From Sunxiuqinia elliptica (GTDB lineage Bacteria; Bacteroidota; Bacteroidia; Bacteroidales; Prolixibacteraceae), in contig NZ_FONW01000012.1 in the NCBI RefSeq assembly GCF_900113005.1, positions 1 through 64,000 on the forward strand: a stretch of 64,000 nucleotides of DNA, written 5' to 3'. Below the pieces are notes generated by a model that ran no database searches, had not been told where the DNA came from, and saw nothing but the letters and a program-made list of their open reading frames with translations. Below are positions 1 through 64,000 of this stretch, one piece after another (position 1 is the stretch's first letter; each line of letters opens with the position of its first letter). The translations under genes and the position numbers were made by a program.

Positions 1-44
1 ATAAGTGGCCCGTTCCCGTTTTTCGCAGGGCTTCAGAACTTTTT
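1..44 (-). CDS. IS3-family transposase OrfB, first residues only (partial)
   Basis: In the -1 frame after the slippery run, the minus strand reads VLKPCEKRERATY up to the window edge. This fits the start of an IS3 OrfB (DDE integrase domain). The catalytic part lies outside the window, so its integrity cannot be judged. Confidence 0.55.
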
Positions 45-299
45 TCCTAAAATATCTTTAAGCATCTGGTGATCCAGGCTTAGATCGGCATACATCCGCT
101 TTAACCGGCGGTTCTCTTCCTCCAGCTCTTTTAAACGCTTGACCTGGCTGCCATCCATCCCGGAATACTTCTTCTTCCAATTGTAGAAAGTTGCCCGGGA
201 GACACCGTATTCCCGGCAAATACTTTGCACATCACGGCCTGATTCATACTCTTTGACCATCTTCAGAATCTGGCCTTCACTAAATGTCGATCGTTTCAT
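33..299 (-). CDS. IS3-family transposase OrfA
   Basis: This 88-residue protein is the DNA-binding subunit of an IS3-type transposase. Residues 1-45 form a helix-turn-helix (CREYGVSRATFYNWKKKYSG). Residues about 50-85 form a leucine-zipper-like coiled coil (LKELEEENRRLKRMYADL), the usual OrfA layout. The 3' end carries the slippery heptamer A_AAA_AAG (positions 39-45 read on minus) in the correct frame, followed by the OrfA stop TGA. A -1 shift there would continue into OrfB, so the active enzyme is probably an OrfAB fusion made by programmed frameshifting, as known for the family. The length is normal and nothing looks broken. Confidence 0.9.
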   Translation of the reverse strand: MKRSTFSEGQILKMVKEYESGRDVQSICREYGVSRATFYNWKKKYSGMDGSQVKRLKELEEENRRLKRMYADLSLDHQMLKDILGKKF

Positions 300-358
300 A
301 ATTACAGCTTAAAATTAATAATTTGTCTAATTTTAAACTGTCCGATTTTTAGGGAAGC

Positions 359-532
359 TTACAAATGCTGTAGCATATGTGGTGTAATTCTTTTTATGCC
401 TGCGCTCCAACGGGCAGGCATTTCCGGCTTTAGTTTGGCCAGCAAATCACGCTCATCCGAAAATTCAACTTTGATTACTTCTTGTTGCCGATGTATTGTA
501 GGCTTTAGTGTTAATTGTGGGCGCTTATTCAA
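359..532 (-). pseudogene. Tyrosine recombinase (integrase) remnant, internally deleted and IS-interrupted
   Basis: A 57-codon reading frame starts at TTG 532. Residues 1-48 (TLKPTIHR, VIKVEF, MPARWSAGIKR) resemble the N-terminal core-binding region of Bacteroidota tyrosine recombinases, where a pattern like ...GARWSxxxKCWY is common. It then runs straight into ITPHMLQHL, which resembles the box II motif ITPHMLRHSFATHL of the catalytic domain. The roughly 150-200 residues normally between them are missing, and the box II Arg is Gln. The frame ends where the IS3 element begins. I read this as a recombinase that lost its middle and was then hit by the IS. It sits beside a repeat-bounded gene array, which suggests a former integron- or integrative-element-type integrase. 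The assignment rests on two short motifs and needs a profile search. Confidence 0.6.
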
Positions 533-566
533 GGGTTTCGGTTTTTATTTATCTAAAAATAGGAAA

Positions 567-586
567 CATTTGTTAGATAACAAATG
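567..586. repeat. 20-bp near-perfect palindrome with a GTTAGAT core
   Basis: CATTTGTTA and TAACAAATG are perfect inverted 9-mers separated by GA. The plus strand contains GTTAGAT (572-578), which fits the integron core-site consensus GTTRRRY. It lies 35 bp upstream of the recombinase remnant's start, where a recombinase binding site (attI-like) or an operator could sit. The functional meaning is inferred. The surrounding 533-690 stretch holds no gene. Confidence 0.4.
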
Positions 587-605
587 CTTTATTAAGTTGC
601 TTTTA

Positions 606-637
606 CTCCCTGCTGCCGGTCTGTATTGGTAGCAATA
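606..637. repeat. Arms-only miniature of the hairpin repeat (possible)
   Basis: CTGCTGCCG, about ten bases, then GGTAGCA can pair as a six-base stem GCTGCC/GGTAGC. The arms match the outer arms of the three larger hairpin repeats at 982, 1983 and 2578, but the conserved loop is absent. It may be a deletion derivative or chance. Confidence 0.25.
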
Positions 638-689
638 TCTTCATGGAGCACTTTCTATTTAACACCTCAGGGGGGTACTTCCGAAGTAC

Positions 690-920
690 CCCTCCCCACC
701 TCAAACCTGACTCGACTTACCTCTGAGGTGACTGCAGTCGGTTCCAACCTGGCTCGACTTACCTTCAGGGAGACTGCAGTAGGTTTCGACCTGACTCGAG
801 TCATCAAAAAGGTGAGTGCAGTCGGTAAAAGGGTCGGCGAAGTCAGCGCTGAGCAAACTGCAGTCAGCAAAAACAGAACTCGGGTTGGTTCCGGACAAAC
901 TCCAGTCGGGGATCAACTAA
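690..920. repeat. Degenerate tandem repeat, 42-bp period (2 x 21)
   Basis: The anchor CTGCAGTCGG or close variants recur at 732, 774, 816, 858 and 900, exactly 42 bp apart. Each unit splits into two related 21-bp halves. The plus-strand frame reads heptads such as TAVGSNL, TAVGFDL, SAVGKRV and TPVGDQL. The long open frames on both strands here follow from the period being a multiple of three and carry no other coding sign. 21 bp is two turns of B-DNA, so the units would be helically phased. Function unknown. Confidence 0.8.
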
Positions 921-981
921 GAGCTTCCAACTGGGCCCTTGTTCCTTCCGAAAAAAAAGACAGGAGTTCGGTACTGCTCCT

Positions 982-1044
982 GCTGCCGCGCGATTCCATC
1001 ATCTGGTATCTCAACGAAGCCACACAATACAATCGTGGGAGAGC
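982..1044. repeat. Hairpin repeat, copy A (degenerate)
   Basis: The left arm (982-995, GCTGCCGCGCGATT) can pair with the right arm (1031-1044, AATCGTGGGAGAGC) at 11 of 14 positions across a 35-base loop. The loop shares GGTATCTCAACgAAGCCACACAAT-type sequence with copy B. It ends 14 bp beyond the stop of the gene at 1059-1928, so in gene orientation it follows that gene. It is the least well paired of the three copies. Confidence 0.7.
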
Positions 1045-1058
1045 GAAGGCGTATTTAA

Positions 1059-1928
1059 TTAATTTAGTAATCTTTCAATTTCATAACTAATCCATTGTCC
1101 CGGTTCTTTTGTCTTGTCAAATTGAATCCAACATTTAGGTAAATAAGAGCTATTAATTTTCCAACATCCATCTTTCTGCTTTTTTGTCAGAAGATAATCT
1201 TTTGCCAACTTACAACGCGTGTCTGAATCTAAATGATTGTCTTTTAACAATCGAAGGATCTCAATCACATTTGTTTTATATGAAAATGGATAAGTCAGTT
1301 TTTTTATATCTTTTGTAATCGGCTGTCCGTCTGATTTTCGCAAATAAATTTGATGGTCAAGGATATATTCCAATCCCAGTTCCAATTTGTTTTCAATTGT
1401 ATTATTGACTGAATAATCGGGCTGTTTCTTATAATCTGTAAGTGTAATCATGGCTTTTACAATCCCAATATAGCAAGGAGTGTTTTTCATACAACCTCCA
1501 TATTTTAAAATCCGACTACCTGCCCAGTTGCTTTTTTTGCCGCGTTCAACGTTTTGATAATTCAGAATCCACTCAACGCCCTTCGCAATTTTGACTTTAT
1601 CGGGATAATGATTTCTAATCAAAATGCTTGTTATCATTGAATTGTAACACGACAATATATCATCGCTTTTTCCAGTAATTGAAAAACCGTCACCACAAAA
1701 TGACAAATCTGCGAGTTTATTAGTCCATTTTTTTACTCTCTCGAGCTGATAGGCAAATGGGATCTCGGTGATTTCAGTCAATCTGTTTAGTAGATTTAAG
1801 ACATCGAAGTCAAAATCAGACAACAAATCGTTTACAATCACTGATTTATTGAGGTAATCTGATGCTTTTTCGAAATCTTTAATTTCTCCAGAATCAACTT
1901 TTTGTTTTAAAATCAATGCGGTATCCAT
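1059..1928 (-). CDS. Alpha/alpha-toroid (prenyltransferase/squalene-cyclase-like) repeat protein
   Basis: This is a 289-residue soluble protein with no signal peptide. Repeated helical pairs such as SCYNSMITSILIRN, AKGVEWILNYQN, CYIGIVKAMITLTDY, LGLEYILDHQIY and AKDYLLTKKQKDGCWKI look like the alpha/alpha-toroid repeats of prenyltransferase/terpene-cyclase-fold proteins. The QKDGCW box resembles a QW-type repeat. No DxDD or DDxxD cyclase motif is visible, so enzyme activity should not be assumed. The ATG at 1928 is taken as the start. The gene stands alone between hairpin repeats B (upstream) and A (14 bp past the stop), like a single-gene cassette. It is AT-rich relative to the core genes further right, which suggests acquisition. 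The fold is moderately sure; the function is unknown. Confidence 0.6.
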   Translation of the reverse strand: MDTALILKQKVDSGEIKDFEKASDYLNKSVIVNDLLSDFDFDVLNLLNRLTEITEIPFAYQLERVKKWTNKLADLSFCGDGFSITGKSDDILSCYNSMITSILIRNHYPDKVKIAKGVEWILNYQNVERGKKSNWAGSRILKYGGCMKNTPCYIGIVKAMITLTDYKKQPDYSVNNTIENKLELGLEYILDHQIYLRKSDGQPITKDIKKLTYPFSYKTNVIEILRLLKDNHLDSDTRCKLAKDYLLTKKQKDGCWKINSSYLPKCWIQFDKTKEPGQWISYEIERLLN

Positions 1929-1982
1929 GTGTATTTCGGTCTCCTATATTACGCACAACAACTCGTCCATATAAAGCGCCCT

Positions 1983-2040
1983 GCTGCCGCGCGATTTCAT
2001 CATCTAGTATCTCAACTAAGCCACACAATCGTGCGGTAAC
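1983..2040. repeat. Hairpin repeat, copy B (well conserved)
   Basis: Arms 1983-1996 (GCTGCCGCGCGATT) and 2027-2040 (AATCGTGCGGTAAC) pair at 13 of 14 positions, with two G-T wobbles on the plus strand. The loop is 30 bases and contains TATCTCAACTAAGCC. It begins 15 bp after the stop of the 2056-2547 gene in gene orientation. No T-tract follows, so it is not a typical intrinsic terminator. Confidence 0.8.
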
Positions 2041-2055
2041 GGGAGATTTCTTTCC

Positions 2056-2547
2056 CTAAAACATTCTTGCCAATAATGGGACAAAGACGACAACAAGAAT
2101 TGCAATTGTCAGCTGCCAATAATAATTTGTTATAAATAATCCACTCAATACGAGTAAGGATTCATCTACATTCGATTCAATTTTGCCACTTGTCGATGAA
2201 CCTGCATATTTAATACGAACTCCTTCTGAATCTATGATACTCCATTGGGTATTCCAAAGATTATCATATTTCCAGTCTATTGTTTTTCCGTTTACCGTAA
2301 TCGTTGCTCGAGTCATCCAAGCGCTATAGTCAATCCCTCCAATCACTTTGCTTTGTGCAACATCGAAAATTAGCGTTTCTTGCTTAAAAAATCCCTTGGT
2401 CTGAAACACGTATTCTTCACCGTTGAGAATCCCAGTGATAGATTGAGAAAATAATTTGTCTTTCAAACTTCCAATTTGCTCACCATTCAAGTAAATCTTA
2501 TACAAACTTGAAAATACGCCTTTCTTCCATGTAAACTGCTTTTGCAT
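2056..2547 (-). CDS. Tubby/LURP-one-like beta-barrel protein with C-terminal membrane anchor (hypothetical)
   Basis: The ATG at 2547 (MQKQFTWKKG) is chosen over an upstream ATG at 2610 because the longer form would translate through hairpin repeat C. Residues 1-130 are a run of short beta-strand-like segments (YKIYLNGEQIGSLKD, EEYVFQTKGFFKQET, ATITVNGKTIDWKYD) that resemble the tubby C-terminal/LURP-one fold. Residues about 138-162 form one hydrophobic helix (YYWQLTIAILVVVFVPLLA), a tail-type anchor. There is no signal peptide. It stands alone between hairpin repeats C and B. The fold assignment is tentative and the function is unknown. Confidence 0.5.
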   Translation of the reverse strand: MQKQFTWKKGVFSSLYKIYLNGEQIGSLKDKLFSQSITGILNGEEYVFQTKGFFKQETLIFDVAQSKVIGGIDYSAWMTRATITVNGKTIDWKYDNLWNTQWSIIDSEGVRIKYAGSSTSGKIESNVDESLLVLSGLFITNYYWQLTIAILVVVFVPLLARMF

Positions 2548-2577
2548 AGTATTCTCAGCTATTAAATAATTACAAAT

Positions 2578-2634
2578 GCTGCCGTGCGATTGCATTGCGT
2601 GGTATCTCAATTAGGCATACAATTGTACGGTAGC
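2578..2634. repeat. Hairpin repeat, copy C (fully paired)
   Basis: Arms 2578-2591 (GCTGCCGTGCGATT) and 2621-2634 (AATTGTACGGTAGC) pair at all 14 positions, with three G-T wobbles on the plus strand and a 29-base loop containing GGTATCTCAATTAGGC. Relative to copy B, the C-G pair at 1990/2033 is replaced by T-A at 2585/2627, a compensatory change. No gene ends just beyond it on the right, so any third unit is lost. Confidence 0.8.
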
Positions 2635-2874
2635 GAGGAATAACAAATAGTCAATTCGTTGATATTTTCGTTTTTTTCAACCCTTAATTTACGAAACTTT
2701 ACAAAATAGTCGTATGACTAAACACATTTCATTCTCGTTCTAAATAACTGCGCTATAAAAACGTGCACATGGTCAAGAGAAGCAGGCCTGGATCCGGGAA
2801 GTCACACCAAAAAAGAATTGCTAAATGCCCAATGGACGGCTTAGGCTGACACCGTTGCTGAACCTCCTCCCTAC

Positions 2875-3100
2875 GGACGCGTTTAAACTGCCGATGGATG
2901 CCTCAAACTGGGACCAGACAGCTTTAAATTGCCGACGGACGCATTTAAACTGCCAAAGGTCGGGGCAAATAAGCCAACGGAGACAATTAAACTGCCAAAG
3001 AACTCACTTAATTTGCCAAAGGACGGGTCCGAAAGGCCAACGAACGATATTAAATTGACAACGGACGCGTTTAAACTGCCGACGGACGACACAAACTGAG
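2875..3100. repeat. Degenerate tandem repeat, 21-bp period
   Basis: Units start at 2875, 2896, 2917, 2937, 2958, 2979, 3000, 3021, 3042, 3063 and 3084. The period is 21 bp except for one 20-bp step. A typical unit is GGACGC-TTTAAACTGCC. The minus strand reads heptads such as SVGSLNA, TFGSLNA and SFGKLSE. The open frames here arise from the period and I do not call a gene. The tract mirrors the one at 690-920 in period and in its V-G heptad pattern, but on the opposite strand. Confidence 0.8.
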
Positions 3101-3202
3101 AGTGTTCAATAAACTGGAGTCAGAAGAACGCGCGAAGTCATGAACATACGAACTCAGGAACGAAAAAACACCTTCTTTCGCGTTGGCGAAAGTCCATTGT
3201 CC

Positions 3203-3262
3203 GGTTCAGGCCCATTTCCCCGCCTGACAAGGAGGGGTGTCCACGATTAATCGTGGACGGGG
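3203..3262. repeat. Palindromic intergenic element upstream of the DUF559 gene
   Basis: CATTTCCCCGCCTG opens the element and recurs at about 3862. It is followed by a perfect 20-bp palindrome (3239-3258, half-site GTCCACGATT) and GGGGTGGTT. Similar CTCCTT/AAGGAG inverted pairs recur at 3728-3755 and 4066-4096. Such C-rich palindromes look like dispersed intergenic repeats; the role is unknown. Confidence 0.55.
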
Positions 3263-3326
3263 TGGTTGAAACAGTTCGCATCAGCTTGACAAACTCCTGC
3301 ATTTTTCAGAACTTCAATGAAAAAAC

Positions 3327-3695
3327 ATGGGCAAGCTTAACAACCATTCTTACCTAAAAGATTATCGAAAAGGCCTTCGAAACCATTCAACTGCAGCTGA
3401 AGCAAGCTTATGGAAGCTCCTAAAAAGCAAGCAAGTTTTAGGGCTAAAATTTAGACGACAACATTCCTTTGGTAATTATATACTTGACTTTTACTGCCCG
3501 GAAATTCAACTAGCCATAGAATTGGATGGAGAAATACATACCAATTTATCTTCCAACCAAAAAGATCGGGAACGAGATGAATTTATACGGCAAAATGGGA
3601 TCGAAATTCTTCATTTTGAAAACCGCTGGGTCTACGAATATCCTCAGGATATTATTGATGCAATCCAGAAAATCAAAAAACGAAAAGAAAAATAG
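3327..3695 (+). CDS. DUF559 family endonuclease-like protein
   Basis: This 122-residue protein belongs to the DUF559 family, which has a very-short-patch-repair/PD-(D/E)XK nuclease-like fold. The family pattern is complete: residues 18-30 (NHSTAAEASLWKLL), FRRQHSFGNYILDFYCPE (about 40-57), LAIELDGEIH (about 60-69) and the C-terminal ILHFENRWVYEYPQDII. The Asp of LDFYCPE and the Glu and Asp of IELDG are the likely catalytic acids. The length is normal. It is not in an operon, and palindromic repeats flank it on both sides, a setting consistent with a mobile or recombining stretch. The biochemical role is not known from sequence. Confidence 0.85.
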   Translation: MGKLNNHSYLKDYRKGLRNHSTAAEASLWKLLKSKQVLGLKFRRQHSFGNYILDFYCPEIQLAIELDGEIHTNLSSNQKDRERDEFIRQNGIEILHFENRWVYEYPQDIIDAIQKIKKRKEK

Positions 3696-4316
3696 ATATA
3701 AACTAACCACCTCCCTTTTACTAAAGCAAAAGGACTCCTCCTTGAAAAAGGAGGAGAAAACAGCCAGTACCTACAGTACTCAGGATGACATTAAAAACCA
3801 GAAGATCGATTCGAATAAAGTAGATTCTTTGAGCACCAACAGCAAGCTTCAACCGGAGTCCATTTCCCCGCCTGTAAAAGAGGAGAAACAGCAAGCCGCC
3901 TTTACTCTTAAACCAGTTGCAGACTCATCCTCTCTTTGTAGCGTTGGCCCGTCAAAGTCGCCCGGGCCGGGGAAGGCGTGAATGATTTTTTGCGGGAATT
4001 CTGGCTGGCGAGCCGGAAAAGAAAAAATCATGAAGCGGGCTGAAGGATAACTTTGACTAGCTTTTTGCCTCCTTTTCAGCAATGGAAAAGGAGGAATTAT
4101 TCCGATCAAAAGAAAGAAGTCGAAAATAAATCGGGGCCATTCCTCCTTGGAAGAAAGCATGGGGCAAAGCGCAAAGCTATTCGATACTTATAAACTTAGG
4201 AACTCAAAAAGGGTCAACGACAACACGCAAGGCTCACTTGTTTTCCCCTTCGCACTGTCCTTACTTTTTGCTATCTTTGCGCCTCAGTTTTAAAATGCTT
4301 TTAATCAACCAATACC
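3696..4316. other. Gene-poor spacer with short palindromic repeats
   Basis: No convincing gene is visible. The stretch holds CTCCTCCTTG/CAAGGAGGAG-type inverted pairs (3728-3755), a second CATTTCCCCGCCTG block near 3862, and another CCTCCTTTTC/GAAAAGGAGG pair (4066-4096). Open frames on both strands have no codon or domain support. The last 50 bp carry the leuS promoter. Confidence 0.5.
4272..4279 (+). promoter_or_regulatory. Bacteroidota -7 box (TATCTTTG) for leuS
   Basis: TATCTTTG fits the TAnnTTTG consensus exactly and lies 37 bp before the leuS ATG, giving a leader of about 30 nt. No good -33 TTTG element was found at the usual spacing. Confidence 0.55.
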
Positions 4317-6968
4317 ATGGACTACAAATTCTGGGAGATTGAGCCGAGATGGCAGGCTTATTGGGAGGAAAATAAAACCTTCAAAACCCCAAACGATTTT
4401 TCAAAGCCAAAATATTATATTCTGGACATGTTCCCTTATCCATCAGGAGCAGGGCTACATGTAGGACACCCTGAAGGCTACACAGCAACCGATATCCTCA
4501 GTCGCTACAAGCGAATGAAAGGCTTTAACGTGCTCCACCCCATGGGTTGGGATGCCTTTGGCTTACCCGCCGAACAATACGCCATTCAAACCGGCACACA
4601 CCCTGCGGTGACTACTTTTAAGAACTGCGACAATTTCAAGCGTCAGATCAAAACCCTCGGCCTTAGCTACGACTGGGACCGGGAAATCAATACCACTGAC
4701 CCGAAATATGTCAAGTGGACACAATGGATTTTCACCAAACTATATAACACTTGGTTTGACTACGAACAAGGAAAAGGACGTCCGATTTCGGAACTGCCAA
4801 TTCCTGAAGAAATTCAAGCAGAAGGAGAAGCAGCAGTAAAAGAATACATCGGCAAAAAACGCTTGGCTTATTACGATAACGCCCAGGTTTGGTGGTGCGA
4901 CAACTGTAAAACAGTTTGTGCCAACGAAGAAGTGTTGACTGATGGAGCGCACGAAAAATGCGGACACCATGTTATTCGCAAAAACCTGAAACAATGGTTG
5001 CTTCGCATCCCGCATTACGCTCAACGTCTGCTCGAAGGTCTGGATGACCTGGACTGGCCGGAAGGTGTAAAAGACATGCAGAAGAACTGGATTGGCAAAT
5101 CAACCGGAGCAGAAGTAGACTTTCAGGTAGAAGGTCTGGACCAACAACTGCGCGTGTACACCACCCGCCCCGACACCTTGTTCGGAGCAACGTACATGGT
5201 CGTTTCTCCAGAGCACCCCATGCTGAACGAACTGGTTGTAGCAGACAAGCAAGAAGAAGTTCAACAATATAGCAAGGCGGCCTCCTTGAAGTCGGATTTG
5301 GACCGTACTGAACTGGCCAAAGATAAAACCGGTGTTTTCACCGGACGCTATGCCATTAACCCGGTAACCGGATTGCCTATTCCAATCTGGGTAGCCGACT
5401 ATGTGTTGATGGGCTACGGAACAGGTGCAATTATGGCCGTTCCTGCGCACGACACCCGTGACTTCGAGTTTGCAGAAAAATTTGAAATTCCAATTACCTG
5501 CATTCTCGATCCAAAAGATGCCGACGCTGAAGTACGCGAACAAGTGCTGGCTGGCAAAGCATGCTGGACCGAAGATGGTGCCTACATCAACTCATCAAGC
5601 GAAAAGACAGGCCTTGACATCAATGGTCTGAATAAGAAAGATGGTATTGCCAAAGTGATCAGCTGGCTCGAAGACAGAGGTATTGGTCATGCAACCACCA
5701 ACTTTAAATTGCGCGACTGGTTGTTCAGCCGCCAACGATACTGGGGCGAGCCTTTTCCTGTTATTCACTGGGAAGATGGCGAAATAAGCCTGGTGGAAGA
5801 CGACCTGCCCGTAACACTACCTGATTTGCAAAAATTTGAACCGGGTGAAGGTGGCGAATCACCACTTGCCAACGCAACAGACTGGCTTAACGTGGTGGAT
5901 GAGAATGGCCGCAAAGGACGCCGGGAAACCAACACCATGCCGCAATGGGCAGGATCATGCTGGTACTTCCTGCGCTACATCGACCCGAATAACGATGAGC
6001 AAATTTTTGATCCCAAACTAGAGAACTACTGGATGCCTGTTGACCTCTACATCGGTGGAGCAGAGCACGCCGTACTGCACTTGCTGTACTCTCGTTTCTG
6101 GCACAAAGTCTTGTTCGATTTAGGCGTTGTTTCAACTGACGAACCATTCAAAAGACTATACAACCAGGGAATGATTCTGGCTTTTGCCTACGAAACTCAA
6201 ACCGGAGCCAAAGTAACTTCAGACTTGGTTGAAGAAAAAGATGGAAAATACTTCCACACCCAAACAGGCGAAGAACTCCGACAAATTGTTGCCAAGATGT
6301 CGAAGTCGCTTAAAAACGTAATCAACCCCGATGATGTGGTTGAGAAATATGGAGCCGACTCACTACGCTTGTACGAAATGTTTATGGGGCCGCTTGACGA
6401 CACCAAGCCTTGGGCTGAAAACGGCGTAAAAGGGGTATTTGGTTTCTTAACCCGTGCCCACCGTTTCTTTGCCAATACCGATCATATTACCGAGGGTGAA
6501 GAAGACCTGGAAGTATTGAAATTGTTGCAGCAAACCATTATTAAGGTAGGCGACGACATTGAGAACCTGAAATTCAACACCGGTATTTCAGCTTTAATGG
6601 TTTTCAACAACCTGGCCATCAAAAAAGGCAAGGTAACCAAAGCCACAGCCGAGACTTTTGCTAAAATTCTTTCGCCTTATGCACCGCACTTGGCTGAAGA
6701 ACTTTGGAGGCTATACGGGCACAAAGAGTCATTGGCTTATGAACCATGGCCTGTAGCCGATGAAAGTTTGTTGGTTGAAGATACACACGAATACCCGGTG
6801 TCATTCAACGGGAAGATGCGCTTCAAGCTAGAGTTAGCACTGGACTTGCCTGCTAAAGAAGTAGAACAAGCCGTTCTCTCGCATGAACTGGCTCAAAAAT
6901 GGCTCGACGGAAAAACACCGAAGAAGATCATTTACGTTCCAAAGAAAATTATCAACGTGGTATTATAA
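4317..6968 (+). CDS. leuS: Leucyl-tRNA synthetase
   Basis: LeuRS charges tRNA-Leu in the cytoplasm. The 883-residue protein has the class I signatures: HVGH at residues 48-51 and KMSKS at 660-664, which bind ATP. A zinc-type insert ([10 protein letters not shown]...EKCGHH, about residues 195-222) precedes the CP1 editing domain, which includes the conserved [12 protein letters not shown] segment near 385 that removes misacylated amino acids. [14 protein letters not shown] and [16 protein letters not shown] are typical LeuRS segments. The C-terminal anticodon-binding helices are present and the protein ends with KKIINVVL. It is transcribed alone between a -7 box and a strong terminator. It appears complete. 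Confidence 0.98.
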
Positions 6969-6973
6969 TTCAG

Positions 6974-7001
6974 AAAAGGCGTCGTAAAGGCGCCTTTTTT
7001 T
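6974..7001. terminator. Bidirectional intrinsic terminator between leuS and the kinase gene
   Basis: AAAAGGCG (6974-6981) pairs with CGCCTTTT (991-998 of the same kilobase), with a nine-base loop and a T-run to 7001. On the minus strand the same stem directly follows the stop codon of the gene ending at 7000. Confidence 0.85.
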
Positions 7002-8193
7002 ATTCCTCCTTTTTCTCAGGGAAACACAGGCGGACAACCGCTCCTCCTTCTTCGTTATTCGCAAGTTTCACGCTTCCTTCATGAGCTTTTAGGATCAGAT
7101 TGACTAAAGCCAAAGAAAGGCCTTTTTGCTCGTCTAAATAGTCTTTCCCATAGGAAAACAGCCGAAATGGATCGCTTAATATTTCAGGCTCAAACCCTCG
7201 TCCCCGATCAGTGATTTCAATAACAAACCAAGCTTCTTCCACATAAGTATTTAGCAAAATTTCGCCTCCCGCAGGTGAATAGCGAATGGCATTGTCCAAA
7301 ACGCACTCAATACTCTTCTCTAGTAAATTTTGATCAGCCCAAACCGATTCGACAGTTGAATTAATTGTCACCGTAATTTTCTTTTCTTCCATCATGAAAC
7401 GAAATCGTTGTGAAATAACATCCAACAAATCGGGTAATTGACAAGTAGCATATCGAAGTATTTTTCGATTGGTCCTCAACTCGGTGATCAGCAAACTGAA
7501 CTTGGCAAATTTCTCCAACCGTTTTGCCGACATATCCAGAAAATCAATCATTTCGTAGAACTCAGCATGCTTCAGCTTTTCCTTTAAAATGTTCGTAAAG
7601 CCAATAATGCCATTGAGTGGGGTATTGATTTCGTGGCTGATAATTCCCAAAAAATCAGCTTTCGCCTCATCCAACAATTCCAGCTCTCGATTGGCGGCTT
7701 CCAAATCTTCATTTGCTTGTTGCAACTCACTGGTTCGCTCTTCAACCAATGATTCCAGCCCTGTATTCAACTTTTTAAGCTCCTCCCGACTCCTTCTTAG
7801 TTCGATATGTGTTTTCACACGAGCCAGCAGCTCCAGTCCATTAAATGGCTTGCCCACGTAATCCTGACCTCCGACTTCAAACCCTTTTACAATATTATCC
7901 ACCTCATTCAACGCCGTCAGAAAAATAACCGGGATATCACTCAAAACTTTCCGCTTTCGAATCTGCCGACAGGTCTCATAGCCATTCATTACCGGCATAT
8001 TCACGTCCAGCAAAATCAAGTCATAATCGATTGATTCTTGCAACAATTCGAGCGCTTGCTTGCCATTAAAAGCAAAGCCAACTTGGTAGTTGGCCTTGCG
8101 TAATATCGAGCCGATAACTTTAATGTTTTCGTGATTATCATCGACAGCTAAAACCTTAAACTGGCCTTGCTGGGGGTGTATCTCATTTTTCAA
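7000..8193 (-). CDS. Response regulator-histidine kinase hybrid (REC-HisKA-HATPase)
   Basis: This 397-residue cytoplasmic signalling protein has an N-terminal receiver (about 12-130; phospho-acceptor Asp63 in LLLDVNMP), a coiled-coil linker (about 133-178) and a kinase core with His187 in ISHEINTPLNG. Its ATPase domain has an N box (CVLDNAIRYS), a G1 box (ITDRGRGF) and a weakened G2 box (GLSLAL rather than GLGLAL). The start is TTG at 8193, because no ATG lies before the receiver. That TTG overlaps the TGA of the upstream hybrid kinase by 11 bp, so the two are translationally coupled and probably act in one phosphorelay. No output DNA-binding domain is present. The signal is unknown. Confidence 0.85.
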   Translation of the reverse strand: MKNEIHPQQGQFKVLAVDDNHENIKVIGSILRKANYQVGFAFNGKQALELLQESIDYDLILLDVNMPVMNGYETCRQIRKRKVLSDIPVIFLTALNEVDNIVKGFEVGGQDYVGKPFNGLELLARVKTHIELRRSREELKKLNTGLESLVEERTSELQQANEDLEAANRELELLDEAKADFLGIISHEINTPLNGIIGFTNILKEKLKHAEFYEMIDFLDMSAKRLEKFAKFSLLITELRTNRKILRYATCQLPDLLDVISQRFRFMMEEKKITVTINSTVESVWADQNLLEKSIECVLDNAIRYSPAGGEILLNTYVEEAWFVIEITDRGRGFEPEILSDPFRLFSYGKDYLDEQKGLSLALVNLILKAHEGSVKLANNEEGGAVVRLCFPEKKEE

Positions 8194-10810
8194 AACTCAA
8201 TCCTTTAAATTCCTCTACCAATAACGGAAAATTCCGCAATTTTTCCATCAGTTTTTCAATTTCAAAATTATCTGCGTGTTCACAAATCTCTTCTCCCCAT
8301 TCAACCAACACATCGCATAAATTCTGATGTCCCAAGATCAATAAATCACGTCCAAATTTTTCGAAATCATCAATAACCTGTTTTCTTAAGACATCCTGAC
8401 ATGCAGGCAGAAACTCTTTTTCCAGTCTTTCAACCAATTCTGGAAGTTCCACACAGTCACCTTCTTCCAAGTTCCCATTCAAAAAGCGAGCACCATTCTT
8501 TGCCTCCTTTCCTTTCTCTTCAACAAGAGGCAAAAACCGCTTAAGCATCTTTTCCAACTCGGCAAATATGACAGGCTTCATCAAAAAACCATCAAACAAC
8601 TCGGATTCCACCTGCTTTCTAAAAACAACTTGCGACGATGCCGAAACAGCAACGACGGGCATCATTTTATCCTGCAACTGTTCTTTTAAATGCCTGGTCG
8701 CTTCCATGCCATTCATTTCCGGCATGCGCAAATCCATCAGAATTAAATCTGGCAAATGTTCCAACGCTCGCTGAATGGCTTCCTTTCCATTAACAGCTTC
8801 AATCAATTTCAATTTTGAAGAAGCAAACAAATACTTTAAAAGCTCCCTGTTCTCCTGACTATCATCAACAATTAATACCGTTGCATCTCCAAACTCAAGT
8901 ATAGTCGGGTCGTATTCAAGTAAATCTTCCCGGGCTTCAACTCCCTGGTCAAACAAAATCCCAGGTATTTCAACACGAAAAGTACTCCCCTTTCCGACCT
9001 CACTGCTTACAGAGATACTTCCTTCCATCATCTTTACCAAACGTTGTGTGATGGACAAGCCCAAGCCTGTTCCGCCAAAACGTTTTTCCAACTGTCCCTC
9101 TTGCTGCGTGAAAGGCTCAAAAATGCGTTCGAGCTGATCTTCCGGAATCCCGATTCCGGTATCTTCAACCGTAATAATTAAGCGAAGTATTTGTTTCCCC
9201 TCCCAAACTTGGTTGAACGACAAAATAACATCTCCTTCTGTTGTAAACTTAATTGCATTCCCCAACAGGTTGAAGAGAATCTGTCTCATCCTGATCTCAT
9301 CAATCCACAAAATTGCCGGAATCGCTTGTTCAAACTCCATGAAAAAGGAAATGTTCTTTTCAGCAGCCCGTTGCCGAAACATCACCTCCATGTCATTGAC
9401 TAAACGTTCAAAGGCGACAGGCTCCGGCTGAAACTCCATCCGGCCAGCTTCAATTTTCGACAAATCAAGAATATCGTTGATGATCTGAAGCAAATGCCGT
9501 CCGCTTCGTCGAATCGAATCAACTTGCGATTTTGCTTTTCCTCCTTCAAATGAAGCATACAGCAAGTCTGAAAAACCAATAATTGAATTCAAAGGCGTTC
9601 GTATCTCATGGCTCATATTCGCCAGAAAAAGGCTCTTGGCTTTATTGGCTTCCTCGGCTGCTTGACGGGCAATACGTTCATGTTCTGCTTGCTTCTTCTC
9701 TGAAATATCTTCCAACTGCGAAATAAAGTACATCGGTTCACCTTCCTTGGAACGAACTAAAGAAACACTCAGCAGCACCCAAATCAATCCTCCATTTTTA
9801 TGGAAATAGCGCTTTTCAATATTGTAAGTACGGATTTCTCCGCGTATCATCTTTCCAACGTAATCTAAATCCAAGTCCAAATCATCAGGATGCGTAATAT
9901 CCTGAAAAGTCATTTGAGCAAGTTCTTCTTTATCGTAACCCAATAATCGGCAAATGGACCGATTAACCTTCATCCAGCCTCCATCCAAATTCACCAGTGC
10001 CATTCCAATAGCAGCATACTCAAAGGCACTTGAAAACCGCTCCTGGCTTTCTCGTAAAGTCTCTTCATTCTTTTTGCGCTCCGTAATGTCGCGAATGGCA
10101 GAAAGAACGTACACCTCACCTCCGATAAGTTGATGATTTAAACTAACTTCAACCGGGAACTCCGTTCCATCTTTGCGTCGTGCATATAACTCAAGTCCGA
10201 GCCCCATTTGACGGGGTTTTGGATTATTTACATAGCTGTCGCGCAATCCCAGGTGTTTATCCCGAAACCGCTCTGGAACCAAGCATTCAACTTTCTCCCC
10301 AATCAGTTCCTTTACAGAATAGCCAAACGACTGAATAGTACGTTGATTGACATGCGTAATCTCTCCCTTGGAATTCAAGATCACCATCGAATCCGGGGTA
10401 GAATCCAACATCCCCCGAAACTTTTCTTCACTTGCTTTTAGGGCATGCTCCACCTGCTTCTGAGGCGTTACGTCAGTCAGCGTACAATTAACTTGCTTCA
10501 AGCCCAAGGTGGAAGAAGCATTAATCCGAATTGAAAGTTCTTGCTGAAATTGGCCGACAAATAAGAAATCGGCCTGTCGAAACGCTCCGCAAGCCAGCCC
10601 TTCCTGAAACCAGCCTTCAAAAGCATCCTGACTTTCCTTAGCTAAAAACAAATCTAGCTTTGTTCCCATAATTTCGCTGCGAGAACAGCCCAACAACCTC
10701 AGACAAGATGAATTAACAAGTTGTATATGACAAGACACATCCACCACCACCAAAGGTACCGGCACCAGTTCAACTTGTTTTTCACTTATCTCTTCCATCC
10801 CTAACGCCAT
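8183..10810 (-). CDS. PAS-rich hybrid sensor histidine kinase
   Basis: This protein is about 875 residues from the ATG at 10810 (MALGMEEIS). An in-frame TTG 39 bp upstream is less likely. Three PAS domains (about 10-110, 125-245, 255-375) come first; the second and third end in the usual DITERKK and DISEKKQ linkers. They are followed by HisKA (ANMSHEIRTPLNSIIGFS), HATPase (DTGIGIPEDQ, GGTGLGLSI), a receiver (TVLIVDDSQ..., phospho-Asp in LILMDLRMPEMNG) and a C-terminal helical region of about 90 residues that resembles a degenerate Hpt without an obvious phospho-His motif. There is no membrane segment, so it senses a cytoplasmic cue. It is coupled by overlap to the receiver-kinase at 7000-8193. 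Confidence 0.88.
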   Translation of the reverse strand: MALGMEEISEKQVELVPVPLVVVDVSCHIQLVNSSCLRLLGCSRSEIMGTKLDLFLAKESQDAFEGWFQEGLACGAFRQADFLFVGQFQQELSIRINASSTLGLKQVNCTLTDVTPQKQVEHALKASEEKFRGMLDSTPDSMVILNSKGEITHVNQRTIQSFGYSVKELIGEKVECLVPERFRDKHLGLRDSYVNNPKPRQMGLGLELYARRKDGTEFPVEVSLNHQLIGGEVYVLSAIRDITERKKNEETLRESQERFSSAFEYAAIGMALVNLDGGWMKVNRSICRLLGYDKEELAQMTFQDITHPDDLDLDLDYVGKMIRGEIRTYNIEKRYFHKNGGLIWVLLSVSLVRSKEGEPMYFISQLEDISEKKQAEHERIARQAAEEANKAKSLFLANMSHEIRTPLNSIIGFSDLLYASFEGGKAKSQVDSIRRSGRHLLQIINDILDLSKIEAGRMEFQPEPVAFERLVNDMEVMFRQRAAEKNISFFMEFEQAIPAILWIDEIRMRQILFNLLGNAIKFTTEGDVILSFNQVWEGKQILRLIITVEDTGIGIPEDQLERIFEPFTQQEGQLEKRFGGTGLGLSITQRLVKMMEGSISVSSEVGKGSTFRVEIPGILFDQGVEAREDLLEYDPTILEFGDATVLIVDDSQENRELLKYLFASSKLKLIEAVNGKEAIQRALEHLPDLILMDLRMPEMNGMEATRHLKEQLQDKMMPVVAVSASSQVVFRKQVESELFDGFLMKPVIFAELEKMLKRFLPLVEEKGKEAKNGARFLNGNLEEGDCVELPELVERLEKEFLPACQDVLRKQVIDDFEKFGRDLLILGHQNLCDVLVEWGEEICEHADNFEIEKLMEKLRNFPLLVEEFKGLSFEK

Positions 10811-10936
10811 AATCTGTCTAGTCTTAAAAAAAAGGGAAAAACTCCCCAAAACAAAGTCATAATATTAATACAATTATCTGATAATTTAAAACTTAATAGT
10901 TTTTTTTTAAATAGAAAGCACCTCTCATTTCGATGC

Positions 10937-10963
10937 AAAAAAGCCCGAAAAATATGGGCTTTT
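10937..10963. terminator. Orphan bidirectional terminator-like hairpin
   Basis: AAAAGCCC (10939-10946) and GGGCTTTT (10956-10963) form an eight-base stem with a nine-base loop. T-runs lie on both strands, longer on the minus strand. It stands between two divergently transcribed genes, where no terminator is expected. The rest of 10850-11106 is AT-rich with no gene. Confidence 0.5.
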
Positions 10964-11106
10964 CAACAATTTTCGATGAATCTATTAACTGATGACTTTT
11001 ACCCATTTTTTTCTACCAATAAAACTCATTCATTTGCAGCCAAATTACCGGATCTAAAAAAAATAAATTTTCCGGTTCGTTTTAACCCTAAAAAAACATT
11101 GCTAAA

Positions 11107-11976
11107 GTGACTGAAGAATATAAAGTTAAGTTGAAGACCACATTCATGGATTACTTAGTAATCACCTTTGGAATGTCGCTTTACGTACTTGGATGGACTG
11201 TTTTTCTAATTCCTGCAGAGATTACAGGTGGTGGAATTAGTGGCTTATCAGCAGTTATCTTTTACAGTACGCAAATACCGGTTGCTGTTTCGTATTTTAT
11301 TATTAATGCGATTCTAATTTTAGTCGCAATAAAAATGCTGGGAGCAAACTTTGGTATAAAGACCATATTCAGCATGTTGGTTGCAACCTTTCTATTTTGG
11401 GCTACTTCCAACATGCTTACAAAGCCCTTGATTGATGATACCTTCTTATCAGCTGTGTTAGGAGCAATGATGGGGGGTGCAGGTATAGGGCTTGTTTTCA
11501 CCCGAGGCGGCAGTACAGGTGGTACTGACATTATCGCAATGATTGTCAATCGTTACCGGAATATCAGCCCAGGACGGGTCATCATGTACTGCGATGTCAT
11601 TATTATTGCCTCGAGTTATTTCGTTTTCCACTCGCCCAGCAAATTGGTTTACGGCTATGTTTCGATGTGGGTCATCTCCTATTCAATCGATGCTTTTTTA
11701 AACGGATCGAATGCATCTGCCCAAATTTTTATATTTTCGAAAAAATTTGAAGAAATTGCCGATTACATCAATAAAGTGGCAGGTAGAGGCGTTACTGTAT
11801 TTGATGGGACTGGTTGGTACACCAAGGAGAATGTCAAAGTAGTTATGACCGTTGTTCGAAAGCGAGAGTCAAGCCTGATATTCAGAAAATTGAAAGAGAT
11901 TGACCCCGATGCTTTCATTTCTATGGGAAGTGTTATGGGAGTCTACGGACAAGGATTTGATAAAATCAAGATCTAA
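11107..11976 (+). CDS. YitT family membrane protein (DUF161/DUF2179)
   Basis: This 289-residue membrane protein has five to six hydrophobic helices in residues 10-205 (DYLVITFGMSLYVLGWTVFL, TGGGISGLSAVIFY and the glycine-rich GAMMGGAGIGLVFTRGGSTGGTDI segment). A C-terminal cytoplasmic DUF2179 domain (about 210-285; VAGRGVTVFDGTGWYT, MGSVMGVYGQGF) follows. This is the classic YitT/YqfU architecture, whose transport or sensing role is not established. The start is GTG at 11107; an in-frame ATG at 11146 would shorten it to the first helix. It is monocistronic, and its promoter is not obvious. Confidence 0.88.
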   Translation: MTEEYKVKLKTTFMDYLVITFGMSLYVLGWTVFLIPAEITGGGISGLSAVIFYSTQIPVAVSYFIINAILILVAIKMLGANFGIKTIFSMLVATFLFWATSNMLTKPLIDDTFLSAVLGAMMGGAGIGLVFTRGGSTGGTDIIAMIVNRYRNISPGRVIMYCDVIIIASSYFVFHSPSKLVYGYVSMWVISYSIDAFLNGSNASAQIFIFSKKFEEIADYINKVAGRGVTVFDGTGWYTKENVKVVMTVVRKRESSLIFRKLKEIDPDAFISMGSVMGVYGQGFDKIKI

Positions 11977-12089
11977 ACTTGTAGGTTATTTATTCTGCAT
12001 ACTACTTCGGCTCCTTTCCCGGCAAGATTCTATCTCATTAAAAAATTAAATAAATAGAACACAGCCACTGAAGCTGAAAAACAAATTAC

Positions 12090-13340
12090 ATGAAGTACGT
12101 TGCCGAAGTAGTTTTTTCCCTGATCGCACTAGGTTTATTTTTATTCTTTGTTATAAGTCCACCGCAACCACAGCAAGTTCCCGAAGTCCCAGACCCCGAA
12201 CCGATTCCAATTCCTGAGCCGGTATTGAAATTTGGACTCCCAATTGATTCTTTTATTGTTGAAACAGCCACTGTTCGTCGTAATCAAAACTTATCAGATA
12301 TTCTGGTAAAGAAAAATATATCTTATGGACAAATCGACCAATTGGCTCGCCAATCGAAACCAATTTTCGATGTTCGAAAAATCAAATTCAAAAACCCTTA
12401 CCACTTTTTACTGCGAAACGATAGTTTAAAAACTCCGGCCTATTTTGTTTACGAAATAGACAATACGGACTACATTGTATACGACCTCTCCGATTCCATT
12501 CGTATTTATACCGGACAAAAGCCCATTCAGTCGGTCCTTCGGGTTGCCTCTGGCACCATCAAGTCTTCGCTTTGGAACGACATGCAGGCAGCGGGCGTCA
12601 ATCCCGTCCTTTCACTCAGGTTATCAGACATCTATCAATGGACCATTGATTTCTTCGGTATTCAGCGAAATGACCAATTCCGGGTAATTTACGAAGAGAA
12701 CTATGTTGACTCGATTTCAATCGGGATTGGAGAAATTTATGCTTGCCAGTTTCGACACATGGACAAAGATTTCTATGCTTTTCAATTTGAACAAGATAGT
12801 GCCTTTAGTTATTTTGACGAAGAAGGAAACAGTCTTAAAAAAGCTTTTCTGAAAGCCCCCCTAGAGTTTTCCCGAATCAGCAGTCGTTTTTCCAATAGCC
12901 GCTTTCACCCCGTGCTTAAAATTCGTCGTCCACATCACGGAATCGATTATGCTGCGCCAACCGGAACACCCGTTCGATCCATCGGAGATGGTGTGGTCAC
13001 CCGAAAAGCCTACCAAAAACGAGGAGGTGGAAACTATGTCTACGTCAAGCATAACTCGGTTTATACCACCTGTTATATGCACTTAAGTGGGTTTGCCCGT
13101 GGAATCGCTCCCGGAGTTCGAGTCAGCCAAGGACAAGTTATTGGGTATGTTGGCGCCACAGGACTAGCAACAGGTCCTCATCTCGATTTTCGGGTTTTCA
13201 AAAATGGCTCGCCAATCGATCCGCTGAAAGTTGAAGCTCCACCAGTAGAACCGGTGCACGAAGTAAACCTTCAAGCTTTCACGGTATTGAAAGATTCATT
13301 AATTGGCCAACTCAATCAAGTACCACTGCCTGCCAAATAG
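12090..13340 (+). CDS. M23 family murein endopeptidase, membrane-anchored
   Basis: This 416-residue protein has an N-terminal hydrophobic segment (residues 5-24), then a proline-rich linker (about 26-48) and a LysM/OapA-like N-terminal region. The C-terminal M23 domain is about residues 270-390. Metal ligands are visible: His and Asp of HHGIDYAAPTGTPV, and the HxH-type pair in YMHLSG and GPHLDFRVF. Such enzymes cut peptidoglycan cross-links in the periplasm during growth. The ATG at 12090 gives a good anchor. It is a single gene between YitT and a terminator. Confidence 0.9.
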   Translation: MKYVAEVVFSLIALGLFLFFVISPPQPQQVPEVPDPEPIPIPEPVLKFGLPIDSFIVETATVRRNQNLSDILVKKNISYGQIDQLARQSKPIFDVRKIKFKNPYHFLLRNDSLKTPAYFVYEIDNTDYIVYDLSDSIRIYTGQKPIQSVLRVASGTIKSSLWNDMQAAGVNPVLSLRLSDIYQWTIDFFGIQRNDQFRVIYEENYVDSISIGIGEIYACQFRHMDKDFYAFQFEQDSAFSYFDEEGNSLKKAFLKAPLEFSRISSRFSNSRFHPVLKIRRPHHGIDYAAPTGTPVRSIGDGVVTRKAYQKRGGGNYVYVKHNSVYTTCYMHLSGFARGIAPGVRVSQGQVIGYVGATGLATGPHLDFRVFKNGSPIDPLKVEAPPVEPVHEVNLQAFTVLKDSLIGQLNQVPLPAK

Positions 13341-13375
13341 CTCTTAGTAACCGCTATACATTATTATGTATATAG

Positions 13376-13416
13376 AAAGGCCGCTTGGAAAAGGAAAACT
13401 TCCAAACGGCCTTTTT
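13376..13416 (+). terminator. Intrinsic terminator after the M23 peptidase gene
   Basis: AAAGGCCG-C-TTGGAA pairs with TTCCAA-A-CGGCCTTT, a 14-bp stem with one A-C mismatch, followed by a T-run. It separates this gene from the convergent purN. Confidence 0.85.
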
Positions 13417-13452
13417 AAAAAAATAAGAATTGAGTGGTCTTTATATTCTACT

Positions 13453-14022
13453 TCACTCATTATCGCCTAAAAGTACTTCTTCAATAATTCGCGGAAAATG
13501 CTCATACTCCAAACTCTGCACTTTCTGAGCGACATCTTCTGCCGTATCTGAAGCCTCAAGTTCACAAATCGTCTGAAAAATGACATTCCCCTCATCGTAA
13601 CGTTCATTTACATAGTGAATCGTGATCCCCGAAATCTTTTCCTTGTTCTGCACAACCGCTTCATGTACCTTTCTCCCGTACATTCCTTTTCCTCCATATT
13701 TGGGTAAAAGTGCCGGGTGTATGTTAATAATAGGAAATTCTTCCGTGAGGTATTTTGGAACCAACCAAAGGAAGCCGGCAAGCACAATTAGATCGATTTT
13801 TCGCTCGCTTAACTCCTCTAAGACTTCCACACTCCCATAAAAGTCGTCTCTTGAAAAAGTAAATGTCTCAATTCCAAGTTTTTCTGCTCGAATTAATGCA
13901 TAAGCATTTTCATTATTTGACCATACTGAATCCACAGTTACATGTCTTTTTCCTTGAAAATACTCGATAATATTTTGAACGTTAGTGCCTGATCCTGAGG
14001 CAAAAATGGCAATTTTTTTCAT
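13453..14022 (-). CDS. purN: Phosphoribosylglycinamide formyltransferase
   Basis: PurN transfers the formyl group of 10-formyl-THF to glycinamide ribonucleotide, the third step of purine synthesis. The 189-residue protein starts with IAIFASGSGTNVQNII, the phosphate-binding loop. It keeps the catalytic triad: Asn100 and His102 in IINIHPALLPKYGG, and Asp143 in VNERYDEG. The length is normal. It is transcribed alone, convergent with the M23 peptidase gene and divergent from acpP. Confidence 0.96.
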   Translation of the reverse strand: MKKIAIFASGSGTNVQNIIEYFQGKRHVTVDSVWSNNENAYALIRAEKLGIETFTFSRDDFYGSVEVLEELSERKIDLIVLAGFLWLVPKYLTEEFPIINIHPALLPKYGGKGMYGRKVHEAVVQNKEKISGITIHYVNERYDEGNVIFQTICELEASDTAEDVAQKVQSLEYEHFPRIIEEVLLGDNE

Positions 14023-14129
14023 CTTATTTTCTACACTAATTTTTTTTAGAATAATAGACTCACATGTTCAAATATAGCTTAGATAATCAGTAACTTACAG
14101 CCAAAAACAGCTATTTATTTCAGTTTTTC

Positions 14130-14161
14130 TTTGATATATTTTGGGTAAATTTATTACTTTG
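14130..14161 (+). promoter_or_regulatory. Promoter of acpP-fabF-rnc
   Basis: TTTG at 14130-14133 and TTACTTTG at 14154-14161, 20 bp apart, fit the Bacteroidota -33/-7 arrangement (the -7 has one mismatch). The expected start lies about 43 bp before the acpP ATG. Confidence 0.55.
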
Positions 14162-14210
14162 CACCGGATTTTTTAAAAACAAAATTGAATATTAACTTAA
14201 AATTAGAACT

Positions 14211-14447
14211 ATGTCTGACATTGCAGGTAAAGTAAAAGCAATTATCGTCGACAAATTAGGCGTTGATGAAAGCGAAGTAACCAATGAAGCTTCTTTTACA
14301 AATGACTTAGGTGCAGATTCTTTGGATACAGTAGAGTTGATCATGGAATTTGAAAAAGAATTTGATTTGGCTATCCCAGACGATCAGGCTGAAAAGATTT
14401 CAACAGTAGGTGAAGCAATTTCGCACATCGAAGCTAACGTAAAGTAA
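14211..14447 (+). CDS. acpP: Acyl carrier protein
   Basis: This 78-residue acidic four-helix protein carries growing fatty acyl chains. Ser37 in [15 protein letters not shown] is the attachment site for 4'-phosphopantetheine. It is the first gene of a compact acpP-fabF-rnc operon, with 20 bp to fabF. The length and sequence are typical. Confidence 0.98.
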
Positions 14448-14467
14448 TAAATTTGAATTAAACATTT

Positions 14468-15709
14468 ATGGAATTTAAACGGGTAGTTATAACCGGACTT
14501 GGAACCGTAAACCCGCTTGGTAATTCTATTGAAGAGTATTGGGAGGGGCTAAAAAACGGAGTTAGCGGAGCTGACCGAATTACAAAATTCGATGTAGAGC
14601 TTCAAAAAACTCAGTTTGCATGTGAGGTTAAAAACTTCGATCCTACGGTATACGTTACGAAGAAAGAAGTGCGCAAGCACGACCTTTATACCTTATATGC
14701 TTATGCTTCTGCTCAACAAGCGATCGAAGACTCGGGTTTAGACCTTGAGGCAACTGATAAAGATCGTGCCGGAGTAATTTGGGGAGCCGGAATTGGGGGA
14801 CTTCAAACCTTTTTTGAAGAAGCCCGCGCCTATGATGTGCATCGCCCCAAATTTAATCCGTTCTTCATTCCAAAAATGATTGCCAACATTGCCGGAGGTT
14901 TACTCTCTATCCGATATGGATTCAGAGGACCTAACTTCACGACCGTTTCTGCTTGTGCCTCGGCATCTCACGCGATAATTGAAGCATTCAATTACATTCG
15001 CATGGGGAAAGCTAACCTGTTTATCACAGGTGGCTCTGAAGCAGCAATTAACGAAGCCGGACTGAGTGGGTTCAACTCCATGCGAGCACTTTCTACCAGA
15101 AATGATGATCCCAAAACAGCATCTCGCCCGTTTGACAAAGACCGTGATGGTTTTGTTATGGGCGAAGGTTCAGGAGCCCTCATCCTTGAGGAATATGAAC
15201 ATGCTGTTAAACGAGGAGCCAAAATTTATGGAGAAGTCGTTGGTGGAGGAATGTCGGCCGACGCTTATCACATGACTGCCCCTGATCCTGAAGGCAAAGG
15301 CGCTTCATTAGTCATGAAATGGGCTTTGGAAGATGCCGGCATAAAACCAGAAGATATTGATTACATCAATGTTCATGGTACCTCTACTCCGTTAGGAGAC
15401 ATTGCAGAGCCAAAAGCAATTCAAAAATGTTTTGGCGACCATGCTTATAAATTAAGCATTAGTTCTACGAAATCAATGACAGGACACCTTTTGGGTGCAG
15501 CCGGAGCTGTTGAAGGAATTGCTTCAGTACTGGCATTGAAAGATGGAATTATTCCTCCAACAATCAATCATTTTACTGATGATCCTGAGATTGACAGTAA
15601 ATTGGATTTTACCTTTGGTCAAGCCAAAGAGCGTAAAATTAATTACGCCCTTAGCAATACCTTTGGTTTTGGAGGACACAATGCAACAGTAATTTTTAAG
15701 AAATACTGA
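14468..15709 (+). CDS. fabF: Beta-ketoacyl-ACP synthase II
   Basis: FabF condenses malonyl-ACP with acyl-ACP in chain elongation. The 413-residue thiolase-fold enzyme keeps the Cys-His-His triad: Cys163 (TVSACASASHA), His303 (NVHGTSTPLGD) and His340 (SMTGHLLGAAGAVEGI). The C-terminal NTFGFGGHNA is typical of KAS II. It lies between acpP and rnc in the same operon, an order conserved in Bacteroidota. Confidence 0.98.
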   Translation: MEFKRVVITGLGTVNPLGNSIEEYWEGLKNGVSGADRITKFDVELQKTQFACEVKNFDPTVYVTKKEVRKHDLYTLYAYASAQQAIEDSGLDLEATDKDRAGVIWGAGIGGLQTFFEEARAYDVHRPKFNPFFIPKMIANIAGGLLSIRYGFRGPNFTTVSACASASHAIIEAFNYIRMGKANLFITGGSEAAINEAGLSGFNSMRALSTRNDDPKTASRPFDKDRDGFVMGEGSGALILEEYEHAVKRGAKIYGEVVGGGMSADAYHMTAPDPEGKGASLVMKWALEDAGIKPEDIDYINVHGTSTPLGDIAEPKAIQKCFGDHAYKLSISSTKSMTGHLLGAAGAVEGIASVLALKDGIIPPTINHFTDDPEIDSKLDFTFGQAKERKINYALSNTFGFGGHNATVIFKKY

Positions 15710-15713
15710 TCAC

Positions 15714-16451
15714 GTGATAAGAAATATCGCACAAAAAATAAAACTCTTTTCCTCTCCGAGAAAAGAGTTTTATTTGTTTTTAAAATCACTATTTAACATT
15801 ACGCCTAATAATATCCGGCTCTATGAAACAGCTCTGATCCACCGATCGGCTTCAAAAACCGATTCACAAGGGAACTGGGTTAACAACGAGCGGTTAGAAT
15901 ATTTAGGCGATGCAATTCTTGGTGCCGTTATCGCTGAGTTTCTATACAACCGTTTCCCCAACATGGATGAGGGATTCTTAACTCAAATGCGTTCCAAATT
16001 GGTCAACCGAAGCTTCCTGACTGAATTAACTTTTCAGATCGGCTTGAACTACTATATCCAATCAAACACCAATAATACAGGGGAAAATAGCCACATCTAC
16101 GGAGATGCCCTTGAAGCAATTATCGGAGCCCTTTATCTCGACAAAGGCTACCAAGTTACCCGCCACTTCATTATTCGTAAGTTATTGTTGCAGCAGGTTA
16201 ACCTGGATAAAGTTCAGCATACGAACACCAATTATAAGAGCCAGTTAATTGAGTGGAGTCAAAAGCATAAGAAAGAAATCAATTTTGAAACCGTGGAGCA
16301 AACAAGCGACGACAACAAACAGCCCTTTTTTGTATCAACGGTGTTAATTGAAGACGAAGTGGTAGGGACAGGACAAGGTGGATCTAAAAAAGAATCACAG
16401 CAAAATGCATCGCGAGCAGCCCTGGTTAAGCTAGAAGAAAAAGTTTCTTAG
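15714..16451 (+). CDS. rnc: Ribonuclease III
   Basis: This 245-residue double-strand-specific endoribonuclease processes rRNA and other structured RNA. The catalytic signature NERLEYLGDAILG is at residues 58-70, and the second acidic motif is GDALEAIIGALYLDKG near 125-140. A C-terminal dsRNA-binding domain (about 175-243, ending QQNASRAALVKLEEK) is present. The start is GTG at 15714, four bases after the fabF stop. No better start exists, so it is probably translationally coupled to fabF. Confidence 0.96.
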   Translation: MIRNIAQKIKLFSSPRKEFYLFLKSLFNITPNNIRLYETALIHRSASKTDSQGNWVNNERLEYLGDAILGAVIAEFLYNRFPNMDEGFLTQMRSKLVNRSFLTELTFQIGLNYYIQSNTNNTGENSHIYGDALEAIIGALYLDKGYQVTRHFIIRKLLLQQVNLDKVQHTNTNYKSQLIEWSQKHKKEINFETVEQTSDDNKQPFFVSTVLIEDEVVGTGQGGSKKESQQNASRAALVKLEEKVS

Positions 16452-16485
16452 TTGGACTTCCAGTTATCAAAAATTCGTTGACCAA

Positions 16486-16597
16486 TAAAAAAGCGGAGCC
16501 AAAATGACTCCGCCTCTAAAACTAAAACCTAAATTTTCACCTTGTAAAAAACTCTGTTAAACCTCATTTGCGAAAATGATATATTCCTACTTTTGCT
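16486..16597 (-). ncRNA. Candidate small RNA on the minus strand, about 112 nt
   Basis: Between two plus-strand genes, the minus strand carries a perfect -7 box TATATTTG (16604-16611), with TTTG 23 bp upstream of it. A start near 16597 follows. At the other end is a strong terminator: stem GCGGAGTC/GGCTCCGC (positions 16493-16513, loop ATTTT), then six T on the minus strand. The plus strand has no T-run after the same stem, so the hairpin faces the minus strand only. No ORF is visible inside. A transcript is inferred. Confidence 0.45.
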
Positions 16598-16747
16598 GTA
16601 ATTCAAATATAGGCGAAAGCTTCCTGTAAAGGTGCAAACAAATGTTAAAGCCTGTTAAGAATTTCTGAAGATGAATGCGCCCGAAACCCGTTGATTTGGC
16701 CAATGTTAAATATTGTTAAGTGACGAATCGGGCTCCGTATTAAAAAT

Positions 16748-16755
16748 TATCTTTG
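16748..16755 (+). promoter_or_regulatory. -7 box (TATCTTTG) directly before the sensor kinase ATG
   Basis: TATCTTTG ends five bases before the ATG at 16761, so transcription would begin at or next to the start codon, giving a leaderless or near-leaderless mRNA. No matching -33 element is clear. Confidence 0.4.
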
Positions 16756-16760
16756 TAGTC

Positions 16761-18398
16761 ATGAGCAGAAGAGTCATCATTTCTTTGATTGTATTAATGG
16801 CGATTGTCATGAGTAGTTTGATCCTTGTTCAAACCAATTCAATTCAAAAAGCTTTTCGGATCAAAGAGGAACAGTTTGACCAAACAGTACATCGAGCTAT
16901 TCGGCAGGTAGCCCAACGTCTTGAGTTGGAAGAAACCTCGTTGTTGGTGCTGCAAAACAGGCAATCTTCTTACAATAATTCATTTTTCCCCAATAGCAAT
17001 CATCAGCATAATGTCTTTCCTGGAAATTCGCAAACGACTCCTCGAAACAATCAAGCAGATGTCAACATCTCATTTCGTTTTTCACAACGAAAAACAACAA
17101 AAACCTACAGCGAAGAGTTGTCCATCAGTTATAACGATTCGGCCTCATTGTTTAATAATGAAAGAGGGCGCCCCGGAGACTTCCCTTCGGCTTTCGACGA
17201 AATTCATGATCATGATGACTACATTCTTCAACAATATGAAATGCGCAAGAATGTGCAAGCAAACTTGTTTCGCATCAGCCAAAACAAGCTCATCATGTCT
17301 CAGCTCCCAATCAACGAGCGAGTTGAACAGAGGATGATTGAACGAGCATTGAAAGACGAATTTAAAAATTCAAATATCAACCTGAACTATCGTTACGGCA
17401 TTTTCACCGCGCCTTTGGGAAATGAGCGAAAGGTTTTTGGCAGCTCCGATTTCAATTTGCATAACAAAAAGCCCTACCAAACAGTCCTTTTCCCAAATGA
17501 TCAGGACCCAAAACCCAACTACTTAAAAATATACTTTCCAAAGCGTCAGAGTTACTTATTGAAAGAAGCCGGCCTTATGGTTATTCCAACAGCCATCCTG
17601 ACAGCCATGTTGATTGGGATTTTTATCTATACCATTTTGATTATCCTGCGGCAAAAGAAATTATCCAATATCAAAAACGACTTTATCAACAACATGACCC
17701 ATGAGTTAAAAACCCCAATTTCAACCATCTCATTGGCAAGTCAGATGCTGCACGACAATAGTGTTAGCAATACTCCCAGGACCATTGAGCATGTTTCAAA
17801 CGTTATCTTACAGGAAAGTAAGCGTTTGAGTTTTCAGGTTGAGAAAGTCTTACAAATGGCTGTTTTTAACGAAGGGCGCTTGAAGCTCAAGTTCAAAGAA
17901 GTACATATGAATGACCTCATTAACAATGTAATTCTTAACTTTGAACTACGGGTGAAGAGTAAAAATGGAACTCTAAACTCTAGCATTGCGGCAGAAAACG
18001 ATCTAATCAAAGGAGATGAGGTGCACATTACCAATGTGATTTTCAATTTGCTGGATAATGCCATGAAATACAGCAAAAGCACCCCGGAAATCGAAGTAAA
18101 AACCGAGAATAAAAAAGGCTTTATTGTTGTTTCGGTGAAGGATAATGGCATAGGAATTGCTAAAGAACACCATGATCAGATTTTTGAGCGCTTTTTCCGG
18201 GTTCCAACAGGAAACGTGCATGATGTAAAAGGTTTTGGACTTGGATTGAGCTATGTAAAGAAAATTATCGACTCTCATCAAGGTAAAATAAAAATTGAGA
18301 GTGCTTTAAATAAGGGAACGACATTCATTATTTATTTCCCCCTAAACATGAAAGTAAATGGAAACAAAAGCAAAACTTTTATTGGCCGAAGACGATGA
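16761..18398 (+). CDS. RprX-like membrane sensor histidine kinase
   Basis: This protein is 545 residues from the ATG at 16761. A longer frame from 16713 is less likely because the -7 box would lie inside it. Transmembrane helix 1 is at about residues 4-25 and helix 2 at about 275-297, bracketing a roughly 250-residue periplasmic sensor rich in Asn and Gln. The kinase core has His314 in NNMTHELKTPIST, the N box NLLDNAMKYS, G1 DNGIGI and G2 GFGLGLSYVKK. Together with the next gene it matches the RprX/RprY type of Bacteroidota. The stop overlaps the regulator gene by 41 bp. Confidence 0.88.
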   Translation: MSRRVIISLIVLMAIVMSSLILVQTNSIQKAFRIKEEQFDQTVHRAIRQVAQRLELEETSLLVLQNRQSSYNNSFFPNSNHQHNVFPGNSQTTPRNNQADVNISFRFSQRKTTKTYSEELSISYNDSASLFNNERGRPGDFPSAFDEIHDHDDYILQQYEMRKNVQANLFRISQNKLIMSQLPINERVEQRMIERALKDEFKNSNINLNYRYGIFTAPLGNERKVFGSSDFNLHNKKPYQTVLFPNDQDPKPNYLKIYFPKRQSYLLKEAGLMVIPTAILTAMLIGIFIYTILIILRQKKLSNIKNDFINNMTHELKTPISTISLASQMLHDNSVSNTPRTIEHVSNVILQESKRLSFQVEKVLQMAVFNEGRLKLKFKEVHMNDLINNVILNFELRVKSKNGTLNSSIAAENDLIKGDEVHITNVIFNLLDNAMKYSKSTPEIEVKTENKKGFIVVSVKDNGIGIAKEHHDQIFERFFRVPTGNVHDVKGFGLGLSYVKKIIDSHQGKIKIESALNKGTTFIIYFPLNMKVNGNKSKTFIGRRR

Positions 18399-19044
18399 AA
18401 ATTTAGGTCTTCTCCTGAAAGAATATTTAATCGCAAAAGGATACGAAACCGATCTTTTTGGAGACGGTGAACTTGCTTACGAAGGATTTAAAAAGAGTCA
18501 ATACAGCCTTTGTATTTTGGATATTATGATGCCTAAAAAAGACGGGATGACTCTCGCCAGGGACATTCGCCTGATGAACTCCGAAGTTCCGATCATTTTC
18601 TTAACAGCCAAAAACCTGAAAGAAGATGTTTTGGCTGGCTTTAAAATGGGAGCGGATGATTACATTACCAAGCCTTTCAGCATGGAAGAGCTTATTTTTA
18701 GAATTGAAGCTATTTTGCGACGTACCAGTGACAGCAAAGGTGGCGAACAATCAACTTATCAGTTAGGGAAATACACCTTTGATCATCGTAAACAAACCTT
18801 GGTTACCGATGATGAAACTGTGAAGCTTACAACAAAAGAGTCGGAATTACTTCGTCTGCTTTGCAATAATGCCAACGATGTTTTGGAGCGTAATTTTGCC
18901 TTGAAAACTATCTGGATTGACGATAACTATTTCAATGCACGAAGCATGGACGTATACATCACAAAGCTTCGGAAACACCTAAAAGATGAGCCAAGTGTAG
19001 AAATCATCAATGTACATGGAAAAGGGTATAAGCTAATCATGTAG
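18358..19044 (+). CDS. RprY-like OmpR-family response regulator
   Basis: The 228-residue regulator has a receiver at residues 5-118, with acidic pocket EDD (11-13), phospho-acceptor Asp55 in CILDIMMPK and the conserved Lys in DDYITKPF. It also has a winged-helix DNA-binding domain (about 130-228, ending INVHGKGYKLIM). Its start lies inside the kinase gene, so the two are coupled. It is the likely partner of the upstream kinase; its targets are not visible here. Confidence 0.93.
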   Translation: METKAKLLLAEDDENLGLLLKEYLIAKGYETDLFGDGELAYEGFKKSQYSLCILDIMMPKKDGMTLARDIRLMNSEVPIIFLTAKNLKEDVLAGFKMGADDYITKPFSMEELIFRIEAILRRTSDSKGGEQSTYQLGKYTFDHRKQTLVTDDETVKLTTKESELLRLLCNNANDVLERNFALKTIWIDDNYFNARSMDVYITKLRKHLKDEPSVEIINVHGKGYKLIM

Positions 19045-19075
19045 CATTTTCAGAATGCCCAATTTACGATATTTC

Positions 19076-19102
19076 AATCCCAGCTTAGACTGGGATTTTT
19101 TA
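19076..19102 (+). terminator. Intrinsic terminator after the two-component system
   Basis: AATCCCAG pairs with CTGGGATT around a six-base loop, followed by a run of T to 19102. Confidence 0.85.
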
Positions 19103-19121
19103 TGCAACAATTGTCACTATC

Positions 19122-19160
19122 GAAAAGCAGGAAGTAAACTCTAATTACTTCCTGCTTTTC
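19122..19160 (-). terminator. Perfect 16-bp inverted repeat, terminator of the FGE gene
   Basis: GAAAAGCAGGAAGTAA and its exact complement surround a seven-base loop, 36 bp beyond the stop of the minus-strand gene at 19196. The T-tract is weak on both strands, but the very stable stem between convergent genes suggests termination. Confidence 0.6.
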
Positions 19161-19195
19161 TACTTCCACGCTCGGGAAAGCGAATTAAAAAATCG

Positions 19196-20323
19196 TTAGT
19201 TCGCAGAAACTACGCAACGAAAACCAGTATGATTCAAGCCTGTATCCCAACTTGTTTTCATACGCGCAGCCACCCGAAATCCTGAGCAATACTGATCATT
19301 GCAAAGGAAAGAGCCACCACGGGTTACCTTTTTCTGAGCATAAGGCTCGTCCGGATCGTACGATTCTTTCGGCCCCTGAGGATCAACAACCGAACCTTCC
19401 TGACTGCAAGTTTGATAATAATCTGCTCGGTACCAGTCAGCACACCACTCCCAAACATTCCCAGCCATATCATACAAGCCATAATTGTTTGGAGCATATT
19501 GCTTAACCGGAGCTGCTCGTTTATAGCCATCTTCCGACGTGTTCTCATAGGGGAACCGGCCATCCCAGGAGTTCGCTTTAACAGCTCCCTCATGAATCAA
19601 CTCATTTCCCCAAGGGTAAATATCCGCTTCACGTCCTCCACGTGCGGCATATTCCCACTCCGCTTCAGTGGGTAACCGCTTTCCGGCCCAATGAGCATAA
19701 GCAAGCGCATCTTCCCAAGAAACATGAACCACCGGATAGTCTTCTTTTCCTTCAATTGAACTGCCAGGACCTTCCGGATGCCGCCAATCTGCACCTGGCA
19801 CCCAGCTCCACCAAATGGTTGGGTTATTCAAGGAAACCGGGCCATCTGTTGCCTGAAACACCAAGGAAGCTGCCACCAGCATTTCCTCGGGAGGCTTAGG
19901 AGTCCCTGGAGGTACCTGCTTCTTCAGCTCTTCCCAATCCGGCTTACGCTCCGCTGTTGTCACATAGCTTGTTGCCTCGACAAAGGCCTGAAACTGTTGA
20001 TTTGTGACTTCATGCTCATCCATATAAAAAGAAGAAATAGTCACCCGATGATGAGGAAATTCATCCGGGCGTCCCCAAAGGGAATCTCCTCCCATCACAA
20101 AACTTCCTCCTTCAATAAAAACCATCCCCTCCGTACTGGTTGATTCTTTTTCAACACCTTCTTGAGGCAACTGATGATTTCCAAAACGAGCAGGAAGATT
20201 AGAGCAACAACTAGCCAAGGTATCAACTACTTGTTCTTCGACTACTGGCTGTGGTTTTGATGATTTATTTGATTGGCAACCAAACAGAAAGGCGGCAACC
20301 AAAATAAGCGCAATACGATTCAT
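19196..20323 (-). CDS. Formylglycine-generating enzyme (SUMF1 family) lipoprotein
   Basis: This protein is 375 residues from the ATG at 20323 (an earlier in-frame start would spoil the signal). A lipobox FLFGC puts the lipidated Cys at 16, so the enzyme should be anchored in the cell envelope. The FGE-sulfatase domain spans about 50-375: GGSFVMGGD, LPTEAEWEYAARGG and GNVWEWCADWY. The RGGSFLCNDQYCSGFR motif has both active-site cysteines (Cys341 and Cys346), as in true formylglycine-generating enzymes that oxidise a sulfatase Cys to formylglycine. Many SUMF1 relatives lack this pair, so real FGE activity is plausible. No sulfatase is encoded in the window. Confidence 0.8.
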   Translation of the reverse strand: MNRIALILVAAFLFGCQSNKSSKPQPVVEEQVVDTLASCCSNLPARFGNHQLPQEGVEKESTSTEGMVFIEGGSFVMGGDSLWGRPDEFPHHRVTISSFYMDEHEVTNQQFQAFVEATSYVTTAERKPDWEELKKQVPPGTPKPPEEMLVAASLVFQATDGPVSLNNPTIWWSWVPGADWRHPEGPGSSIEGKEDYPVVHVSWEDALAYAHWAGKRLPTEAEWEYAARGGREADIYPWGNELIHEGAVKANSWDGRFPYENTSEDGYKRAAPVKQYAPNNYGLYDMAGNVWEWCADWYRADYYQTCSQEGSVVDPQGPKESYDPDEPYAQKKVTRGGSFLCNDQYCSGFRVAARMKTSWDTGLNHTGFRCVVSAN

Positions 20324-20450
20324 GGGTTTATCTTTAAAAAATAGAAACAAGAACCTCTGCAAAGGGTTTAGCCGAAGCTTAATTTAGAATGAAAAGTTTG
20401 CCTGCTGCCGAATTAGTTTCTAACTTCAATCCATTTAAAACTCGCACCTT

Positions 20451-21215
20451 ATGAAATCTCCTAAGCTTGCTGAAAATAATTGGAAAACCATTCGTAAACA
20501 ATCAATAGAATTAGCCATACTCCCATGGGGAGCTACCGAAGCACATAACTATCATCTTCCTTACGCAACCGACAACTATCAAGCCGAGGCCATTGCCACA
20601 GCAGCAGCCCGAAAAGCGAATCGGAATTCGGCAAATATTGTGGTTCTTCCAACGATTCCTTTTGGAGTTAACACCGGACAATCAGACATTAAACTGACCA
20701 TCAACATGCATCCGTCAACCCAGGCCAAGATGCTGACCGACATTGTTGAAAGTCTCAACAAACAAGGGATTAAAAAGCTGTTAATTATGAACGGACATGG
20801 CGGCAATGATTTCAAACAAATCATCCGGGAAGTCAACTACCGTTTTCCTGAAATGTTTATTTGTGCTAGTTCGTGGTTTAAAATGCCGGAGCATGAGCAA
20901 TTCTTCGAAGAGCCAGGAGATCATGCTGATGAAATGGAAACCAGCATGATGCTTTACTTGCACCCGGAATTGGTTTTACCCTTGGACGAAGCCGGTGACG
21001 GAAAAGCCAAGTCATTTAAGATCGACGCATTCAATGAAAGTTGGATTTGGGCTGAACGTAAATGGACACAGGTAAGTGCCGACACTGGTATTGGAAATCC
21101 ACGCAAAGCAACTGCTGAAAAAGGAAAAGCTTTTTTCCAGTTTTTGGTTGACAAATACAGCCAGGTAATGCTTGAAATTGCTCAACTTGATCCCAAAGGG
21201 TCCAACTATGAATAG
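20451..21215 (+). CDS. Creatininase family amidohydrolase
   Basis: This 254-residue protein belongs to the creatininase/creatinine amidohydrolase family of metal-dependent ring-opening hydrolases. Likely metal ligands are Glu and His in PWGATEAHNYHLP, Asp in YATDNY, His in MNGHGGND and Glu in ADEMETS. The family also includes deformylases in flavin and deazaflavin biosynthesis, so the substrate cannot be named. It is transcribed alone, divergent from the FGE gene. The length is normal. Confidence 0.88.
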   Translation: MKSPKLAENNWKTIRKQSIELAILPWGATEAHNYHLPYATDNYQAEAIATAAARKANRNSANIVVLPTIPFGVNTGQSDIKLTINMHPSTQAKMLTDIVESLNKQGIKKLLIMNGHGGNDFKQIIREVNYRFPEMFICASSWFKMPEHEQFFEEPGDHADEMETSMMLYLHPELVLPLDEAGDGKAKSFKIDAFNESWIWAERKWTQVSADTGIGNPRKATAEKGKAFFQFLVDKYSQVMLEIAQLDPKGSNYE

Positions 21216-21244
21216 CCCAAAGTGAGCAGAACCATAACTTGCGC

Positions 21245-23263
21245 TCACTCAGCTTTTAGCCTTCTTGGCTTACTTGCTTCAACAGGAAGCTCATTTTTTC
21301 CAAAAAGCTCAAATGCATTGGCAATTTGCTCCGAACGCCCCATGATGTATACAATGTCGAATAGCTCAAGTGTGGTATGTACATCCGGATGTTCGATTAG
21401 TTCCTCTTTGCGAAGAATTGCAACCAGCGTTACCCCAAATACCTTCCGGAAGCGAATTTGACTAATACTTTTTCCGATAACGAAAGACCCCTCACGAACC
21501 TTTAGTGCCATAATTTCCAAGTTAGGTAACTCCTGGAAAAGCTGATCGGATTTGGAGGTTTCTTCACGGAAAATTCCATAATGATCATCCCTGATCTTGG
21601 CCAGAAGCAAGTTAATCTCACGCTGAGGTACCAAGCGTTTCTTCAATACCCGTTCAAATAGCTCAATCGCTGTTTCAAACTCTTCCGGGATAACCTGATT
21701 CGCTCCTAAGCGATAAAGTTCTTCAATGTCAACAACCTTTTTCGTACGAACAATAATAAATGCATGCGGACTCAAGTTTCTGACTCGCTCAACAATTGAC
21801 ATGGCCACAATCAGGTTGCCAACTGACACCACCACCACATCAGCTGTTTTAACATGAGCCTTCTCCAAAATAGGTTCGTTGGTAGCATCGCCATAAACCA
21901 CCGTTTCACCTTTTTCTTGTAATTTTTTCACCGTCCCCGGATCAAAAATGATGGAGATGTAAGGCATCTTCATATACTTCGCCATAACAGACAAATTTAG
22001 GGCTCGTGCATCTTTCCCAATAAAAACGACATGATTCTTCAACACCGGAATCTCAATTTGCGGAAGTGGGAATAAGCCATTCACCAAAGTTTTGGGCAAT
22101 GGCAATTTCAACAGTTTTTCAGCCACCGGATGAGAAATCATCATTAGCAATGGCGTGACGGACATGCTGATAATGGCGACAGCTAAAAACAACTGGTAAT
22201 AATAATCAGGAATCAATTGATATTTCATCCCCGATTGGGCAAGAATAAATGAAAATTCACCTACCTGGCAGAGCGCAAAGCCCACCATGATTGTTCCTCG
22301 AAAAGTGTGCCCCAGTACAAAAGCGGTTCCTCCAGCAATAATCATTTTGATCAACAAAACCAGCAAAACCGTGGAAATAACCAGTCCTAAATGCTCGGAC
22401 ACAAAATTAAGATCGAGCAACATGCCAATACTGACAAAGAAAAAGCTAGTGAAGGTATCTTTAAAGGGAATAAGTTGCCCAAAAGCATTGTGGCTATATT
22501 CCGACTCAGAAATCATCAATCCGGCCAGAAAAGCACCAAAAGCCAGCGAAATGCCCATTTCTGAGGTTAGCAGAGCTACCGATAAACAAATGGCAAAGAT
22601 GCTCATCATAAACAGCTCTTGGTTCTTCGTATGAGCCACCATCCGCAACAGTTTCGGCATCAGCCACCGGTTCCCCACATAAACCAGCCCTACCAGAAAG
22701 ACAGTTTTCCCCAGAAGCATAAGCAATTGCCCACTCTGATCAGAAACTTCGCCACCTAACATGGGTGTAAAAAGCAATAATGGAATTAGAATAATATCCT
22801 GGAAAATCAAAATACCCAAGACTGTTCGCCCATAGTTCGAAGTAATTTCAGAACGTTCCTGCATCAGCTTTAACACAACAGCCGTACTACTTAAGGCCGT
22901 CAAAAAGCCAACAAACAAAGCTCCTGCCCAATCCATATTGTAAAGCCGTGCAATAAGCATCGTTATTCCTGCTGTAAGAATAAGCTGCATAAAGCCTCCC
23001 ACAAATACAATCTTTCGAATCCGCAACAAATGATTAATCGAAAACTCCAAGCCGATGGTGAACATCAACAGGACAACTCCAATCTCAGCTAACAACTCAA
23101 TTTGGTGATGCGAGCTAACCAATCCCAACAAATAAGGTCCAGTCAATACGCCTGTCAACAAATAACCAATAATAGTTGGTACCTTAATTTTGGTAAATAG
23201 AAAATTTACCACGGTCGATAATGCAAAAATAACGACTATATCTTTCAGTAAGTTAAGCTCCAT
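21245..23263 (-). CDS. CPA2 cation:proton antiporter with RCK domain (KefB/KefC type)
   Basis: This protein is 672 residues from the ATG at 23263. About twelve transmembrane helices (residues 5-385) form the Na+/H+ exchanger domain, with family segments GYLLTGVLTGP, LSSTAVVLKLMQE and SLAFGAFLAGLMISESEYS. A cytoplasmic RCK_N domain (about 410-530) and RCK_C domain (about 570-655) follow. In the RCK_N the usual GxGxxG nucleotide motif reads GKDARA, so NAD(H) binding may be lost or altered. It probably exports K+ or Na+ in exchange for protons; no ancillary kefF-type gene is nearby. Confidence 0.88.
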   Translation of the reverse strand: MELNLLKDIVVIFALSTVVNFLFTKIKVPTIIGYLLTGVLTGPYLLGLVSSHHQIELLAEIGVVLLMFTIGLEFSINHLLRIRKIVFVGGFMQLILTAGITMLIARLYNMDWAGALFVGFLTALSSTAVVLKLMQERSEITSNYGRTVLGILIFQDIILIPLLLFTPMLGGEVSDQSGQLLMLLGKTVFLVGLVYVGNRWLMPKLLRMVAHTKNQELFMMSIFAICLSVALLTSEMGISLAFGAFLAGLMISESEYSHNAFGQLIPFKDTFTSFFFVSIGMLLDLNFVSEHLGLVISTVLLVLLIKMIIAGGTAFVLGHTFRGTIMVGFALCQVGEFSFILAQSGMKYQLIPDYYYQLFLAVAIISMSVTPLLMMISHPVAEKLLKLPLPKTLVNGLFPLPQIEIPVLKNHVVFIGKDARALNLSVMAKYMKMPYISIIFDPGTVKKLQEKGETVVYGDATNEPILEKAHVKTADVVVVSVGNLIVAMSIVERVRNLSPHAFIIVRTKKVVDIEELYRLGANQVIPEEFETAIELFERVLKKRLVPQREINLLLAKIRDDHYGIFREETSKSDQLFQELPNLEIMALKVREGSFVIGKSISQIRFRKVFGVTLVAILRKEELIEHPDVHTTLELFDIVYIMGRSEQIANAFELFGKNELPVEASKPRRLKAE

Positions 23264-23272
23264 AATGTACAA

Positions 23273-23679
23273 GTTCGTCTGAATAAAAACATGGGGAAAA
23301 ATCTGATTTGGCTGTTTCCAGTTGCTTCAAAATAAAACTATTTCGCCGATTCAGCATTATAAAAACCCCAATTTTATTTGATTTTTTTCAAGAGAATAAG
23401 ACCTGATTTAGACCACCTCTTATCCCTTCCATAATTCAAAAGTACGATCAATCCAGCTTATGTTTCGCCTTTTTGGGTAATATTTTCAATAAAAATCTTT
23501 TACATTTTCATCCATTTCGGGAGCACTAATAAACATAAGTTTTTCATTCATTGTCTGAAAAGGGGGTTTCATTCAACAAATTGTTTCATTCATGAATTTT
23601 GTCCAGAGAGATGCAGCGAGTTTGATTTCGAATAAGTAACTTATCGTCAATAAAATCAATTCACCAGAAAGGAAAAAGA
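23273..23679. other. 407-bp spacer with three TTTCATTCA copies
   Basis: No gene was recognised. TTTCATTCA occurs at 23542-23550, 23567-23575 and 23584-23592, upstream of the hypothetical gene at 23680, and could be a regulator binding cluster. A purine-rich ribosome site (AGAAAGGAAAAAG) directly precedes the 23680 ATG. Confidence 0.4.
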
Positions 23680-24417
23680 ATGTGTAACTCTGATTACTTA
23701 GCCGCTTGCTTACCAGCATTGCTCAAACTATCAAGCGATCAGGTAAAAGAACCTAGCGTTCCAATAGCATGCTTTATTCAGGAAACAGAAAGCCTTCGCC
23801 AATGGTGCCAAGCTGATATTCCTAAGTTAGCTGCTGCCGGACTCGATATGGATCGGTTAGATCAGCTCGTCATTCGCTCTGGCGCATGTCAAGAAGCTCA
23901 GCGTCTATGGATGAAGGAGCCAAACCCAACCGGCCGTTGGCGAAAACAGGCACCCCAAGCCTTCGACCTTTTTGACGAGATGCACTATGCTTTCCGCTAC
24001 GCCTTTCAGAGCAATGATTTTTTACGCAATCGACTGGCAAAAGTTAGTAATGACTTTGACTCCCACAGTCTCATACAGGGACTGGAGCAACTAGCTATTC
24101 TGGGAGAAAACAATCAAGCCTTACTCCAAACGATAGCCTTTGATACTTCAAAGTTGAACCAAGCACTAAGCATTTCAAATCAGCTAAAAGAAATCTTAGC
24201 TCTTGAAAATGGCACTAACCTGCCAGAAAATGACAATAAAGATTTGCGCGATCGGGCTTACACCTACCTGAAACTTTTAGTCGATGAAGTAAAAAACTGT
24301 GGACGGTACGTTTTTAGAAAAAACAAACATCGTCAACAAGGCTATAATTACCCCAATTGCAGTAGCTTGAATTTTATAAAAAGAAATAATCTATTACAAA
24401 AATCAAATCAAAATTGA
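23680..24417 (+). CDS. Helical hypothetical protein
   Basis: This 245-residue protein was not assigned to a named family. It is predicted to be almost all alpha-helical and soluble, with no signal peptide. Features are MCNSDYLAACLPAL at the start, the motif LVIRSGACQEAQRLWMKE near 65-82, the aromatic stretch DEMHYAFRYAF near 105-115, and a basic Asn-rich tail (RKNKHRQQGYNYP...). Similar all-helical hypotheticals are common in Bacteroidota but I cannot name a function. The strong ribosome site supports the start. It is monocistronic and faces the convergent queF operon. Confidence 0.65.
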   Translation: MCNSDYLAACLPALLKLSSDQVKEPSVPIACFIQETESLRQWCQADIPKLAAAGLDMDRLDQLVIRSGACQEAQRLWMKEPNPTGRWRKQAPQAFDLFDEMHYAFRYAFQSNDFLRNRLAKVSNDFDSHSLIQGLEQLAILGENNQALLQTIAFDTSKLNQALSISNQLKEILALENGTNLPENDNKDLRDRAYTYLKLLVDEVKNCGRYVFRKNKHRQQGYNYPNCSSLNFIKRNNLLQKSNQN

Positions 24418-24486
24418 TCAGACCTACACAGACTGCTTAAGCTACTGACGAGAGCTTTCTTAGTTCTGTACCGAAAGACCAAAGTC

Positions 24487-24957
24487 TTAACGATTATCAA
24501 CTTTCTCTGGATTTAAATCGTGATTTTGCATCCGATGCCAAGCCAATTCCTCGTACTTTGTTCCTGGCTTTCCATAGTTCGCATAAGGATCAATGCTAAT
24601 CCCTCCACGTGGCAGAAATTTCCCCCAGACTTCAATGTACCTGGGATCCATCAACTTGATCAGATCTTTCATAATGATGTTGATGCAGTCTTCGTGAAAA
24701 TCGCCATGATTTCGAAAACTAAACAAGTAAAGTTTTAACGACTTACTCTCAACCATTTTTTGATTGGGCAAATAACTGATGTAAAGCGTTGCAAAGTCAG
24801 GCTGCCCCGTAATCGGACACAAGCTTGTAAACTCCGGGGTATTGAACTTCACCCAATAATCATTCTCAGGGTGTTTATTGTCAAAAGCCTCCAATAAGTT
24901 TGGATCATAATTAAATTGATAGTCAGTCGTTCCACCCAAGTGTTTCAAATCATCCAT
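24487..24957 (-). CDS. queF: NADPH-dependent 7-cyano-7-deazaguanine reductase
   Basis: QueF reduces preQ0 to preQ1, the last free-base step of queuosine synthesis. The 156-residue protein is of the short tunnel-fold type. Cys47 in [12 protein letters not shown] forms the thioimide with the nitrile and Asp54 is the acid catalyst, with the seven-residue spacing expected. [17 protein letters not shown] is the QueF signature and FHEDC closes the active site. It is the last gene of the transporter-queC-queF operon behind the preQ1 riboswitch. Confidence 0.97.
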
Positions 24958-25001
24958 AGCTTACTTTTTTAATCATTCAATTAAAAGAACTGTAGAAAAG
25001 A

Positions 25002-25673
25002 TTAAGGCAATTTCGCATCACCAGTCACTCTGATTTTCAAATAAGTATCCAATCCATTTTTACGAAGTTTGCAGGCCGGACAAACACCACACCCATCTCC
25101 GGGCACACCATTATAACAGGTCAAGGTTTCAAATCTCACCAAGTCAAAAACTCCCAATTCATCAGCTAATTGCCACACCTCCGCTTTGCTTTTCCACATC
25201 AACGGCGTATGTATTTGGTAGTGATAATCCATCGACAGATTTAGGGTCTGATTCAACGAGCGGATAAACTCATCACGGCAATCGGGGTAGCCACTGTAAT
25301 CGGCCTGTCCCACGCCAGTGATCAAATTCGCAATGCCTTTTTCCTTAGCTAAAATGGCGGCATACGTTAAAAACAACATGTTTCGTCCTTCAACCAAGGT
25401 ATTGGGAGGACGATCAGCCGGTTTCTCTGCCTCAACTTCCAAGCTTGAATCCGTCAAGGCATTGCGGGAAAGCTGCCCCAACACATTCAGTGAATAAATA
25501 GCCAACGGAACGGCTGCCTGTTTGGCAATTTTAGCAGCAACATCCAGCTCATTCCGGTGCTTCTGCCCGTAATCAAAAGCTACGGCTTCCACCTCATCAA
25601 ACTTGGACTTCGCCCAAAACAGGCAAGTAGTCGAATCCTGACCTCCTGAAAAAACAACCAGCGCCTTACTCAT
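25002..25673 (-). CDS. queC: 7-cyano-7-deazaguanine synthase
   Basis: QueC makes preQ0 from 7-carboxy-7-deazaguanine with ATP and ammonia. The 223-residue protein has the PP-loop [12 protein letters not shown] at its N-terminus and a C-terminal zinc site ([19 protein letters not shown], four Cys). The ATG at 25673 shares one base with the transporter stop (TGATG), so translation is coupled. A GTG three bases upstream is an alternative. queD and queE are not in the window. Confidence 0.97.
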
Positions 25674-26353
25674 CACACTTGTTTTAACCGAAATGGATTG
25701 TAGGAAATTTCATTATCAAAGGCATCCTCGCCCTCAATCTGCTTCACTTTATTCACCACCCAGATTGTCAATGGAAGAACGGCCACCTCGTAAGCTGTTT
25801 TCAACAAAGCCTGCGTGACAATCATTCCTAAAATCACTTTTAAAGGAAAAATCCCGACAAAAGCAATGGTGATAAAAACCAGCGAATCGGCGCCTTCACC
25901 AACCAGGGTCGATGCAATGGCTCGGAATGAGAAGCCTCTCCCCTCGCTCATCACCTTCAACTTGCTCATCAGAAACGCATTCAGGAATGAGCCCATCAGG
26001 TAAGCCATTAAACTGGCTATCACAATCCGAACCGAACTTCCCAAGATGGTTTGGAAAGCCGCCTGGTGCTCATAAAACGGAGCTGCCGGAAAATAAATCG
26101 CCAACATAAAAAAAACAACAGCCATCAGGTTCACGGCAAATCCGGCCCAAATAATTAAACGAGCTTTGGCATAGCCCCATACTTCGGCAATAACATCATT
26201 GATGATGTAGGCCAAGGGAAAGATCAATACTCCAGCTGGAGCCGACCACGGACCAATTTGGATGATTTTTGACGCTAAAAGATTGGAAATTAACAGACAG
26301 GCAGCAAACAATACTCCTGTCAACAGGAATAATACAGATACTTTCGTTCTCAT
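25673..26353 (-). CDS. yhhQ: Queuosine precursor transporter (YhhQ/VUT family)
   Basis: This 226-residue inner-membrane protein has about six helices. Family segments are [23 protein letters not shown] (about 45-67), the [11 protein letters not shown] motif and [15 protein letters not shown]. Proteins of this family import queuine precursors such as preQ0 or preQ1. It heads the operon with queC and queF, directly under a preQ1-I riboswitch whose tail covers its ribosome site, which supports preQ1/preQ0 uptake. Confidence 0.92.
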
Positions 26354-26355
26354 TA

Positions 26356-26390
26356 TCTCTTGTTTTTTACGTGGTTATCAAGAACACGTC
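26356..26390 (-). promoter_or_regulatory. preQ1-I riboswitch upstream of yhhQ-queC-queF
   Basis: On the minus strand, P1 ACGTG (26385-26389) pairs with CACGT (26369-26373). The P1 loop starts TTCTTG, as expected for L1 plus the 5' side of P2. The A-rich tail AAAAAAC (26362-26368) then leads into CAAGA, which is complementary to TCTTG in the loop and forms the H-type pseudoknot. This is the compact preQ1 class I fold. The tail AAGAGA is the likely ribosome site and the ATG lies two bases further (26353), so ligand binding should block translation. Confidence 0.85.
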
Positions 26391-26404
26391 GTTCATACTG
26401 GCGG

Positions 26405-26412
26405 CAAAGATA
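26405..26412 (-). promoter_or_regulatory. -7 box (TATCTTTG) of the queuosine operon
   Basis: The minus strand reads TATCTTTG, an exact TAnnTTTG match. Transcription would begin near 26398, a few bases before the riboswitch. Confidence 0.55.
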
Positions 26413-26533
26413 GTTATTTTTTGGAAATCCTTAGCGTTCAGTTCTAACTCACAGCGCTCTGTCTTTTGCCCCATACCTAGCCACTGAGTTGCAAATATTT
26501 CAGCAATTCCAGATCAAGGCATCCTTTTTTTCG

Positions 26534-26575
26534 TATTTTTGTTTAGGATGTTACCTTTTTCAAAAATGATGTTAC
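26534..26575 (+). promoter_or_regulatory. Promoter and direct-repeat operator of the nikR-lar operon
   Basis: TATTTTTG (26534-26541) is an exact -7 box, so transcription starts near 26548. Two identical GATGTTAC copies lie at 26547-26554 and 26568-26575, exactly 21 bp (two helical turns) apart, covering the start and the ribosome-binding region of the NikR-like gene. This is a plausible autoregulatory operator. Canonical NikR sites are inverted repeats, so a direct repeat would be unusual. Confidence 0.5.
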
Positions 26576-26576
26576 T

Positions 26577-26978
26577 ATGGCTGTTTCCCGGTTTGGAGTT
26601 TCACTAGAGAAAGAATTATTGGATGCACTTGATCAATATGTCGAAGAAAATCATTTTGCCAACCGTTCTCAAGCAATTCGACAACTGATAAACCGCAATA
26701 TTGCAGAGAAAAAGTGGCAATGTGACAATACAGTTGCCGGTTCTATAACCTTGGTTTATGCTACTTCTCGCCACGACATTCAGAATCAAATCAGCGATTT
26801 TCTTCAAACTTATACGACTGAAGTTTTATCCTCTCAACGCTTCCTGCTAAATGATTCTCAAACCATGGAGATCATTGCAATCAAAGGGATTGCTCACCGC
26901 CTAACCGAACTGGCTGACAGGCTAATCACAATTAAGGGGATGCAGCATGGCAAACTAAGCATGAGCCGGGCAGACTAG
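26577..26978 (+). CDS. NikR-like ribbon-helix-helix regulator lacking canonical nickel ligands
   Basis: The 133-residue protein has a ribbon-helix-helix domain (residues 1-45; RFGVSLEKELLDALDQYV, NRSQAIRQLI) and an ACT-like C-terminal domain (about 52-133; the ITIKGMQHGKLSM tail is typical NikR). Aligned to E. coli NikR, the four nickel ligands His76, His87, His89 and Cys95 correspond to Gln77, Arg88, Leu90 and Thr96. The high-affinity site therefore appears to be absent. It is the first gene of an operon for the nickel-pincer cofactor and a nickel-type permease, so it probably still controls that pathway, perhaps with another ligand. Confidence 0.85.
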   Translation: MAVSRFGVSLEKELLDALDQYVEENHFANRSQAIRQLINRNIAEKKWQCDNTVAGSITLVYATSRHDIQNQISDFLQTYTTEVLSSQRFLLNDSQTMEIIAIKGIAHRLTELADRLITIKGMQHGKLSMSRAD

Positions 26979-27015
26979 CAGCCAATCAATTCGTAATCGA
27001 TAAACCAATAAGAAC

Positions 27016-27855
27016 ATGCAAACACTTTCGGATCATTTAAAACATAAACTACACCAGCTCGAAGACTGGTTTTCAACACGCAAAGGCTCCATCGTTGCTT
27101 TTTCCGGAGGAATTGACTCAACCTTGGTCCTTTTTCTAGCTCGAAAATTTCAAGGAAAGGAATGTGCAATCGGTGTCATTTCCAATTCGGAAAGCTTAAA
27201 AGCCAAGGATTTTGAATTAGCCCAGTCATTTTGCCGCGATTTTGATATTCAACTCGAGGTGATAAAAACACAAGAACTGACTGACCTGCGTTATAACCAA
27301 AACCCCGAAAACCGCTGTTATTTCTGTAAAGAACACCTGTTTCACGATTTACGAGAGATTCAGCAAAAATACCCGGATTTTGATGTTTTAAGTGGAACCA
27401 ACCACGATGATCTGGGAGACTATCGTCCCGGCTTGCAAGCGGCTAGTAAGTTCAGTGTAAAAGCGCCCATGGCCGATTGCCAACTGACCAAGGATGAGCT
27501 TCGACAAATCGCCAAACACTTTGAACTCCCCAACTGGGACAAGCCTGCAAGCCCTTGTCTAAGCTCACGAATTCCTTACAATCAGCCAATCACCCATCAG
27601 AAGCTGCAACAAGTAGAAGCCGCTGAAAACCTACTGAATGAACTTGGATTCAGAGACGTTCGAGTTAGGCACTACGGAAGCTACGGACAGGTGGAGGTGC
27701 AAAAACAGGAGCTGGACAAGCTGCTGGCCATCGAGGATCAGGTGATCGCGCAAATCCGTTCGCTGGGTTTTCAAGAAGTTCGCATCGACCGGGAAGGCTT
27801 GGTTTCCGGCAAATTAAACCGTGCCTTAAAAGGCTTAAACCAAACAAAAGCATAA
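27016..27855 (+). CDS. larE: ATP-dependent sacrificial sulfur transferase
   Basis: LarE puts sulfur into the nickel-pincer nucleotide cofactor of lactate racemase. The 279-residue PP-loop protein has SGGIDST at residues 30-36 for adenylation. Three cysteines stand at Cys101 and Cys104 (NRCYFCKEH) and Cys181 (KPASPCLSSRIP). The last matches the position of the sacrificial Cys of single-Cys LarE. The three-Cys pattern fits the variant reported to hold a [4Fe-4S] cluster that passes on sulfide instead of destroying itself. It lies 37 bp after nikR and 3 bp before larC. Confidence 0.93.
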   Translation: MQTLSDHLKHKLHQLEDWFSTRKGSIVAFSGGIDSTLVLFLARKFQGKECAIGVISNSESLKAKDFELAQSFCRDFDIQLEVIKTQELTDLRYNQNPENRCYFCKEHLFHDLREIQQKYPDFDVLSGTNHDDLGDYRPGLQAASKFSVKAPMADCQLTKDELRQIAKHFELPNWDKPASPCLSSRIPYNQPITHQKLQQVEAAENLLNELGFRDVRVRHYGSYGQVEVQKQELDKLLAIEDQVIAQIRSLGFQEVRIDREGLVSGKLNRALKGLNQTKA

Positions 27856-27858
27856 ACC

Positions 27859-29034
27859 ATGAAGATCTTGTACTATGACTGCTTCGCCGGAATTAGCGGC
27901 GATATGAACCTCGGTGCTCTTATCGACCTTGGTGTTGACGCCGAATACTTAAAAAATGAATTATCGAAATTGAATATAGATGGTTTCCGGCTCGAAGTAA
28001 ATACCGATCAGCGAAGAGGCATTACCGGAACCAAAGCTGAAGTTATCATTGAAAACCAGGAAAACGAGAAACATCGCCACCTGCGTCATGTTGAAGAAAT
28101 TGTGAATAACAGCAGCTTGCCAGAACAAGTGAAGCGTAATGCACTTAAAATTTTTGATTTGGTTGCTGAGGCAGAAGCCAAAGTGCACAACATTTCGAAA
28201 CAACAAGTTCATTTTCATGAGGTCGGAGCTCTTGACTCCATTGCCGACATAGTGGGTGCTGCCATTTGTCTAAATTACCTAAAAGTGGACAAGGTGATGG
28301 CCAGCTCCATCCAACTCGGTGGAGGAACAGTTAAATGTGCGCATGGAATCATGCCCGTGCCTGCTCCGGCAACTGCGGAGATTGTCAAAAATATTCCTGT
28401 AAAAACCGGCTTAGTGAATCATGAAGCTACAACTCCTACCGGAGCGGCGATCCTGGTTGCTACTGTTGACGAGTTCACTGACTCAATCAGCTTTCCGATT
28501 CAGAAGACCGCCTATGGAATCGGCCAACGCGACCATGAGGTTCCGAACGTTCTTCGGGTTTACCTGCTCGAAACAGCAAATGAAACCGCTGATGTATCAA
28601 CGGAGACTGCCAGCTTGCTCGAAGCCAATATCGACGATATGAATCCCGAGCACTACGACTATTTGCTGGAGCAGCTTTTAAAAGCGGGGGCTTCCGATGC
28701 GTGGCTCACCCCTATCATCATGAAAAAATCGCGCCCGGCAGTTCAGCTTTCAGTGCTGTCTCCTGTCAAGTTAGTATCCCAACTGAAACAGCTCATTTTT
28801 ACCCATAGCACTTCCATTGGACTCCGGGAATATTCCGTGCAAAAGAGCATGCTCCGAAGAGAAGAACGAACAGTACAAACAACCTTAGGCCCCGTTCGTG
28901 TTAAGCAAAGTTTTTTTAACGGACAGCGGGTACGATGGAAAGCCGAAGCTGAAGATTGTCGCCAATTAGCCAGCCAACACAAACTTAGTTTACAAGCTAT
29001 TGAAGAGGAAATCAGCAAACAACTGGAGTTATGA
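27859..29034 (+). CDS. larC: Nickel insertion protein (nickel-pincer cofactor synthesis)
   Basis: LarC is a CTP-dependent cyclometallase that inserts nickel into the pincer nucleotide. The 391-residue protein is one continuous frame, unlike species where larC1 and larC2 are joined by frameshifting. N-terminal YDCFAGISGDMNLGALIDLG and the conserved HFHEVGALDSIADIVGAAI are family marks. A His-containing stretch (NEKHRHLRHVEEI, about 72-84) may bind metal. The stop overlaps the larB start (ATGA). Confidence 0.95.
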   Translation: MKILYYDCFAGISGDMNLGALIDLGVDAEYLKNELSKLNIDGFRLEVNTDQRRGITGTKAEVIIENQENEKHRHLRHVEEIVNNSSLPEQVKRNALKIFDLVAEAEAKVHNISKQQVHFHEVGALDSIADIVGAAICLNYLKVDKVMASSIQLGGGTVKCAHGIMPVPAPATAEIVKNIPVKTGLVNHEATTPTGAAILVATVDEFTDSISFPIQKTAYGIGQRDHEVPNVLRVYLLETANETADVSTETASLLEANIDDMNPEHYDYLLEQLLKAGASDAWLTPIIMKKSRPAVQLSVLSPVKLVSQLKQLIFTHSTSIGLREYSVQKSMLRREERTVQTTLGPVRVKQSFFNGQRVRWKAEAEDCRQLASQHKLSLQAIEEEISKQLEL

Positions 29035-29771
29035 GTCCCAAAGAACTGTTAGAAAAGTATAAGAATGGTGAAATCAGCTTAACCGAAGCGCTGGAGAAAT
29101 TCCCTGACCGTGGCATTGAGGAAATGGGTTTTGCGACAATTGACACCGATCGACTCTCCCGCACGGGACTTCCCGAAGTAATTTACGCTTCCGGGAAAAC
29201 GGTAGAGCAAGTCAAACAGATTGCTTTACGCATGGTTGAAAAAGGGATTGACCTGTTGGCAACACGGGCAACTCCTGCCATGTTCGAGGCGATTCAGGAA
29301 GTTGTTCCCGATGCGCATTACAACGAATTAGCCCAAACCATCACTTACAAACACCATGAGACGGAGGTACCAGCAACTTACATTGCTGTTGTTGCCGCAG
29401 GAACTTCGGATCTGCCTGTTGCTGAAGAAGCGGTGGAAACAGCCCAGTTTTTGGGAAACCGGGTTGAAAAAATCTACGATGTGGGAGTAGCCGGAATTCA
29501 TCGACTATTTCACCGACTTGATGTCATCCGCCGAGCGCGTGTCATTATTGTTGTTGCAGGCATGGAGGGTGCTCTCGCCAGTGTTGTTGGGGGCTTGGTT
29601 GACAAGCCGGTGATTGGAGTTCCAACAAGCATTGGCTACGGTGCTAATTTTGAAGGGCTATCGGCTCTTCTTTCGATGCTAAATAGTTGCGCAAGTGGCG
29701 TAAGTGTCGTCAATATTGACAACGGTTTTGGAGCTGCCTGCCAGGCCTCCCTCATTAACAAACTGACCTAA
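29031..29771 (+). CDS. larB: Nickel-pincer cofactor biosynthesis protein (NaAD carboxylase/hydrolase)
   Basis: LarB carboxylates the pyridinium ring of nicotinic acid adenine dinucleotide and cleaves its phosphoanhydride, the first step of pincer cofactor synthesis. The 246-residue protein has an N-terminal helical part and a C-terminal PurE-like carboxylase domain (about 120-246; VVAAGTSDLPVAEEA, VVAGMEGALASVVGGLVDKPVIGVPTS split across that domain). It overlaps larC by four bases. LarA itself is not in the window. Confidence 0.95.
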   Translation: MSPKELLEKYKNGEISLTEALEKFPDRGIEEMGFATIDTDRLSRTGLPEVIYASGKTVEQVKQIALRMVEKGIDLLATRATPAMFEAIQEVVPDAHYNELAQTITYKHHETEVPATYIAVVAAGTSDLPVAEEAVETAQFLGNRVEKIYDVGVAGIHRLFHRLDVIRRARVIIVVAGMEGALASVVGGLVDKPVIGVPTSIGYGANFEGLSALLSMLNSCASGVSVVNIDNGFGAACQASLINKLT

Positions 29772-29842
29772 TTAACAAATTTTCAACAAGACGACTAAAA
29801 CCACCACGAAAACTTAATAAACATTCCTAAAAATTAAATCTT

Positions 29843-30538
29843 ATGCAAGAGCTTTATCTATTGTCATTATCAGCCGCTTCGCTCGGCTTCATCCATACCA
29901 TTCTTGGCCCCGATCACTACCTGCCCTTCATCGTATTGAGTAAAGCCCGCCAGTGGTCGAGCAACAAAACCATGTGGATTACCTTCATCTCCGGAATTGG
30001 ACATGTGGGCAGTTCAGTCCTGATTGGGTTCATTGGCATTGCCTTAGGCATTAGCCTCAATAAGCTGGAATACATCGAAGCTTTCCGGGGTGAAATTGTT
30101 GGCTGGTTGCTATTTGCCTTCGGTGTTGGCTACACCCTTTACGGTCTATACCGCTATACCAAAAGCATTCCCCACTCCCATCTGCCTGCTTTTCTCGTTC
30201 CCAAAAAAGTACGCGAGCTTCAACATCTCCCCCTGGACGAACAAGAGGATAACACCAAGCTAACACCCTGGCTGCTGTTCTTGATTTTTGTGTTTGGCCC
30301 CTGCGAAGTGCTTATCCCCATGCTCATCTTTCCGGCCTACGAACACAGCACCTGGGGTATGCTTACCGTGGCTCTCATTTTTGGACTGGCAACCATCGGG
30401 ACCATGTTGCTAACTGTTTACTTAGGCCATAAAGGAAGTCGCTTCGTACGATTTAAAAAGCACGAACGTTATGTCCATCTTTTAGCCGGACTGATTATTC
30501 TGATCAGCGGAGCCGGAATTGTTTTTATGGGATGGTAA
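29843..30538 (+). CDS. UreH/NicO-type membrane permease, probable nickel transporter
   Basis: This 231-residue protein has about six transmembrane helices. The first helix carries SLGFIHTILGPDHYLPF, the H...GPDH motif of UreH-type permeases related to the NiCoT/NicO nickel carriers. A polar loop with HSHLP (about 112-116) separates the two halves, and the second half has FVFGPCEVLIPML. The gene follows larB by 72 bp on the same strand, so nickel supply to LarC is the likely job. Metal specificity is inferred from motif and context. Confidence 0.75.
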   Translation: MQELYLLSLSAASLGFIHTILGPDHYLPFIVLSKARQWSSNKTMWITFISGIGHVGSSVLIGFIGIALGISLNKLEYIEAFRGEIVGWLLFAFGVGYTLYGLYRYTKSIPHSHLPAFLVPKKVRELQHLPLDEQEDNTKLTPWLLFLIFVFGPCEVLIPMLIFPAYEHSTWGMLTVALIFGLATIGTMLLTVYLGHKGSRFVRFKKHERYVHLLAGLIILISGAGIVFMGW

Positions 30539-30933
30539 ATTGGATAAAGCGGAGTCAAGCGTGCAGGGAACGGATCTATTTAGAAATTAGAAGCTTGATT
30601 TTATCTTATTGTTTCACTAAAAAAGGCAGCATCATATTGGTACCGGAAAAAATATTACTTTTGTGAAAACAGAATCCAGATAAGTGTCTTACTCAAAAGG
30701 CGAGCTTCTTTTCCCTGGTAGTTTGATAATACATTCCTCCGTATTGATGGAACGAGCATATAAGATTAACATACAGCAATCAATAATTAACATGCAAGTT
30801 TTGTAGGAGACCTTAAAGACAGCTAATTCAATGGAAGCAGCAAGGTGATGATTATCACAAAGGAGGGTGATTCTGAGGTGGCAAGTTCCCTAATAAGTAT
30901 CGGGATTGCCATTGAAAATAAAAAATAGAACGA
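30539..30933. other. 395-bp spacer with the helicase promoter and long leader
   Basis: No gene was recognised. TACTTTTG at 30656-30663 is an exact -7 box, which would give the DEAD-box helicase mRNA a leader of about 260 nt. AAGGAGGGTGATT near 30861 is an SD-like purine run not followed by a start codon. Long leaders are common for cold-induced helicases, but no specific fold was identified. Confidence 0.4.
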
Positions 30934-32172
30934 ATGAAATTTGACGATTTTGATTTACATGATGATATTTTAGATGCCCTGTACGATATGGGCTTTGATG
31001 AAGCAACAGCGATCCAGGAAAGCACCATTCCGATGATTTTGGAAGGACATGACTTGGTTGCTTGTGCTCAAACCGGAACCGGAAAAACAGCAGCTTTTAT
31101 TCTGCCAATTCTGGATAAAATTGCTGATTATCCAGAAGGAAAAACGCGGGCCTTGGTGATTGCTCCAACGCGCGAGCTAGCCATTCAGATTGAACAACAG
31201 GTTCAGGGTTTTGCCTACTATTTGGGAATTACCTCCATAGCTCTTTATGGCGGCGGCGATGGCAATGAGTGGGAAACGCAACGGCAAGCATTGAATAAAG
31301 GTGTTGACCTGATTGTTGCCACTCCTGGCAAATTAATCTCTTTCATTGATAATGGAATTGCTCAACTTGACAGTGTTGATTTTGTTGTTTTAGATGAAGC
31401 CGACCGCATGCTCGACATCGGTTTTTATGATGATATCATCAAAATATTCAGTAACCTGCCAGAAAAGCGCCAAACCTTGATGTACAGCGCAACCATGCCG
31501 CCCAAAATCAAAACCTTAGCGTCTAAAATTCTGACCAATCCCAAAGAATTTAGCACCGCGATCAGCAAGCCGGCCGAGGGCGTTCTTCAGGCTGCCTATT
31601 TGTGCTACGAAAACCAAAAAACCCCCTTGATTGAGTCGCTGATTGAAGGAAAAGATGATTGCCAGAGTATTATCATCTTCAGCTCAACTAAAAAGAAAGT
31701 ATCCACCATTGCACGAGCCCTAAAAAAGAAAGGCTTTGTTGCTGAAGGGATTTCTTCGGACCTGGAACAGAAAGAGCGAGAAGATGTGCTGATGCGCTTC
31801 AAAGCACGGCAAATTCGCATTTTAGTAGCTACCGATGTTTTGAGCCGTGGAATCGACATTAAAGACATCAACCTGGTGATCAACTACGATGTTCCGGGAG
31901 ATGCCGAAGACTATGTGCACCGCATTGGACGGACTGCCCGGGCCAATACCACAGGAATTGCCCTGACGCTGATCAATGAAGACGACATGTACAAGTTTCA
32001 ACAGATTGAAACGCTGATTGAAACTGAGGTCTTTAAAGCACCACTCCCGCCACAACTAGGCGATGGCCCGGAATGGAAAGTCAGTTCCAAAGGAAAAGGC
32101 AGAAACAAGAACAAAGGCCGCTACCCCAAAAAAGGAGCAGGAAAAGGCAACCCAAGGGGCAAGAAAAGCTAA
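30934..32172 (+). CDS. DEAD-box RNA helicase (RhlE-like)
   Basis: The 412-residue ATP-dependent RNA helicase keeps all core motifs: the Q motif with AIQESTIP (about 22-29), Walker A AQTGTGKT (about 45-52), PTRELA, DEAD (VVLDEADRML), SAT (YSATMP), and the C-terminal RecA domain with HRIGRTAR. The last 40 residues are a Lys/Gly-rich tail (KGKGRNKNKGRYPKKG...), typical of RNA-binding tails in RhlE-type proteins. It likely helps ribosome assembly or RNA decay, especially in the cold. It is monocistronic with a terminator after it. Confidence 0.93.
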   Translation: MKFDDFDLHDDILDALYDMGFDEATAIQESTIPMILEGHDLVACAQTGTGKTAAFILPILDKIADYPEGKTRALVIAPTRELAIQIEQQVQGFAYYLGITSIALYGGGDGNEWETQRQALNKGVDLIVATPGKLISFIDNGIAQLDSVDFVVLDEADRMLDIGFYDDIIKIFSNLPEKRQTLMYSATMPPKIKTLASKILTNPKEFSTAISKPAEGVLQAAYLCYENQKTPLIESLIEGKDDCQSIIIFSSTKKKVSTIARALKKKGFVAEGISSDLEQKEREDVLMRFKARQIRILVATDVLSRGIDIKDINLVINYDVPGDAEDYVHRIGRTARANTTGIALTLINEDDMYKFQQIETLIETEVFKAPLPPQLGDGPEWKVSSKGKGRNKNKGRYPKKGAGKGNPRGKKS

Positions 32173-32198
32173 GCAGAATTCACACAACTCCCCATAAA

Positions 32199-32232
32199 AA
32201 AGCAGGGCAAAATAAAATCTTTACCCTGCTTT
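32199..32232. terminator. Bidirectional intrinsic terminator
   Basis: AAAGCAGGG and CCCTGCTTT form a nine-base stem. The A-run on its left gives a good T-tract to the minus-strand gene ending at 32278, and the stem also follows the helicase gene. Confidence 0.75.
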
Positions 32233-32277
32233 CAACAAAAAGTTAGTTGACTGAAGCCTATCTCCAGCACAATTCGC

Positions 32278-32823
32278 CTAATTTACATTGAGCCCAATAT
32301 TCAATTGCAACATGATTGGGAAAAAACCATTATTCCCTTTTGTATCGAAATAATACACTGATCCAACATCAAAGAGCAAGTGCATTTTACCATATGCCCT
32401 TTGGATTCCCCATGTTGGGCCAAAAGCAAAATTAATATCATCTTTCCTCAAGGCATTGTGAGCCTTCATCTCTTTAAAATTTGACAACAACCTCACTCCC
32501 CAGTAGTTCCCTGAGTTATAGTCAAGATTTTTACCTTTTGATAATCTTGCTTCTCGATTATAAAGTTTCTTATAAGATAAGTCTAAGAAAGGGGCGATAT
32601 AATAGGTGGTACCAGAATTTGTGTAATCCAAGTGTAAGTAGGTACCTTGTATGCCAACACCAGCATTCGCGGCAATCGTTGCTTTTTCAGATATTGGCAT
32701 TTCATACTCAATCCCCGGACTTAAGATATTTACCCTAAGAACTCTTTGGAGTTCAATTGTCTCCGATTGTCCCATACTAGCCACGCTTGCAAACAAGAAC
32801 AATCCAATCAATCGTTTTCTCAT
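32278..32823 (-). CDS. Outer-membrane beta-barrel-like protein (hypothetical)
   Basis: This 181-residue protein has a signal peptide at residues 1-18 (MRKRLIGLFLFASVASMGQ). The remainder alternates short amphipathic strands (VLRVNILSPGIEYEMP, ATIAANAGVGIQG, IAPFLDLSYKKLY, HLLFDVGSVYYF) and ends with the aromatic-poor strand IMLQLNIGLNVN, consistent with a small outer-membrane barrel. No named family was recognised. It lies downstream of a similar gene on the same strand, with a 134-bp gap. Confidence 0.6.
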   Translation of the reverse strand: MRKRLIGLFLFASVASMGQSETIELQRVLRVNILSPGIEYEMPISEKATIAANAGVGIQGTYLHLDYTNSGTTYYIAPFLDLSYKKLYNREARLSKGKNLDYNSGNYWGVRLLSNFKEMKAHNALRKDDINFAFGPTWGIQRAYGKMHLLFDVGSVYYFDTKGNNGFFPIMLQLNIGLNVN

Positions 32824-32957
32824 TTTCTATTTTTGATAAAAAAATCCTTCCAATCTCTCAAGCTGCTTTCTACGCAGTCAAACCATGCACTTCAATGTCC
32901 ATTGTATAGAATAACAGCCTTAAACTCTCTCAATTTCTAAAATGAAACAGCACGATT

Positions 32958-33548
32958 TTATTCCCACAAAGGGTAAGACAAGTTCAATACAAGCATCCGG
33001 TTACGGAAGACCTGCCCAACATGATTATTCCCATAAATTTCTCCAAAACCCTGCCAATCGAATCCTTGTTTGTAATTGACTGACCATTGCAATCGGTGTT
33101 GCTTGCTACCAAAGCCAACGACCCAGTCAAACTCCGGCTTTTCATTGACATGTTTGTAGTTTAAAAGCCAGCTGATATCAACGCCTGTTTCAACAAAATA
33201 ATGCCTGCTAACCGGATACTGTAACTTCACAGGAATGACCAGGTAACTTTGATTAAATTTTGTCCAATAAGTTGTATAGGAGGGTTCATCAATAAGGTAC
33301 TGCTGACTTTTATTTTCTTTATAACGATAACCTAAGCCTGCTACTGCTGATAGTTTTTTCCAAATTGGACTCGACACATAGATACCAGCACCAACACCAA
33401 ACCCATTTTTTAATGAATTTGAATTGGATGAAAACTCTTTAGGCATAAACCAAGCCCCTTCAGTATAAATACCAATTTGATGAGCCCGCTGAGCTGAAGC
33501 TGCAAAAACAGCTAATACCAATAAAATTGAAATTGTTAATTGTTTCAT
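32958..33548 (-). CDS. Outer-membrane beta-barrel protein, porin-like (hypothetical)
   Basis: This protein is 196 residues from the ATG at 33548. A longer frame from 33626 would place the signal peptide inside the protein. The signal peptide is residues 1-19 (MKQLTISILLVLAVFAASA). Barrel-type strands follow, such as GFGVGAGIYVSSP, AVAGLGYRYKE, YLVIPVKLQYPV and HYFVETGVDISWLLNYKH; the protein ends MLVLNLSYPLWE. No specific family is claimed. Upstream lies copy 1 of a duplicated promoter-leader repeat also found before the lipoprotein gene at 37115. Confidence 0.65.
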   Translation of the reverse strand: MKQLTISILLVLAVFAASAQRAHQIGIYTEGAWFMPKEFSSNSNSLKNGFGVGAGIYVSSPIWKKLSAVAGLGYRYKENKSQQYLIDEPSYTTYWTKFNQSYLVIPVKLQYPVSRHYFVETGVDISWLLNYKHVNEKPEFDWVVGFGSKQHRLQWSVNYKQGFDWQGFGEIYGNNHVGQVFRNRMLVLNLSYPLWE

Positions 33549-33626
33549 CTGTTTTATAAAGTTAGTAAGACATGATAGACCTATAATTATTTCATCGCAA
33601 TTCACCCTTCCACATCTGTCAACCAC

Positions 33627-33760
33627 TGTTAACAGCCGATCTTATTCCCAATCAATTTCCCTTTTTTTCACTCTATTCCCGGACGGGAATCCTCATAGAA
33701 GCGCAAGCGAGATGCAAAAATATTTATTATTATTTAAACTACATAATAATGAATGTTAAA
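33627..33760 (-). promoter_or_regulatory. Duplicated promoter-leader element, copy 1
   Basis: About 130 bp here is repeated at 38208-38343. On the minus strand it has an exact -7 box TATTTTTG (33715-33722), then GCATCTCGCTTGCGCTTCTAT, then a small hairpin ATTCCCG-TC-CGGGAAT (33675-33690), then GGGAAATTGATTGGG and CTGTTAACAG. It lies about 80 bp upstream of the barrel gene at 33548, so the hairpin would be in the mRNA leader. Confidence 0.6.
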
Positions 33761-33837
33761 CTAAAAATCGTTTTTCTCTCGAGCCAGAGAATAAAATAGA
33801 ACACTACTGCCAATAAGTCAACATTTCCATCAACGAC

Positions 33838-36195
33838 TTAAAACCTGACACTATACTTAACTGATGGAATAAATGGGAAACCACTTTGTTGATAAAGAAC
33901 TAAAGGATTTGAGCGGTTCTGATCTTTATGGTCGAAATAATAGAAAACAGCATTTTGCCGGTTATAGACATTATAAACTCCAAGTGTCCAAATCCGTTCT
34001 TTTTTCCCTTTTTGCTTTCGAAAATTGAAACCAATATCCAAACGGTGATAAGCTCGCATTCGCATCCAGTTTTTCCCTGGATACAAGTAGGCCTCCCCAT
34101 TGATATCAAAAGAATCATCACTCTCCAAATCAGTGGGGCTGTCCTCCCAGTCCCACCTCAAATGATCAAAATAATCAACAGGCCCAATCGTTTGATAGGT
34201 CGTCGTATGCAATGTTGTCGGGTATCCACTACCATAAGACCATGTTGCCGAAAAATCAACTTTATGAGATAACTTGTGATTAAGCACCACCGAAACAGCA
34301 TGTCTCCTGTCATATTTAAAGGGATAGGCTTTCCCTCCATTTATATTTTCAAACTGACGATCTGTTTTTGCCAGCGTATAGGCTACCCAACCCGTTGTTC
34401 TCCCCTGCTTTTTTTGGAGCATTAGCTCAATCCCCTGAGAAGTTCCTTTTCCTCCTTTTTCAACATTATCATCCCACGTCTTAGAATTAACCAGCGTAAC
34501 TCCACTTTTTACGGCCAGCAAATGGTGCATTTCTTTATAATAAGCATCTACACTTAACTCAAACTTCCCATTGGTTAGGCTTCTTACAAAAGCCAAAGAA
34601 TATTGATCAGAAATGGCTGGTTCCACTTTGCTACTGGATGGGAGCCAAATATCGGTGGGGAAGGAGTTTCCTGAATAACTCAGCAAATGCATCGGTTGTT
34701 GCATCCTTGAATATCCGGCCTTTAAACTTCCCAGCCGTCCAAGTTGAAGCATGGCTATTATCCGTGGTTCAAACGAAATGTAGTTGCTGTTATCAATAGC
34801 CAAATTCGTCATTCTACTTCCTACATTGAAGCCCAGCTGATTAAACAGAAAAAACTCACTTTCCAGGTACACAAAGGAGTTAATCCCATTTAATCGATTG
34901 TTTACCCCTGCCGTATTTTCGGCACTTCCGCTATGGGTTATCGATCCCGGATTATACCAGTTTCCTGAAAATCCACCTCCAAAGCGAAAGATCAATTTAT
35001 TTCGAAGGTGCCAGTAATAATCAGCCTTCGCTCCCGCCTCCTGAAAACCAGCATCATAAATCATTCTTGCTTTTTCACTTTCCAACTTGCTATATTGGTT
35101 CAACCGATAGCGGTAACGGGTATAGTACAGCGTGATATCGCTATACAAACGGGCATTGTAAATATGGTTCCAACGCGCTGTTCCCAATAGGTTGCCCCAC
35201 AAGTATTTTGAATAGCCTTTCCGGTCTTCCTTTCTCAGTTTATAATGATAACTCAACCGATCGTCTCCTCCGTAAAAACTCAGATAGAGCCGGTTATGTT
35301 TGTCAGCTTCATGACTTATTTTACCATAGCTGTCATAAAAATTATACCCCATTGAAAAATTTCTTGTCCCGATCTTAATTGCCGGACGTGTTAACAAATC
35401 AAGCCACATTCGCCTGACAGAAACGAGATAAGATGTTTTCTCATCAATTGGTCCCTCTAAAGTAAGGTCGCCTGAAACCAATCCAAGTCCCCAACTTCCG
35501 TGGTGCTCGTTTTTATGGCCTTCTTTCATCCGTAAATCGACAATAGAAGAAAGTCTCCCGCCATATCGCGCAGGAAATCCCCCTTTATAGAGTTTAACAT
35601 GTTTCAATATCTCGGGAGAAAAAACAGAAACAAAACCTCCTAAGTGATTGACATAATAGAGAGGTGTTCCATCCAATAAAAACAGATTTTGATCAGGGCT
35701 TCCCCCCCGGACATAAAACCCATTTCGTCCATCAGCTCCTCCTTGTACGCCAGGCATTAGTTGTAAGGCCTTCAACACATCAGGCTCCCCAAACATCGGC
35801 AGTGTTTTTATTTGCTGAACAGGTATTTCCGCCACGCCAATTTCCATCCGGTTTTCAATTTTCTTTACGGCCTCTACCTGAATCTCTTCCAAATCAACTC
35901 CCGGAGTTAAACTAATATCCAAGCGTTGGTTGGTTTGCAACTTCATAAAACGGCTAAAACTTTTATAGCCAACATAGCTGGCGGTGATTAAGCTGGAGTC
36001 TTCAGCCAATACCTCCAGGCTAAAAAAGCCAAATACATCCGTACTGGTTCCTGTATTACCAACCAGCACATTGGCCCCAATCAGGGGTTCTCCGCTAAGC
36101 TTGTCCCGAACAACTCCCTGTACAAAACACCGGGACTGGCTATATGATGAAAAGAAAAGCAGGCTTAGCAAAAGACTAATACAGTACTTTCTCAT
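33838..36195 (-). CDS. TonB-dependent outer-membrane receptor
   Basis: This 785-residue outer-membrane transporter is energised by TonB. It has a signal peptide (residues 1-19), a CarboxypepD-regulatory-like domain (about 22-108; GVVRDKLSGEPLIGANVLVGNTG, split by a short turn), a plug (about 120-235; MPGVQGGADGRNGFYVRGG and DQNLFLLDGTPLYYVNH) and a 22-strand-type barrel ending PFIPSVKYSVRF. It overlaps the DUF4249 gene by four bases, a common receptor-lipoprotein pair in Bacteroidota. The substrate is unknown; this is not a SusC/SusD pair because no SusD-like gene is present. Confidence 0.92.
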   Translation of the reverse strand: MRKYCISLLLSLLFFSSYSQSRCFVQGVVRDKLSGEPLIGANVLVGNTGTSTDVFGFFSLEVLAEDSSLITASYVGYKSFSRFMKLQTNQRLDISLTPGVDLEEIQVEAVKKIENRMEIGVAEIPVQQIKTLPMFGEPDVLKALQLMPGVQGGADGRNGFYVRGGSPDQNLFLLDGTPLYYVNHLGGFVSVFSPEILKHVKLYKGGFPARYGGRLSSIVDLRMKEGHKNEHHGSWGLGLVSGDLTLEGPIDEKTSYLVSVRRMWLDLLTRPAIKIGTRNFSMGYNFYDSYGKISHEADKHNRLYLSFYGGDDRLSYHYKLRKEDRKGYSKYLWGNLLGTARWNHIYNARLYSDITLYYTRYRYRLNQYSKLESEKARMIYDAGFQEAGAKADYYWHLRNKLIFRFGGGFSGNWYNPGSITHSGSAENTAGVNNRLNGINSFVYLESEFFLFNQLGFNVGSRMTNLAIDNSNYISFEPRIIAMLQLGRLGSLKAGYSRMQQPMHLLSYSGNSFPTDIWLPSSSKVEPAISDQYSLAFVRSLTNGKFELSVDAYYKEMHHLLAVKSGVTLVNSKTWDDNVEKGGKGTSQGIELMLQKKQGRTTGWVAYTLAKTDRQFENINGGKAYPFKYDRRHAVSVVLNHKLSHKVDFSATWSYGSGYPTTLHTTTYQTIGPVDYFDHLRWDWEDSPTDLESDDSFDINGEAYLYPGKNWMRMRAYHRLDIGFNFRKQKGKKERIWTLGVYNVYNRQNAVFYYFDHKDQNRSNPLVLYQQSGFPFIPSVKYSVRF

Positions 36196-37058
36196 GGAAG
36201 GGGGTTTTTCGCGGTTATTTCATAGTCACGGAAAGAATAGCCTGCAAAAATCCCATAAGCATTCTCAACGTTTGAATAAACGGCAATTGGCTCATAAACT
36301 TCCCAAAAATCGTATTCTTTAGTATAGTTATGAATAATTAAAGAACGGATGTAGCTGAAAGCATCCGATGAAAAAGAGTAAAGACGAAAGTGAGTAGCTA
36401 TATCATATGAAAACCGCACTGAAACAACCGTTGTTGAAGCATTAAACTGGTCATCTCGAAAAACTAAAATATCCGGATAATCTTCAACAATTATTTCATT
36501 GGTAATTTTAGTATCATTACTTGTTATTTCTAGAGGAAAAAGCTTTCCAACTCCAGGATCGGCCAACACTGAAATACCATAGAAATTTTCTGAATCCTCA
36601 CTATCGGACAGTTCAATACGTAACTCCGAATAAGATTGTCCTTCATCGTCAATTCCTGCATTCTGTATGAAATGATGTCCCAAAACCTGAAGGCCAATGC
36701 CAGGGAGAAAGTCTTCAACCCGGATAGCATCATCATCTGGGCTCTTGATCTCTAAAGAATATGAATGGCCAATCTTCGGAAGTAAGGCAGAATCAAGGTA
36801 TACGCCTTCTCCCTCGGAGTTAAGCGTTCCAAGAAACTCATCACCATCAAACAACTTGACACTCGCATCATCAATTGCTGCATATGTTTTTGAGTCAGCA
36901 GCTTTAACCCGGCTAAGATGAACCTTAAAAGGTTCTCCTTCTGTAAATAAGCAATTAACAACCGGAACCAATTCCTGGTCCGGCAGTTCTATCTCAATAA
37001 TTTTCTGGCATGCGCTAACAACAATATAGCCTATCAGAACAAGTAAGATCTTTTTCAT
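36192..37058 (-). CDS. DUF4249 lipoprotein
   Basis: The 288-residue lipoprotein has a lipobox (VVSAC, lipid Cys17) directly followed by QKIIEIELP, the typical DUF4249 start. The fold is beta-rich with DASVKLFDGDEFLGTL-type strands. DUF4249 proteins are usually encoded next to a TonB-dependent receptor, as here, and are thought to be its surface or periplasmic partner. It overlaps the receptor gene by four bases and follows the lipoprotein gene at 37115 by 56 bp, suggesting one operon of three. Confidence 0.9.
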   Translation of the reverse strand: MKKILLVLIGYIVVSACQKIIEIELPDQELVPVVNCLFTEGEPFKVHLSRVKAADSKTYAAIDDASVKLFDGDEFLGTLNSEGEGVYLDSALLPKIGHSYSLEIKSPDDDAIRVEDFLPGIGLQVLGHHFIQNAGIDDEGQSYSELRIELSDSEDSENFYGISVLADPGVGKLFPLEITSNDTKITNEIIVEDYPDILVFRDDQFNASTTVVSVRFSYDIATHFRLYSFSSDAFSYIRSLIIHNYTKEYDFWEVYEPIAVYSNVENAYGIFAGYSFRDYEITAKNPLP

Positions 37059-37114
37059 TTATAATTCTAAAAAGAGGAGGGAAAGAAACTTTTCCTCCTC
37101 AATAAATACTCTTT

Positions 37115-38077
37115 CTAATTACAACTGATACTCAATTGAGTAACATTATCGGTAAAACCATTATAAAATGGGGAAATACCATATTGTAATACTTTGTAAG
37201 AAAAATTGGTTTCTATTGAAAAACTTTGAACTCTCCTAGTTCCATAGAATGGTCTCCAAGAAACTTCATCATCATGATTTCTTACGTCTTTTTGAATGTG
37301 CTCATTAACAGACCTCCGTGATTCTCTCTTGCGATCATAATAACCATCAATATCCATTACAAATAAAAAAATTGGTCTTGCCCCACTAGAATATTTATAA
37401 CTTGTAATCTTGAACTTCGAGATAATCGTATGAATAAATCCAAAGTTTTGATAATTTAATTTTGCTTGCGCTTCAAACCAAAAGTTTTTATCCGCTTCAG
37501 AACCTGTAAATATTGAACTATGCTTTCTATCTTGATCAGAATTACAATAAGATTTTAACATAACCTCATCGTTCAAAATAGCAAAAATATCATCGGTCCA
37601 GCGAAAAACAATCGGTTCAGAAGCATCATACATACTAAGATTTTTTAAGCCACCCGAAATCTCTGTCATAGAATATACTTCAGTCTTCTCACTCTCAAAA
37701 TTTACTTTGAATAAATAATTACCAATAACAATAGTTCCTTCAGGACTAATAACAGTTGCAATTAAATCATCAATCATTTTTTCCGACCTTCCAGGTTTAT
37801 CCTCATAATATGATCGATAAGAATCAAACCCGACATTTTCTTCAAAATAAGGGAAGAAGTTGTCCCCTTTCTCTACCAAGTAATCGAGTAGCTTTTGAAG
37901 TTCTTGTTCACTCTCAAAATTCAAACAATTTTCATCAACAGAAAAGGCAATTTGCTTTAACTGTTCATCCATTACTAACTTTTCATCTGATTGCTGTACC
38001 TCTAACTCTTCTTGCTGGCAAGCAGAAAAAAGAGTTAGTACCACAGCCATAACGGCTAAAAGATTAAATTTTTTCAT
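37115..38077 (-). CDS. Lipoprotein of unknown function
   Basis: This 320-residue protein has a signal peptide and lipobox (LTLFSAC, lipid Cys20) followed by an acidic Gln/Glu linker. An N-terminal region with FEENVGFDSYRSYYED precedes a predicted beta domain (SPEGTIVIGNYLFKVNFES), and the C-terminal half is beta-rich. Similar lipoproteins with this layout occur in Bacteroidota, sometimes as DUF4848, but I am not sure of that name. It heads the operon with DUF4249 and the TonB receptor and is preceded by promoter-leader copy 2. Confidence 0.65.
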   Translation of the reverse strand: MKKFNLLAVMAVVLTLFSACQQEELEVQQSDEKLVMDEQLKQIAFSVDENCLNFESEQELQKLLDYLVEKGDNFFPYFEENVGFDSYRSYYEDKPGRSEKMIDDLIATVISPEGTIVIGNYLFKVNFESEKTEVYSMTEISGGLKNLSMYDASEPIVFRWTDDIFAILNDEVMLKSYCNSDQDRKHSSIFTGSEADKNFWFEAQAKLNYQNFGFIHTIISKFKITSYKYSSGARPIFLFVMDIDGYYDRKRESRRSVNEHIQKDVRNHDDEVSWRPFYGTRRVQSFSIETNFSYKVLQYGISPFYNGFTDNVTQLSISCN

Positions 38078-38207
38078 AGTTTTGAAAAAGTTTATGGTAG
38101 GACAGTTGCTGCTGCCCTACCAGGTTTTAATAAACATGATAAGCCGGCTTTTTTAAAAAAGGGTCGGCTTTTTCCCTTTCAATGCCATAAATTAAGCCTG
38201 TTAACCG

Positions 38208-38343
38208 CTATTAACAGCCTATTTTGTCCCCAATCAATTTCCCTTTATTTCATGCTATTCCCGAACGAGAATTCACTATAGAAGCGCGAGCGAGGTGCAA
38301 ATATATTTTTTATTATTTAAACTAAATAATAATGAATGTTAAA
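38208..38343 (-). promoter_or_regulatory. Duplicated promoter-leader element, copy 2
   Basis: This matches copy 1 over about 130 bp. The -7 box is TATATTTG (38298-38305, exact). The leader hairpin is ATTCTCG-TT-CGGGAAT on the minus strand, with one C-G pair changed to a U-G wobble, so the stem survives in the RNA but would be a C-A mismatch on the other strand. It sits about 130 bp upstream of the lipoprotein gene that starts at 38077. Confidence 0.6.
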
Positions 38344-39006
38344 ACGACTCATCTATAAATCTAGATATTTCCTTCACTTTCCGATACCTTCTTCTCTTTC
38401 ATATATAAGCCGATTTCCCAACAAAAAAAAGCAGTCACAGGTCTTAAAAGATGAAACGATTTGCAAAAAGTCATTCATTTTTACCTATAAACAGAAAGCT
38501 TAGGACTAAGGAAAGAGTTACAAAGGTTGCCCGTTATTGGCATGGAGCTCTGACAAACAACCAAATACCATTTTATTGACAAATTGGGCTTTGGACAAAG
38601 ATCCAAAGCGTATCCAAGCAGTAAAACAGCGATTTTTCTCTTGTCCAAAGGCTGTCCAATCAAAAAAACAATTCATTTATAGTTGACCAAAGCTCCACCA
38701 AGCAAAAAGCTGGTTTGGATAAAAAGACAAAATATAACCATAGCTACAAAATAGACGTTCATTGATTTTATGTCAAAAAACATTGTTAAATACCTCACCT
38801 AAATAACAGTATGATGTATATTGTTGTATTAATTTTTAAAAAAATAGCCACACTACGATCTTCTGTACGCTCAATTCAACATCCCAACTGTTGTATTACC
38901 GCTTAAAATATCTTCAGAAGAATAACTCTTACTCCTGAAAAAAGATGATTCAATTTTCAGGGCTACGATTTCGATTTTTTTAGAAATATCTTAATGATTC
39001 TTATTT
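38344..39006. other. 660-bp AT-rich spacer
   Basis: No convincing gene. A small inverted repeat CTTTGGA-N6-TCCAAAG lies at 38589-38608, and further GTCCAA/TCCAA words cluster to about 38700. A 60-codon minus-strand frame (38481-38663) has no domain or ribosome-site support. It may be decayed sequence. Confidence 0.35.
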
Positions 39007-39717
39007 ATGAACAAGTTAAAAGCCCAAAGCCGCAACACCGAAGTTAACGCATTAGCCAGGCGTCTTCTTGGTGCCTATCGCAAAACAGCACTAAACAATG
39101 ACTCCCATTTAGCAAACTTGATTGCAGAATTGGAGCAAGTAGTAACTCTTTTAACAGCTGCAATTAACCGATTAAGGGTCGCATCAGCTCTTGATGAAAA
39201 AGATGAAATACGCGACAATTCTGTCCGCTCTCTTTATTACTTTATTTTAGGGATAACCCATCATCCTGACCAGAAAATTAGCGAGTCGGCAAAACAGTTG
39301 TTCAAGCTTCTTGAACATTATGGATTGTCAATTACCGGAGAAAGCTATGCCAGCGAGTCCTCTTTTATTAATTCGTTGCTCGATGATCTGAATAAACCAA
39401 ATGCACAAAGCGCTATTGCCGACATTTCCGGAGCATCTGAATTAATTGCCACCATTCAAACAGCACAAACTGACTTTGAACAAACACGTATTGCCTATGA
39501 AGAAGAAAAAGCCCAACAAGGCAATTTTGAAAACGCAACCAATCTCAAAATGCAATTAGTAAAACTGATTAACGAACAACTGCTGGTCTATCTCCAAGCA
39601 ATGATGCTGGTTAATGAAAGTACTTATGGAGAGTTTGGGCGTACTGTTGCTGAAATTATCAGCACCGCTAACGAAGCTGTCAACAGACGCTCCTCTAAAC
39701 CTGATCCTGTCAACTGA
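39007..39717 (+). CDS. DUF6261 family protein
   Basis: The 236-residue protein is predicted all-helical, acidic and soluble, with no signal peptide. Residues 1-60 (RNTEVNALARRLLGAYRKTALNN...) and the conserved core RDNSVRSLYYFILGITHHPDQKISESAKQLFKLLEHYG match my knowledge of the Bacteroidota-specific DUF6261 group, whose function is unknown. Members are often present in many copies per genome. It is monocistronic and has a strong terminator. Confidence 0.7.
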   Translation: MNKLKAQSRNTEVNALARRLLGAYRKTALNNDSHLANLIAELEQVVTLLTAAINRLRVASALDEKDEIRDNSVRSLYYFILGITHHPDQKISESAKQLFKLLEHYGLSITGESYASESSFINSLLDDLNKPNAQSAIADISGASELIATIQTAQTDFEQTRIAYEEEKAQQGNFENATNLKMQLVKLINEQLLVYLQAMMLVNESTYGEFGRTVAEIISTANEAVNRRSSKPDPVN

Positions 39718-39762
39718 GTTTAGGACTCCTCTAAAAAGAATCAGGGGGGAAAGCTGTTTATT

Positions 39763-39809
39763 ACTAAAAATCCCCAACTAAGGATAAACCTTTAGTTGGG
39801 GATTTTAGT
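39763..39809 (+). terminator. Intrinsic terminator after the DUF6261 gene
   Basis: ATCCCCAACTAA pairs with TTAGTTGGGGAT, and A/T flanks (ACTAAAA/TTTTAGT) extend the stem. It also lies 36 bp beyond the end of the convergent acyl-CoA synthetase gene and could serve both strands. Confidence 0.8.
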
Positions 39810-39844
39810 GTTTCAAGCAGGTCCTGCAACCTGATCTATATTTT

Positions 39845-41497
39845 TTATACGACCTCGATGCCCTTTTCTTTGAGCAACTGCAGGCCGACTTCTTTCAGTT
39901 TATACTTTTGAATTTTACCGCTGGCAGTCATTGGGTATTCTGTTACAAAAAAGATGTATTTCGGAATTTTGAATCGGGCAATCTGTCCCCGGCAATATTC
40001 TTTTACATCCTCTTCCGCCAAGCTCATGCCTTCTTTTATCTTAATGAAAGCCCCCACCTGTTCGCCATACTTTGGGCTAGGAATTCCGGCCACTTCAATG
40101 GCTTCAATTTCGGGCATCTTATACAGGAAGTTCTCGATTTCGCGCGGGTAAATGTTTTCACCACCACGAATAATCATATCTTTTATCCGGCCAGTAATTT
40201 GGTAGAAGCCATCCTTGGTTTTCAAGCCTAAATCGCCTGAATGCAACCAACCGTCTTCGTCAATTACCTTGCGGGTAGCTTCTTCATTTTTGTAGTAGCC
40301 TTTCATCACATTGTACCCCCGACAGCAAACTTCTCCCTGCTCGCCTTCTTCGCATTCCTCACCAGTCTCTGGGTTTACAATCTTTACTTCAACATTTGGG
40401 AATTCGAAGCCAACCGTTGTTGCCCGAACTTCGGCAGAGTTGTGTGTGCGAGTTGCCGTCATGCCTGGCGAAGTTTCGGTTAAGCCATACACACTGATGA
40501 TGTCTTTACAGTGCATTTTTTCCATCACCTGACGCATGGTTTCAATCGGACATAAGGAGCCAGCCATTATTCCGGTGCGCAAACTACTTAGATCAAACAA
40601 GTCGAACATGGGGTGATGCAACTCGGCAATAAACATGGTAGGAACTCCATACAAAGCGGTACAACGTTCTTTCTCAACCGATGCAAGTACCATCAAAGGG
40701 TCAAAGTTCTCGGTAACCACCATCGTGGCTCCATGACTAATTATGGCACAGACTGCTAACACGCATCCAAAGCAGTGGAAAAATGGCACACAAACCAACA
40801 AGCGGTCGTCAGCCGTATATTTCATGCATTCGCCAGCGGCAAAACCATTATTCAATATATTGTGGTGCGACAGCATCACTCCTTTCGGAAAACCAGTCGT
40901 TCCCGAGGTGTACTGCATATTAACCACGTCGTGAGGCCCCACCTTTAGTTTGGCATCTTCCAATTCTAAGTCGTCTAAATGCTCGCCCAACAAAATTAAC
41001 TCGGCGGTATTGAACATTCCCCGGTGCTTTTCCTGGCCGATAAAAACGACATTCCGAAGCTCTGGAAATTTCTCCGATTTTAAGTTTCCTCTTGAGTGGG
41101 TTTTTAGTTCCGGAATCAACTCAAAAATCATGTTGACATAGTCACTATCACGCCATCCATCAACCAAACAAAGGGTATGAATATCTGCATTTTTCATCAA
41201 ATACTCCATCTCTGCCAGCTTATAGTTGGTATTGATTGTCACCAGAACAGCTCCAATCTTTGCCGTTGCAAACATGAAGGTCAACCAGTCGGGCACATTG
41301 TTGGCCCAAATTCCCACTTTATCACCAACGCCTACACCTGTGTACATCAAGCCTTTTGCCAGCTTATCAACACGGGCATTAAACTCGCTGTAGGTAAATC
41401 GTAAATCCCGGTCAGGATAAACAATAAACTCCTGGTCAGGAGTTTCAAAAGCGTATTTCTCTAAAATTCCGCCAAGTGTATAATCAAGTAATTGCAT
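39845..41497 (-). CDS. AMP-binding acyl-CoA synthetase
   Basis: The 550-residue enzyme activates a carboxylic acid as acyl-AMP and then acyl-CoA. ANL-family motifs are complete: A3 [17 protein letters not shown] (about 188-204), A5 YGLTETSPG (about 335), A7 WLHSGDLG, A8 [20 protein letters not shown] and the catalytic Lys in [11 protein letters not shown]. The overall length and motifs fit medium/long-chain fatty-acyl-CoA synthetases, but chain length is not predictable here. It follows the XRE-cupin regulator by 29 bp on the same strand. Confidence 0.9.
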
Positions 41498-41526
41498 GTT
41501 TCCGATTTTAGGGCCAATAATGTTGA

Positions 41527-42102
41527 TTAGTAAGGAGCATAAATGACAGCCAATATTTTAGCTGGTTGATGGTCTCCGGCATGTACGTTGTGCGACACAA
41601 TAGAATCCAGGTAAACACTATCCCCCACATTCAGCTGAATGACTTCTTTCCCGTAGTTGATCTCTACTTTTCCTTCGAGCACATAGATAAACTCCTCGCC
41701 TTCGTGCGACGACAGCATATAGTCCGATTGTTGCCCCGGCTCAATCTCAACAATGAATGGCTCCATATTCCGTCCAACCTTATCAAAAGCCAAGGATAGG
41801 AAGTTCAGGTGATCGCGTGTTCCACTTAACTGAGAACTAAACCGAACACCTTTCTCATGGTCGTTTGCCCTTACAATTGCTGGTCCCAGGTTGTTGCTGT
41901 CATCTAAAAATGTTCCCAACCGAACACCCAGCGCCCGGGCAATCTTAATTAGTGGTGCCAAGGAAGGCAATACCTCGCCTTTTTCAATTTTTTGAAGCTG
42001 GTCGATATCCAAGTTGGTCTTTTCAACCATTTCTTCCAAGCTCACTTTCTTGGACTCTCTTATTTGGGTGATCTTTTTTCCAAGGTCGTATTTCCGTGCC
42101 AT
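41527..42102 (-). CDS. XRE family regulator with cupin sensor domain
   Basis: The 191-residue protein has an HTH_3 domain (residues 8-65; [32 protein letters not shown] region) and a C-terminal cupin_2 barrel (about 115-185; [27 protein letters not shown]). Such regulators sense a small ligand in the cupin and control adjacent metabolic genes. It is the first gene of the operon with the acyl-CoA synthetase, so that gene is its likely target. TAAATTTG (42127-42134, minus) is a good -7 box before it. Confidence 0.9.
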
Positions 42103-42696
42103 TCTTCTAATCTTTAAGTATGCTCACAAATTTAATTTTATTTTTAAGCGATTCAAACGCCGCGGATGTAGAAACGACCTTACAACCACCATCAAACGAA
42201 TATTTAGAAACAATTTAAATTTCATCAGTATGAATTTTAATTTGCTACTAATTCAAAAATTCAAATTTGGCAGATGACTTTAGCCAGGAGTCTCGAGCAA
42301 CTTTGAATCTTGAAATTCGAAAATAGAAAAGGAGAACAGAAACGGGATGGGCAGATTATGATCTAAATTTGCAGTATACTCAAGTCGCTGACAGATTCCG
42401 AAACAAGTCCGGAAAGACATGTTTCTCATGTTGTACAATAGATCTCCTTCACCGCTAAATCTTTATGATACTCTGTACTTTTTTCTCTGTGGCACTCTGT
42501 GGTTTATTTAATTTTTAACCACAGAGACCACAGAGTTTTTTTATTACTTCTTTTATTCCCAACAGCCTGTCGAACTCTTGCAAAAATCTGATCCTTAGTA
42601 GCTTAAAGATTTCGCCAACTGATTTATAAAAATACTTTAAATCAAGGCATTACAAATGGCTGACAGTCTGCAATCTGAAAATCTGACGATCTATTA
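42103..42696. other. 594-bp spacer
   Basis: No gene was seen. Near the XRE gene it holds that gene's -7 box (42127-42134). Further right is a CCACAGAG-type stem-loop (listed separately). The remainder shows no coding sign. Confidence 0.4.
42485..42542 (+). repeat. CCACAGAG double-unit stem-loop with T-run
   Basis: CTCTGTGG-CA-CTCTGTGGTT pairs with AACCACAGAG-AC-CACAGAG across a 12-base loop, followed by seven T on the plus strand. It looks like a terminator, but no plus-strand gene lies upstream. The CCACAGAG word also occurs in dispersed intergenic repeats of many bacteria, so this may be a repeat element. Confidence 0.55.
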
Positions 42697-45282
42697 TTAT
42701 AACCAGCGTAGGTATTTACAGTCCTGTCGATGAGGCAGCTGCTCATTTTTAGGGAACATCCGAATTGCGTAGCTGTAAGCTCCTGGATGCATCAAGTGCA
42801 AGTTGAGCTTATAGGTTGCTAATTTTCCGTCTGTTCCTTCCAAGTCAAACTCTTTACATTCCACCAAGGTTGGTTCATCATTCCCTTCATTTTCAGTGAT
42901 GACGATTTCAACCCCCACATCGGCAGGAGCTAAGCCTTTTAAATCCAGCACCACTTTGGCCGGATACTCTTCGCCAATACGGATTGCATTGGTAATCCCA
43001 TCGGCTATTTCGAGTTCCTTCAATTCAATATCATCCCAGATAGCGGCCAAGTTTCCTTTCCACGAAGTGATTTCTTTCGCCAGCTTGAAGTTGTCAGCAT
43101 GTAAGCGCTGGCTTCTTTCAGCCTGTGGCTTATAGAAACGATCCTGGTAGTCGCGAATCATGCGGCAAGTGGTAAACTCGGGAGCAACTTGGGCTTGCGT
43201 ATTCTTAATAAACCCAACCCATTCTTCCGGGATATCATGTTCATTCCGATCGTAGAAGGTTGGAACAATCTCGTTTTCAAACAAGTTGTAAATGGTCTCC
43301 GCATCCAACTCATCCTGAAAGTCCTGCACATCGTAGGAACGTTCCAAAGGCAGTGCCCAGCCGGCTCCCTCGCGGTAACCTTCGACCCACCATCCATCCA
43401 AGACCGAGAAGTGTAAGGTGCCATTCATCACCCCTTTTTCTCCACTGGTCCCAGAGGCTTCCAGCGGGCGTGTTGGCGTATTCAGCCAAATATCAACCCC
43501 TTGAAGCAGCTGCTTGGCCAAGTTCATATCGTAATTCTGAACAAACAAAATTTTTCCAACAAACTCAGGGCGCTTGGAGATTTCTACAATGTAGCGAATC
43601 AAGTCTTGACCAGCTTTATCTGCGGGGTGTGCTTTTCCTGCAAAAATAAATTGTACCGGACGTTCCGGATCATTGACAATCTTCGACAAGCGATCCAGGT
43701 TGCGGAACAACAGATGAGCGCGTTTATAGGTCGCAAACCGTCGTGCAAAGCCAATGGTCAATGCATTCGGATTCAACGCATTCTTCACCTCGCCAATCAG
43801 TTTTGGATTCTCATTTCGCTTCACCCAAGTATCCGTAAAACGTTGTTTCACGTAGTCGATCAACTTGGCGCGTAAGTTTTGTTTTAAGTTCCAGATTTCC
43901 TGATCAGGGACTTTATAGATTTTATCCCAAAGATCAACATCCAACTGATTGTTTATAAAGTCTTTTCCGAAATATTTCAAGTGAATCTCTTTCCACTCCT
44001 TAGCCGTCCAAGTTGAGTAATGAACACCATTGGTCACATAGCCAATATTCAATTCTTCAGACAGGTAGCCTTCGTATAATGGTTTTAGAATATGCTTGGA
44101 CACATCGCCATGCAGCATACTTACTCCATTGATTCCCTGGGACAGGTTGGCTGCTAAAAAGCTCATATTAAAATGATCTTCGTACGGAGCAGCTTTTCCA
44201 AGCATAACAAATTCATCCCAGCTAAGACTTACCTTCGCAGGATACTTATTCATGTACATTTTAAACAAATCCTGATGGAATGAATCGTGTCCGGCAGGAA
44301 CTGGCGTATGGGTGGTGAACAAGGTTGACGCACGCACCACTTCTTTCGCCTCGGCATAGGTCAGTTGCTCTTCAGCAACTAAATTCGCAATTCGCTCCAA
44401 ACCAATCATAGCGGCATGCCCTTCGTTGCAGTGGAAAATGTCAGCATTAACATGTCCCAGTTTTTTCAATGCCCGAATCCCACCCAAACCAAGTAACATT
44501 TCCTGCTTTAAGCGGTTTTCGTTGTCTCCTCCATACAGGTGATGCGTTACAAATCGATCATTTTCGTTATTCGCCTCAAAGTCGGCATCAAGTAAATAAA
44601 GGCTAACAGCTCCCACTTTGGCTTCCCACAAACGAGCATAAAGCGGGCGTCCAGGATATTCAACTTCTACTTGAATCCAATTGCCATCGGCATCCATCGC
44701 CGGCTGCACTGGAATTTTTGAAAACTGCTGAGCTTCGTAATTTGCCATTTGATCGCCTTGCAACGAAATGGTTTGTTTAAAGTATCCATAGCGATACAAT
44801 AAACCGACAGCCACCAGGTTTGCTTTTGAGTCACTGGCTTCTTTCAGGTAATCACCAGCCAGAATTCCCAAGCCTCCTGAGAAAATTTTCAGACTATCGT
44901 GCAGGCCATATTCCATACTGAAATAGGCTATTTTAGGTCCCAAAGTATTTTTTCGTGCTGTCAGGTAATCCTGCAACTGTTTGTCAACAGCATGCATTTC
45001 AGACATAAATACTTCATCGCTCTCCAGTTCCTGGAATCGCTGGTAACTTACTTGCTCTAACAAGACAATTGGGTTGTGCGCACATTCATCCCATATTTCT
45101 TCGTCTATTTTGGCAAATAAATCACGTGCTTCAGTATTCCAACTCCACCAGAGATTTTTGCTCAACTCTTTCAGAGGAGCTAACTTTTCGGGAATGTTTG
45201 ATTCAACAAACAGTTTCTTCCAATTTGGCATATCCACAACAGGTCTTTTAATAAATCTAACACCTTCTGTCTTCATCTCCAT
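42697..45282 (-). CDS. glgP: Alpha-glucan phosphorylase (GT35)
   Basis: The 861-residue cytoplasmic enzyme releases glucose-1-phosphate from glycogen or maltodextrin using pyridoxal phosphate. Family segments are GLGILAGDYLKEASD (about 137), HCNEGHAAMIGLERI (about 284), and the PLP-binding region PLEASGTSGEKGVMNG, where Lys is the expected Schiff-base residue, followed by SVLDGWWVEGY. It is of the shorter T. maritima-like type with an N-terminal DUF3417 region. It is the distal member of the glycogen cluster but has its own -7 box upstream. Confidence 0.93.
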   Translation of the reverse strand: MEMKTEGVRFIKRPVVDMPNWKKLFVESNIPEKLAPLKELSKNLWWSWNTEARDLFAKIDEEIWDECAHNPIVLLEQVSYQRFQELESDEVFMSEMHAVDKQLQDYLTARKNTLGPKIAYFSMEYGLHDSLKIFSGGLGILAGDYLKEASDSKANLVAVGLLYRYGYFKQTISLQGDQMANYEAQQFSKIPVQPAMDADGNWIQVEVEYPGRPLYARLWEAKVGAVSLYLLDADFEANNENDRFVTHHLYGGDNENRLKQEMLLGLGGIRALKKLGHVNADIFHCNEGHAAMIGLERIANLVAEEQLTYAEAKEVVRASTLFTTHTPVPAGHDSFHQDLFKMYMNKYPAKVSLSWDEFVMLGKAAPYEDHFNMSFLAANLSQGINGVSMLHGDVSKHILKPLYEGYLSEELNIGYVTNGVHYSTWTAKEWKEIHLKYFGKDFINNQLDVDLWDKIYKVPDQEIWNLKQNLRAKLIDYVKQRFTDTWVKRNENPKLIGEVKNALNPNALTIGFARRFATYKRAHLLFRNLDRLSKIVNDPERPVQFIFAGKAHPADKAGQDLIRYIVEISKRPEFVGKILFVQNYDMNLAKQLLQGVDIWLNTPTRPLEASGTSGEKGVMNGTLHFSVLDGWWVEGYREGAGWALPLERSYDVQDFQDELDAETIYNLFENEIVPTFYDRNEHDIPEEWVGFIKNTQAQVAPEFTTCRMIRDYQDRFYKPQAERSQRLHADNFKLAKEITSWKGNLAAIWDDIELKELEIADGITNAIRIGEEYPAKVVLDLKGLAPADVGVEIVITENEGNDEPTLVECKEFDLEGTDGKLATYKLNLHLMHPGAYSYAIRMFPKNEQLPHRQDCKYLRWL

Positions 45283-45312
45283 TCACTCATTAAGTAGTCA
45301 AAAATTGGGTTA

Positions 45313-45356
45313 AGTGCAGTTGCACTATAACTGCCTTAAAAAGAGATGCAAAAGTA
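45313..45356 (-). promoter_or_regulatory. Promoter and leader dyad of the glucan phosphorylase gene
   Basis: The minus strand has TACTTTTG (45349-45356), an exact -7 box. A dyad AGTGCA-N2-TGCACT (45313-45326) lies downstream, inside the mRNA leader, and could be an operator. The gene can therefore be expressed apart from the GH57 gene cluster. Confidence 0.5.
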
Positions 45357-45412
45357 TTAAAAAACTTCTAACAAAGCTTTTTAACTAAAGATGCTCATGA
45401 TTTTGGTTCAAC

Positions 45413-46768
45413 TTATTTTTTACTTTTCTCTTTTGTTGAGCTCGTTTTAGGTTTAGTTGCGGTCTTTTTTTTCTTTTTCCGGGTTTGTAACCGGGCAATT
45501 TCCGATTCGTATTTCTTTAGTTTTTCTTCCTTCTCCTCCAACACTTTGTTCAGTTCGGCCAACCTCACCTCCAGCTCACTCTCTGGCACAAAGGTGTTCA
45601 GCCTCAGTTTAAAATCGCTTAAAACATTCATGTAGTTGATGAAGGCCTCGTACGGACTTTCGTACGGATTAAAATAATTATGCACCTCGCCATCGGAGAA
45701 GAACTTGGTACTCATGTAATAAAAATGATCACTCACTTGGAGGAAGTTCCAATCCTTATTCAATGCCGGGTCGTCAACCTTAGCCATCCGGTCGGTCAGT
45801 TCATAAAGTTTATCAAAAGCTTCCTGCTGCATTTCGTTCCCCAGCCAAGCAGTTAGGTCGCGTTCTTCGTCGGCCCACGAAATGGCATGGGGCACGCTGA
45901 CAGCAGAAACCGGTTGAAATTCTTCGATAATTTCAGAAGGCGTTGCAAATACAAAGTCCTTCTGCTTAAACACGGCATCGGGTAATTCCTCCAAAAACCG
46001 GAAAATCCCAGTTTTCTCCGACTGGTGTTCGCCAAATGTTTCGTAATCCATGAACAGGTTGAAAATCTCTTCATTCGAGTCACCATTCATCCAGCCCACA
46101 AGTTTCTGCGGTGTTAAAGGGTATTCGTTCCAAGCCTGGTTTGAGAATCGGAAAGCCATGTCATCACTCAGCTTGTAATTGCGCATTAACACTTTCAGGC
46201 GCGGATTAACGGCATTGCAATACAAAAAGTTCGGTGATTTCCACCCCAGAATATGCTTCGCACCTTCTGTCAACACAGCCTGAAAGCCCATTTCTGCTGC
46301 GGCAACACCGATATCATCGGAATAAACCATCTCGGTATTCCGAAAGACAGTGGGCCGCTGACCAAAGTAGTGTTGAATGGCATCACAGTGTTTGGTTACT
46401 TGCTCCTGAAAAAGCGACTTACTTTTCAGAGCAACCAATGAATGCGAATAAGTTTCTGCCAGGAATTCCACCTGACCGGTTTTAGCCAATTCCTGGAAAG
46501 ACTCCAGCACCTCAGGGGCATACATTTCAAATTGCTCCAAGGCGACACCAGTGATCGAAAAAGCAACTTTAAATTTCCCTTTGTATTTGTTGATCAACTC
46601 AAGCATCAGCTTATTAACCGGCAAATAACAATGATCAGCCACTTTTCTTAAAATGGTTTCATTCGCGTAATCGTCGTAATAATAATGATCGTTACCAATA
46701 TCGAAAAACCGGTAACGACGGTACCGAAATGGTTGATGTACCTGGAAGTAAAAACAAATGGCTTTCAT
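45413..46768 (-). CDS. GH57 family glycoside hydrolase (alpha-amylase-like)
   Basis: This 451-residue cytoplasmic glucan hydrolase or transferase has an N-terminal GH57 barrel. His11 is in the YFQVHQPFRYRRY motif, the nucleophile Glu146 in FRNTEMVYS and the acid/base Asp241 in MDYETFGEHQ. After about residue 385 comes a coiled coil (LAELNKVLEEKEEKLKKYESE, split near the middle) and a very basic Lys/Thr/Ser tail to the end. It follows the glycosyltransferase gene by 13 bp in the glycogen operon, an order widespread in Bacteroidia. It probably trims or rearranges glycogen. Confidence 0.92.
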   Translation of the reverse strand: MKAICFYFQVHQPFRYRRYRFFDIGNDHYYYDDYANETILRKVADHCYLPVNKLMLELINKYKGKFKVAFSITGVALEQFEMYAPEVLESFQELAKTGQVEFLAETYSHSLVALKSKSLFQEQVTKHCDAIQHYFGQRPTVFRNTEMVYSDDIGVAAAEMGFQAVLTEGAKHILGWKSPNFLYCNAVNPRLKVLMRNYKLSDDMAFRFSNQAWNEYPLTPQKLVGWMNGDSNEEIFNLFMDYETFGEHQSEKTGIFRFLEELPDAVFKQKDFVFATPSEIIEEFQPVSAVSVPHAISWADEERDLTAWLGNEMQQEAFDKLYELTDRMAKVDDPALNKDWNFLQVSDHFYYMSTKFFSDGEVHNYFNPYESPYEAFINYMNVLSDFKLRLNTFVPESELEVRLAELNKVLEEKEEKLKKYESEIARLQTRKKKKKTATKPKTSSTKEKSKK

Positions 46769-46781
46769 ATTGTTTATCTTT

Positions 46782-48074
46782 TTAGTCTATTTTCAAAGCA
46801 TCGTAATACACATCGCGAACATTTCTAGCAGAATTTTTCCACTGTAAACTGTCCACTTCTTTTTTACCGTATTTCATGAACATGTTCCACATGCCCGGAT
46901 AATTAAGTAATCCGTATATGGCATCAGCCATTGCATGCGTATCCCAATAGTCGGTTTTCACCGCATATTTCAAAATCTCAGAGACTCCGGACTGGTTGGA
47001 TATAATCACCGGAACGTTGGTTTGCATGGCCTCCAAGGGAACAATTCCAAAGGGTTCTGACACGGAAGGCATCACAAAAACATCACTCATCCGAAACATA
47101 TCAAACACATCATCTCCTTTTAAGAAACCGGTAAAATGAAACGAATCAGCTATTTTAAGCTCGGCAGCACGTTTCACCATATTGTTCATCATATCACCAC
47201 TTCCAGCCATCACAAAACGAACATTGCTCATTTTCTTTAAAACAAGGCTTGCTGCTTCCACAAAATATTCCGGTCCTTTTTGCATCGTAATCCGCCCCAA
47301 AAAGGTCACTATCTTATCGTTTACCCCTTTTTTCAAGCGGGCTTTTTCTTCTTTGCTAACCGGTTCCACTGCATTGTAAACAGTCGTTACTTTAGCCGGA
47401 TCAATCCCGTACTTTTCAATAACAATGCGCCGGGTCAAATTGCTCACGGTAATAATTTTATCTGCCGCATGCATGCCCCGCTGTTCAATCTCAAAAACCT
47501 GAGGATTAACACTTCCTCCACTGCGGTCGAAATCCGTCGCATGCACATGAATAACCAAGGGTTTACCACTGATTTCTTTGGCAGCAATTCCCGCTGGATA
47601 GGCCAGCCAATCATGAGCATGAATCAGGTCAAATTCCTGATCTCGGGCAATCACCTCTGCCACCAGCGAGTACTTATAAATTTCATACAACAGGTCATTC
47701 CCATACTTACCGGTAAAATGCAGTTTCCCTTCCTCATTGGTTTCAATAAACCGAGTGGAATTGGAGTACTTTTTACTGCTGAGTTTCCAAAACTCCTCCG
47801 GATCCATGTAGGGAACCATGCCCGACTCAACCTCATAATAGTCAATCTTCTTCTGAAGATCGCGAAAATGAACCTGCTTCCGGGTAATCGGAATATCATT
47901 GGCTCCAATCAATTTCATGCTTGATTGATCTTCGTCACCATGTGCTTTTGGAACCACAAAAGTGACATCCACATCCTTATAAGCTGCCAAGCCCCTTGTC
48001 AAGCCATAACAAGCCGTTCCCAAGCCTCCGGAAATATGAGGAGGAAACTCCCAACCAAACATTAATACTTTCAT
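46782..48074 (-). CDS. Glycosyltransferase, probable glycogen synthase (GT4/GT5-like)
   Basis: This protein is 430 residues from the ATG at 48074 (MKVLMFGWEFPP); a longer upstream frame lacks support. The GT-B fold is clear. The N-terminal HISGGLGTACYGLTRGL matches the glycogen-synthase-like acceptor region. The nucleotide-sugar domain has GRITMQKGPEYFVEAA and the EPFGIVPLEAM motif with the conserved Glu pair. It sits between the debranching enzyme and GH57, where Bacteroidota keep their glycogen-synthesis transferase. No glgC lies in the window, so the sugar donor is unknown. Confidence 0.88.
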   Translation of the reverse strand: MKVLMFGWEFPPHISGGLGTACYGLTRGLAAYKDVDVTFVVPKAHGDEDQSSMKLIGANDIPITRKQVHFRDLQKKIDYYEVESGMVPYMDPEEFWKLSSKKYSNSTRFIETNEEGKLHFTGKYGNDLLYEIYKYSLVAEVIARDQEFDLIHAHDWLAYPAGIAAKEISGKPLVIHVHATDFDRSGGSVNPQVFEIEQRGMHAADKIITVSNLTRRIVIEKYGIDPAKVTTVYNAVEPVSKEEKARLKKGVNDKIVTFLGRITMQKGPEYFVEAASLVLKKMSNVRFVMAGSGDMMNNMVKRAAELKIADSFHFTGFLKGDDVFDMFRMSDVFVMPSVSEPFGIVPLEAMQTNVPVIISNQSGVSEILKYAVKTDYWDTHAMADAIYGLLNYPGMWNMFMKYGKKEVDSLQWKNSARNVRDVYYDALKID

Positions 48075-48189
48075 GCGCCTAAAAATTAAAACCAAGACTC
48101 AAGACCAAAAAGCGATCAGCATTTCAGAATCTTTTGTCTTCGTTGTATTATCGATTCGTGTTCTCTTGTGCCTGCTTCTACCTATCGTT

Positions 48190-50136
48190 TTATTCCGAAT
48201 AGCTTATCATCAACTTGTAAGCTTTAATGACAGCAGCAACACTCCAGGCCTGAGATATTGCGCCCTTTCCTTGGTGTGGCGGATTGCCATTATAGTTTTC
48301 AGGAATTGTTCCGATGCAGTGAGCGGTCATCTCCTCCTCAAAATCTTCAACAATTCGCTTAATGAAAGGAACTCCTCCACGTTTGTGTATCTTCAGATAG
48401 GCCTCAACAAAAAACATGAGTAGCCAAGGCCACACCGTTCCCTGATGCAGTGTTTTTTCCCGTTCGGCAATACTACCCACACACAAGCCTTCATATTCGG
48501 CACTTTGGGGTGACAAGGTTCGTAAGCCTCTTGGTGTTAGCAACTGCTGTTTGGCCACACTGAGTATCTGCTTTTGTTTTTCGCGGTCCAAAGGACTGTA
48601 CTCCATCGCAGCAGCAATCACCATATTGGGGCGAATAGACCAATCGGGCACGCCAGCCTTAATGCAATCAGCCAAATACCCTTTTTCCTCATTCCAGAAA
48701 ATTTGAACGAACGCATCAGCAATTTGCTTCGGACAGGCTTCCCAATCTTTTACAAAGGCCTGATCATTTGAAGCTTCAGCCAATTCTAATGCAAAACAAA
48801 TAGCATTGTACCATAAGGCATTAACCTCAACAGGCATTCCTCCTCTTTTAACCACTGGTTGCCCATCAACATAGGAGTTCATCCAAGTTAAGGCCAAGTT
48901 ATCAGCTTCTCCTTCCAACAGGCAATGCCCATTCATTTTTATATTGAAATCCGTCCCGTTTCTGAAAGCTGTCAGAATTCCTTTCATCGCCTTCCCATAC
49001 TTTTCCCAGATATACTTCCAGTTTTTAGTTTCCTCGGCATATTGTTGCAAGGCCCAGAAGAACCACAAAGGCGTATCAACAGCATGATAAACCGGATCTT
49101 TCTGTTCTCCAACCAAAGGAAAGAGACCATTTTTAAGTTGCTTTAGCTGAGTATCAATAATGGGTTCAAATCGCTCGGGCTGATCCAGCTCCAATGATAA
49201 AGCAGGTAAAGCTACAAACGTTTGCCGAGGCATAGCTCCGTACCATGGAAAGCCGGCAATCAAATCCTGTTTCTTTCCTTGCTCGACAAAAAATTGCTGT
49301 GCCGCATTGTGCAGATTGCTCATAAAAGTATCCCGCGGTAAACGCTGGTTCAGCTCGCGCGTGAACTTCCCTTTTAACGACGGAATTTTTGCTTCCTCCG
49401 TTGACGCGGAAAAAATAATACTCTCGCCTTTCTTAATCGGCAGCTCAAAATACCCGGGTACAAATAAGTCTTCCCGAAAATCATAGCCTCTGTTCTTTTC
49501 CTTCAGGTATTCAATATTATTGTACCAATCGGGCACTGGGATGAATTCCACAGCCTTGGAAAACTGCATATGCAAAAACGGATAGCCTTCGTATAAACGC
49601 ATTTTAATTCCGTTGGGCACCTTTTGGTATTTTGTATTGGCATACATGTTGGCTTTGCTCAACTCGTGAACACTGCGGAAAGCCAAAAAGGGCTTAAAAC
49701 GCAACACTGTTGGCGAATGCGCTTCTTCCAAGGTATAGCGAATCAACACCTGCTGTTCCTTCTGCACCAAAATCCGCTCCTTACTTAAGACCACTCCTCC
49801 GACCCGGTATGTCGTTTTCGGGATTCGGTCCACTTCATAATCCCGAATATACTTGTGTCCCTTGGGCTCATAAAAGTCATTATCATACTTATGAATCCCC
49901 AAATTAAATTCGGCACCACGTTGCACAACGGTTTCATCGAAAGAAGACAGCAACACATGCTTGTCCTTATCGAGTGTATCAACAGGACAAACCAGTAGCC
50001 CATGATATTTCCGGGTATTGCATCCCGAAATCGTACTACTAATGTATGATCCTGCACGATTGGAGCGAAGGACTTCTCGATACAATGAATACTCGAGATT
50101 AACTAAACGACTTTTATCAAATTTTAAGTAGCTCAT
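48190..50136 (-). CDS. Amylo-alpha-1,6-glucosidase (glycogen debranching enzyme)
   Basis: The 648-residue protein has a GDE_N-type beta-sandwich (about 1-230; NRAGSYISSTISGCNTRKYHG, split near the Cys) and an (alpha/alpha)6 catalytic domain (about 265-640). GFPWYGAMPRQTFVALP, EGEADNLALTWMNSYVDG and LHQGTVWPWLLMFF carry the acidic and aromatic active-site residues typical of the family. It removes alpha-1,6 branches from glycogen. It is first in the GDE-GT-GH57 run and has its own -7 box (50216-50223). Confidence 0.93.
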   Translation of the reverse strand: MSYLKFDKSRLVNLEYSLYREVLRSNRAGSYISSTISGCNTRKYHGLLVCPVDTLDKDKHVLLSSFDETVVQRGAEFNLGIHKYDNDFYEPKGHKYIRDYEVDRIPKTTYRVGGVVLSKERILVQKEQQVLIRYTLEEAHSPTVLRFKPFLAFRSVHELSKANMYANTKYQKVPNGIKMRLYEGYPFLHMQFSKAVEFIPVPDWYNNIEYLKEKNRGYDFREDLFVPGYFELPIKKGESIIFSASTEEAKIPSLKGKFTRELNQRLPRDTFMSNLHNAAQQFFVEQGKKQDLIAGFPWYGAMPRQTFVALPALSLELDQPERFEPIIDTQLKQLKNGLFPLVGEQKDPVYHAVDTPLWFFWALQQYAEETKNWKYIWEKYGKAMKGILTAFRNGTDFNIKMNGHCLLEGEADNLALTWMNSYVDGQPVVKRGGMPVEVNALWYNAICFALELAEASNDQAFVKDWEACPKQIADAFVQIFWNEEKGYLADCIKAGVPDWSIRPNMVIAAAMEYSPLDREKQKQILSVAKQQLLTPRGLRTLSPQSAEYEGLCVGSIAEREKTLHQGTVWPWLLMFFVEAYLKIHKRGGVPFIKRIVEDFEEEMTAHCIGTIPENYNGNPPHQGKGAISQAWSVAAVIKAYKLMISYSE

Positions 50137-50215
50137 AGTTCCTGACTTTGGGCTTATTCACTATTGACTATTATTTTTCAAAAGAACGGGAGGCAAAGTG
50201 CTGAGGGGTATTCTA

Positions 50216-50223
50216 CAAATTTA
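50216..50223 (-). promoter_or_regulatory. -7 box (TAAATTTG) before the debranching enzyme gene
   Basis: This is an exact TAnnTTTG match on the minus strand, 80 bp before the ATG at 50136. It suggests that GDE-GT-GH57 is a separate transcription unit from glgB-GSCFA. Confidence 0.5.
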
Positions 50224-50242
50224 AAGAAACAAATTGGATCAT

Positions 50243-51256
50243 TTATTTCCCTCTGTGCTGATAACCATCCAATTCACGTTTAAAATGTTCTTTTTCCTTA
50301 CTTAAATTAAGAAAAGGAAATTTTTTTAATAAATCTTCGACCTCTTTTAAGTTATAAAACAGGAATTTTTCATACGCTTCGGCATTTCTATTGAAGGGTC
50401 GATGCCCCACAGCTTTCGATAGTTTACTCAGCCGTTTCATTAACTGTTGAGTCTCAGATTCAAACATCAAGCTCCCAAATTTCTGCCAAATATGCTCAAT
50501 CGACTGATTGCTAATATGCACCATATCAGGTGTATAAAAACGGTAATCCCGTAGTTCGTCCATCATAATTTCATAGGAAGGGAAATAGGCACATTGCTCA
50601 GTTCCAAAGCCGGTGACCAACCGATCAACGGCTAACAATAGTGCTGCTTTACTGAGTTGGTTGCCATGAGCACCATCTTTCCAGTGACGTATCGGACTGA
50701 CTGTAAGCAGGATCTTTAACTTTGGATTAAATTTCCAAAGGGCTGTCATTAGCTCCTTTAACTCATCAACAATTTCACCCGGCGTTAAGCGAAATCGCTT
50801 AAAATCAGCAGCTGGTAATTTATGGCAATTCGATACGATTCGTCCCGTTGGCTTCCATTCATACACCCACGATGTCCCCAACGAAACAATCAGGTAATCG
50901 CTACTCTTCAAGTGCTCAGCAGATGTTTTCAGCTGTTCATTCATGCGATCCAGCGCCTCGGCAGCATTGGTCGATGAAAAACGGCTATGATGATCAAAAC
51001 TGTGCCAAACTCCTTGATGCTCGAATAAATCATTCGCGGTGTACTGCTTCCCTTCCATCAGTAACTTCAAGCTGCGCGATACGGACAAGGGATTGTAAAC
51101 AATCCCAAAAGGATTCATGTCAACCTGAAATTTCAGTTCTTGCATCCGGATTCCAATATTCTCCGCAAAACACGATCCCACCATCATCAACTTAGACTGA
51201 TGGTCAATCTTCCACTCCAACTCCGGTAATTCTACTTCTGTATAATATTGATTCAT
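50243..51256 (-). CDS. GSCFA domain protein
   Basis: The 337-residue protein carries the family signature at residues about 26-33 (MVGSCFAENIG). It is followed by NPFGIVYNPLSVSRSL, the catalytic-like blocks SDYLIVSLGTSWVYEW and LLTVSPIRHWKDG, and the late DMVHISNQ. These match an SGNH-hydrolase-like arrangement (Ser, Gly, Asn and His blocks), but no substrate is known for the family. It starts on the base just before the glgB stop region, so it is co-translated with the branching enzyme. A role in glycogen-related acyl or ester chemistry is only an inference. Confidence 0.9.
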   Translation of the reverse strand: MNQYYTEVELPELEWKIDHQSKLMMVGSCFAENIGIRMQELKFQVDMNPFGIVYNPLSVSRSLKLLMEGKQYTANDLFEHQGVWHSFDHHSRFSSTNAAEALDRMNEQLKTSAEHLKSSDYLIVSLGTSWVYEWKPTGRIVSNCHKLPAADFKRFRLTPGEIVDELKELMTALWKFNPKLKILLTVSPIRHWKDGAHGNQLSKAALLLAVDRLVTGFGTEQCAYFPSYEIMMDELRDYRFYTPDMVHISNQSIEHIWQKFGSLMFESETQQLMKRLSKLSKAVGHRPFNRNAEAYEKFLFYNLKEVEDLLKKFPFLNLSKEKEHFKRELDGYQHRGK

Positions 51257-53269
51257 TTAGCGAACTCGTTTAAATGCTTGTTTCTTTAAAACTAAACCTG
51301 TGCGTGCAGGCAAGTACAAATTCAAATAATGCTGACTTCCCAAGCTTCCAGCAGGACGGGTGTAATAAGTCATTTGCTTGTCAACCCGGTCTTGACCTCC
51401 AAAGCAACCAGCATCGGTATGAAACAGGATCCGGTACTTTGAAGATTCCAAAGGAATGCCATAATCGGTAAACGACCTGGTCGGGTTAAAATTGAATACC
51501 ATCAAAAACTCACCGCGTGAGTAACTCAAAATCTGATCTTCCTTATTATCGAAATGCCAAACCACTTCCGGAGTCTCAAGCAAGCAACTTTGCCTGACCC
51601 ACTGCATCATTTCCCGGTCAAAATCTCCCAGCCAGTGGTAACGTAAATCCGGGTTATCAGCCAAATTCCATTGCCTTCGGGCATGTTTATAAGACCAGCC
51701 ATTGCCTTCGCGTGGAAAGTCGATCCATTCCGGATGTCCAAACTCATTGCCCATAAAATTCAGGTAAGCACCTCCCGCTGTTGTTACCGTTGCCAAGCGC
51801 ATCATTTTGTGTAAGGCCATTCCCCGGTCAACAATCAAATTGGGCTGATCTTTACGCATGCTGAAGTACATTTCTTTATCCATCAGGCGGAATATCAACG
51901 TTTTGTCGCCCACCAAAGCCTGATCGTGTGACTCGGCATAACTCACCACTTTTTCGTCCAGGCGTTTGGCTGTCAACTCATAAAATAACTGTCCCATATC
52001 CCAATGCTCATCCGGGACTTCTTTGATCAACTTAATCCAAAAATCGGGAACTCCCATCGCCATCCGGTAGTCAAATCCATATCCTCCCATATCAATTGGA
52101 GTAGCCAAGCCAGGCATTCCACTTACCTCTTCAGCAATGGACAGCGCTTTGGGCTTCAACTCATGAATGAGTTTATTCGCCAGGTAAAAATAACTCACGG
52201 CCTCTTGGTCAACACCTCCATCAAAATAATCGGCATATTGCGTAAAGGCTTTTCCTAGCCCATGGTCAAAATAAAGCATGCTGGTTACCCCATCGAAACG
52301 GAAACCATCAAACTTAAAATTTTCAAGCCAATAGCGAATATTCGACAGCAAAAAGTGAAGCACCTCATCTTTGCCGTAGTTAAAACAGAAAGAATCCCAA
52401 GCTGGGTGTTCTCCCCTTGGCCCGTCATGGAAAAACTGGAAACGCGTTCCATCGTATTTTCCCAATCCTTCTTCCTCATTTTTAACAGCATGCGAATGCA
52501 CCAAATCAATAATTACTGACAAGCCCATCCCATGTGCTTCATCAATCAACTGTTTCAACTCCTCTGGGGTTCCAAACCTCGAAGAAGGCGCGAAAAAGCT
52601 GGACACATGATAACCAAAACTTCCATAATAAGGATGCTCCGGAATGGCCATTAACTGCACCGTGTTGTAACCTGCGGCTTTGATGCGAGGCAAAACATGC
52701 TCCCGAAACTCGTTGTAAGTATGGACACGCTCCTCTTCCCCGGCCATTCCAATATGGCTTTCATAAATCAATGGTGCCTCATCCGTCCGAATATAATCCG
52801 GATGTTGCCATTCAAAATCCTTTTCATGATCCCAAACCTGGGCACTGAATAACTTCGTGTGGTCATCCTGAACCACTCGTTTACACCAAGCCGGAATGCG
52901 CTTGCCATTTCCTCCAATCCAATACACGCTAAAAGCATACAACTGCCCATGGCGTAATTTATCTTCCTCTAAAATCAGTTCCCAATCTCCATTCCCCAAT
53001 GCTCTTAAACGATAGTCTTCCGTTTCCTGCCAATCATTGAAATCACCAACCATATAGATTCGAGTTGCATTAGGAGCCCAATCCCGAATCACCCATCCCT
53101 GGTTTGCTTTATGTAATCCAAACCAAAGATGTCCACTGGCAAAATCAATCAAAGAGCCATTCTTAAGGAGCTCTGCTTCTTTCTGCCTGGCAATATTCAT
53201 GCGTTCCGTAATAACAGAAGCAAATGGCTCCAACCCACTATCGTTCCTGATTAATTGAGGTAGTTTCAT
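51257..53269 (-). CDS. glgB: 1,4-alpha-glucan branching enzyme (GH13)
   Basis: The 670-residue protein has an N-terminal CBM48 domain (about 45-135; HLWFGLHKANQGWVIRDWAP) and a GH13 barrel. Conserved regions are DLVHSHAVKN (I), FDGFRFDGVTSM (II, nucleophile Asp), LSIAEEVSG (III, acid Glu) and SYAESHDQALVG (IV, Asp). A C-terminal alpha-amylase beta domain ends the protein. The eukaryote-like VTSMLY/HGLG features are common in Bacteroidota branching enzymes. It adds alpha-1,6 branches to glycogen. It heads the glgB-GSCFA pair, divergent from the GH3 gene. Confidence 0.95.
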   Translation of the reverse strand: MKLPQLIRNDSGLEPFASVITERMNIARQKEAELLKNGSLIDFASGHLWFGLHKANQGWVIRDWAPNATRIYMVGDFNDWQETEDYRLRALGNGDWELILEEDKLRHGQLYAFSVYWIGGNGKRIPAWCKRVVQDDHTKLFSAQVWDHEKDFEWQHPDYIRTDEAPLIYESHIGMAGEEERVHTYNEFREHVLPRIKAAGYNTVQLMAIPEHPYYGSFGYHVSSFFAPSSRFGTPEELKQLIDEAHGMGLSVIIDLVHSHAVKNEEEGLGKYDGTRFQFFHDGPRGEHPAWDSFCFNYGKDEVLHFLLSNIRYWLENFKFDGFRFDGVTSMLYFDHGLGKAFTQYADYFDGGVDQEAVSYFYLANKLIHELKPKALSIAEEVSGMPGLATPIDMGGYGFDYRMAMGVPDFWIKLIKEVPDEHWDMGQLFYELTAKRLDEKVVSYAESHDQALVGDKTLIFRLMDKEMYFSMRKDQPNLIVDRGMALHKMMRLATVTTAGGAYLNFMGNEFGHPEWIDFPREGNGWSYKHARRQWNLADNPDLRYHWLGDFDREMMQWVRQSCLLETPEVVWHFDNKEDQILSYSRGEFLMVFNFNPTRSFTDYGIPLESSKYRILFHTDAGCFGGQDRVDKQMTYYTRPAGSLGSQHYLNLYLPARTGLVLKKQAFKRVR

Positions 53270-53461
53270 AGTCCTTGCTTTTTCCTAAAGATAGGGATTT
53301 GCCTCATAGAATAACAGGATTCAGATGTGAAATAAACACTAATTCACAACATCTTCATATTGAGAATAAATAACAAAAACATATTATTGAACAGCTGACA
53401 AAATTTCGTTAAAATCGTAATAGCGAGTATCTTTTATGTCAAAACAGCAAACTTTTCAGCC

Positions 53462-55417
53462 ATGAAAAAGCTATTCAAAACACTCGTCTATTTTTTACTA
53501 ATTGTACTGGGAATTATTCTCGTATCCGTAATCATTTTCAATGTTTATTATTCTGTTCTCAATAATAAAGCTCAAAAAGAACTGCTTGAAGCTCAGGTTC
53601 TCCATGTTGATGGCTTGCAATTTCGCGATCTGAATAAAAACGGGGAACTTGATCCGTACGAAGATCATCGCCAGCCAATTGAAGTACGCATCAATAATTT
53701 GATGCAACAAATGAACCTCGAAGAAAAAGTAGGTTTGATGTGGCACCCGCCTATTGGTATTGAAGATGATGGAGAACTTCAAGCTAAACCCGGCTTGATG
53801 AGTCCAAGCTCAACTTATGACTTAGTGATCAATCAAAAGCTCAACCACTTTAACCTGTTTACCGTTCCTCCCACACACGAGCTAGCCTCGTGGCACAACA
53901 AGCTTCAGCATTTAGCAGAAGAAACACGCTTGGGGATTCCAATTACCATCAGTACAGACCCACGTCATGGTATTTCTAACTTTATTGGTCCCGACCTACT
54001 TGGGGGCAACTGGTCGAAATGGCCAGAACCTATCGGACTTGCTGCCACGCGCGACTCGGCGCTGGTCGTTGAGTTTGGACAAATCGCCAGTCAAGAGTAC
54101 CGGGCAGTAGGCATCCGCACAGCTCTGCACCCTATGGCCGATCTGGCAACAGAACCACGCTGGGCCCGAATCAATGGAACTTTTGGAGAAGATGCCCAAT
54201 TGGCCGCCACCATGACAGCAGCTTACATTCATGGTTTTCAGGGAGACTCATTAGGCACGACCAGCGTTGCCTGCATGACCAAGCACTGGCCTGGAGGTGG
54301 CCCCCAAGAGAATGGTGAAGATGCCCATTTTAGCTATGGTAAGAACCAAATTTATCCGGGAGATAACTTCGCCTACCATCTCATCCCATTTGAAGCCGCC
54401 CTGAAAGCCAACACGGCCATGATGATGCCTTACTATGGCGTTGCCGTTGACCAAACAGGCGAAAATGTAGGCATGAGTTTCAATAAGGAAATCATCACCA
54501 ATCTGCTCCGAAAGCAATACGGATACGATGGCATCGTTTGCACAGACTGGGGCATTATTGAAGGTTTTTCCTTTTTGGGTTATGAGATTGTTGAAGCCAA
54601 AAATTGGGGGGTTGAAAAACTTTCCATCGAACAACGCATCGCCAAAGTAATTGATGCAGGCGTTGATCAGTTTGGGGGCAATAATCACACCCGTCAACTG
54701 GTCCGCTTAGTCCAGAAAGGTGAAATTTCAGAAACACGAATTGACGAATCAGTTCGTCGTTTACTTCGTGCGAAATTCAAGTTGGGTTTATTCGACGATC
54801 CTTACGTCGATGTTGAGCAAGCTGTTCAGACAGTCAACCAACCAGCCTTCGAAGCCAAAGGCAAGCTGGCTCAACGAAAAGCCATTGTTCTGCTAAAAAA
54901 CAAAGCTTTGACTAACGATCGCAAGGTTCTTCCTCTTAGTAAAGGAATAAAAATCTATACCGAAAACATTAACAGGGAAATTGCATCAAATTACGCCACC
55001 GTCGTTGATAGTTTAGCGGATGCTGATGTTGCCATACTCCGGCTAAGTACTCCCTTTGAACCACGTAGCGGCGATTTTATTGAAAGCCTCTTTCATCAGG
55101 GACGGCTCGATTTTCAAGCGTCCGAACTCTCGCACATTCTAAACATCATGCTTCACAAACCAACCATTGTTTGCATGTACATGGATCGTCCGGCTGTCAT
55201 TCCTGAAATTGCCTACCAAAGCCAAGGACTGCTGGTTGATTTTGGAGCTTACGACGATGCCGTTTTAGATGTTATTTTCGGAGATTTCAAGCCTCATGGA
55301 AAACTACCATTCGAACTTCCCTCGTCGATGAAGGCTGTGGAAGCTCAAAAAGAAGATTTACCCTATGATTCAAAAAATCCACTGTTCCCATTTGGGCATG
55401 GGTTATCTTACGATTAA
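53462..55417 (+). CDS. GH3 family glycoside hydrolase, membrane-anchored
   Basis: The 651-residue protein has an N-terminal signal anchor (residues 7-30) with no lipobox. The GH3 N-terminal domain follows, with STDPRHGISNF, the substrate residues KHWPGGGPQENGEDAHF and nucleophile Asp in YGYDGIVCTDWGII; the GH3 C-terminal domain spans about 470-630. It probably cleaves beta-linked gluco- or xylo-oligosaccharides outside the cytoplasm. It diverges from glgB, with about 190 bp between them, and its specificity cannot be read from sequence. Confidence 0.92.
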   Translation: MKKLFKTLVYFLLIVLGIILVSVIIFNVYYSVLNNKAQKELLEAQVLHVDGLQFRDLNKNGELDPYEDHRQPIEVRINNLMQQMNLEEKVGLMWHPPIGIEDDGELQAKPGLMSPSSTYDLVINQKLNHFNLFTVPPTHELASWHNKLQHLAEETRLGIPITISTDPRHGISNFIGPDLLGGNWSKWPEPIGLAATRDSALVVEFGQIASQEYRAVGIRTALHPMADLATEPRWARINGTFGEDAQLAATMTAAYIHGFQGDSLGTTSVACMTKHWPGGGPQENGEDAHFSYGKNQIYPGDNFAYHLIPFEAALKANTAMMMPYYGVAVDQTGENVGMSFNKEIITNLLRKQYGYDGIVCTDWGIIEGFSFLGYEIVEAKNWGVEKLSIEQRIAKVIDAGVDQFGGNNHTRQLVRLVQKGEISETRIDESVRRLLRAKFKLGLFDDPYVDVEQAVQTVNQPAFEAKGKLAQRKAIVLLKNKALTNDRKVLPLSKGIKIYTENINREIASNYATVVDSLADADVAILRLSTPFEPRSGDFIESLFHQGRLDFQASELSHILNIMLHKPTIVCMYMDRPAVIPEIAYQSQGLLVDFGAYDDAVLDVIFGDFKPHGKLPFELPSSMKAVEAQKEDLPYDSKNPLFPFGHGLSYD

Positions 55418-55440
55418 AAAAGCGAAGTCTTTATAAAAAA

Positions 55441-55476
55441 AACAGCAGGCCGAAATCAAACCTTTCGCCTGCTGTT
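55441..55476 (-). terminator. Intrinsic terminator of the queG gene
   Basis: AACAGCAGG/CCTGCTGTT with inner GAAA/TTTC pairs forms a long stem. On the minus strand it is followed by eight T, so it mainly serves queG (stop at 55516). Confidence 0.75.
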
Positions 55477-55515
55477 GATCTATTCCTTGGTATCTTCTAT
55501 GCAGCTTACAAGTTG

Positions 55516-56442
55516 CTACTGATCATCCAGAAAACGCAGGTTTCGCTTCAGCCCGTCGTACTTTGTACGTTTAACAGCCGACTTCCGAAACAGCTCATTG
55601 AATAAAGCATGATCCATCTCCATCCACTCTTTCCGGGTGAGCTCAAGCAATTGGGGATGAGGCTCAAAATCGGGTTCTTGATGCGGTTCCGACTTTAAAT
55701 TCCAGGGACACACATCCTGGCAAATATCACAGCCAAACACCCGGTTCTTAAACTGGTCTTTCAGCTTGTCATCCAACTCCCCTCGCAGCTCAATGGTTTG
55801 ATAAGAAATACACCGACGTGCATCAACAACTCCGGGAGCAACAATGGCCTGTGTAGGGCAAGCATCGATACAACGCGTACATGTTCCACAGTGATCCCTT
55901 ACCGTTTTTTGATCAGGTTCCAGCGGCAGATCAACAATCAGCTCTCCAATAAAAAAGAAACTCCCATGCTCAACGGAGATCAAATTTGAATGCTTCCCAA
56001 TCCATCCCAAACCGGCTTTAGCTGCCCAGGCTTTATCCAACACGGGAGCCGAATCAACAAAAGGCCGTCCGTTACAGGGAGCTATTTCTTCCTGTATATA
56101 TTTCAACAGCAGATTCAGCTTTTCCTTCAGCACAAAATGATAATCTTTTCCGTAGGCATACTTCGACAAAACCGGTGCTTCAGCATCTTGCTGTTCCTTT
56201 TTGGGGTAGTAGTTTAGCAGAACGGAAATAACAGAACGGGCGCCCTCAAAAATCAATCGCGGATCAAGACGCATTTCCTGGTTACGCTCCATATAACTCA
56301 TCTCGCCATGCATTCCTTGTTGCAACCACTTCTGTAGCGCGTCCTTTTCATCACTTAAAAAGTCGGCTTCAGAAATCCCGCAACTCAGGAAACCTAACTC
56401 GAGTGCTTTTGCTTTTATTTTTTCCGATTTTGTCCTTGTCAT
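55516..56442 (-). CDS. queG: Epoxyqueuosine reductase
   Basis: QueG performs the last step of queuosine synthesis on tRNA, reducing epoxyqueuosine with cobalamin and two [4Fe-4S] clusters. The 308-residue protein has the N-terminal DUF1730 domain (LLNYYPKKEQQDAE..., KHSNLISVEHGSFFFIGEL) and two cluster motifs, CGTCTRCIDACPT (about 190-202) and CDICQDVCPW (about 240-249). It is unlinked to the queC/queF operon 29 kb away. It is complete and monocistronic. Confidence 0.96.
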   Translation of the reverse strand: MTRTKSEKIKAKALELGFLSCGISEADFLSDEKDALQKWLQQGMHGEMSYMERNQEMRLDPRLIFEGARSVISVLLNYYPKKEQQDAEAPVLSKYAYGKDYHFVLKEKLNLLLKYIQEEIAPCNGRPFVDSAPVLDKAWAAKAGLGWIGKHSNLISVEHGSFFFIGELIVDLPLEPDQKTVRDHCGTCTRCIDACPTQAIVAPGVVDARRCISYQTIELRGELDDKLKDQFKNRVFGCDICQDVCPWNLKSEPHQEPDFEPHPQLLELTRKEWMEMDHALFNELFRKSAVKRTKYDGLKRNLRFLDDQ

Positions 56443-56521
56443 AAATCAAACTGATTCAACAGAGTCTAAACAAAAATACCCGGCAACAAACCGGGCATTC
56501 TTCTAGTTATCCTTCTATATC

Positions 56522-56827
56522 TTAAAAGAATCCCAGCTCCAGGCGGGCTTCTTCACTCATCATCGACTTATCCCATGGTGGTTCAAAAGTCAGCTCCACA
56601 TGAGCATCTTCGACACCTTCTACGGATAGGGCTGCCTGGCGAGTATCTTCCACCAACATATCAGCTACCGGGCATCCAGGTGCCGTCAGGGTCATAATAA
56701 CACTGGCCTTATTATTTTCATCCACATCGATGTTATAAATCAGGCCTAAATCGTATATGTTTACCGGAATCTCCGGGTCATAAACTTCTTTCAGATTATC
56801 TATAATCAGATCTATTCTTGAGTCCAT
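56522..56827 (-). CDS. SufT/MIP18-family iron-sulfur protein (DUF59)
   Basis: The 101-residue protein is of the DUF59 family: DPEIPVNIYDLGLIYNI (about 17-33), TLTAPGCPVADML with the conserved Cys (about 52) and VELTFEPPWDKSMMSEEAR. Members help assemble or deliver iron-sulfur clusters. It is 12 bp downstream of sufE on the same strand, which supports that role. The length is typical. Confidence 0.9.
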   Translation of the reverse strand: MDSRIDLIIDNLKEVYDPEIPVNIYDLGLIYNIDVDENNKASVIMTLTAPGCPVADMLVEDTRQAALSVEGVEDAHVELTFEPPWDKSMMSEEARLELGFF

Positions 56828-56839
56828 AGCTTCTCCGCT

Positions 56840-57262
56840 TTAACTTGAAATTCTGTTATAAGCAACAGCATATAACTTAATTTGTTTGATCATGGCAACC
56901 AGTCCGTTGGAACGTGTTGGCGACAAATGTTGCTTCAACCCAATCGCATCAACAAAATGTAGATCAGTGTTCATGATTTCTTCCGGAGTTCGTCCCGAAA
57001 CCACACGCAACAACAAGGCAACCAACCCTTTCACTATAACAGCATCACTCTCTCCTTTAAAATAAATTTTCCCATCTTTAAACTCAGGTACCAACCACAC
57101 GCGCGACTGACATCCTTTAATCAGATGCTGGTCATTTTTTTGCTTGGTATCCAAATCTTTCAAATCATTCCCCAACTCAATCAGGTAGCTGTATTTATCC
57201 ATCCAGTCCTCATAAATCGAGAATTCATCAATAATCTCTTGTTGTATTTCTTCTATGGTCAT
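56840..57262 (-). CDS. sufE: Cysteine desulfurase sulfur acceptor
   Basis: SufE takes persulfide sulfur from SufS for iron-sulfur cluster assembly. The 140-residue protein has the acceptor Cys in LIKGCQSRVWLV (about 49-60), preceded by the characteristic IYEDWMDKYSYLIELG. The family end GLKQHLSPTRSNGL is present. It pairs with the DUF59 gene. The partner sufS is not intact in this window; only a remnant lies near 61,900. Confidence 0.94.
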   Translation of the reverse strand: MTIEEIQQEIIDEFSIYEDWMDKYSYLIELGNDLKDLDTKQKNDQHLIKGCQSRVWLVPEFKDGKIYFKGESDAVIVKGLVALLLRVVSGRTPEEIMNTDLHFVDAIGLKQHLSPTRSNGLVAMIKQIKLYAVAYNRISS

Positions 57263-57524
57263 GAATCTTAGGTTTTAAGGATGCAAATGTCGTAATTTTT
57301 TCACGAAACGCCCAATACTTTTTGCATAGGCTTTTGGAAACCAGAAGTGAGAAACAGGAAAACGAGATAAAAAAGAGAACTCAGACTCTCCCCCAACAGC
57401 CCCATCTCACCGGCTTTTTTGAATCATTCTAAATATCCAACTGTTTCTGGCTGTTCAATAGCTTTTAATTATCTTCAACTTTTTCAAAAAAAATCAACAA
57501 CACTAATTCTTTAAACAAATTAGC

Positions 57525-58100
57525 ATGAATTCAATAGTTGGAACACAAACAGAAAAGAACCTGCTAAAAGCCTTTGCAGGTGAATCGCAAGCTAAAAACC
57601 GTTACGAGTTTTTTGCCAAGCAAGCCAAAAAAGAAGGTTTGCACCAAATTGCCGCTATTTTTGAAGAAACGGCTTTGAACGAGCAAGCACATGCCAAGCG
57701 CTTTTTTCGTTTCTTAGAAGGAGGAATGGTTGAAATTACAGCCAGTTACCCTGCAGGTGTTATCGGATCAACCTTGGAGAACCTGAAAGCTGCTGCTGAC
57801 GGCGAAAACGAAGAATGGACAGATCTTTATCCTGAGTTTGCCCGTATTGCTGAAGAAGAAGGCTTCAAGCAAATTGCCGTTGTTTTTAAAACCATTGCTA
57901 AAATTGAAAAACACCACGAAGAGCGCTACCGCAAGCTTTACCAAAACCTGGAAGAAGGTCGTGTATTTGAGCGCGAAGGCAAAGTAATCTGGAAGTGTCG
58001 TGTGTGCGGATTGTTGCACGAATCGCAACGTCCACCTAAAAAATGCCCTTCTTGCGAGCATTCTCAAGAATACTTCGAAATTGAAGCCACCAATTATTAA
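57525..58100 (+). CDS. rbr: Rubrerythrin
   Basis: The 191-residue di-iron peroxidase reduces hydrogen peroxide in the cytoplasm. The N-terminal ferritin-like four-helix domain has the iron ligands in [27 protein letters not shown] and [14 protein letters not shown]. The C-terminal rubredoxin domain has CRVCG and CPSC (about 160-180). The length and motifs are typical of anaerobic oxidative-stress rubrerythrins. It is monocistronic with a strong terminator. Confidence 0.97.
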
Positions 58101-58110
58101 GCTTCACTAA

Positions 58111-58150
58111 AAACGCCTGAGAGAACGATAGCATCTCTCAGGCGTTTTTT
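58111..58150 (+). terminator. Intrinsic terminator after rubrerythrin
   Basis: AAACGCCTGAGAGA pairs perfectly with TCTCTCAGGCGTTT (14 bp, nine-base loop), followed by T-rich sequence. Confidence 0.92.
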
Positions 58151-58178
58151 CTTTTCTTCTTGCTACCTTTACCGGACC

Positions 58179-58832
58179 ATGTCCGACATCAAAACATATT
58201 TAAATAAACGCTTCCCCTTTTTTGAGGACGAACTGCTAAAGGAAATTGAGCAATGCGGTACGCCTCTCCAGCTTCAAGCCGGAGAAGAAATCCTTCGTGA
58301 AGGACAATTCATCAAATCCTTTCCGCTAATCCTTGAAGGAAGTTTACGCGTCATTCGGCATGATGATGAAGCCCGTGAACTGTTGTTGTACTATCTCAAT
58401 CCAGGCGAAGTTTGCAGCATGGCACTCACCTGTTGCATGGGCCAGCAACAAAGTAATATTACGGCAATTGCAGAACAGGATAGTCTAATCATACGCATTC
58501 CCGTAAGCTATCTGGATCAATGGATGGTCACCTACCCCAACTGGAAATCGTACATGATGTATGCCTACCGCAAACGATTTGACGAACTACTCGATACCAT
58601 TGATGCCATTGCTTTCATGGATCTGGATAAACGTCTCGAACGTTTTTTCTACTCTCGCTTTGAAGTCACTGGAGAAAAACAATTTCACGGCAAACATCAG
58701 GATATTGCCTATCAACTAAATACCTCACGAGAAGTGATTTCCCGCTTGTTGAAAAAAATGGAACAAAAAGGGCTGGTGCATCTGAGCCGAAACCGAATCG
58801 ACTTCTCACCGCTCATTCAGCAAAGTCAGTAA
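58179..58832 (+). CDS. Crp/Fnr family transcription regulator
   Basis: The 217-residue protein has a cyclic-nucleotide-binding-like beta-roll (about 20-125; AGEEILREGQFIKSFPLILEG) and a C-terminal winged helix (about 145-210). Its recognition segment is YQLNTSREVISRLLKKMEQKG, giving the TSREVISR core typical of Crp/Fnr proteins. The roll contains CSMALTCC, a Cys cluster that might sense redox state, but the four-Cys FNR cluster motif is absent. A Crp-type palindrome lies 34 bp downstream, ahead of the DUF6132-thioredoxin pair, its likely target. Confidence 0.9.
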   Translation: MSDIKTYLNKRFPFFEDELLKEIEQCGTPLQLQAGEEILREGQFIKSFPLILEGSLRVIRHDDEARELLLYYLNPGEVCSMALTCCMGQQQSNITAIAEQDSLIIRIPVSYLDQWMVTYPNWKSYMMYAYRKRFDELLDTIDAIAFMDLDKRLERFFYSRFEVTGEKQFHGKHQDIAYQLNTSREVISRLLKKMEQKGLVHLSRNRIDFSPLIQQSQ

Positions 58833-58865
58833 CCCTTTTTTAGAAACAAAGCCTGCTTCAATGCC

Positions 58866-58887
58866 CTAAGTGACTCGGGTCACTTAG
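58866..58887. promoter_or_regulatory. Crp/Fnr-type palindromic operator before DUF6132-trx
   Basis: CTAAGTGAC-TCGG-GTCACTTAG is a perfect 9+9 inverted repeat and contains GTGA-N6-TCAC, the Crp/Fnr half-site spacing. A possible -7 box (TTTCTTTG, 58906-58913) places the transcription start near 58920, so the operator centres at about -43. That is close to a class II activator position. It could also fold as a weak hairpin after the regulator gene. Confidence 0.65.
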
Positions 58888-58936
58888 CATCTCATTTTTA
58901 TCTCATTTCTTTGTTGTCACAATTAAAGCCGAAACA

Positions 58937-59155
58937 ATGAGACAATTTTTGCAGAAACATAAATGGCGGATTTTAGGAATCGGACTTGGAGCCTTAGCTG
59001 GATACCTTTACTGGTATTACATTGGCTGCACGTCCGGAACCTGCCCCATTCAATCAAACTGGCACACCAGCACCTTGTATGGTGCATTAATGGGCTATTT
59101 GTTTAGCGACCTAAAAAAGAAAAAGCAACCCAAAGAAGATCATGGAAAAGTTTAA
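58937..59155 (+). CDS. DUF6132 small membrane protein
   Basis: The 72-residue protein has two short hydrophobic segments (about 11-29 and 47-60) and a conserved loop IGCTSGTCPIQSN between them, with two Cys four residues apart. This matches the DUF6132 pattern of Bacteroidota. The thioredoxin gene begins inside its 3' end (14-bp overlap), so a membrane thiol-redox role is plausible. Function unproven. Confidence 0.75.
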   Translation: MRQFLQKHKWRILGIGLGALAGYLYWYYIGCTSGTCPIQSNWHTSTLYGALMGYLFSDLKKKKQPKEDHGKV

Positions 59156-59447
59156 TCAGATTATTCAAGGTGACACTCCTGTGGTGGTCGACTTTTTTGC
59201 CACTTGGTGTGCTCCATGTAAAATGATGGCTCCAATCTTACAACAAGTGAAAAGCCAACTGGGAGATCAGGTCCGCATTCTAAAAATTGATGTCGACAAA
59301 AACCCAGAGATTGCTCAAACTTTTCAAATTCGAGGAGTGCCAACATTGAAGGTTTTTCAAAACGGTCATCCCAAATGGACAGGAAGTGGCGTGATGCAAG
59401 CAGACCAGCTCGTTTCTGTCATTCAGTCGGTAACAAGTAACAATTAA
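59142..59447 (+). CDS. Thioredoxin
   Basis: The 101-residue thioredoxin-fold protein has active site WCAPC (about 22-26), the Asp in LKIDVDKN and the cis-Pro in RGVPTLKVF. No signal peptide is present, so it is cytoplasmic. It overlaps the DUF6132 gene by 14 bp and is probably controlled from the Crp/Fnr palindrome upstream. It reduces protein disulfides; its specific partner is unknown. Confidence 0.93.
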   Translation: MEKFNQIIQGDTPVVVDFFATWCAPCKMMAPILQQVKSQLGDQVRILKIDVDKNPEIAQTFQIRGVPTLKVFQNGHPKWTGSGVMQADQLVSVIQSVTSNN

Positions 59448-59570
59448 AAAACCAGCGATAAATATTTGTGAAGAAGGGAAAAAAGCTCAGGGCACAGTGG
59501 ATAGAAAGACTGAAAGAGAATAAGAGACAGAGCCCATTAAATGAGAAAAGGGAGAAGGAGAAAACAGGAA

Positions 59571-59599
59571 TTCATCTTAGTATGGGTTCCTGTTTTTGT
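59571..59599 (+). terminator. Intrinsic terminator after the thioredoxin gene
   Basis: AAAACAGGAA pairs with TTCCTGTTTT over a six-base loop; a T-run overlaps the right arm. It lies 120 bp after the stop. Confidence 0.65.
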
Positions 59600-59614
59600 G
59601 TTTCACGTGGGAAC

Positions 59615-59658
59615 AAAAAAATAGCGGACTAAATCTATACGCTAGAAATAATCCGCTA
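59615..59658 (-). terminator. Intrinsic terminator of the OmpA-like gene
   Basis: TAGCGGA (59622-59628) pairs with TCCGCTA (59652-59658). On the minus strand a run of seven T follows, 20 bp past the stop of the OmpA-like gene. Confidence 0.7.
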
Positions 59659-59677
59659 CCTGTCAACACCTATCTTT

Positions 59678-60385
59678 TTAGTTCAAAGAACCATCTTCTG
59701 CTTGTTGAATCATTTGTTCATTCGCTGTAATGTAGATCTCAACCCGTCGGTTTTGAGCACGTCCTACAGCTGTTGAGTTATCCGCAACAGGCTCGTCGTA
59801 AGCTTTCCCTTCGGTTGTTAAACGACCTCCCGGAACACCATTCTCAATCAAATACTTTGCAACTGATTCGGCACGAGCATTCGACACCCGAATATTTACT
59901 TCGCGTGATCCGGTATTGTCCGTGTGTCCATAAATCGTAACATCAGTTTCTGGGTTGCTTCTTAGCGACTCCGAAAATTTCATTAAAGATGATTTTGAAA
60001 CAGCACTCAAGTTACTTTTTCCCGTATCAAAAAGAATTCCACTGTCAAAAGTTACTTTAATCGCCTGCAAATCATTCATATCAGTTACTGTCTCAACCTG
60101 TGCACCTTCAATTTGCTCCAGTTCAGCTTGCTGCTTATCCATCTTCTTTCCAATCAGCACACCGGCTCCTGCACCAACAGCACCACCAACTGCGGCACCA
60201 ATGGCCGCACCTTTACCTTTGCCTGCCAAAGCGCCAATTCCAGCACCAAGCAATGCACCTCCGGTACCGCCTAACACGCCACCTTTCGTTTGGTTATTCG
60301 TTGTGGCCCACTGGCCGCTTGAACATCCGGCCAATAAAATAGCCCCGCTTAAAAACAGGACTCCGAAAATTTTAAATTGTCTCAT
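59678..60385 (-). CDS. OmpA/Pal-type lipoprotein with glycine-zipper
   Basis: This 235-residue protein has a lipobox ILLAGC (lipid Cys21). A glycine-zipper region (about 35-78) of GGVLGGTGGALLGAGIGAL and GAAVGGAVGAGAGVLIG type could span or coat the membrane. The C-terminal OmpA domain (about 110-225) has the peptidoglycan-binding motif YGHTDNTGSREVNIRVSNARA (about 151-171). It likely links the outer membrane to the cell wall. It is monocistronic. Confidence 0.92.
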   Translation of the reverse strand: MRQFKIFGVLFLSGAILLAGCSSGQWATTNNQTKGGVLGGTGGALLGAGIGALAGKGKGAAIGAAVGGAVGAGAGVLIGKKMDKQQAELEQIEGAQVETVTDMNDLQAIKVTFDSGILFDTGKSNLSAVSKSSLMKFSESLRSNPETDVTIYGHTDNTGSREVNIRVSNARAESVAKYLIENGVPGGRLTTEGKAYDEPVADNSTAVGRAQNRRVEIYITANEQMIQQAEDGSLN

Positions 60386-60869
60386 GTTAAAAATATTTGT
60401 TTCCTGACTAACTAAAATTAAACCTTCAAATATGACAGATCATTAGATTTTCAGATTTCAGACTGTCAGATAGCTGTTATCCTTAATCCAAACGATTGAA
60501 CGAATTTCCACCCAGATTTAGTACAACAAAAACAGGTAAATATAATATCTAACGAACTATTAAATAAGACATACAAAGTTAATATTAGTTTGCGATAAGC
60601 CTTTTTCAGATGGTCTGCCCACTTTATTATTTAACTAAATTTAATGATTGCACGGACCTACTAACCGAATAAATACTTATGCAAATCATAAAATTAACCG
60701 TATTCAATGAATAGCTTACTCGTACTGAAACACTTTCTAAAAAAATAGATGAGTTAGTTACATTAGCTCGCAACGGCTTTTATTATGTAGTAATTCTTAT
60801 GCAAACAACCTTATGGCAAAAAAAATAATTACATTTGATATATAGTGAAATCAGCATATTACCAGAAAT
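60386..60869. other. 484-bp very AT-rich spacer
   Basis: No gene was seen. TACATTTG (60830-60837) is an exact -7 box 32 bp before the methyltransferase ATG. The base composition is clearly more AT-rich than the neighbouring core genes, as in the methyltransferase gene itself, which suggests a foreign insertion. Confidence 0.4.
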
Positions 60870-61841
60870 ATGAACATACTTAACAACGGTGATTTTTGGG
60901 AATTATTCACAAAAGCCAAACAAAAAGGTGGAGCTTTTTTCTTCAAGAAAATATCTTTCAATTCAAAAAAGAGAACTCAAAGTACATTTAGTTCACAGAA
61001 GAGACAGGGAGCAAATTGGTGGATTATTCCAGAGGTTAAGAAACGTGAAAATAGAAAAATCTCGGGAGACACTCATAAAACGTTTGATAAACACCTGATA
61101 GAATGCCACCTGAAAAACAAAAGAGATTTACAACTCTTATCTGTTGCCTGCGGAAGCGGAAACAGAGAAATAACTCTATCAAAAAGTGGCTTCTTTAAGA
61201 ATGTTACAGGTATTGACCTTTCACCAGACCTCATACAGGAAGCTCAACAAAAGGTTAGTAAAATGCAATTGACAAATGTAAGTTTTGAGCAAGCTGATTT
61301 CTATGATTTCAAAATGGAGGACAATTTTTATGATGTAATTTTATTCCACTCAGCCTTACACCATTTTCAAAAGATAGAGGAAATCGCTCTGAGAGTTAAA
61401 ACAAGCCTAAAGAGGGACGGAATACTTGTTTTAAATGAGTTTGTTGGAAAAAACAGACTTCAATTCACAAAGCATGAACTTTTCCAAATGAACAAATTAC
61501 TAACAACAATTCCTAAACCTTACAGAAAACGCTATTTAACGAAACTAACAAAGCAAAAGATATATGCTCCCGGAGTACTCCGAATGATTATCTCAGATCC
61601 CTCAGAGGCTGTTGAATCTGAAACAATTTTACCAGTTATTCACAAACACTTCAAAGTAATTGAAGAAAAGAAAATAGGAGGTGATCTTTTGATGATGGTA
61701 TTAAAAGACATAGCCCATCATTTTGTCAACTCAAACAATCAAGAAAGTAAACAAATCTTACAAGACCTTTTTGAAAAGGAAGATGAATACCTCCAAACAA
61801 CACATCACCCTAACTTCATTTTCGGGATTTATAAAAAATAG
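60870..61841 (+). CDS. Class I SAM-dependent methyltransferase
   Basis: The 323-residue protein has a Rossmann methyltransferase core (about 85-200). Motif I is LLSVACGSGNREITLS, motif II is FKNVTGIDLSPDLI, and motif IV is the YDVILFHSALHHF stretch, followed by LKRDGILVLNEFVG. A basic N-terminal extension (about 1-60, FFFKKISFNSKKRTQ) and a helical C-terminal part (about 210-323) give it an unusual length. The target is unknown. It is AT-rich, monocistronic, and ends two bases from a cysteine-desulfurase fragment on the other strand, in a probable acquired patch. Confidence 0.8.
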   Translation: MNILNNGDFWELFTKAKQKGGAFFFKKISFNSKKRTQSTFSSQKRQGANWWIIPEVKKRENRKISGDTHKTFDKHLIECHLKNKRDLQLLSVACGSGNREITLSKSGFFKNVTGIDLSPDLIQEAQQKVSKMQLTNVSFEQADFYDFKMEDNFYDVILFHSALHHFQKIEEIALRVKTSLKRDGILVLNEFVGKNRLQFTKHELFQMNKLLTTIPKPYRKRYLTKLTKQKIYAPGVLRMIISDPSEAVESETILPVIHKHFKVIEEKKIGGDLLMMVLKDIAHHFVNSNNQESKQILQDLFEKEDEYLQTTHHPNFIFGIYKK

Positions 61842-61843
61842 TC

Positions 61844-61993
61844 CTACCGCAACATGCCAACGAGCTTATTCAAGGCCTCGATAAAGCGGTCGATCTCGTC
61901 AAATGTGTTGTAAACAGCAAATGAGATTCGGATGGTTGCTCCTTGTTGGTAATGATCCATAACCGGATCAGCACAAAGCCGGCCAGTGCAATA
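61844..61993 (-). pseudogene. Cysteine desulfurase (SufS-like) C-terminal remnant
   Basis: The last 50 codons of a minus-strand frame read YCTGRLCADPVMDHYQQ...IRISFAVYNTFDEIDRFIEALNKL. This matches the C-terminus of SufS/CsdA-type enzymes, where RTGHHCAxPVM carries the catalytic Cys and ASFAxYNTxEEID follows. The part upstream in the same frame (to 62140) does not resemble the rest of the enzyme, so the PLP domain is gone. It is a remnant, probably left by recombination next to the methyltransferase insertion. Confidence 0.65.
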
Positions 61994-62147
61994 TGCGTAT
62001 AATGCTAGCCATACAAATGATTTACAAAAAGAGACAATCTGATCTAATAGGTTATTTTTCATGCCGATAACATTTACCAGACTGACGGGGTCCTCTTTCC
62101 AGCTTTTGGGTATCACTTCTGCTACTGCTGAATTGCCCACCGAACAA

Positions 62148-62181
62148 TCAAGTTGATGAAACTACGGCTTCATCAACTTGA
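62148..62181. repeat. 13-bp perfect inverted repeat
   Basis: TCAAGTTGATGAA and its exact complement surround an eight-base loop (ACTACGGC). No T-run follows on either strand. It lies between the desulfurase remnant and the membrane-protein gene and could be an element end, a terminator stem or a protein site. Confidence 0.5.
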
Positions 62182-62248
62182 CAAAAGATTTCAGTACAAG
62201 AAAAAAATTCGTTAAAAAAGTAAAAACCTCAACATAGTAACCGCCTTT

Positions 62249-64000
62249 TTATGGAATACAAATTGAAAACCGAAGATCATCAACAATAACTTCGTTATCA
62301 CCAGAGTTCCAGAGGTACCCTTTCAACATACAGTTAGCTTTATCGTGCACATAAGAGACAAAATTGCTAATATTATTCCAACGCGTTCCATCCAGTAGCT
62401 GTCCATCAACCGCTTGCCCCTCCCACAAAACACGGCCATCTTCATCGTTAATTTCAAGGACCAAAATAACTTGATTGGAATAATCGTAATCTGATGATTT
62501 CACCCAACAGTCAATGCCAATTTGCCACTGCCCAAATGGAAGTTGATCAAGTGAATAAGAAAATGTCGTGGAAAATGAATTTGGGCGTAGAACACATGCC
62601 TTTTGACCTGAGTATTTATCAACAGTCAAATTCGATTCACTTACAGAGCTCCAATGATCTAAAACATTGACTTCGAGTTGATTCATAGAAGTAAAGATCA
62701 TGGAATCGTTTTGAAACCCCATCTTATTAAAAAAATTTAAGACATAACCGGGATTATTCCCAAATTGAGTCTGTTCCCATTTTAGATTTATATTTTGGGA
62801 GATGATCTCTTGGTTCGAACATTTAAACATGATCTGTTTTACCTCTGGTGCTTGATCAATCTTAAAAAAGTAGGGTGCAATCCATATTCCATCCGATGCA
62901 TTTTTGGGAACAATCCGATATTTATGGACCAAACCGCTGTTCAATTTCAGGTAAATCCAGAACTGTTCATCTTTGTAAAAGAAGCTTTTCAACCGTTGCT
63001 TCCAATGCTTTTTGAAATCCATTTTCACTCTCAGCAAACCAGAGTCCCCCTTGGGGACCGATATCCATTCTCCCCATGTTGTTGTATTTTCCTCAAGCGT
63101 TAAGCTCCGGGAACCAATGGGTACATCCCGTCTTTTCAGTATCAGAAATTGCTGATCTTTGTAAAAATGATCGTAAGATTTTAAAATTTGCAGTATGGTT
63201 TGCGGCTCATCATTCAACAAATACCGGTTATCGATACTATTGAAACTCCCACCATTAATATCCGTCGAAATTTTATCCAACTCCCATATAATATATTCAG
63301 GAGCTTGGGGTGATCCAAAATGTTTAAAATTCTGTTGGTCCAACCAATGGGTATAACTGGCATAACTTTGAATGACAGGTCGTGGAATCCAATTCAATTC
63401 CAAGTCATTTGCAGGAATAATAGAATATTCCCATGGATAGATATCAACTGTTGCCCCTTTAATCGAATCATGAATAGCCTGAGGAAGTTTTTTTGAAGAG
63501 ATATTTTCATCAGTGACCTCTAGTGACTTCTCTTTTAAATCAGAAAAATGCAAGACAAACTCAACAAAGTTAGTTGGCTGCCCCCAACTCCAACGATACA
63601 GTTTTTCATTATAGTTTACGGTATTTCTTATGTTTAGAAATAACATAATCACCGCAACAGCTCCCACAATTAAATTCAAAAACGTGTGTTTTCGATTAAA
63701 AACAACGAATATTGAAAACACAATAAACACATAAACAAGAAAACCTCTGAAATGATAAAAATCTTCCCTTGCCAATCCATGTTTCCAGGCAGCAAAAAAG
63801 CTTAACAAAACTAAAAATGAGAAAAAAAATGATCTTCGCGTTCGATTGATAATAAAAAACAATGCTATCGAAGCTACTAGAAAAATGCCTAGTTGCAGCC
63901 AATTATTCTGTGGATAATAAGAGGCAGCAGAGGAATTATCCTGAGCCAAATGAAACATTCCAGCTACATATCGGGAAAAACCGGAGAGATTTCCAAATAT
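62249..64000 (-). CDS. Multi-pass membrane protein of unknown family, partial (5' end beyond window)
   Basis: The frame is open through the right edge (FGNLSGFSRYVAG precedes the first in-window Met at 63956-63958), so the true start is outside. Visible residues include about four or five transmembrane helices (WLQLGIFLVASIALFFII, FFFSFLVLLSFFAAW, FLVYVFIVFSIFVVF and LIVGAVAVIMLFL). A large soluble domain of about 430 residues follows. Its last third (ACVLRPNSFSTTFSYSLDQLPFGQW... WVKSSDYDYSNQVILVLEI) looks like a carbohydrate-binding-type beta-sandwich. It may be part of a surface-polysaccharide locus, but no family was recognised. Confidence 0.6.
   Translation of the reverse strand: MFGNLSGFSRYVAGMFHLAQDNSSAASYYPQNNWLQLGIFLVASIALFFIINRTRRSFFFSFLVLLSFFAAWKHGLAREDFYHFRGFLVYVFIVFSIFVVFNRKHTFLNLIVGAVAVIMLFLNIRNTVNYNEKLYRWSWGQPTNFVEFVLHFSDLKEKSLEVTDENISSKKLPQAIHDSIKGATVDIYPWEYSIIPANDLELNWIPRPVIQSYASYTHWLDQQNFKHFGSPQAPEYIIWELDKISTDINGGSFNSIDNRYLLNDEPQTILQILKSYDHFYKDQQFLILKRRDVPIGSRSLTLEENTTTWGEWISVPKGDSGLLRVKMDFKKHWKQRLKSFFYKDEQFWIYLKLNSGLVHKYRIVPKNASDGIWIAPYFFKIDQAPEVKQIMFKCSNQEIISQNINLKWEQTQFGNNPGYVLNFFNKMGFQNDSMIFTSMNQLEVNVLDHWSSVSESNLTVDKYSGQKACVLRPNSFSTTFSYSLDQLPFGQWQIGIDCWVKSSDYDYSNQVILVLEINDEDGRVLWEGQAVDGQLLDGTRWNNISNFVSYVHDKANCMLKGYLWNSGDNEVIVDDLRFSICIP

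Follow-up and report, generated by a model that had tools for sequence, protein, structure and literature searches.

Why does a protein with the scaffold of the nickel repressor NikR, in which all four nickel ligands are replaced, stand at the head of an operon for the synthesis of a nickel cofactor? Ni-NikR represses when nickel is plentiful. The question is raised by a gene of Sunxiuqinia elliptica, which lies in a window of 64,000 nucleotides (contig NZ_FONW01000012.1, positions 1 to 64,000); all coordinates refer to this window unless another locus is named. These are the features discussed below:

26534-26541, + strand: TATTTTTG, Bacteroidota-type -7 promoter element just 5' of the operator (read from the sequence)
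26548-26575, + strand: putative NikR-type operator ATGTTAC-N14-ATGTTAC (pattern search; same architecture in relatives)
26577-26978, + strand: NikR-like regulator without nickel ligands, 133 residues (Pfam RHH_1 and NikR_C; structure model and fold search)
26715-26717, + strand: codon of Trp47, which aligns with Trp54 of H. pylori NikR (alignment)
26805-26807, + strand: codon of Gln77 at the position of E. coli His76 (alignment)
26838-26840, + strand: codon of Arg88 at the position of E. coli His87; Arg in 77% (weighted) of the lar-linked proteins (alignment)
26844-26846, + strand: codon of Leu90 at the position of E. coli His89 (alignment)
26862-26864, + strand: codon of Thr96 at the position of E. 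coli Cys95 (alignment)
27016-27855, + strand: larE, sulfur transferase of nickel-pincer cofactor synthesis (TIGR00268, 286 bits, cut-off 150)
27859-29034, + strand: larC, nickel insertion (PF01969, 495 bits; TIGR00299, NF052512)
29031-29771, + strand: larB, carboxylation/hydrolysis step of nickel-pincer cofactor synthesis (NF033503, 301 bits, cut-off 175)
29843-30538, + strand: membrane permease (DsbD_2), presumed nickel permease (PF13386, 39.8 bits, cut-off 24.9)

A NikR scaffold without the nickel site

The open reading frame at 26577-26978 (+) begins with ATG and codes for 133 residues. The ribbon-helix-helix domain and the C-terminal NikR_C domain, which together define NikR, are both present; the Pfam scores are 29.5 bits for RHH_1 (cut-off 20.5) and 63.1 bits for NikR_C (cut-off 22), the latter match being the only one in the 5.09 Mb genome. 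The NCBIfam model NF003381, 'nickel-responsive transcriptional regulator NikR', gave 110.1 bits (cut-off 105). The closest solved relative by sequence is NikR of Pyrococcus horikoshii (2bj1, E 4e-25). An AlphaFold model based on a 71-row alignment has a mean pLDDT of 90.3; a fold search with this model returned NikR chains for all 50 matches listed, and the C-terminal domain of the E. coli protein (1q5y_B) superposes on it at 1.2 Å.

According to passages of a published study (PMC7055735), the nickel ligands of E. coli NikR are His76, His87, His89 and Cys95. The preliminary description of this DNA had stated that these four residues are replaced by Gln, Arg, Leu and Thr. This is borne out by the alignment to P. 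horikoshii NikR, which is free of gaps in the metal site: the corresponding residues are Gln77, Arg88, Leu90 and Thr96, and the high-affinity square-planar site of NikR (His76', His87, His89, Cys95) is absent. The E. coli numbering was transferred via the P. horikoshii alignment and the E. coli sequence, and is consistent with the ends of the 1q5v match. A chance alignment or a shifted register was ruled out, as the metal site contains no gap and close relatives form a graded series. Neighbours of the nickel site are affected as well: nickel-type proteins show strong conservation of His63, His64 and His93, whereas other residues stand at these positions in most ligand-less rows and in the S. 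elliptica protein (Thr63, Ser64, Asp93). It is quite improbable that the protein still responds to nickel by means of a non-canonical or low-affinity site. All neighbours in the operon are nickel-related, and E. coli NikR possesses low-affinity metal sites besides the high-affinity one, as passages of PMC7055735 state, but in S. elliptica the four ligands are replaced together with His63, His64 and His93, and an operon for a nickel cofactor would hardly benefit from being repressed by nickel.

The protein shares with the NikR proteins of E. coli, H. pylori and P. horikoshii the domains, the fold, the DNA-contact strand, the relay tryptophan and half-sites 21 bp apart. It differs from them in having none of the four nickel ligands and in its position beside and before genes of nickel-cofactor synthesis, not of nickel import alone. 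Judged from its sequence, it should be named NikR-like and not nickel-responsive NikR, since the scaffold is present and the defining nickel site is missing. The case is a warning that the family model NF003381 labels a ligand-less protein as nickel-responsive on score alone.

The operator and the link to the lar genes

Behind the regulator follow, on the same strand, larE (27016), larC (27859), larB (29031) and the permease gene (29843), with intergenic gaps of 37, 3, -4 and 71 bp. The earlier assignment of the regulator to the head of a nickel-pincer operon with a permease was correct with respect to the genes, whereas their order is E-C-B and not E-B-C. The permease had no match in the NCBIfam search; homologues of it are also encoded directly 3' of nickel-type NikR genes (e.g. 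L075, L077, L089, L097, L114). A possible link to nickel import is the presumed nickel permease, encoded by the last gene of the operon; many other ligand-less relatives head a TonB receptor gene.

The sole LarA-like match of the S. elliptica genome (G000:C6:37347; L129, L378) is located on a contig other than that of lar; by reading of its neighbours, a putative sugar kinase gene precedes and a putative GFO/IDH/MocA oxidoreductase gene follows. No NikR box was found before this gene, and the 19.5 kb stretch has three one-mismatch matches elsewhere. Among 30 LarA loci of other genomes, a box match (≤1 mismatch) occurred at L398 only. LarA-like genes were present in 34 of 35 genomes tested, including genomes without LarC such as G268. 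In two relatives, larC is split over two overlapping frames (G219:C4:245932-247163, in L048; G016:C402:3103-4217), with a stop inside the matched stretch of one piece in G219; the larC gene of L. plantarum is reportedly frameshifted, which is similar.

The half-sites of the predicted operator are 21 bp apart, and its end is 1 bp before the start codon of the regulator. The octamer TATTTTTG at 26534-26541 fits TAnnTTTG, which we take to be the -7 consensus of Bacteroidota. As it lies directly before the operator, the box would cover the transcription start, and repression would be the natural reading. For delta-proteobacteria, passages of PMC545781 give the NikR box as GTGTTAC-[N13/14]-GTAACAC, everted in some sites; the predicted operator of S. 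elliptica likewise consists of two half-sites about 21 bp apart. Here, and in many relatives, the half-sites have the same direction, and each is near its own mirror image (GTRNYAC). Over the whole 5.09 Mb genome, the pattern RTGTTAC-N14-RTGTTAC matches exactly once (26548-26575) and twice more with one mismatch, in a search that covered one half-site orientation; because a reversed-pattern control gave 9 matches at ≤1 mismatch, only the exact match is informative. At ≤1 mismatch, 34 of 35 upstream regions of lar-linked NikR genes show this architecture (29 exact), compared with 8.7% (0.28% exact) of 1800 dinucleotide shuffles. A TAnnTT[TCG][GC] element precedes the box by at most 22 bp or abuts it in 31 of the 34 lar-linked relatives with a box.

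Relatives were taken from a sample of the order (393 genomes, 94 with a NikR match), from family f8 (28 genomes, 22 with a match) and from the own family of S. elliptica, f1 (100 genomes, 74 with a match). For the alignment, 183 proteins longer than 110 residues were used, shorter or broken ones being left out; 74 contain the set His-His-His-Cys, and the 109 that lack it include two with His-His-His-Thr. With the wider query set, 36 of the 183 are encoded beside lar genes (35 with the S. elliptica lar proteins as queries). All 36 lack the ligand set, none of the 74 proteins with the set is found beside lar, and the remaining 73 of the 109 proteins with an incomplete set adjoin no lar gene; as some loci have short flanks, the linkage counts are lower bounds. 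Among the best 80 of 311 relatives from named records, the 32 encoded beside lar all lack the ligand set, the 19 that contain it are never beside lar, and 29 show neither; many of these records stem from the genomes of the order and family samples and are not independent. In a phylum sample of 395 genomes, 72 had a match, 70 of them outside the order; the 28 loci examined outside the order all encode His-His-His-Cys, and none is within about 1.5 kb of lar.

The nickel-type NikR proteins of the same order are at most 62% identical to the S. elliptica protein. They resemble it in the box class, which is present upstream of 54 of 73 genes and absent in 19, and in some cases in an adjoining gene for a permease of the same family; often they are next to TonB receptor, FecCD-type ABC, CbiMQ or FmdE genes. 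In contrast to the S. elliptica protein, they keep His-His-His-Cys, are never beside lar (0/74) and have no box before unlinked lar genes (0/22).

The last number results from a comparison of genomes in which the lar genes are distant from NikR or NikR is lacking. Of 65 such genomes with LarC, 55 were taken (left out: G016, G143, G212, G225, G238, G243, G260, G379, G392, G510), and 50 of the 55 had enough upstream DNA; a box with ≤1 mismatch was counted if it lay no more than about 250 bp upstream of the first lar gene. Where NikR is ligand-less, 8 of 10 genomes have such a box (4 exact; none in G495 and G430); it is absent from all 22 genomes with a nickel-type protein and from all 18 without a NikR match, and it arises in 0.9% of shuffles. 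The NikR classes were assigned by hand, and some of the genomes without NikR are incomplete. All ten ligand-less genomes belong to f1, and since the order of the lar genes often differs outside f1 (often larC first), the fair contrast is the one within this family, with 19 genomes: 8/10 versus 0/9 without NikR (Fisher 7e-4, which overstates because the rows are related). The single f1 genome with a nickel-type protein, G467, has no box (0/1). Judged from neighbourhoods and predicted boxes, it is the ligand-less form, not the nickel form, that goes with lar control, whether the genes are neighbours or not. Both the genomic link and the operator link to larB, larC and larE recur across genomes, as is characteristic of a regulator of the lar pathway.

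With respect to descent, a careful tree (93 rows) and a quick tree (147/183 rows, SH-aLRT only, ligand columns removed) were computed, both from few columns and with many open forks. In the careful tree, the S. elliptica protein forms the lar-linked clade A with L032, L033, L034 and L036 (support 99/91); a second lar-linked set (L039, L048, L051; 100/97) stands apart from it. The quick tree has a third set (L211, L215, L218, L224) among mostly TonB-linked ligand-less proteins; in this tree the ligand label needs 5 changes, at least 3 of which are forced by well-supported forks, and lar linkage needs 10. More than one loss of the nickel ligands is favoured by these trees, their number being uncertain due to the many open forks, and three separate gains of lar are our reading of the tree drawings.

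Some ligand-less proteins are no longer beside lar. At L379 (= L279, L265), a larC remnant of 24 residues (2953-3024; 71% identical, E 9e-8) follows a ligand-less NikR; the lar operon is gone, regulator and box remain, and the remnant indicates that the operon was probably lost there. A link of this regulator to the KDPG aldolase and sugar kinase genes (L279/L379) was dropped, as the remnant lies between them. Four ligand-less clade-A proteins are no longer beside lar and also have no box (L196/L300, L200/L301, L260/L284, L191/L292); of their genomes, G417, G436 and G434 have no LarC match and G495 has one.

The former metal site and the possible signal

Arg5, Gly7 and Ser9 are conserved to 92-100% in all three groups (nickel-type, lar-linked and other ligand-less proteins) and align with Arg3, Thr5 and Thr7, which we take to be DNA-contact residues of E. 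coli NikR. The NikR-like protein very probably still binds the same kind of DNA operator as NikR, as far as these residues can tell. One could cite the fast change at parts of the metal site as a sign that this NikR is decaying and accompanies lar without a function, but this reading is hardly credible: the protein has full length, DNA-contact and core residues of ligand-less proteins are at least as conserved as in the nickel type (albeit over a narrower range of taxa), the operator is kept in many genomes, and the box precedes unlinked lar genes only where a ligand-less NikR exists.

In passages of PMC9860126, Trp54 of H. pylori NikR is described as relaying the nickel signal to DNA binding and as being needed for nickel coupling, not for DNA binding of the apo form. 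The aligned Trp47 is a tryptophan in 168 of 168 ligand-less rows (some genomes entered twice), in 98% of 40 sister nickel-type rows and in 88% of 81 other nickel-type rows. As far as those passages go, the conservation of a residue needed only for coupling speaks for a switch that is kept. The argument is weakened by the lysine partners of Trp54, for which there is no clear match (Lys140 aligns with Met129, Lys64 lies by a gap), and Trp47 may alternatively be conserved for packing only.

The former metal site offers a different picture. The preliminary description had envisaged ligand loss as the property of a clade, possibly with a new conserved ligand set. The loss is indeed common to clades and goes with lar (36/36 cis-linked proteins without the set; trans box 8/10), but a new set of metal ligands was not found among the 36 lar-linked proteins, which have 19 different strings at the four positions. 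No His, Cys, Asp or Glu occurs there in 18 of the 36 and no His or Cys in 23; the others contain a single His or Cys. The idea that another metal is sensed, at the old site or a second one, draws on relatives: some lar-controlling proteins keep one His or Cys (e.g. ERIH, ERMC), some trans-controlling ones keep two (ALHC, AIHC), and ligand-less rows hardly vary at Cys49 (100%) and His124 (95%). We regard it as unlikely, and specifically so at the old site of the S. elliptica protein, since the 19 strings share no metal set; this protein has Gln, Arg, Leu and Thr there, and 23/36 lar-linked proteins are without His or Cys. Cys49 is found already in 92% of sister nickel-type rows and is thus not a replacement, and Gln32 and Gln36 occupy, via the P. 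horikoshii alignment, the positions of Glu30 and Asp34, presumably the potassium-site residues of E. coli NikR. Cys49, Thr110 and Lys126 were also rejected as new sensor residues, as they occur in 92-95% of the sister nickel-type rows, a set picked by hand.

The four columns do not vary alike. Columns 77, 88, 90 and 96 have the variability ranks 6, 66, 14 and 2 of 133 in the lar-linked set and 1, 8, 17 and 30 of 133 in ligand-less proteins not beside lar. When 49 pairs of close ligand-less proteins were compared, differences were seen in 19 pairs at column 77, in 12 at column 90, in 9 at column 96 and in 6 at column 88, the mean per column being 6.4; the rate of column 77 is about three times that of the average column, and that of column 88 is about average. 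By these substitution patterns, position 88 is held, with Arg prevailing among the lar-linked proteins, and positions 77, 90 and 96 drift or diversify. Covariation of column 77 with 88, 90 and 96 ranks 50, 52 and 61 of 8515 pairs, which is suggestive only, as the measure ignores descent; with the same disregard of descent, the pairs 88-96 and 90-96 rank 730 and 929 of 8515.

This drift can also be explained by a constitutive, self-limiting repressor without effector, frozen in the DNA-binding state and holding its own gene and lar at a steady low level through negative autoregulation. The lack of a common residue set at the old site, the rate of column 77 (19/49 pairs versus a mean of 6.4) and the operator on the own start in 34/35 lar-linked cases would fit. 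This explanation is possible, though we think it doubtful: relay tryptophan and C-terminal domain are kept, column 88 changes only at about the average rate (6/49), Arg making up 77% (weighted) among the lar-linked proteins, and the cis and trans link to one pathway suggests a pathway signal.

We favour, with a probability of roughly one half, a joint reading in which the nickel site is lost, the DNA side is kept, and the protein is a lar repressor whose C-terminal switch answers to an organic signal of the pathway. By sequence criteria, it is probably a nickel-independent, self-repressing lar regulator, and it probably responds to a signal different from nickel. As a tetramer like NikR, the protein would occupy both half-sites of the operator (26548-26575), which is flanked by the -7 element and the start codon, and would, as the operator position suggests, repress its own gene together with larE, larC, larB and the permease gene; in relatives, the same kind of regulator would control lar in trans via the same box. 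Nickel would no longer be a co-repressor. The C-terminal domain would still switch DNA binding via Trp47, most likely on an organic pathway signal, candidates being the nickel-pincer nucleotide, one of its precursors and a hydroxy acid on which LarA acts. The organic signal is preferred because of Trp47 and the held position 88; that no residue set is common at the four positions would be odd if all lar-controlling proteins sensed one molecule.

Repression by nickel would shut down cofactor synthesis when nickel is present, a conflict from which the regulator has to be freed; loss of the nickel site removes it, and would explain why only ligand-less forms are found with lar. The protein seems to be a clean natural example of a metal sensor that has retained its DNA specificity after losing the metal site, and this loss coincides with a shift of the target from nickel import to the synthesis of a nickel cofactor. 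A testable rule would be that a nickel repressor must lose nickel before it controls a nickel-cofactor operon. The protein is also a candidate for the regulator of nickel-pincer synthesis in Bacteroidota; among the open-licence literature matches listed, a ligand-less NikR-like lar regulator is not described. LarR of Lactobacillus plantarum, reportedly of the Crp/Fnr type and answering to L-lactate, is likewise a dedicated lar regulator and would belong to a different protein family.

A more specific and rather speculative version is that the old nickel site now serves, in this branch of Bacteroidota, as a binding pocket for the nickel-pincer nucleotide or an anionic precursor, gained more than once along with lar control; Arg88, which occupies the position of a nickel-binding histidine, would be well suited to a phosphate or carboxylate group. 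We know of no regulator that senses a nickel cofactor rather than nickel. If true, the pocket would make such proteins sensors of the cofactor.

Other observations concern relatives away from lar. In L171 and L172, NikR proteins with His-His-His-Thr, in which the cysteine alone is replaced, precede TonB receptor genes. A second ligand-less clade has a nearly fixed Gln-Gln-Tyr-Cys and His98 (L044, L045, L046, L049, L050, L052, L059, L066, L069, with their kin L041, L056, L062, L065, L078 and the named loci L311 and L344). In this clade, no NikR box precedes the genes (0/14), and 13 of 14 stand before a TonB receptor gene, the exception being L078; none was found by L344 either. Finally, genes for nucleoside-hydrolase-like proteins, for which we know of no role in nickel uptake, follow NikR (mostly of the nickel type) and TonB genes at L084:2653-4086, L035:1054-1944 and nine further loci; the protein of L084 is fused to an FmdE domain.
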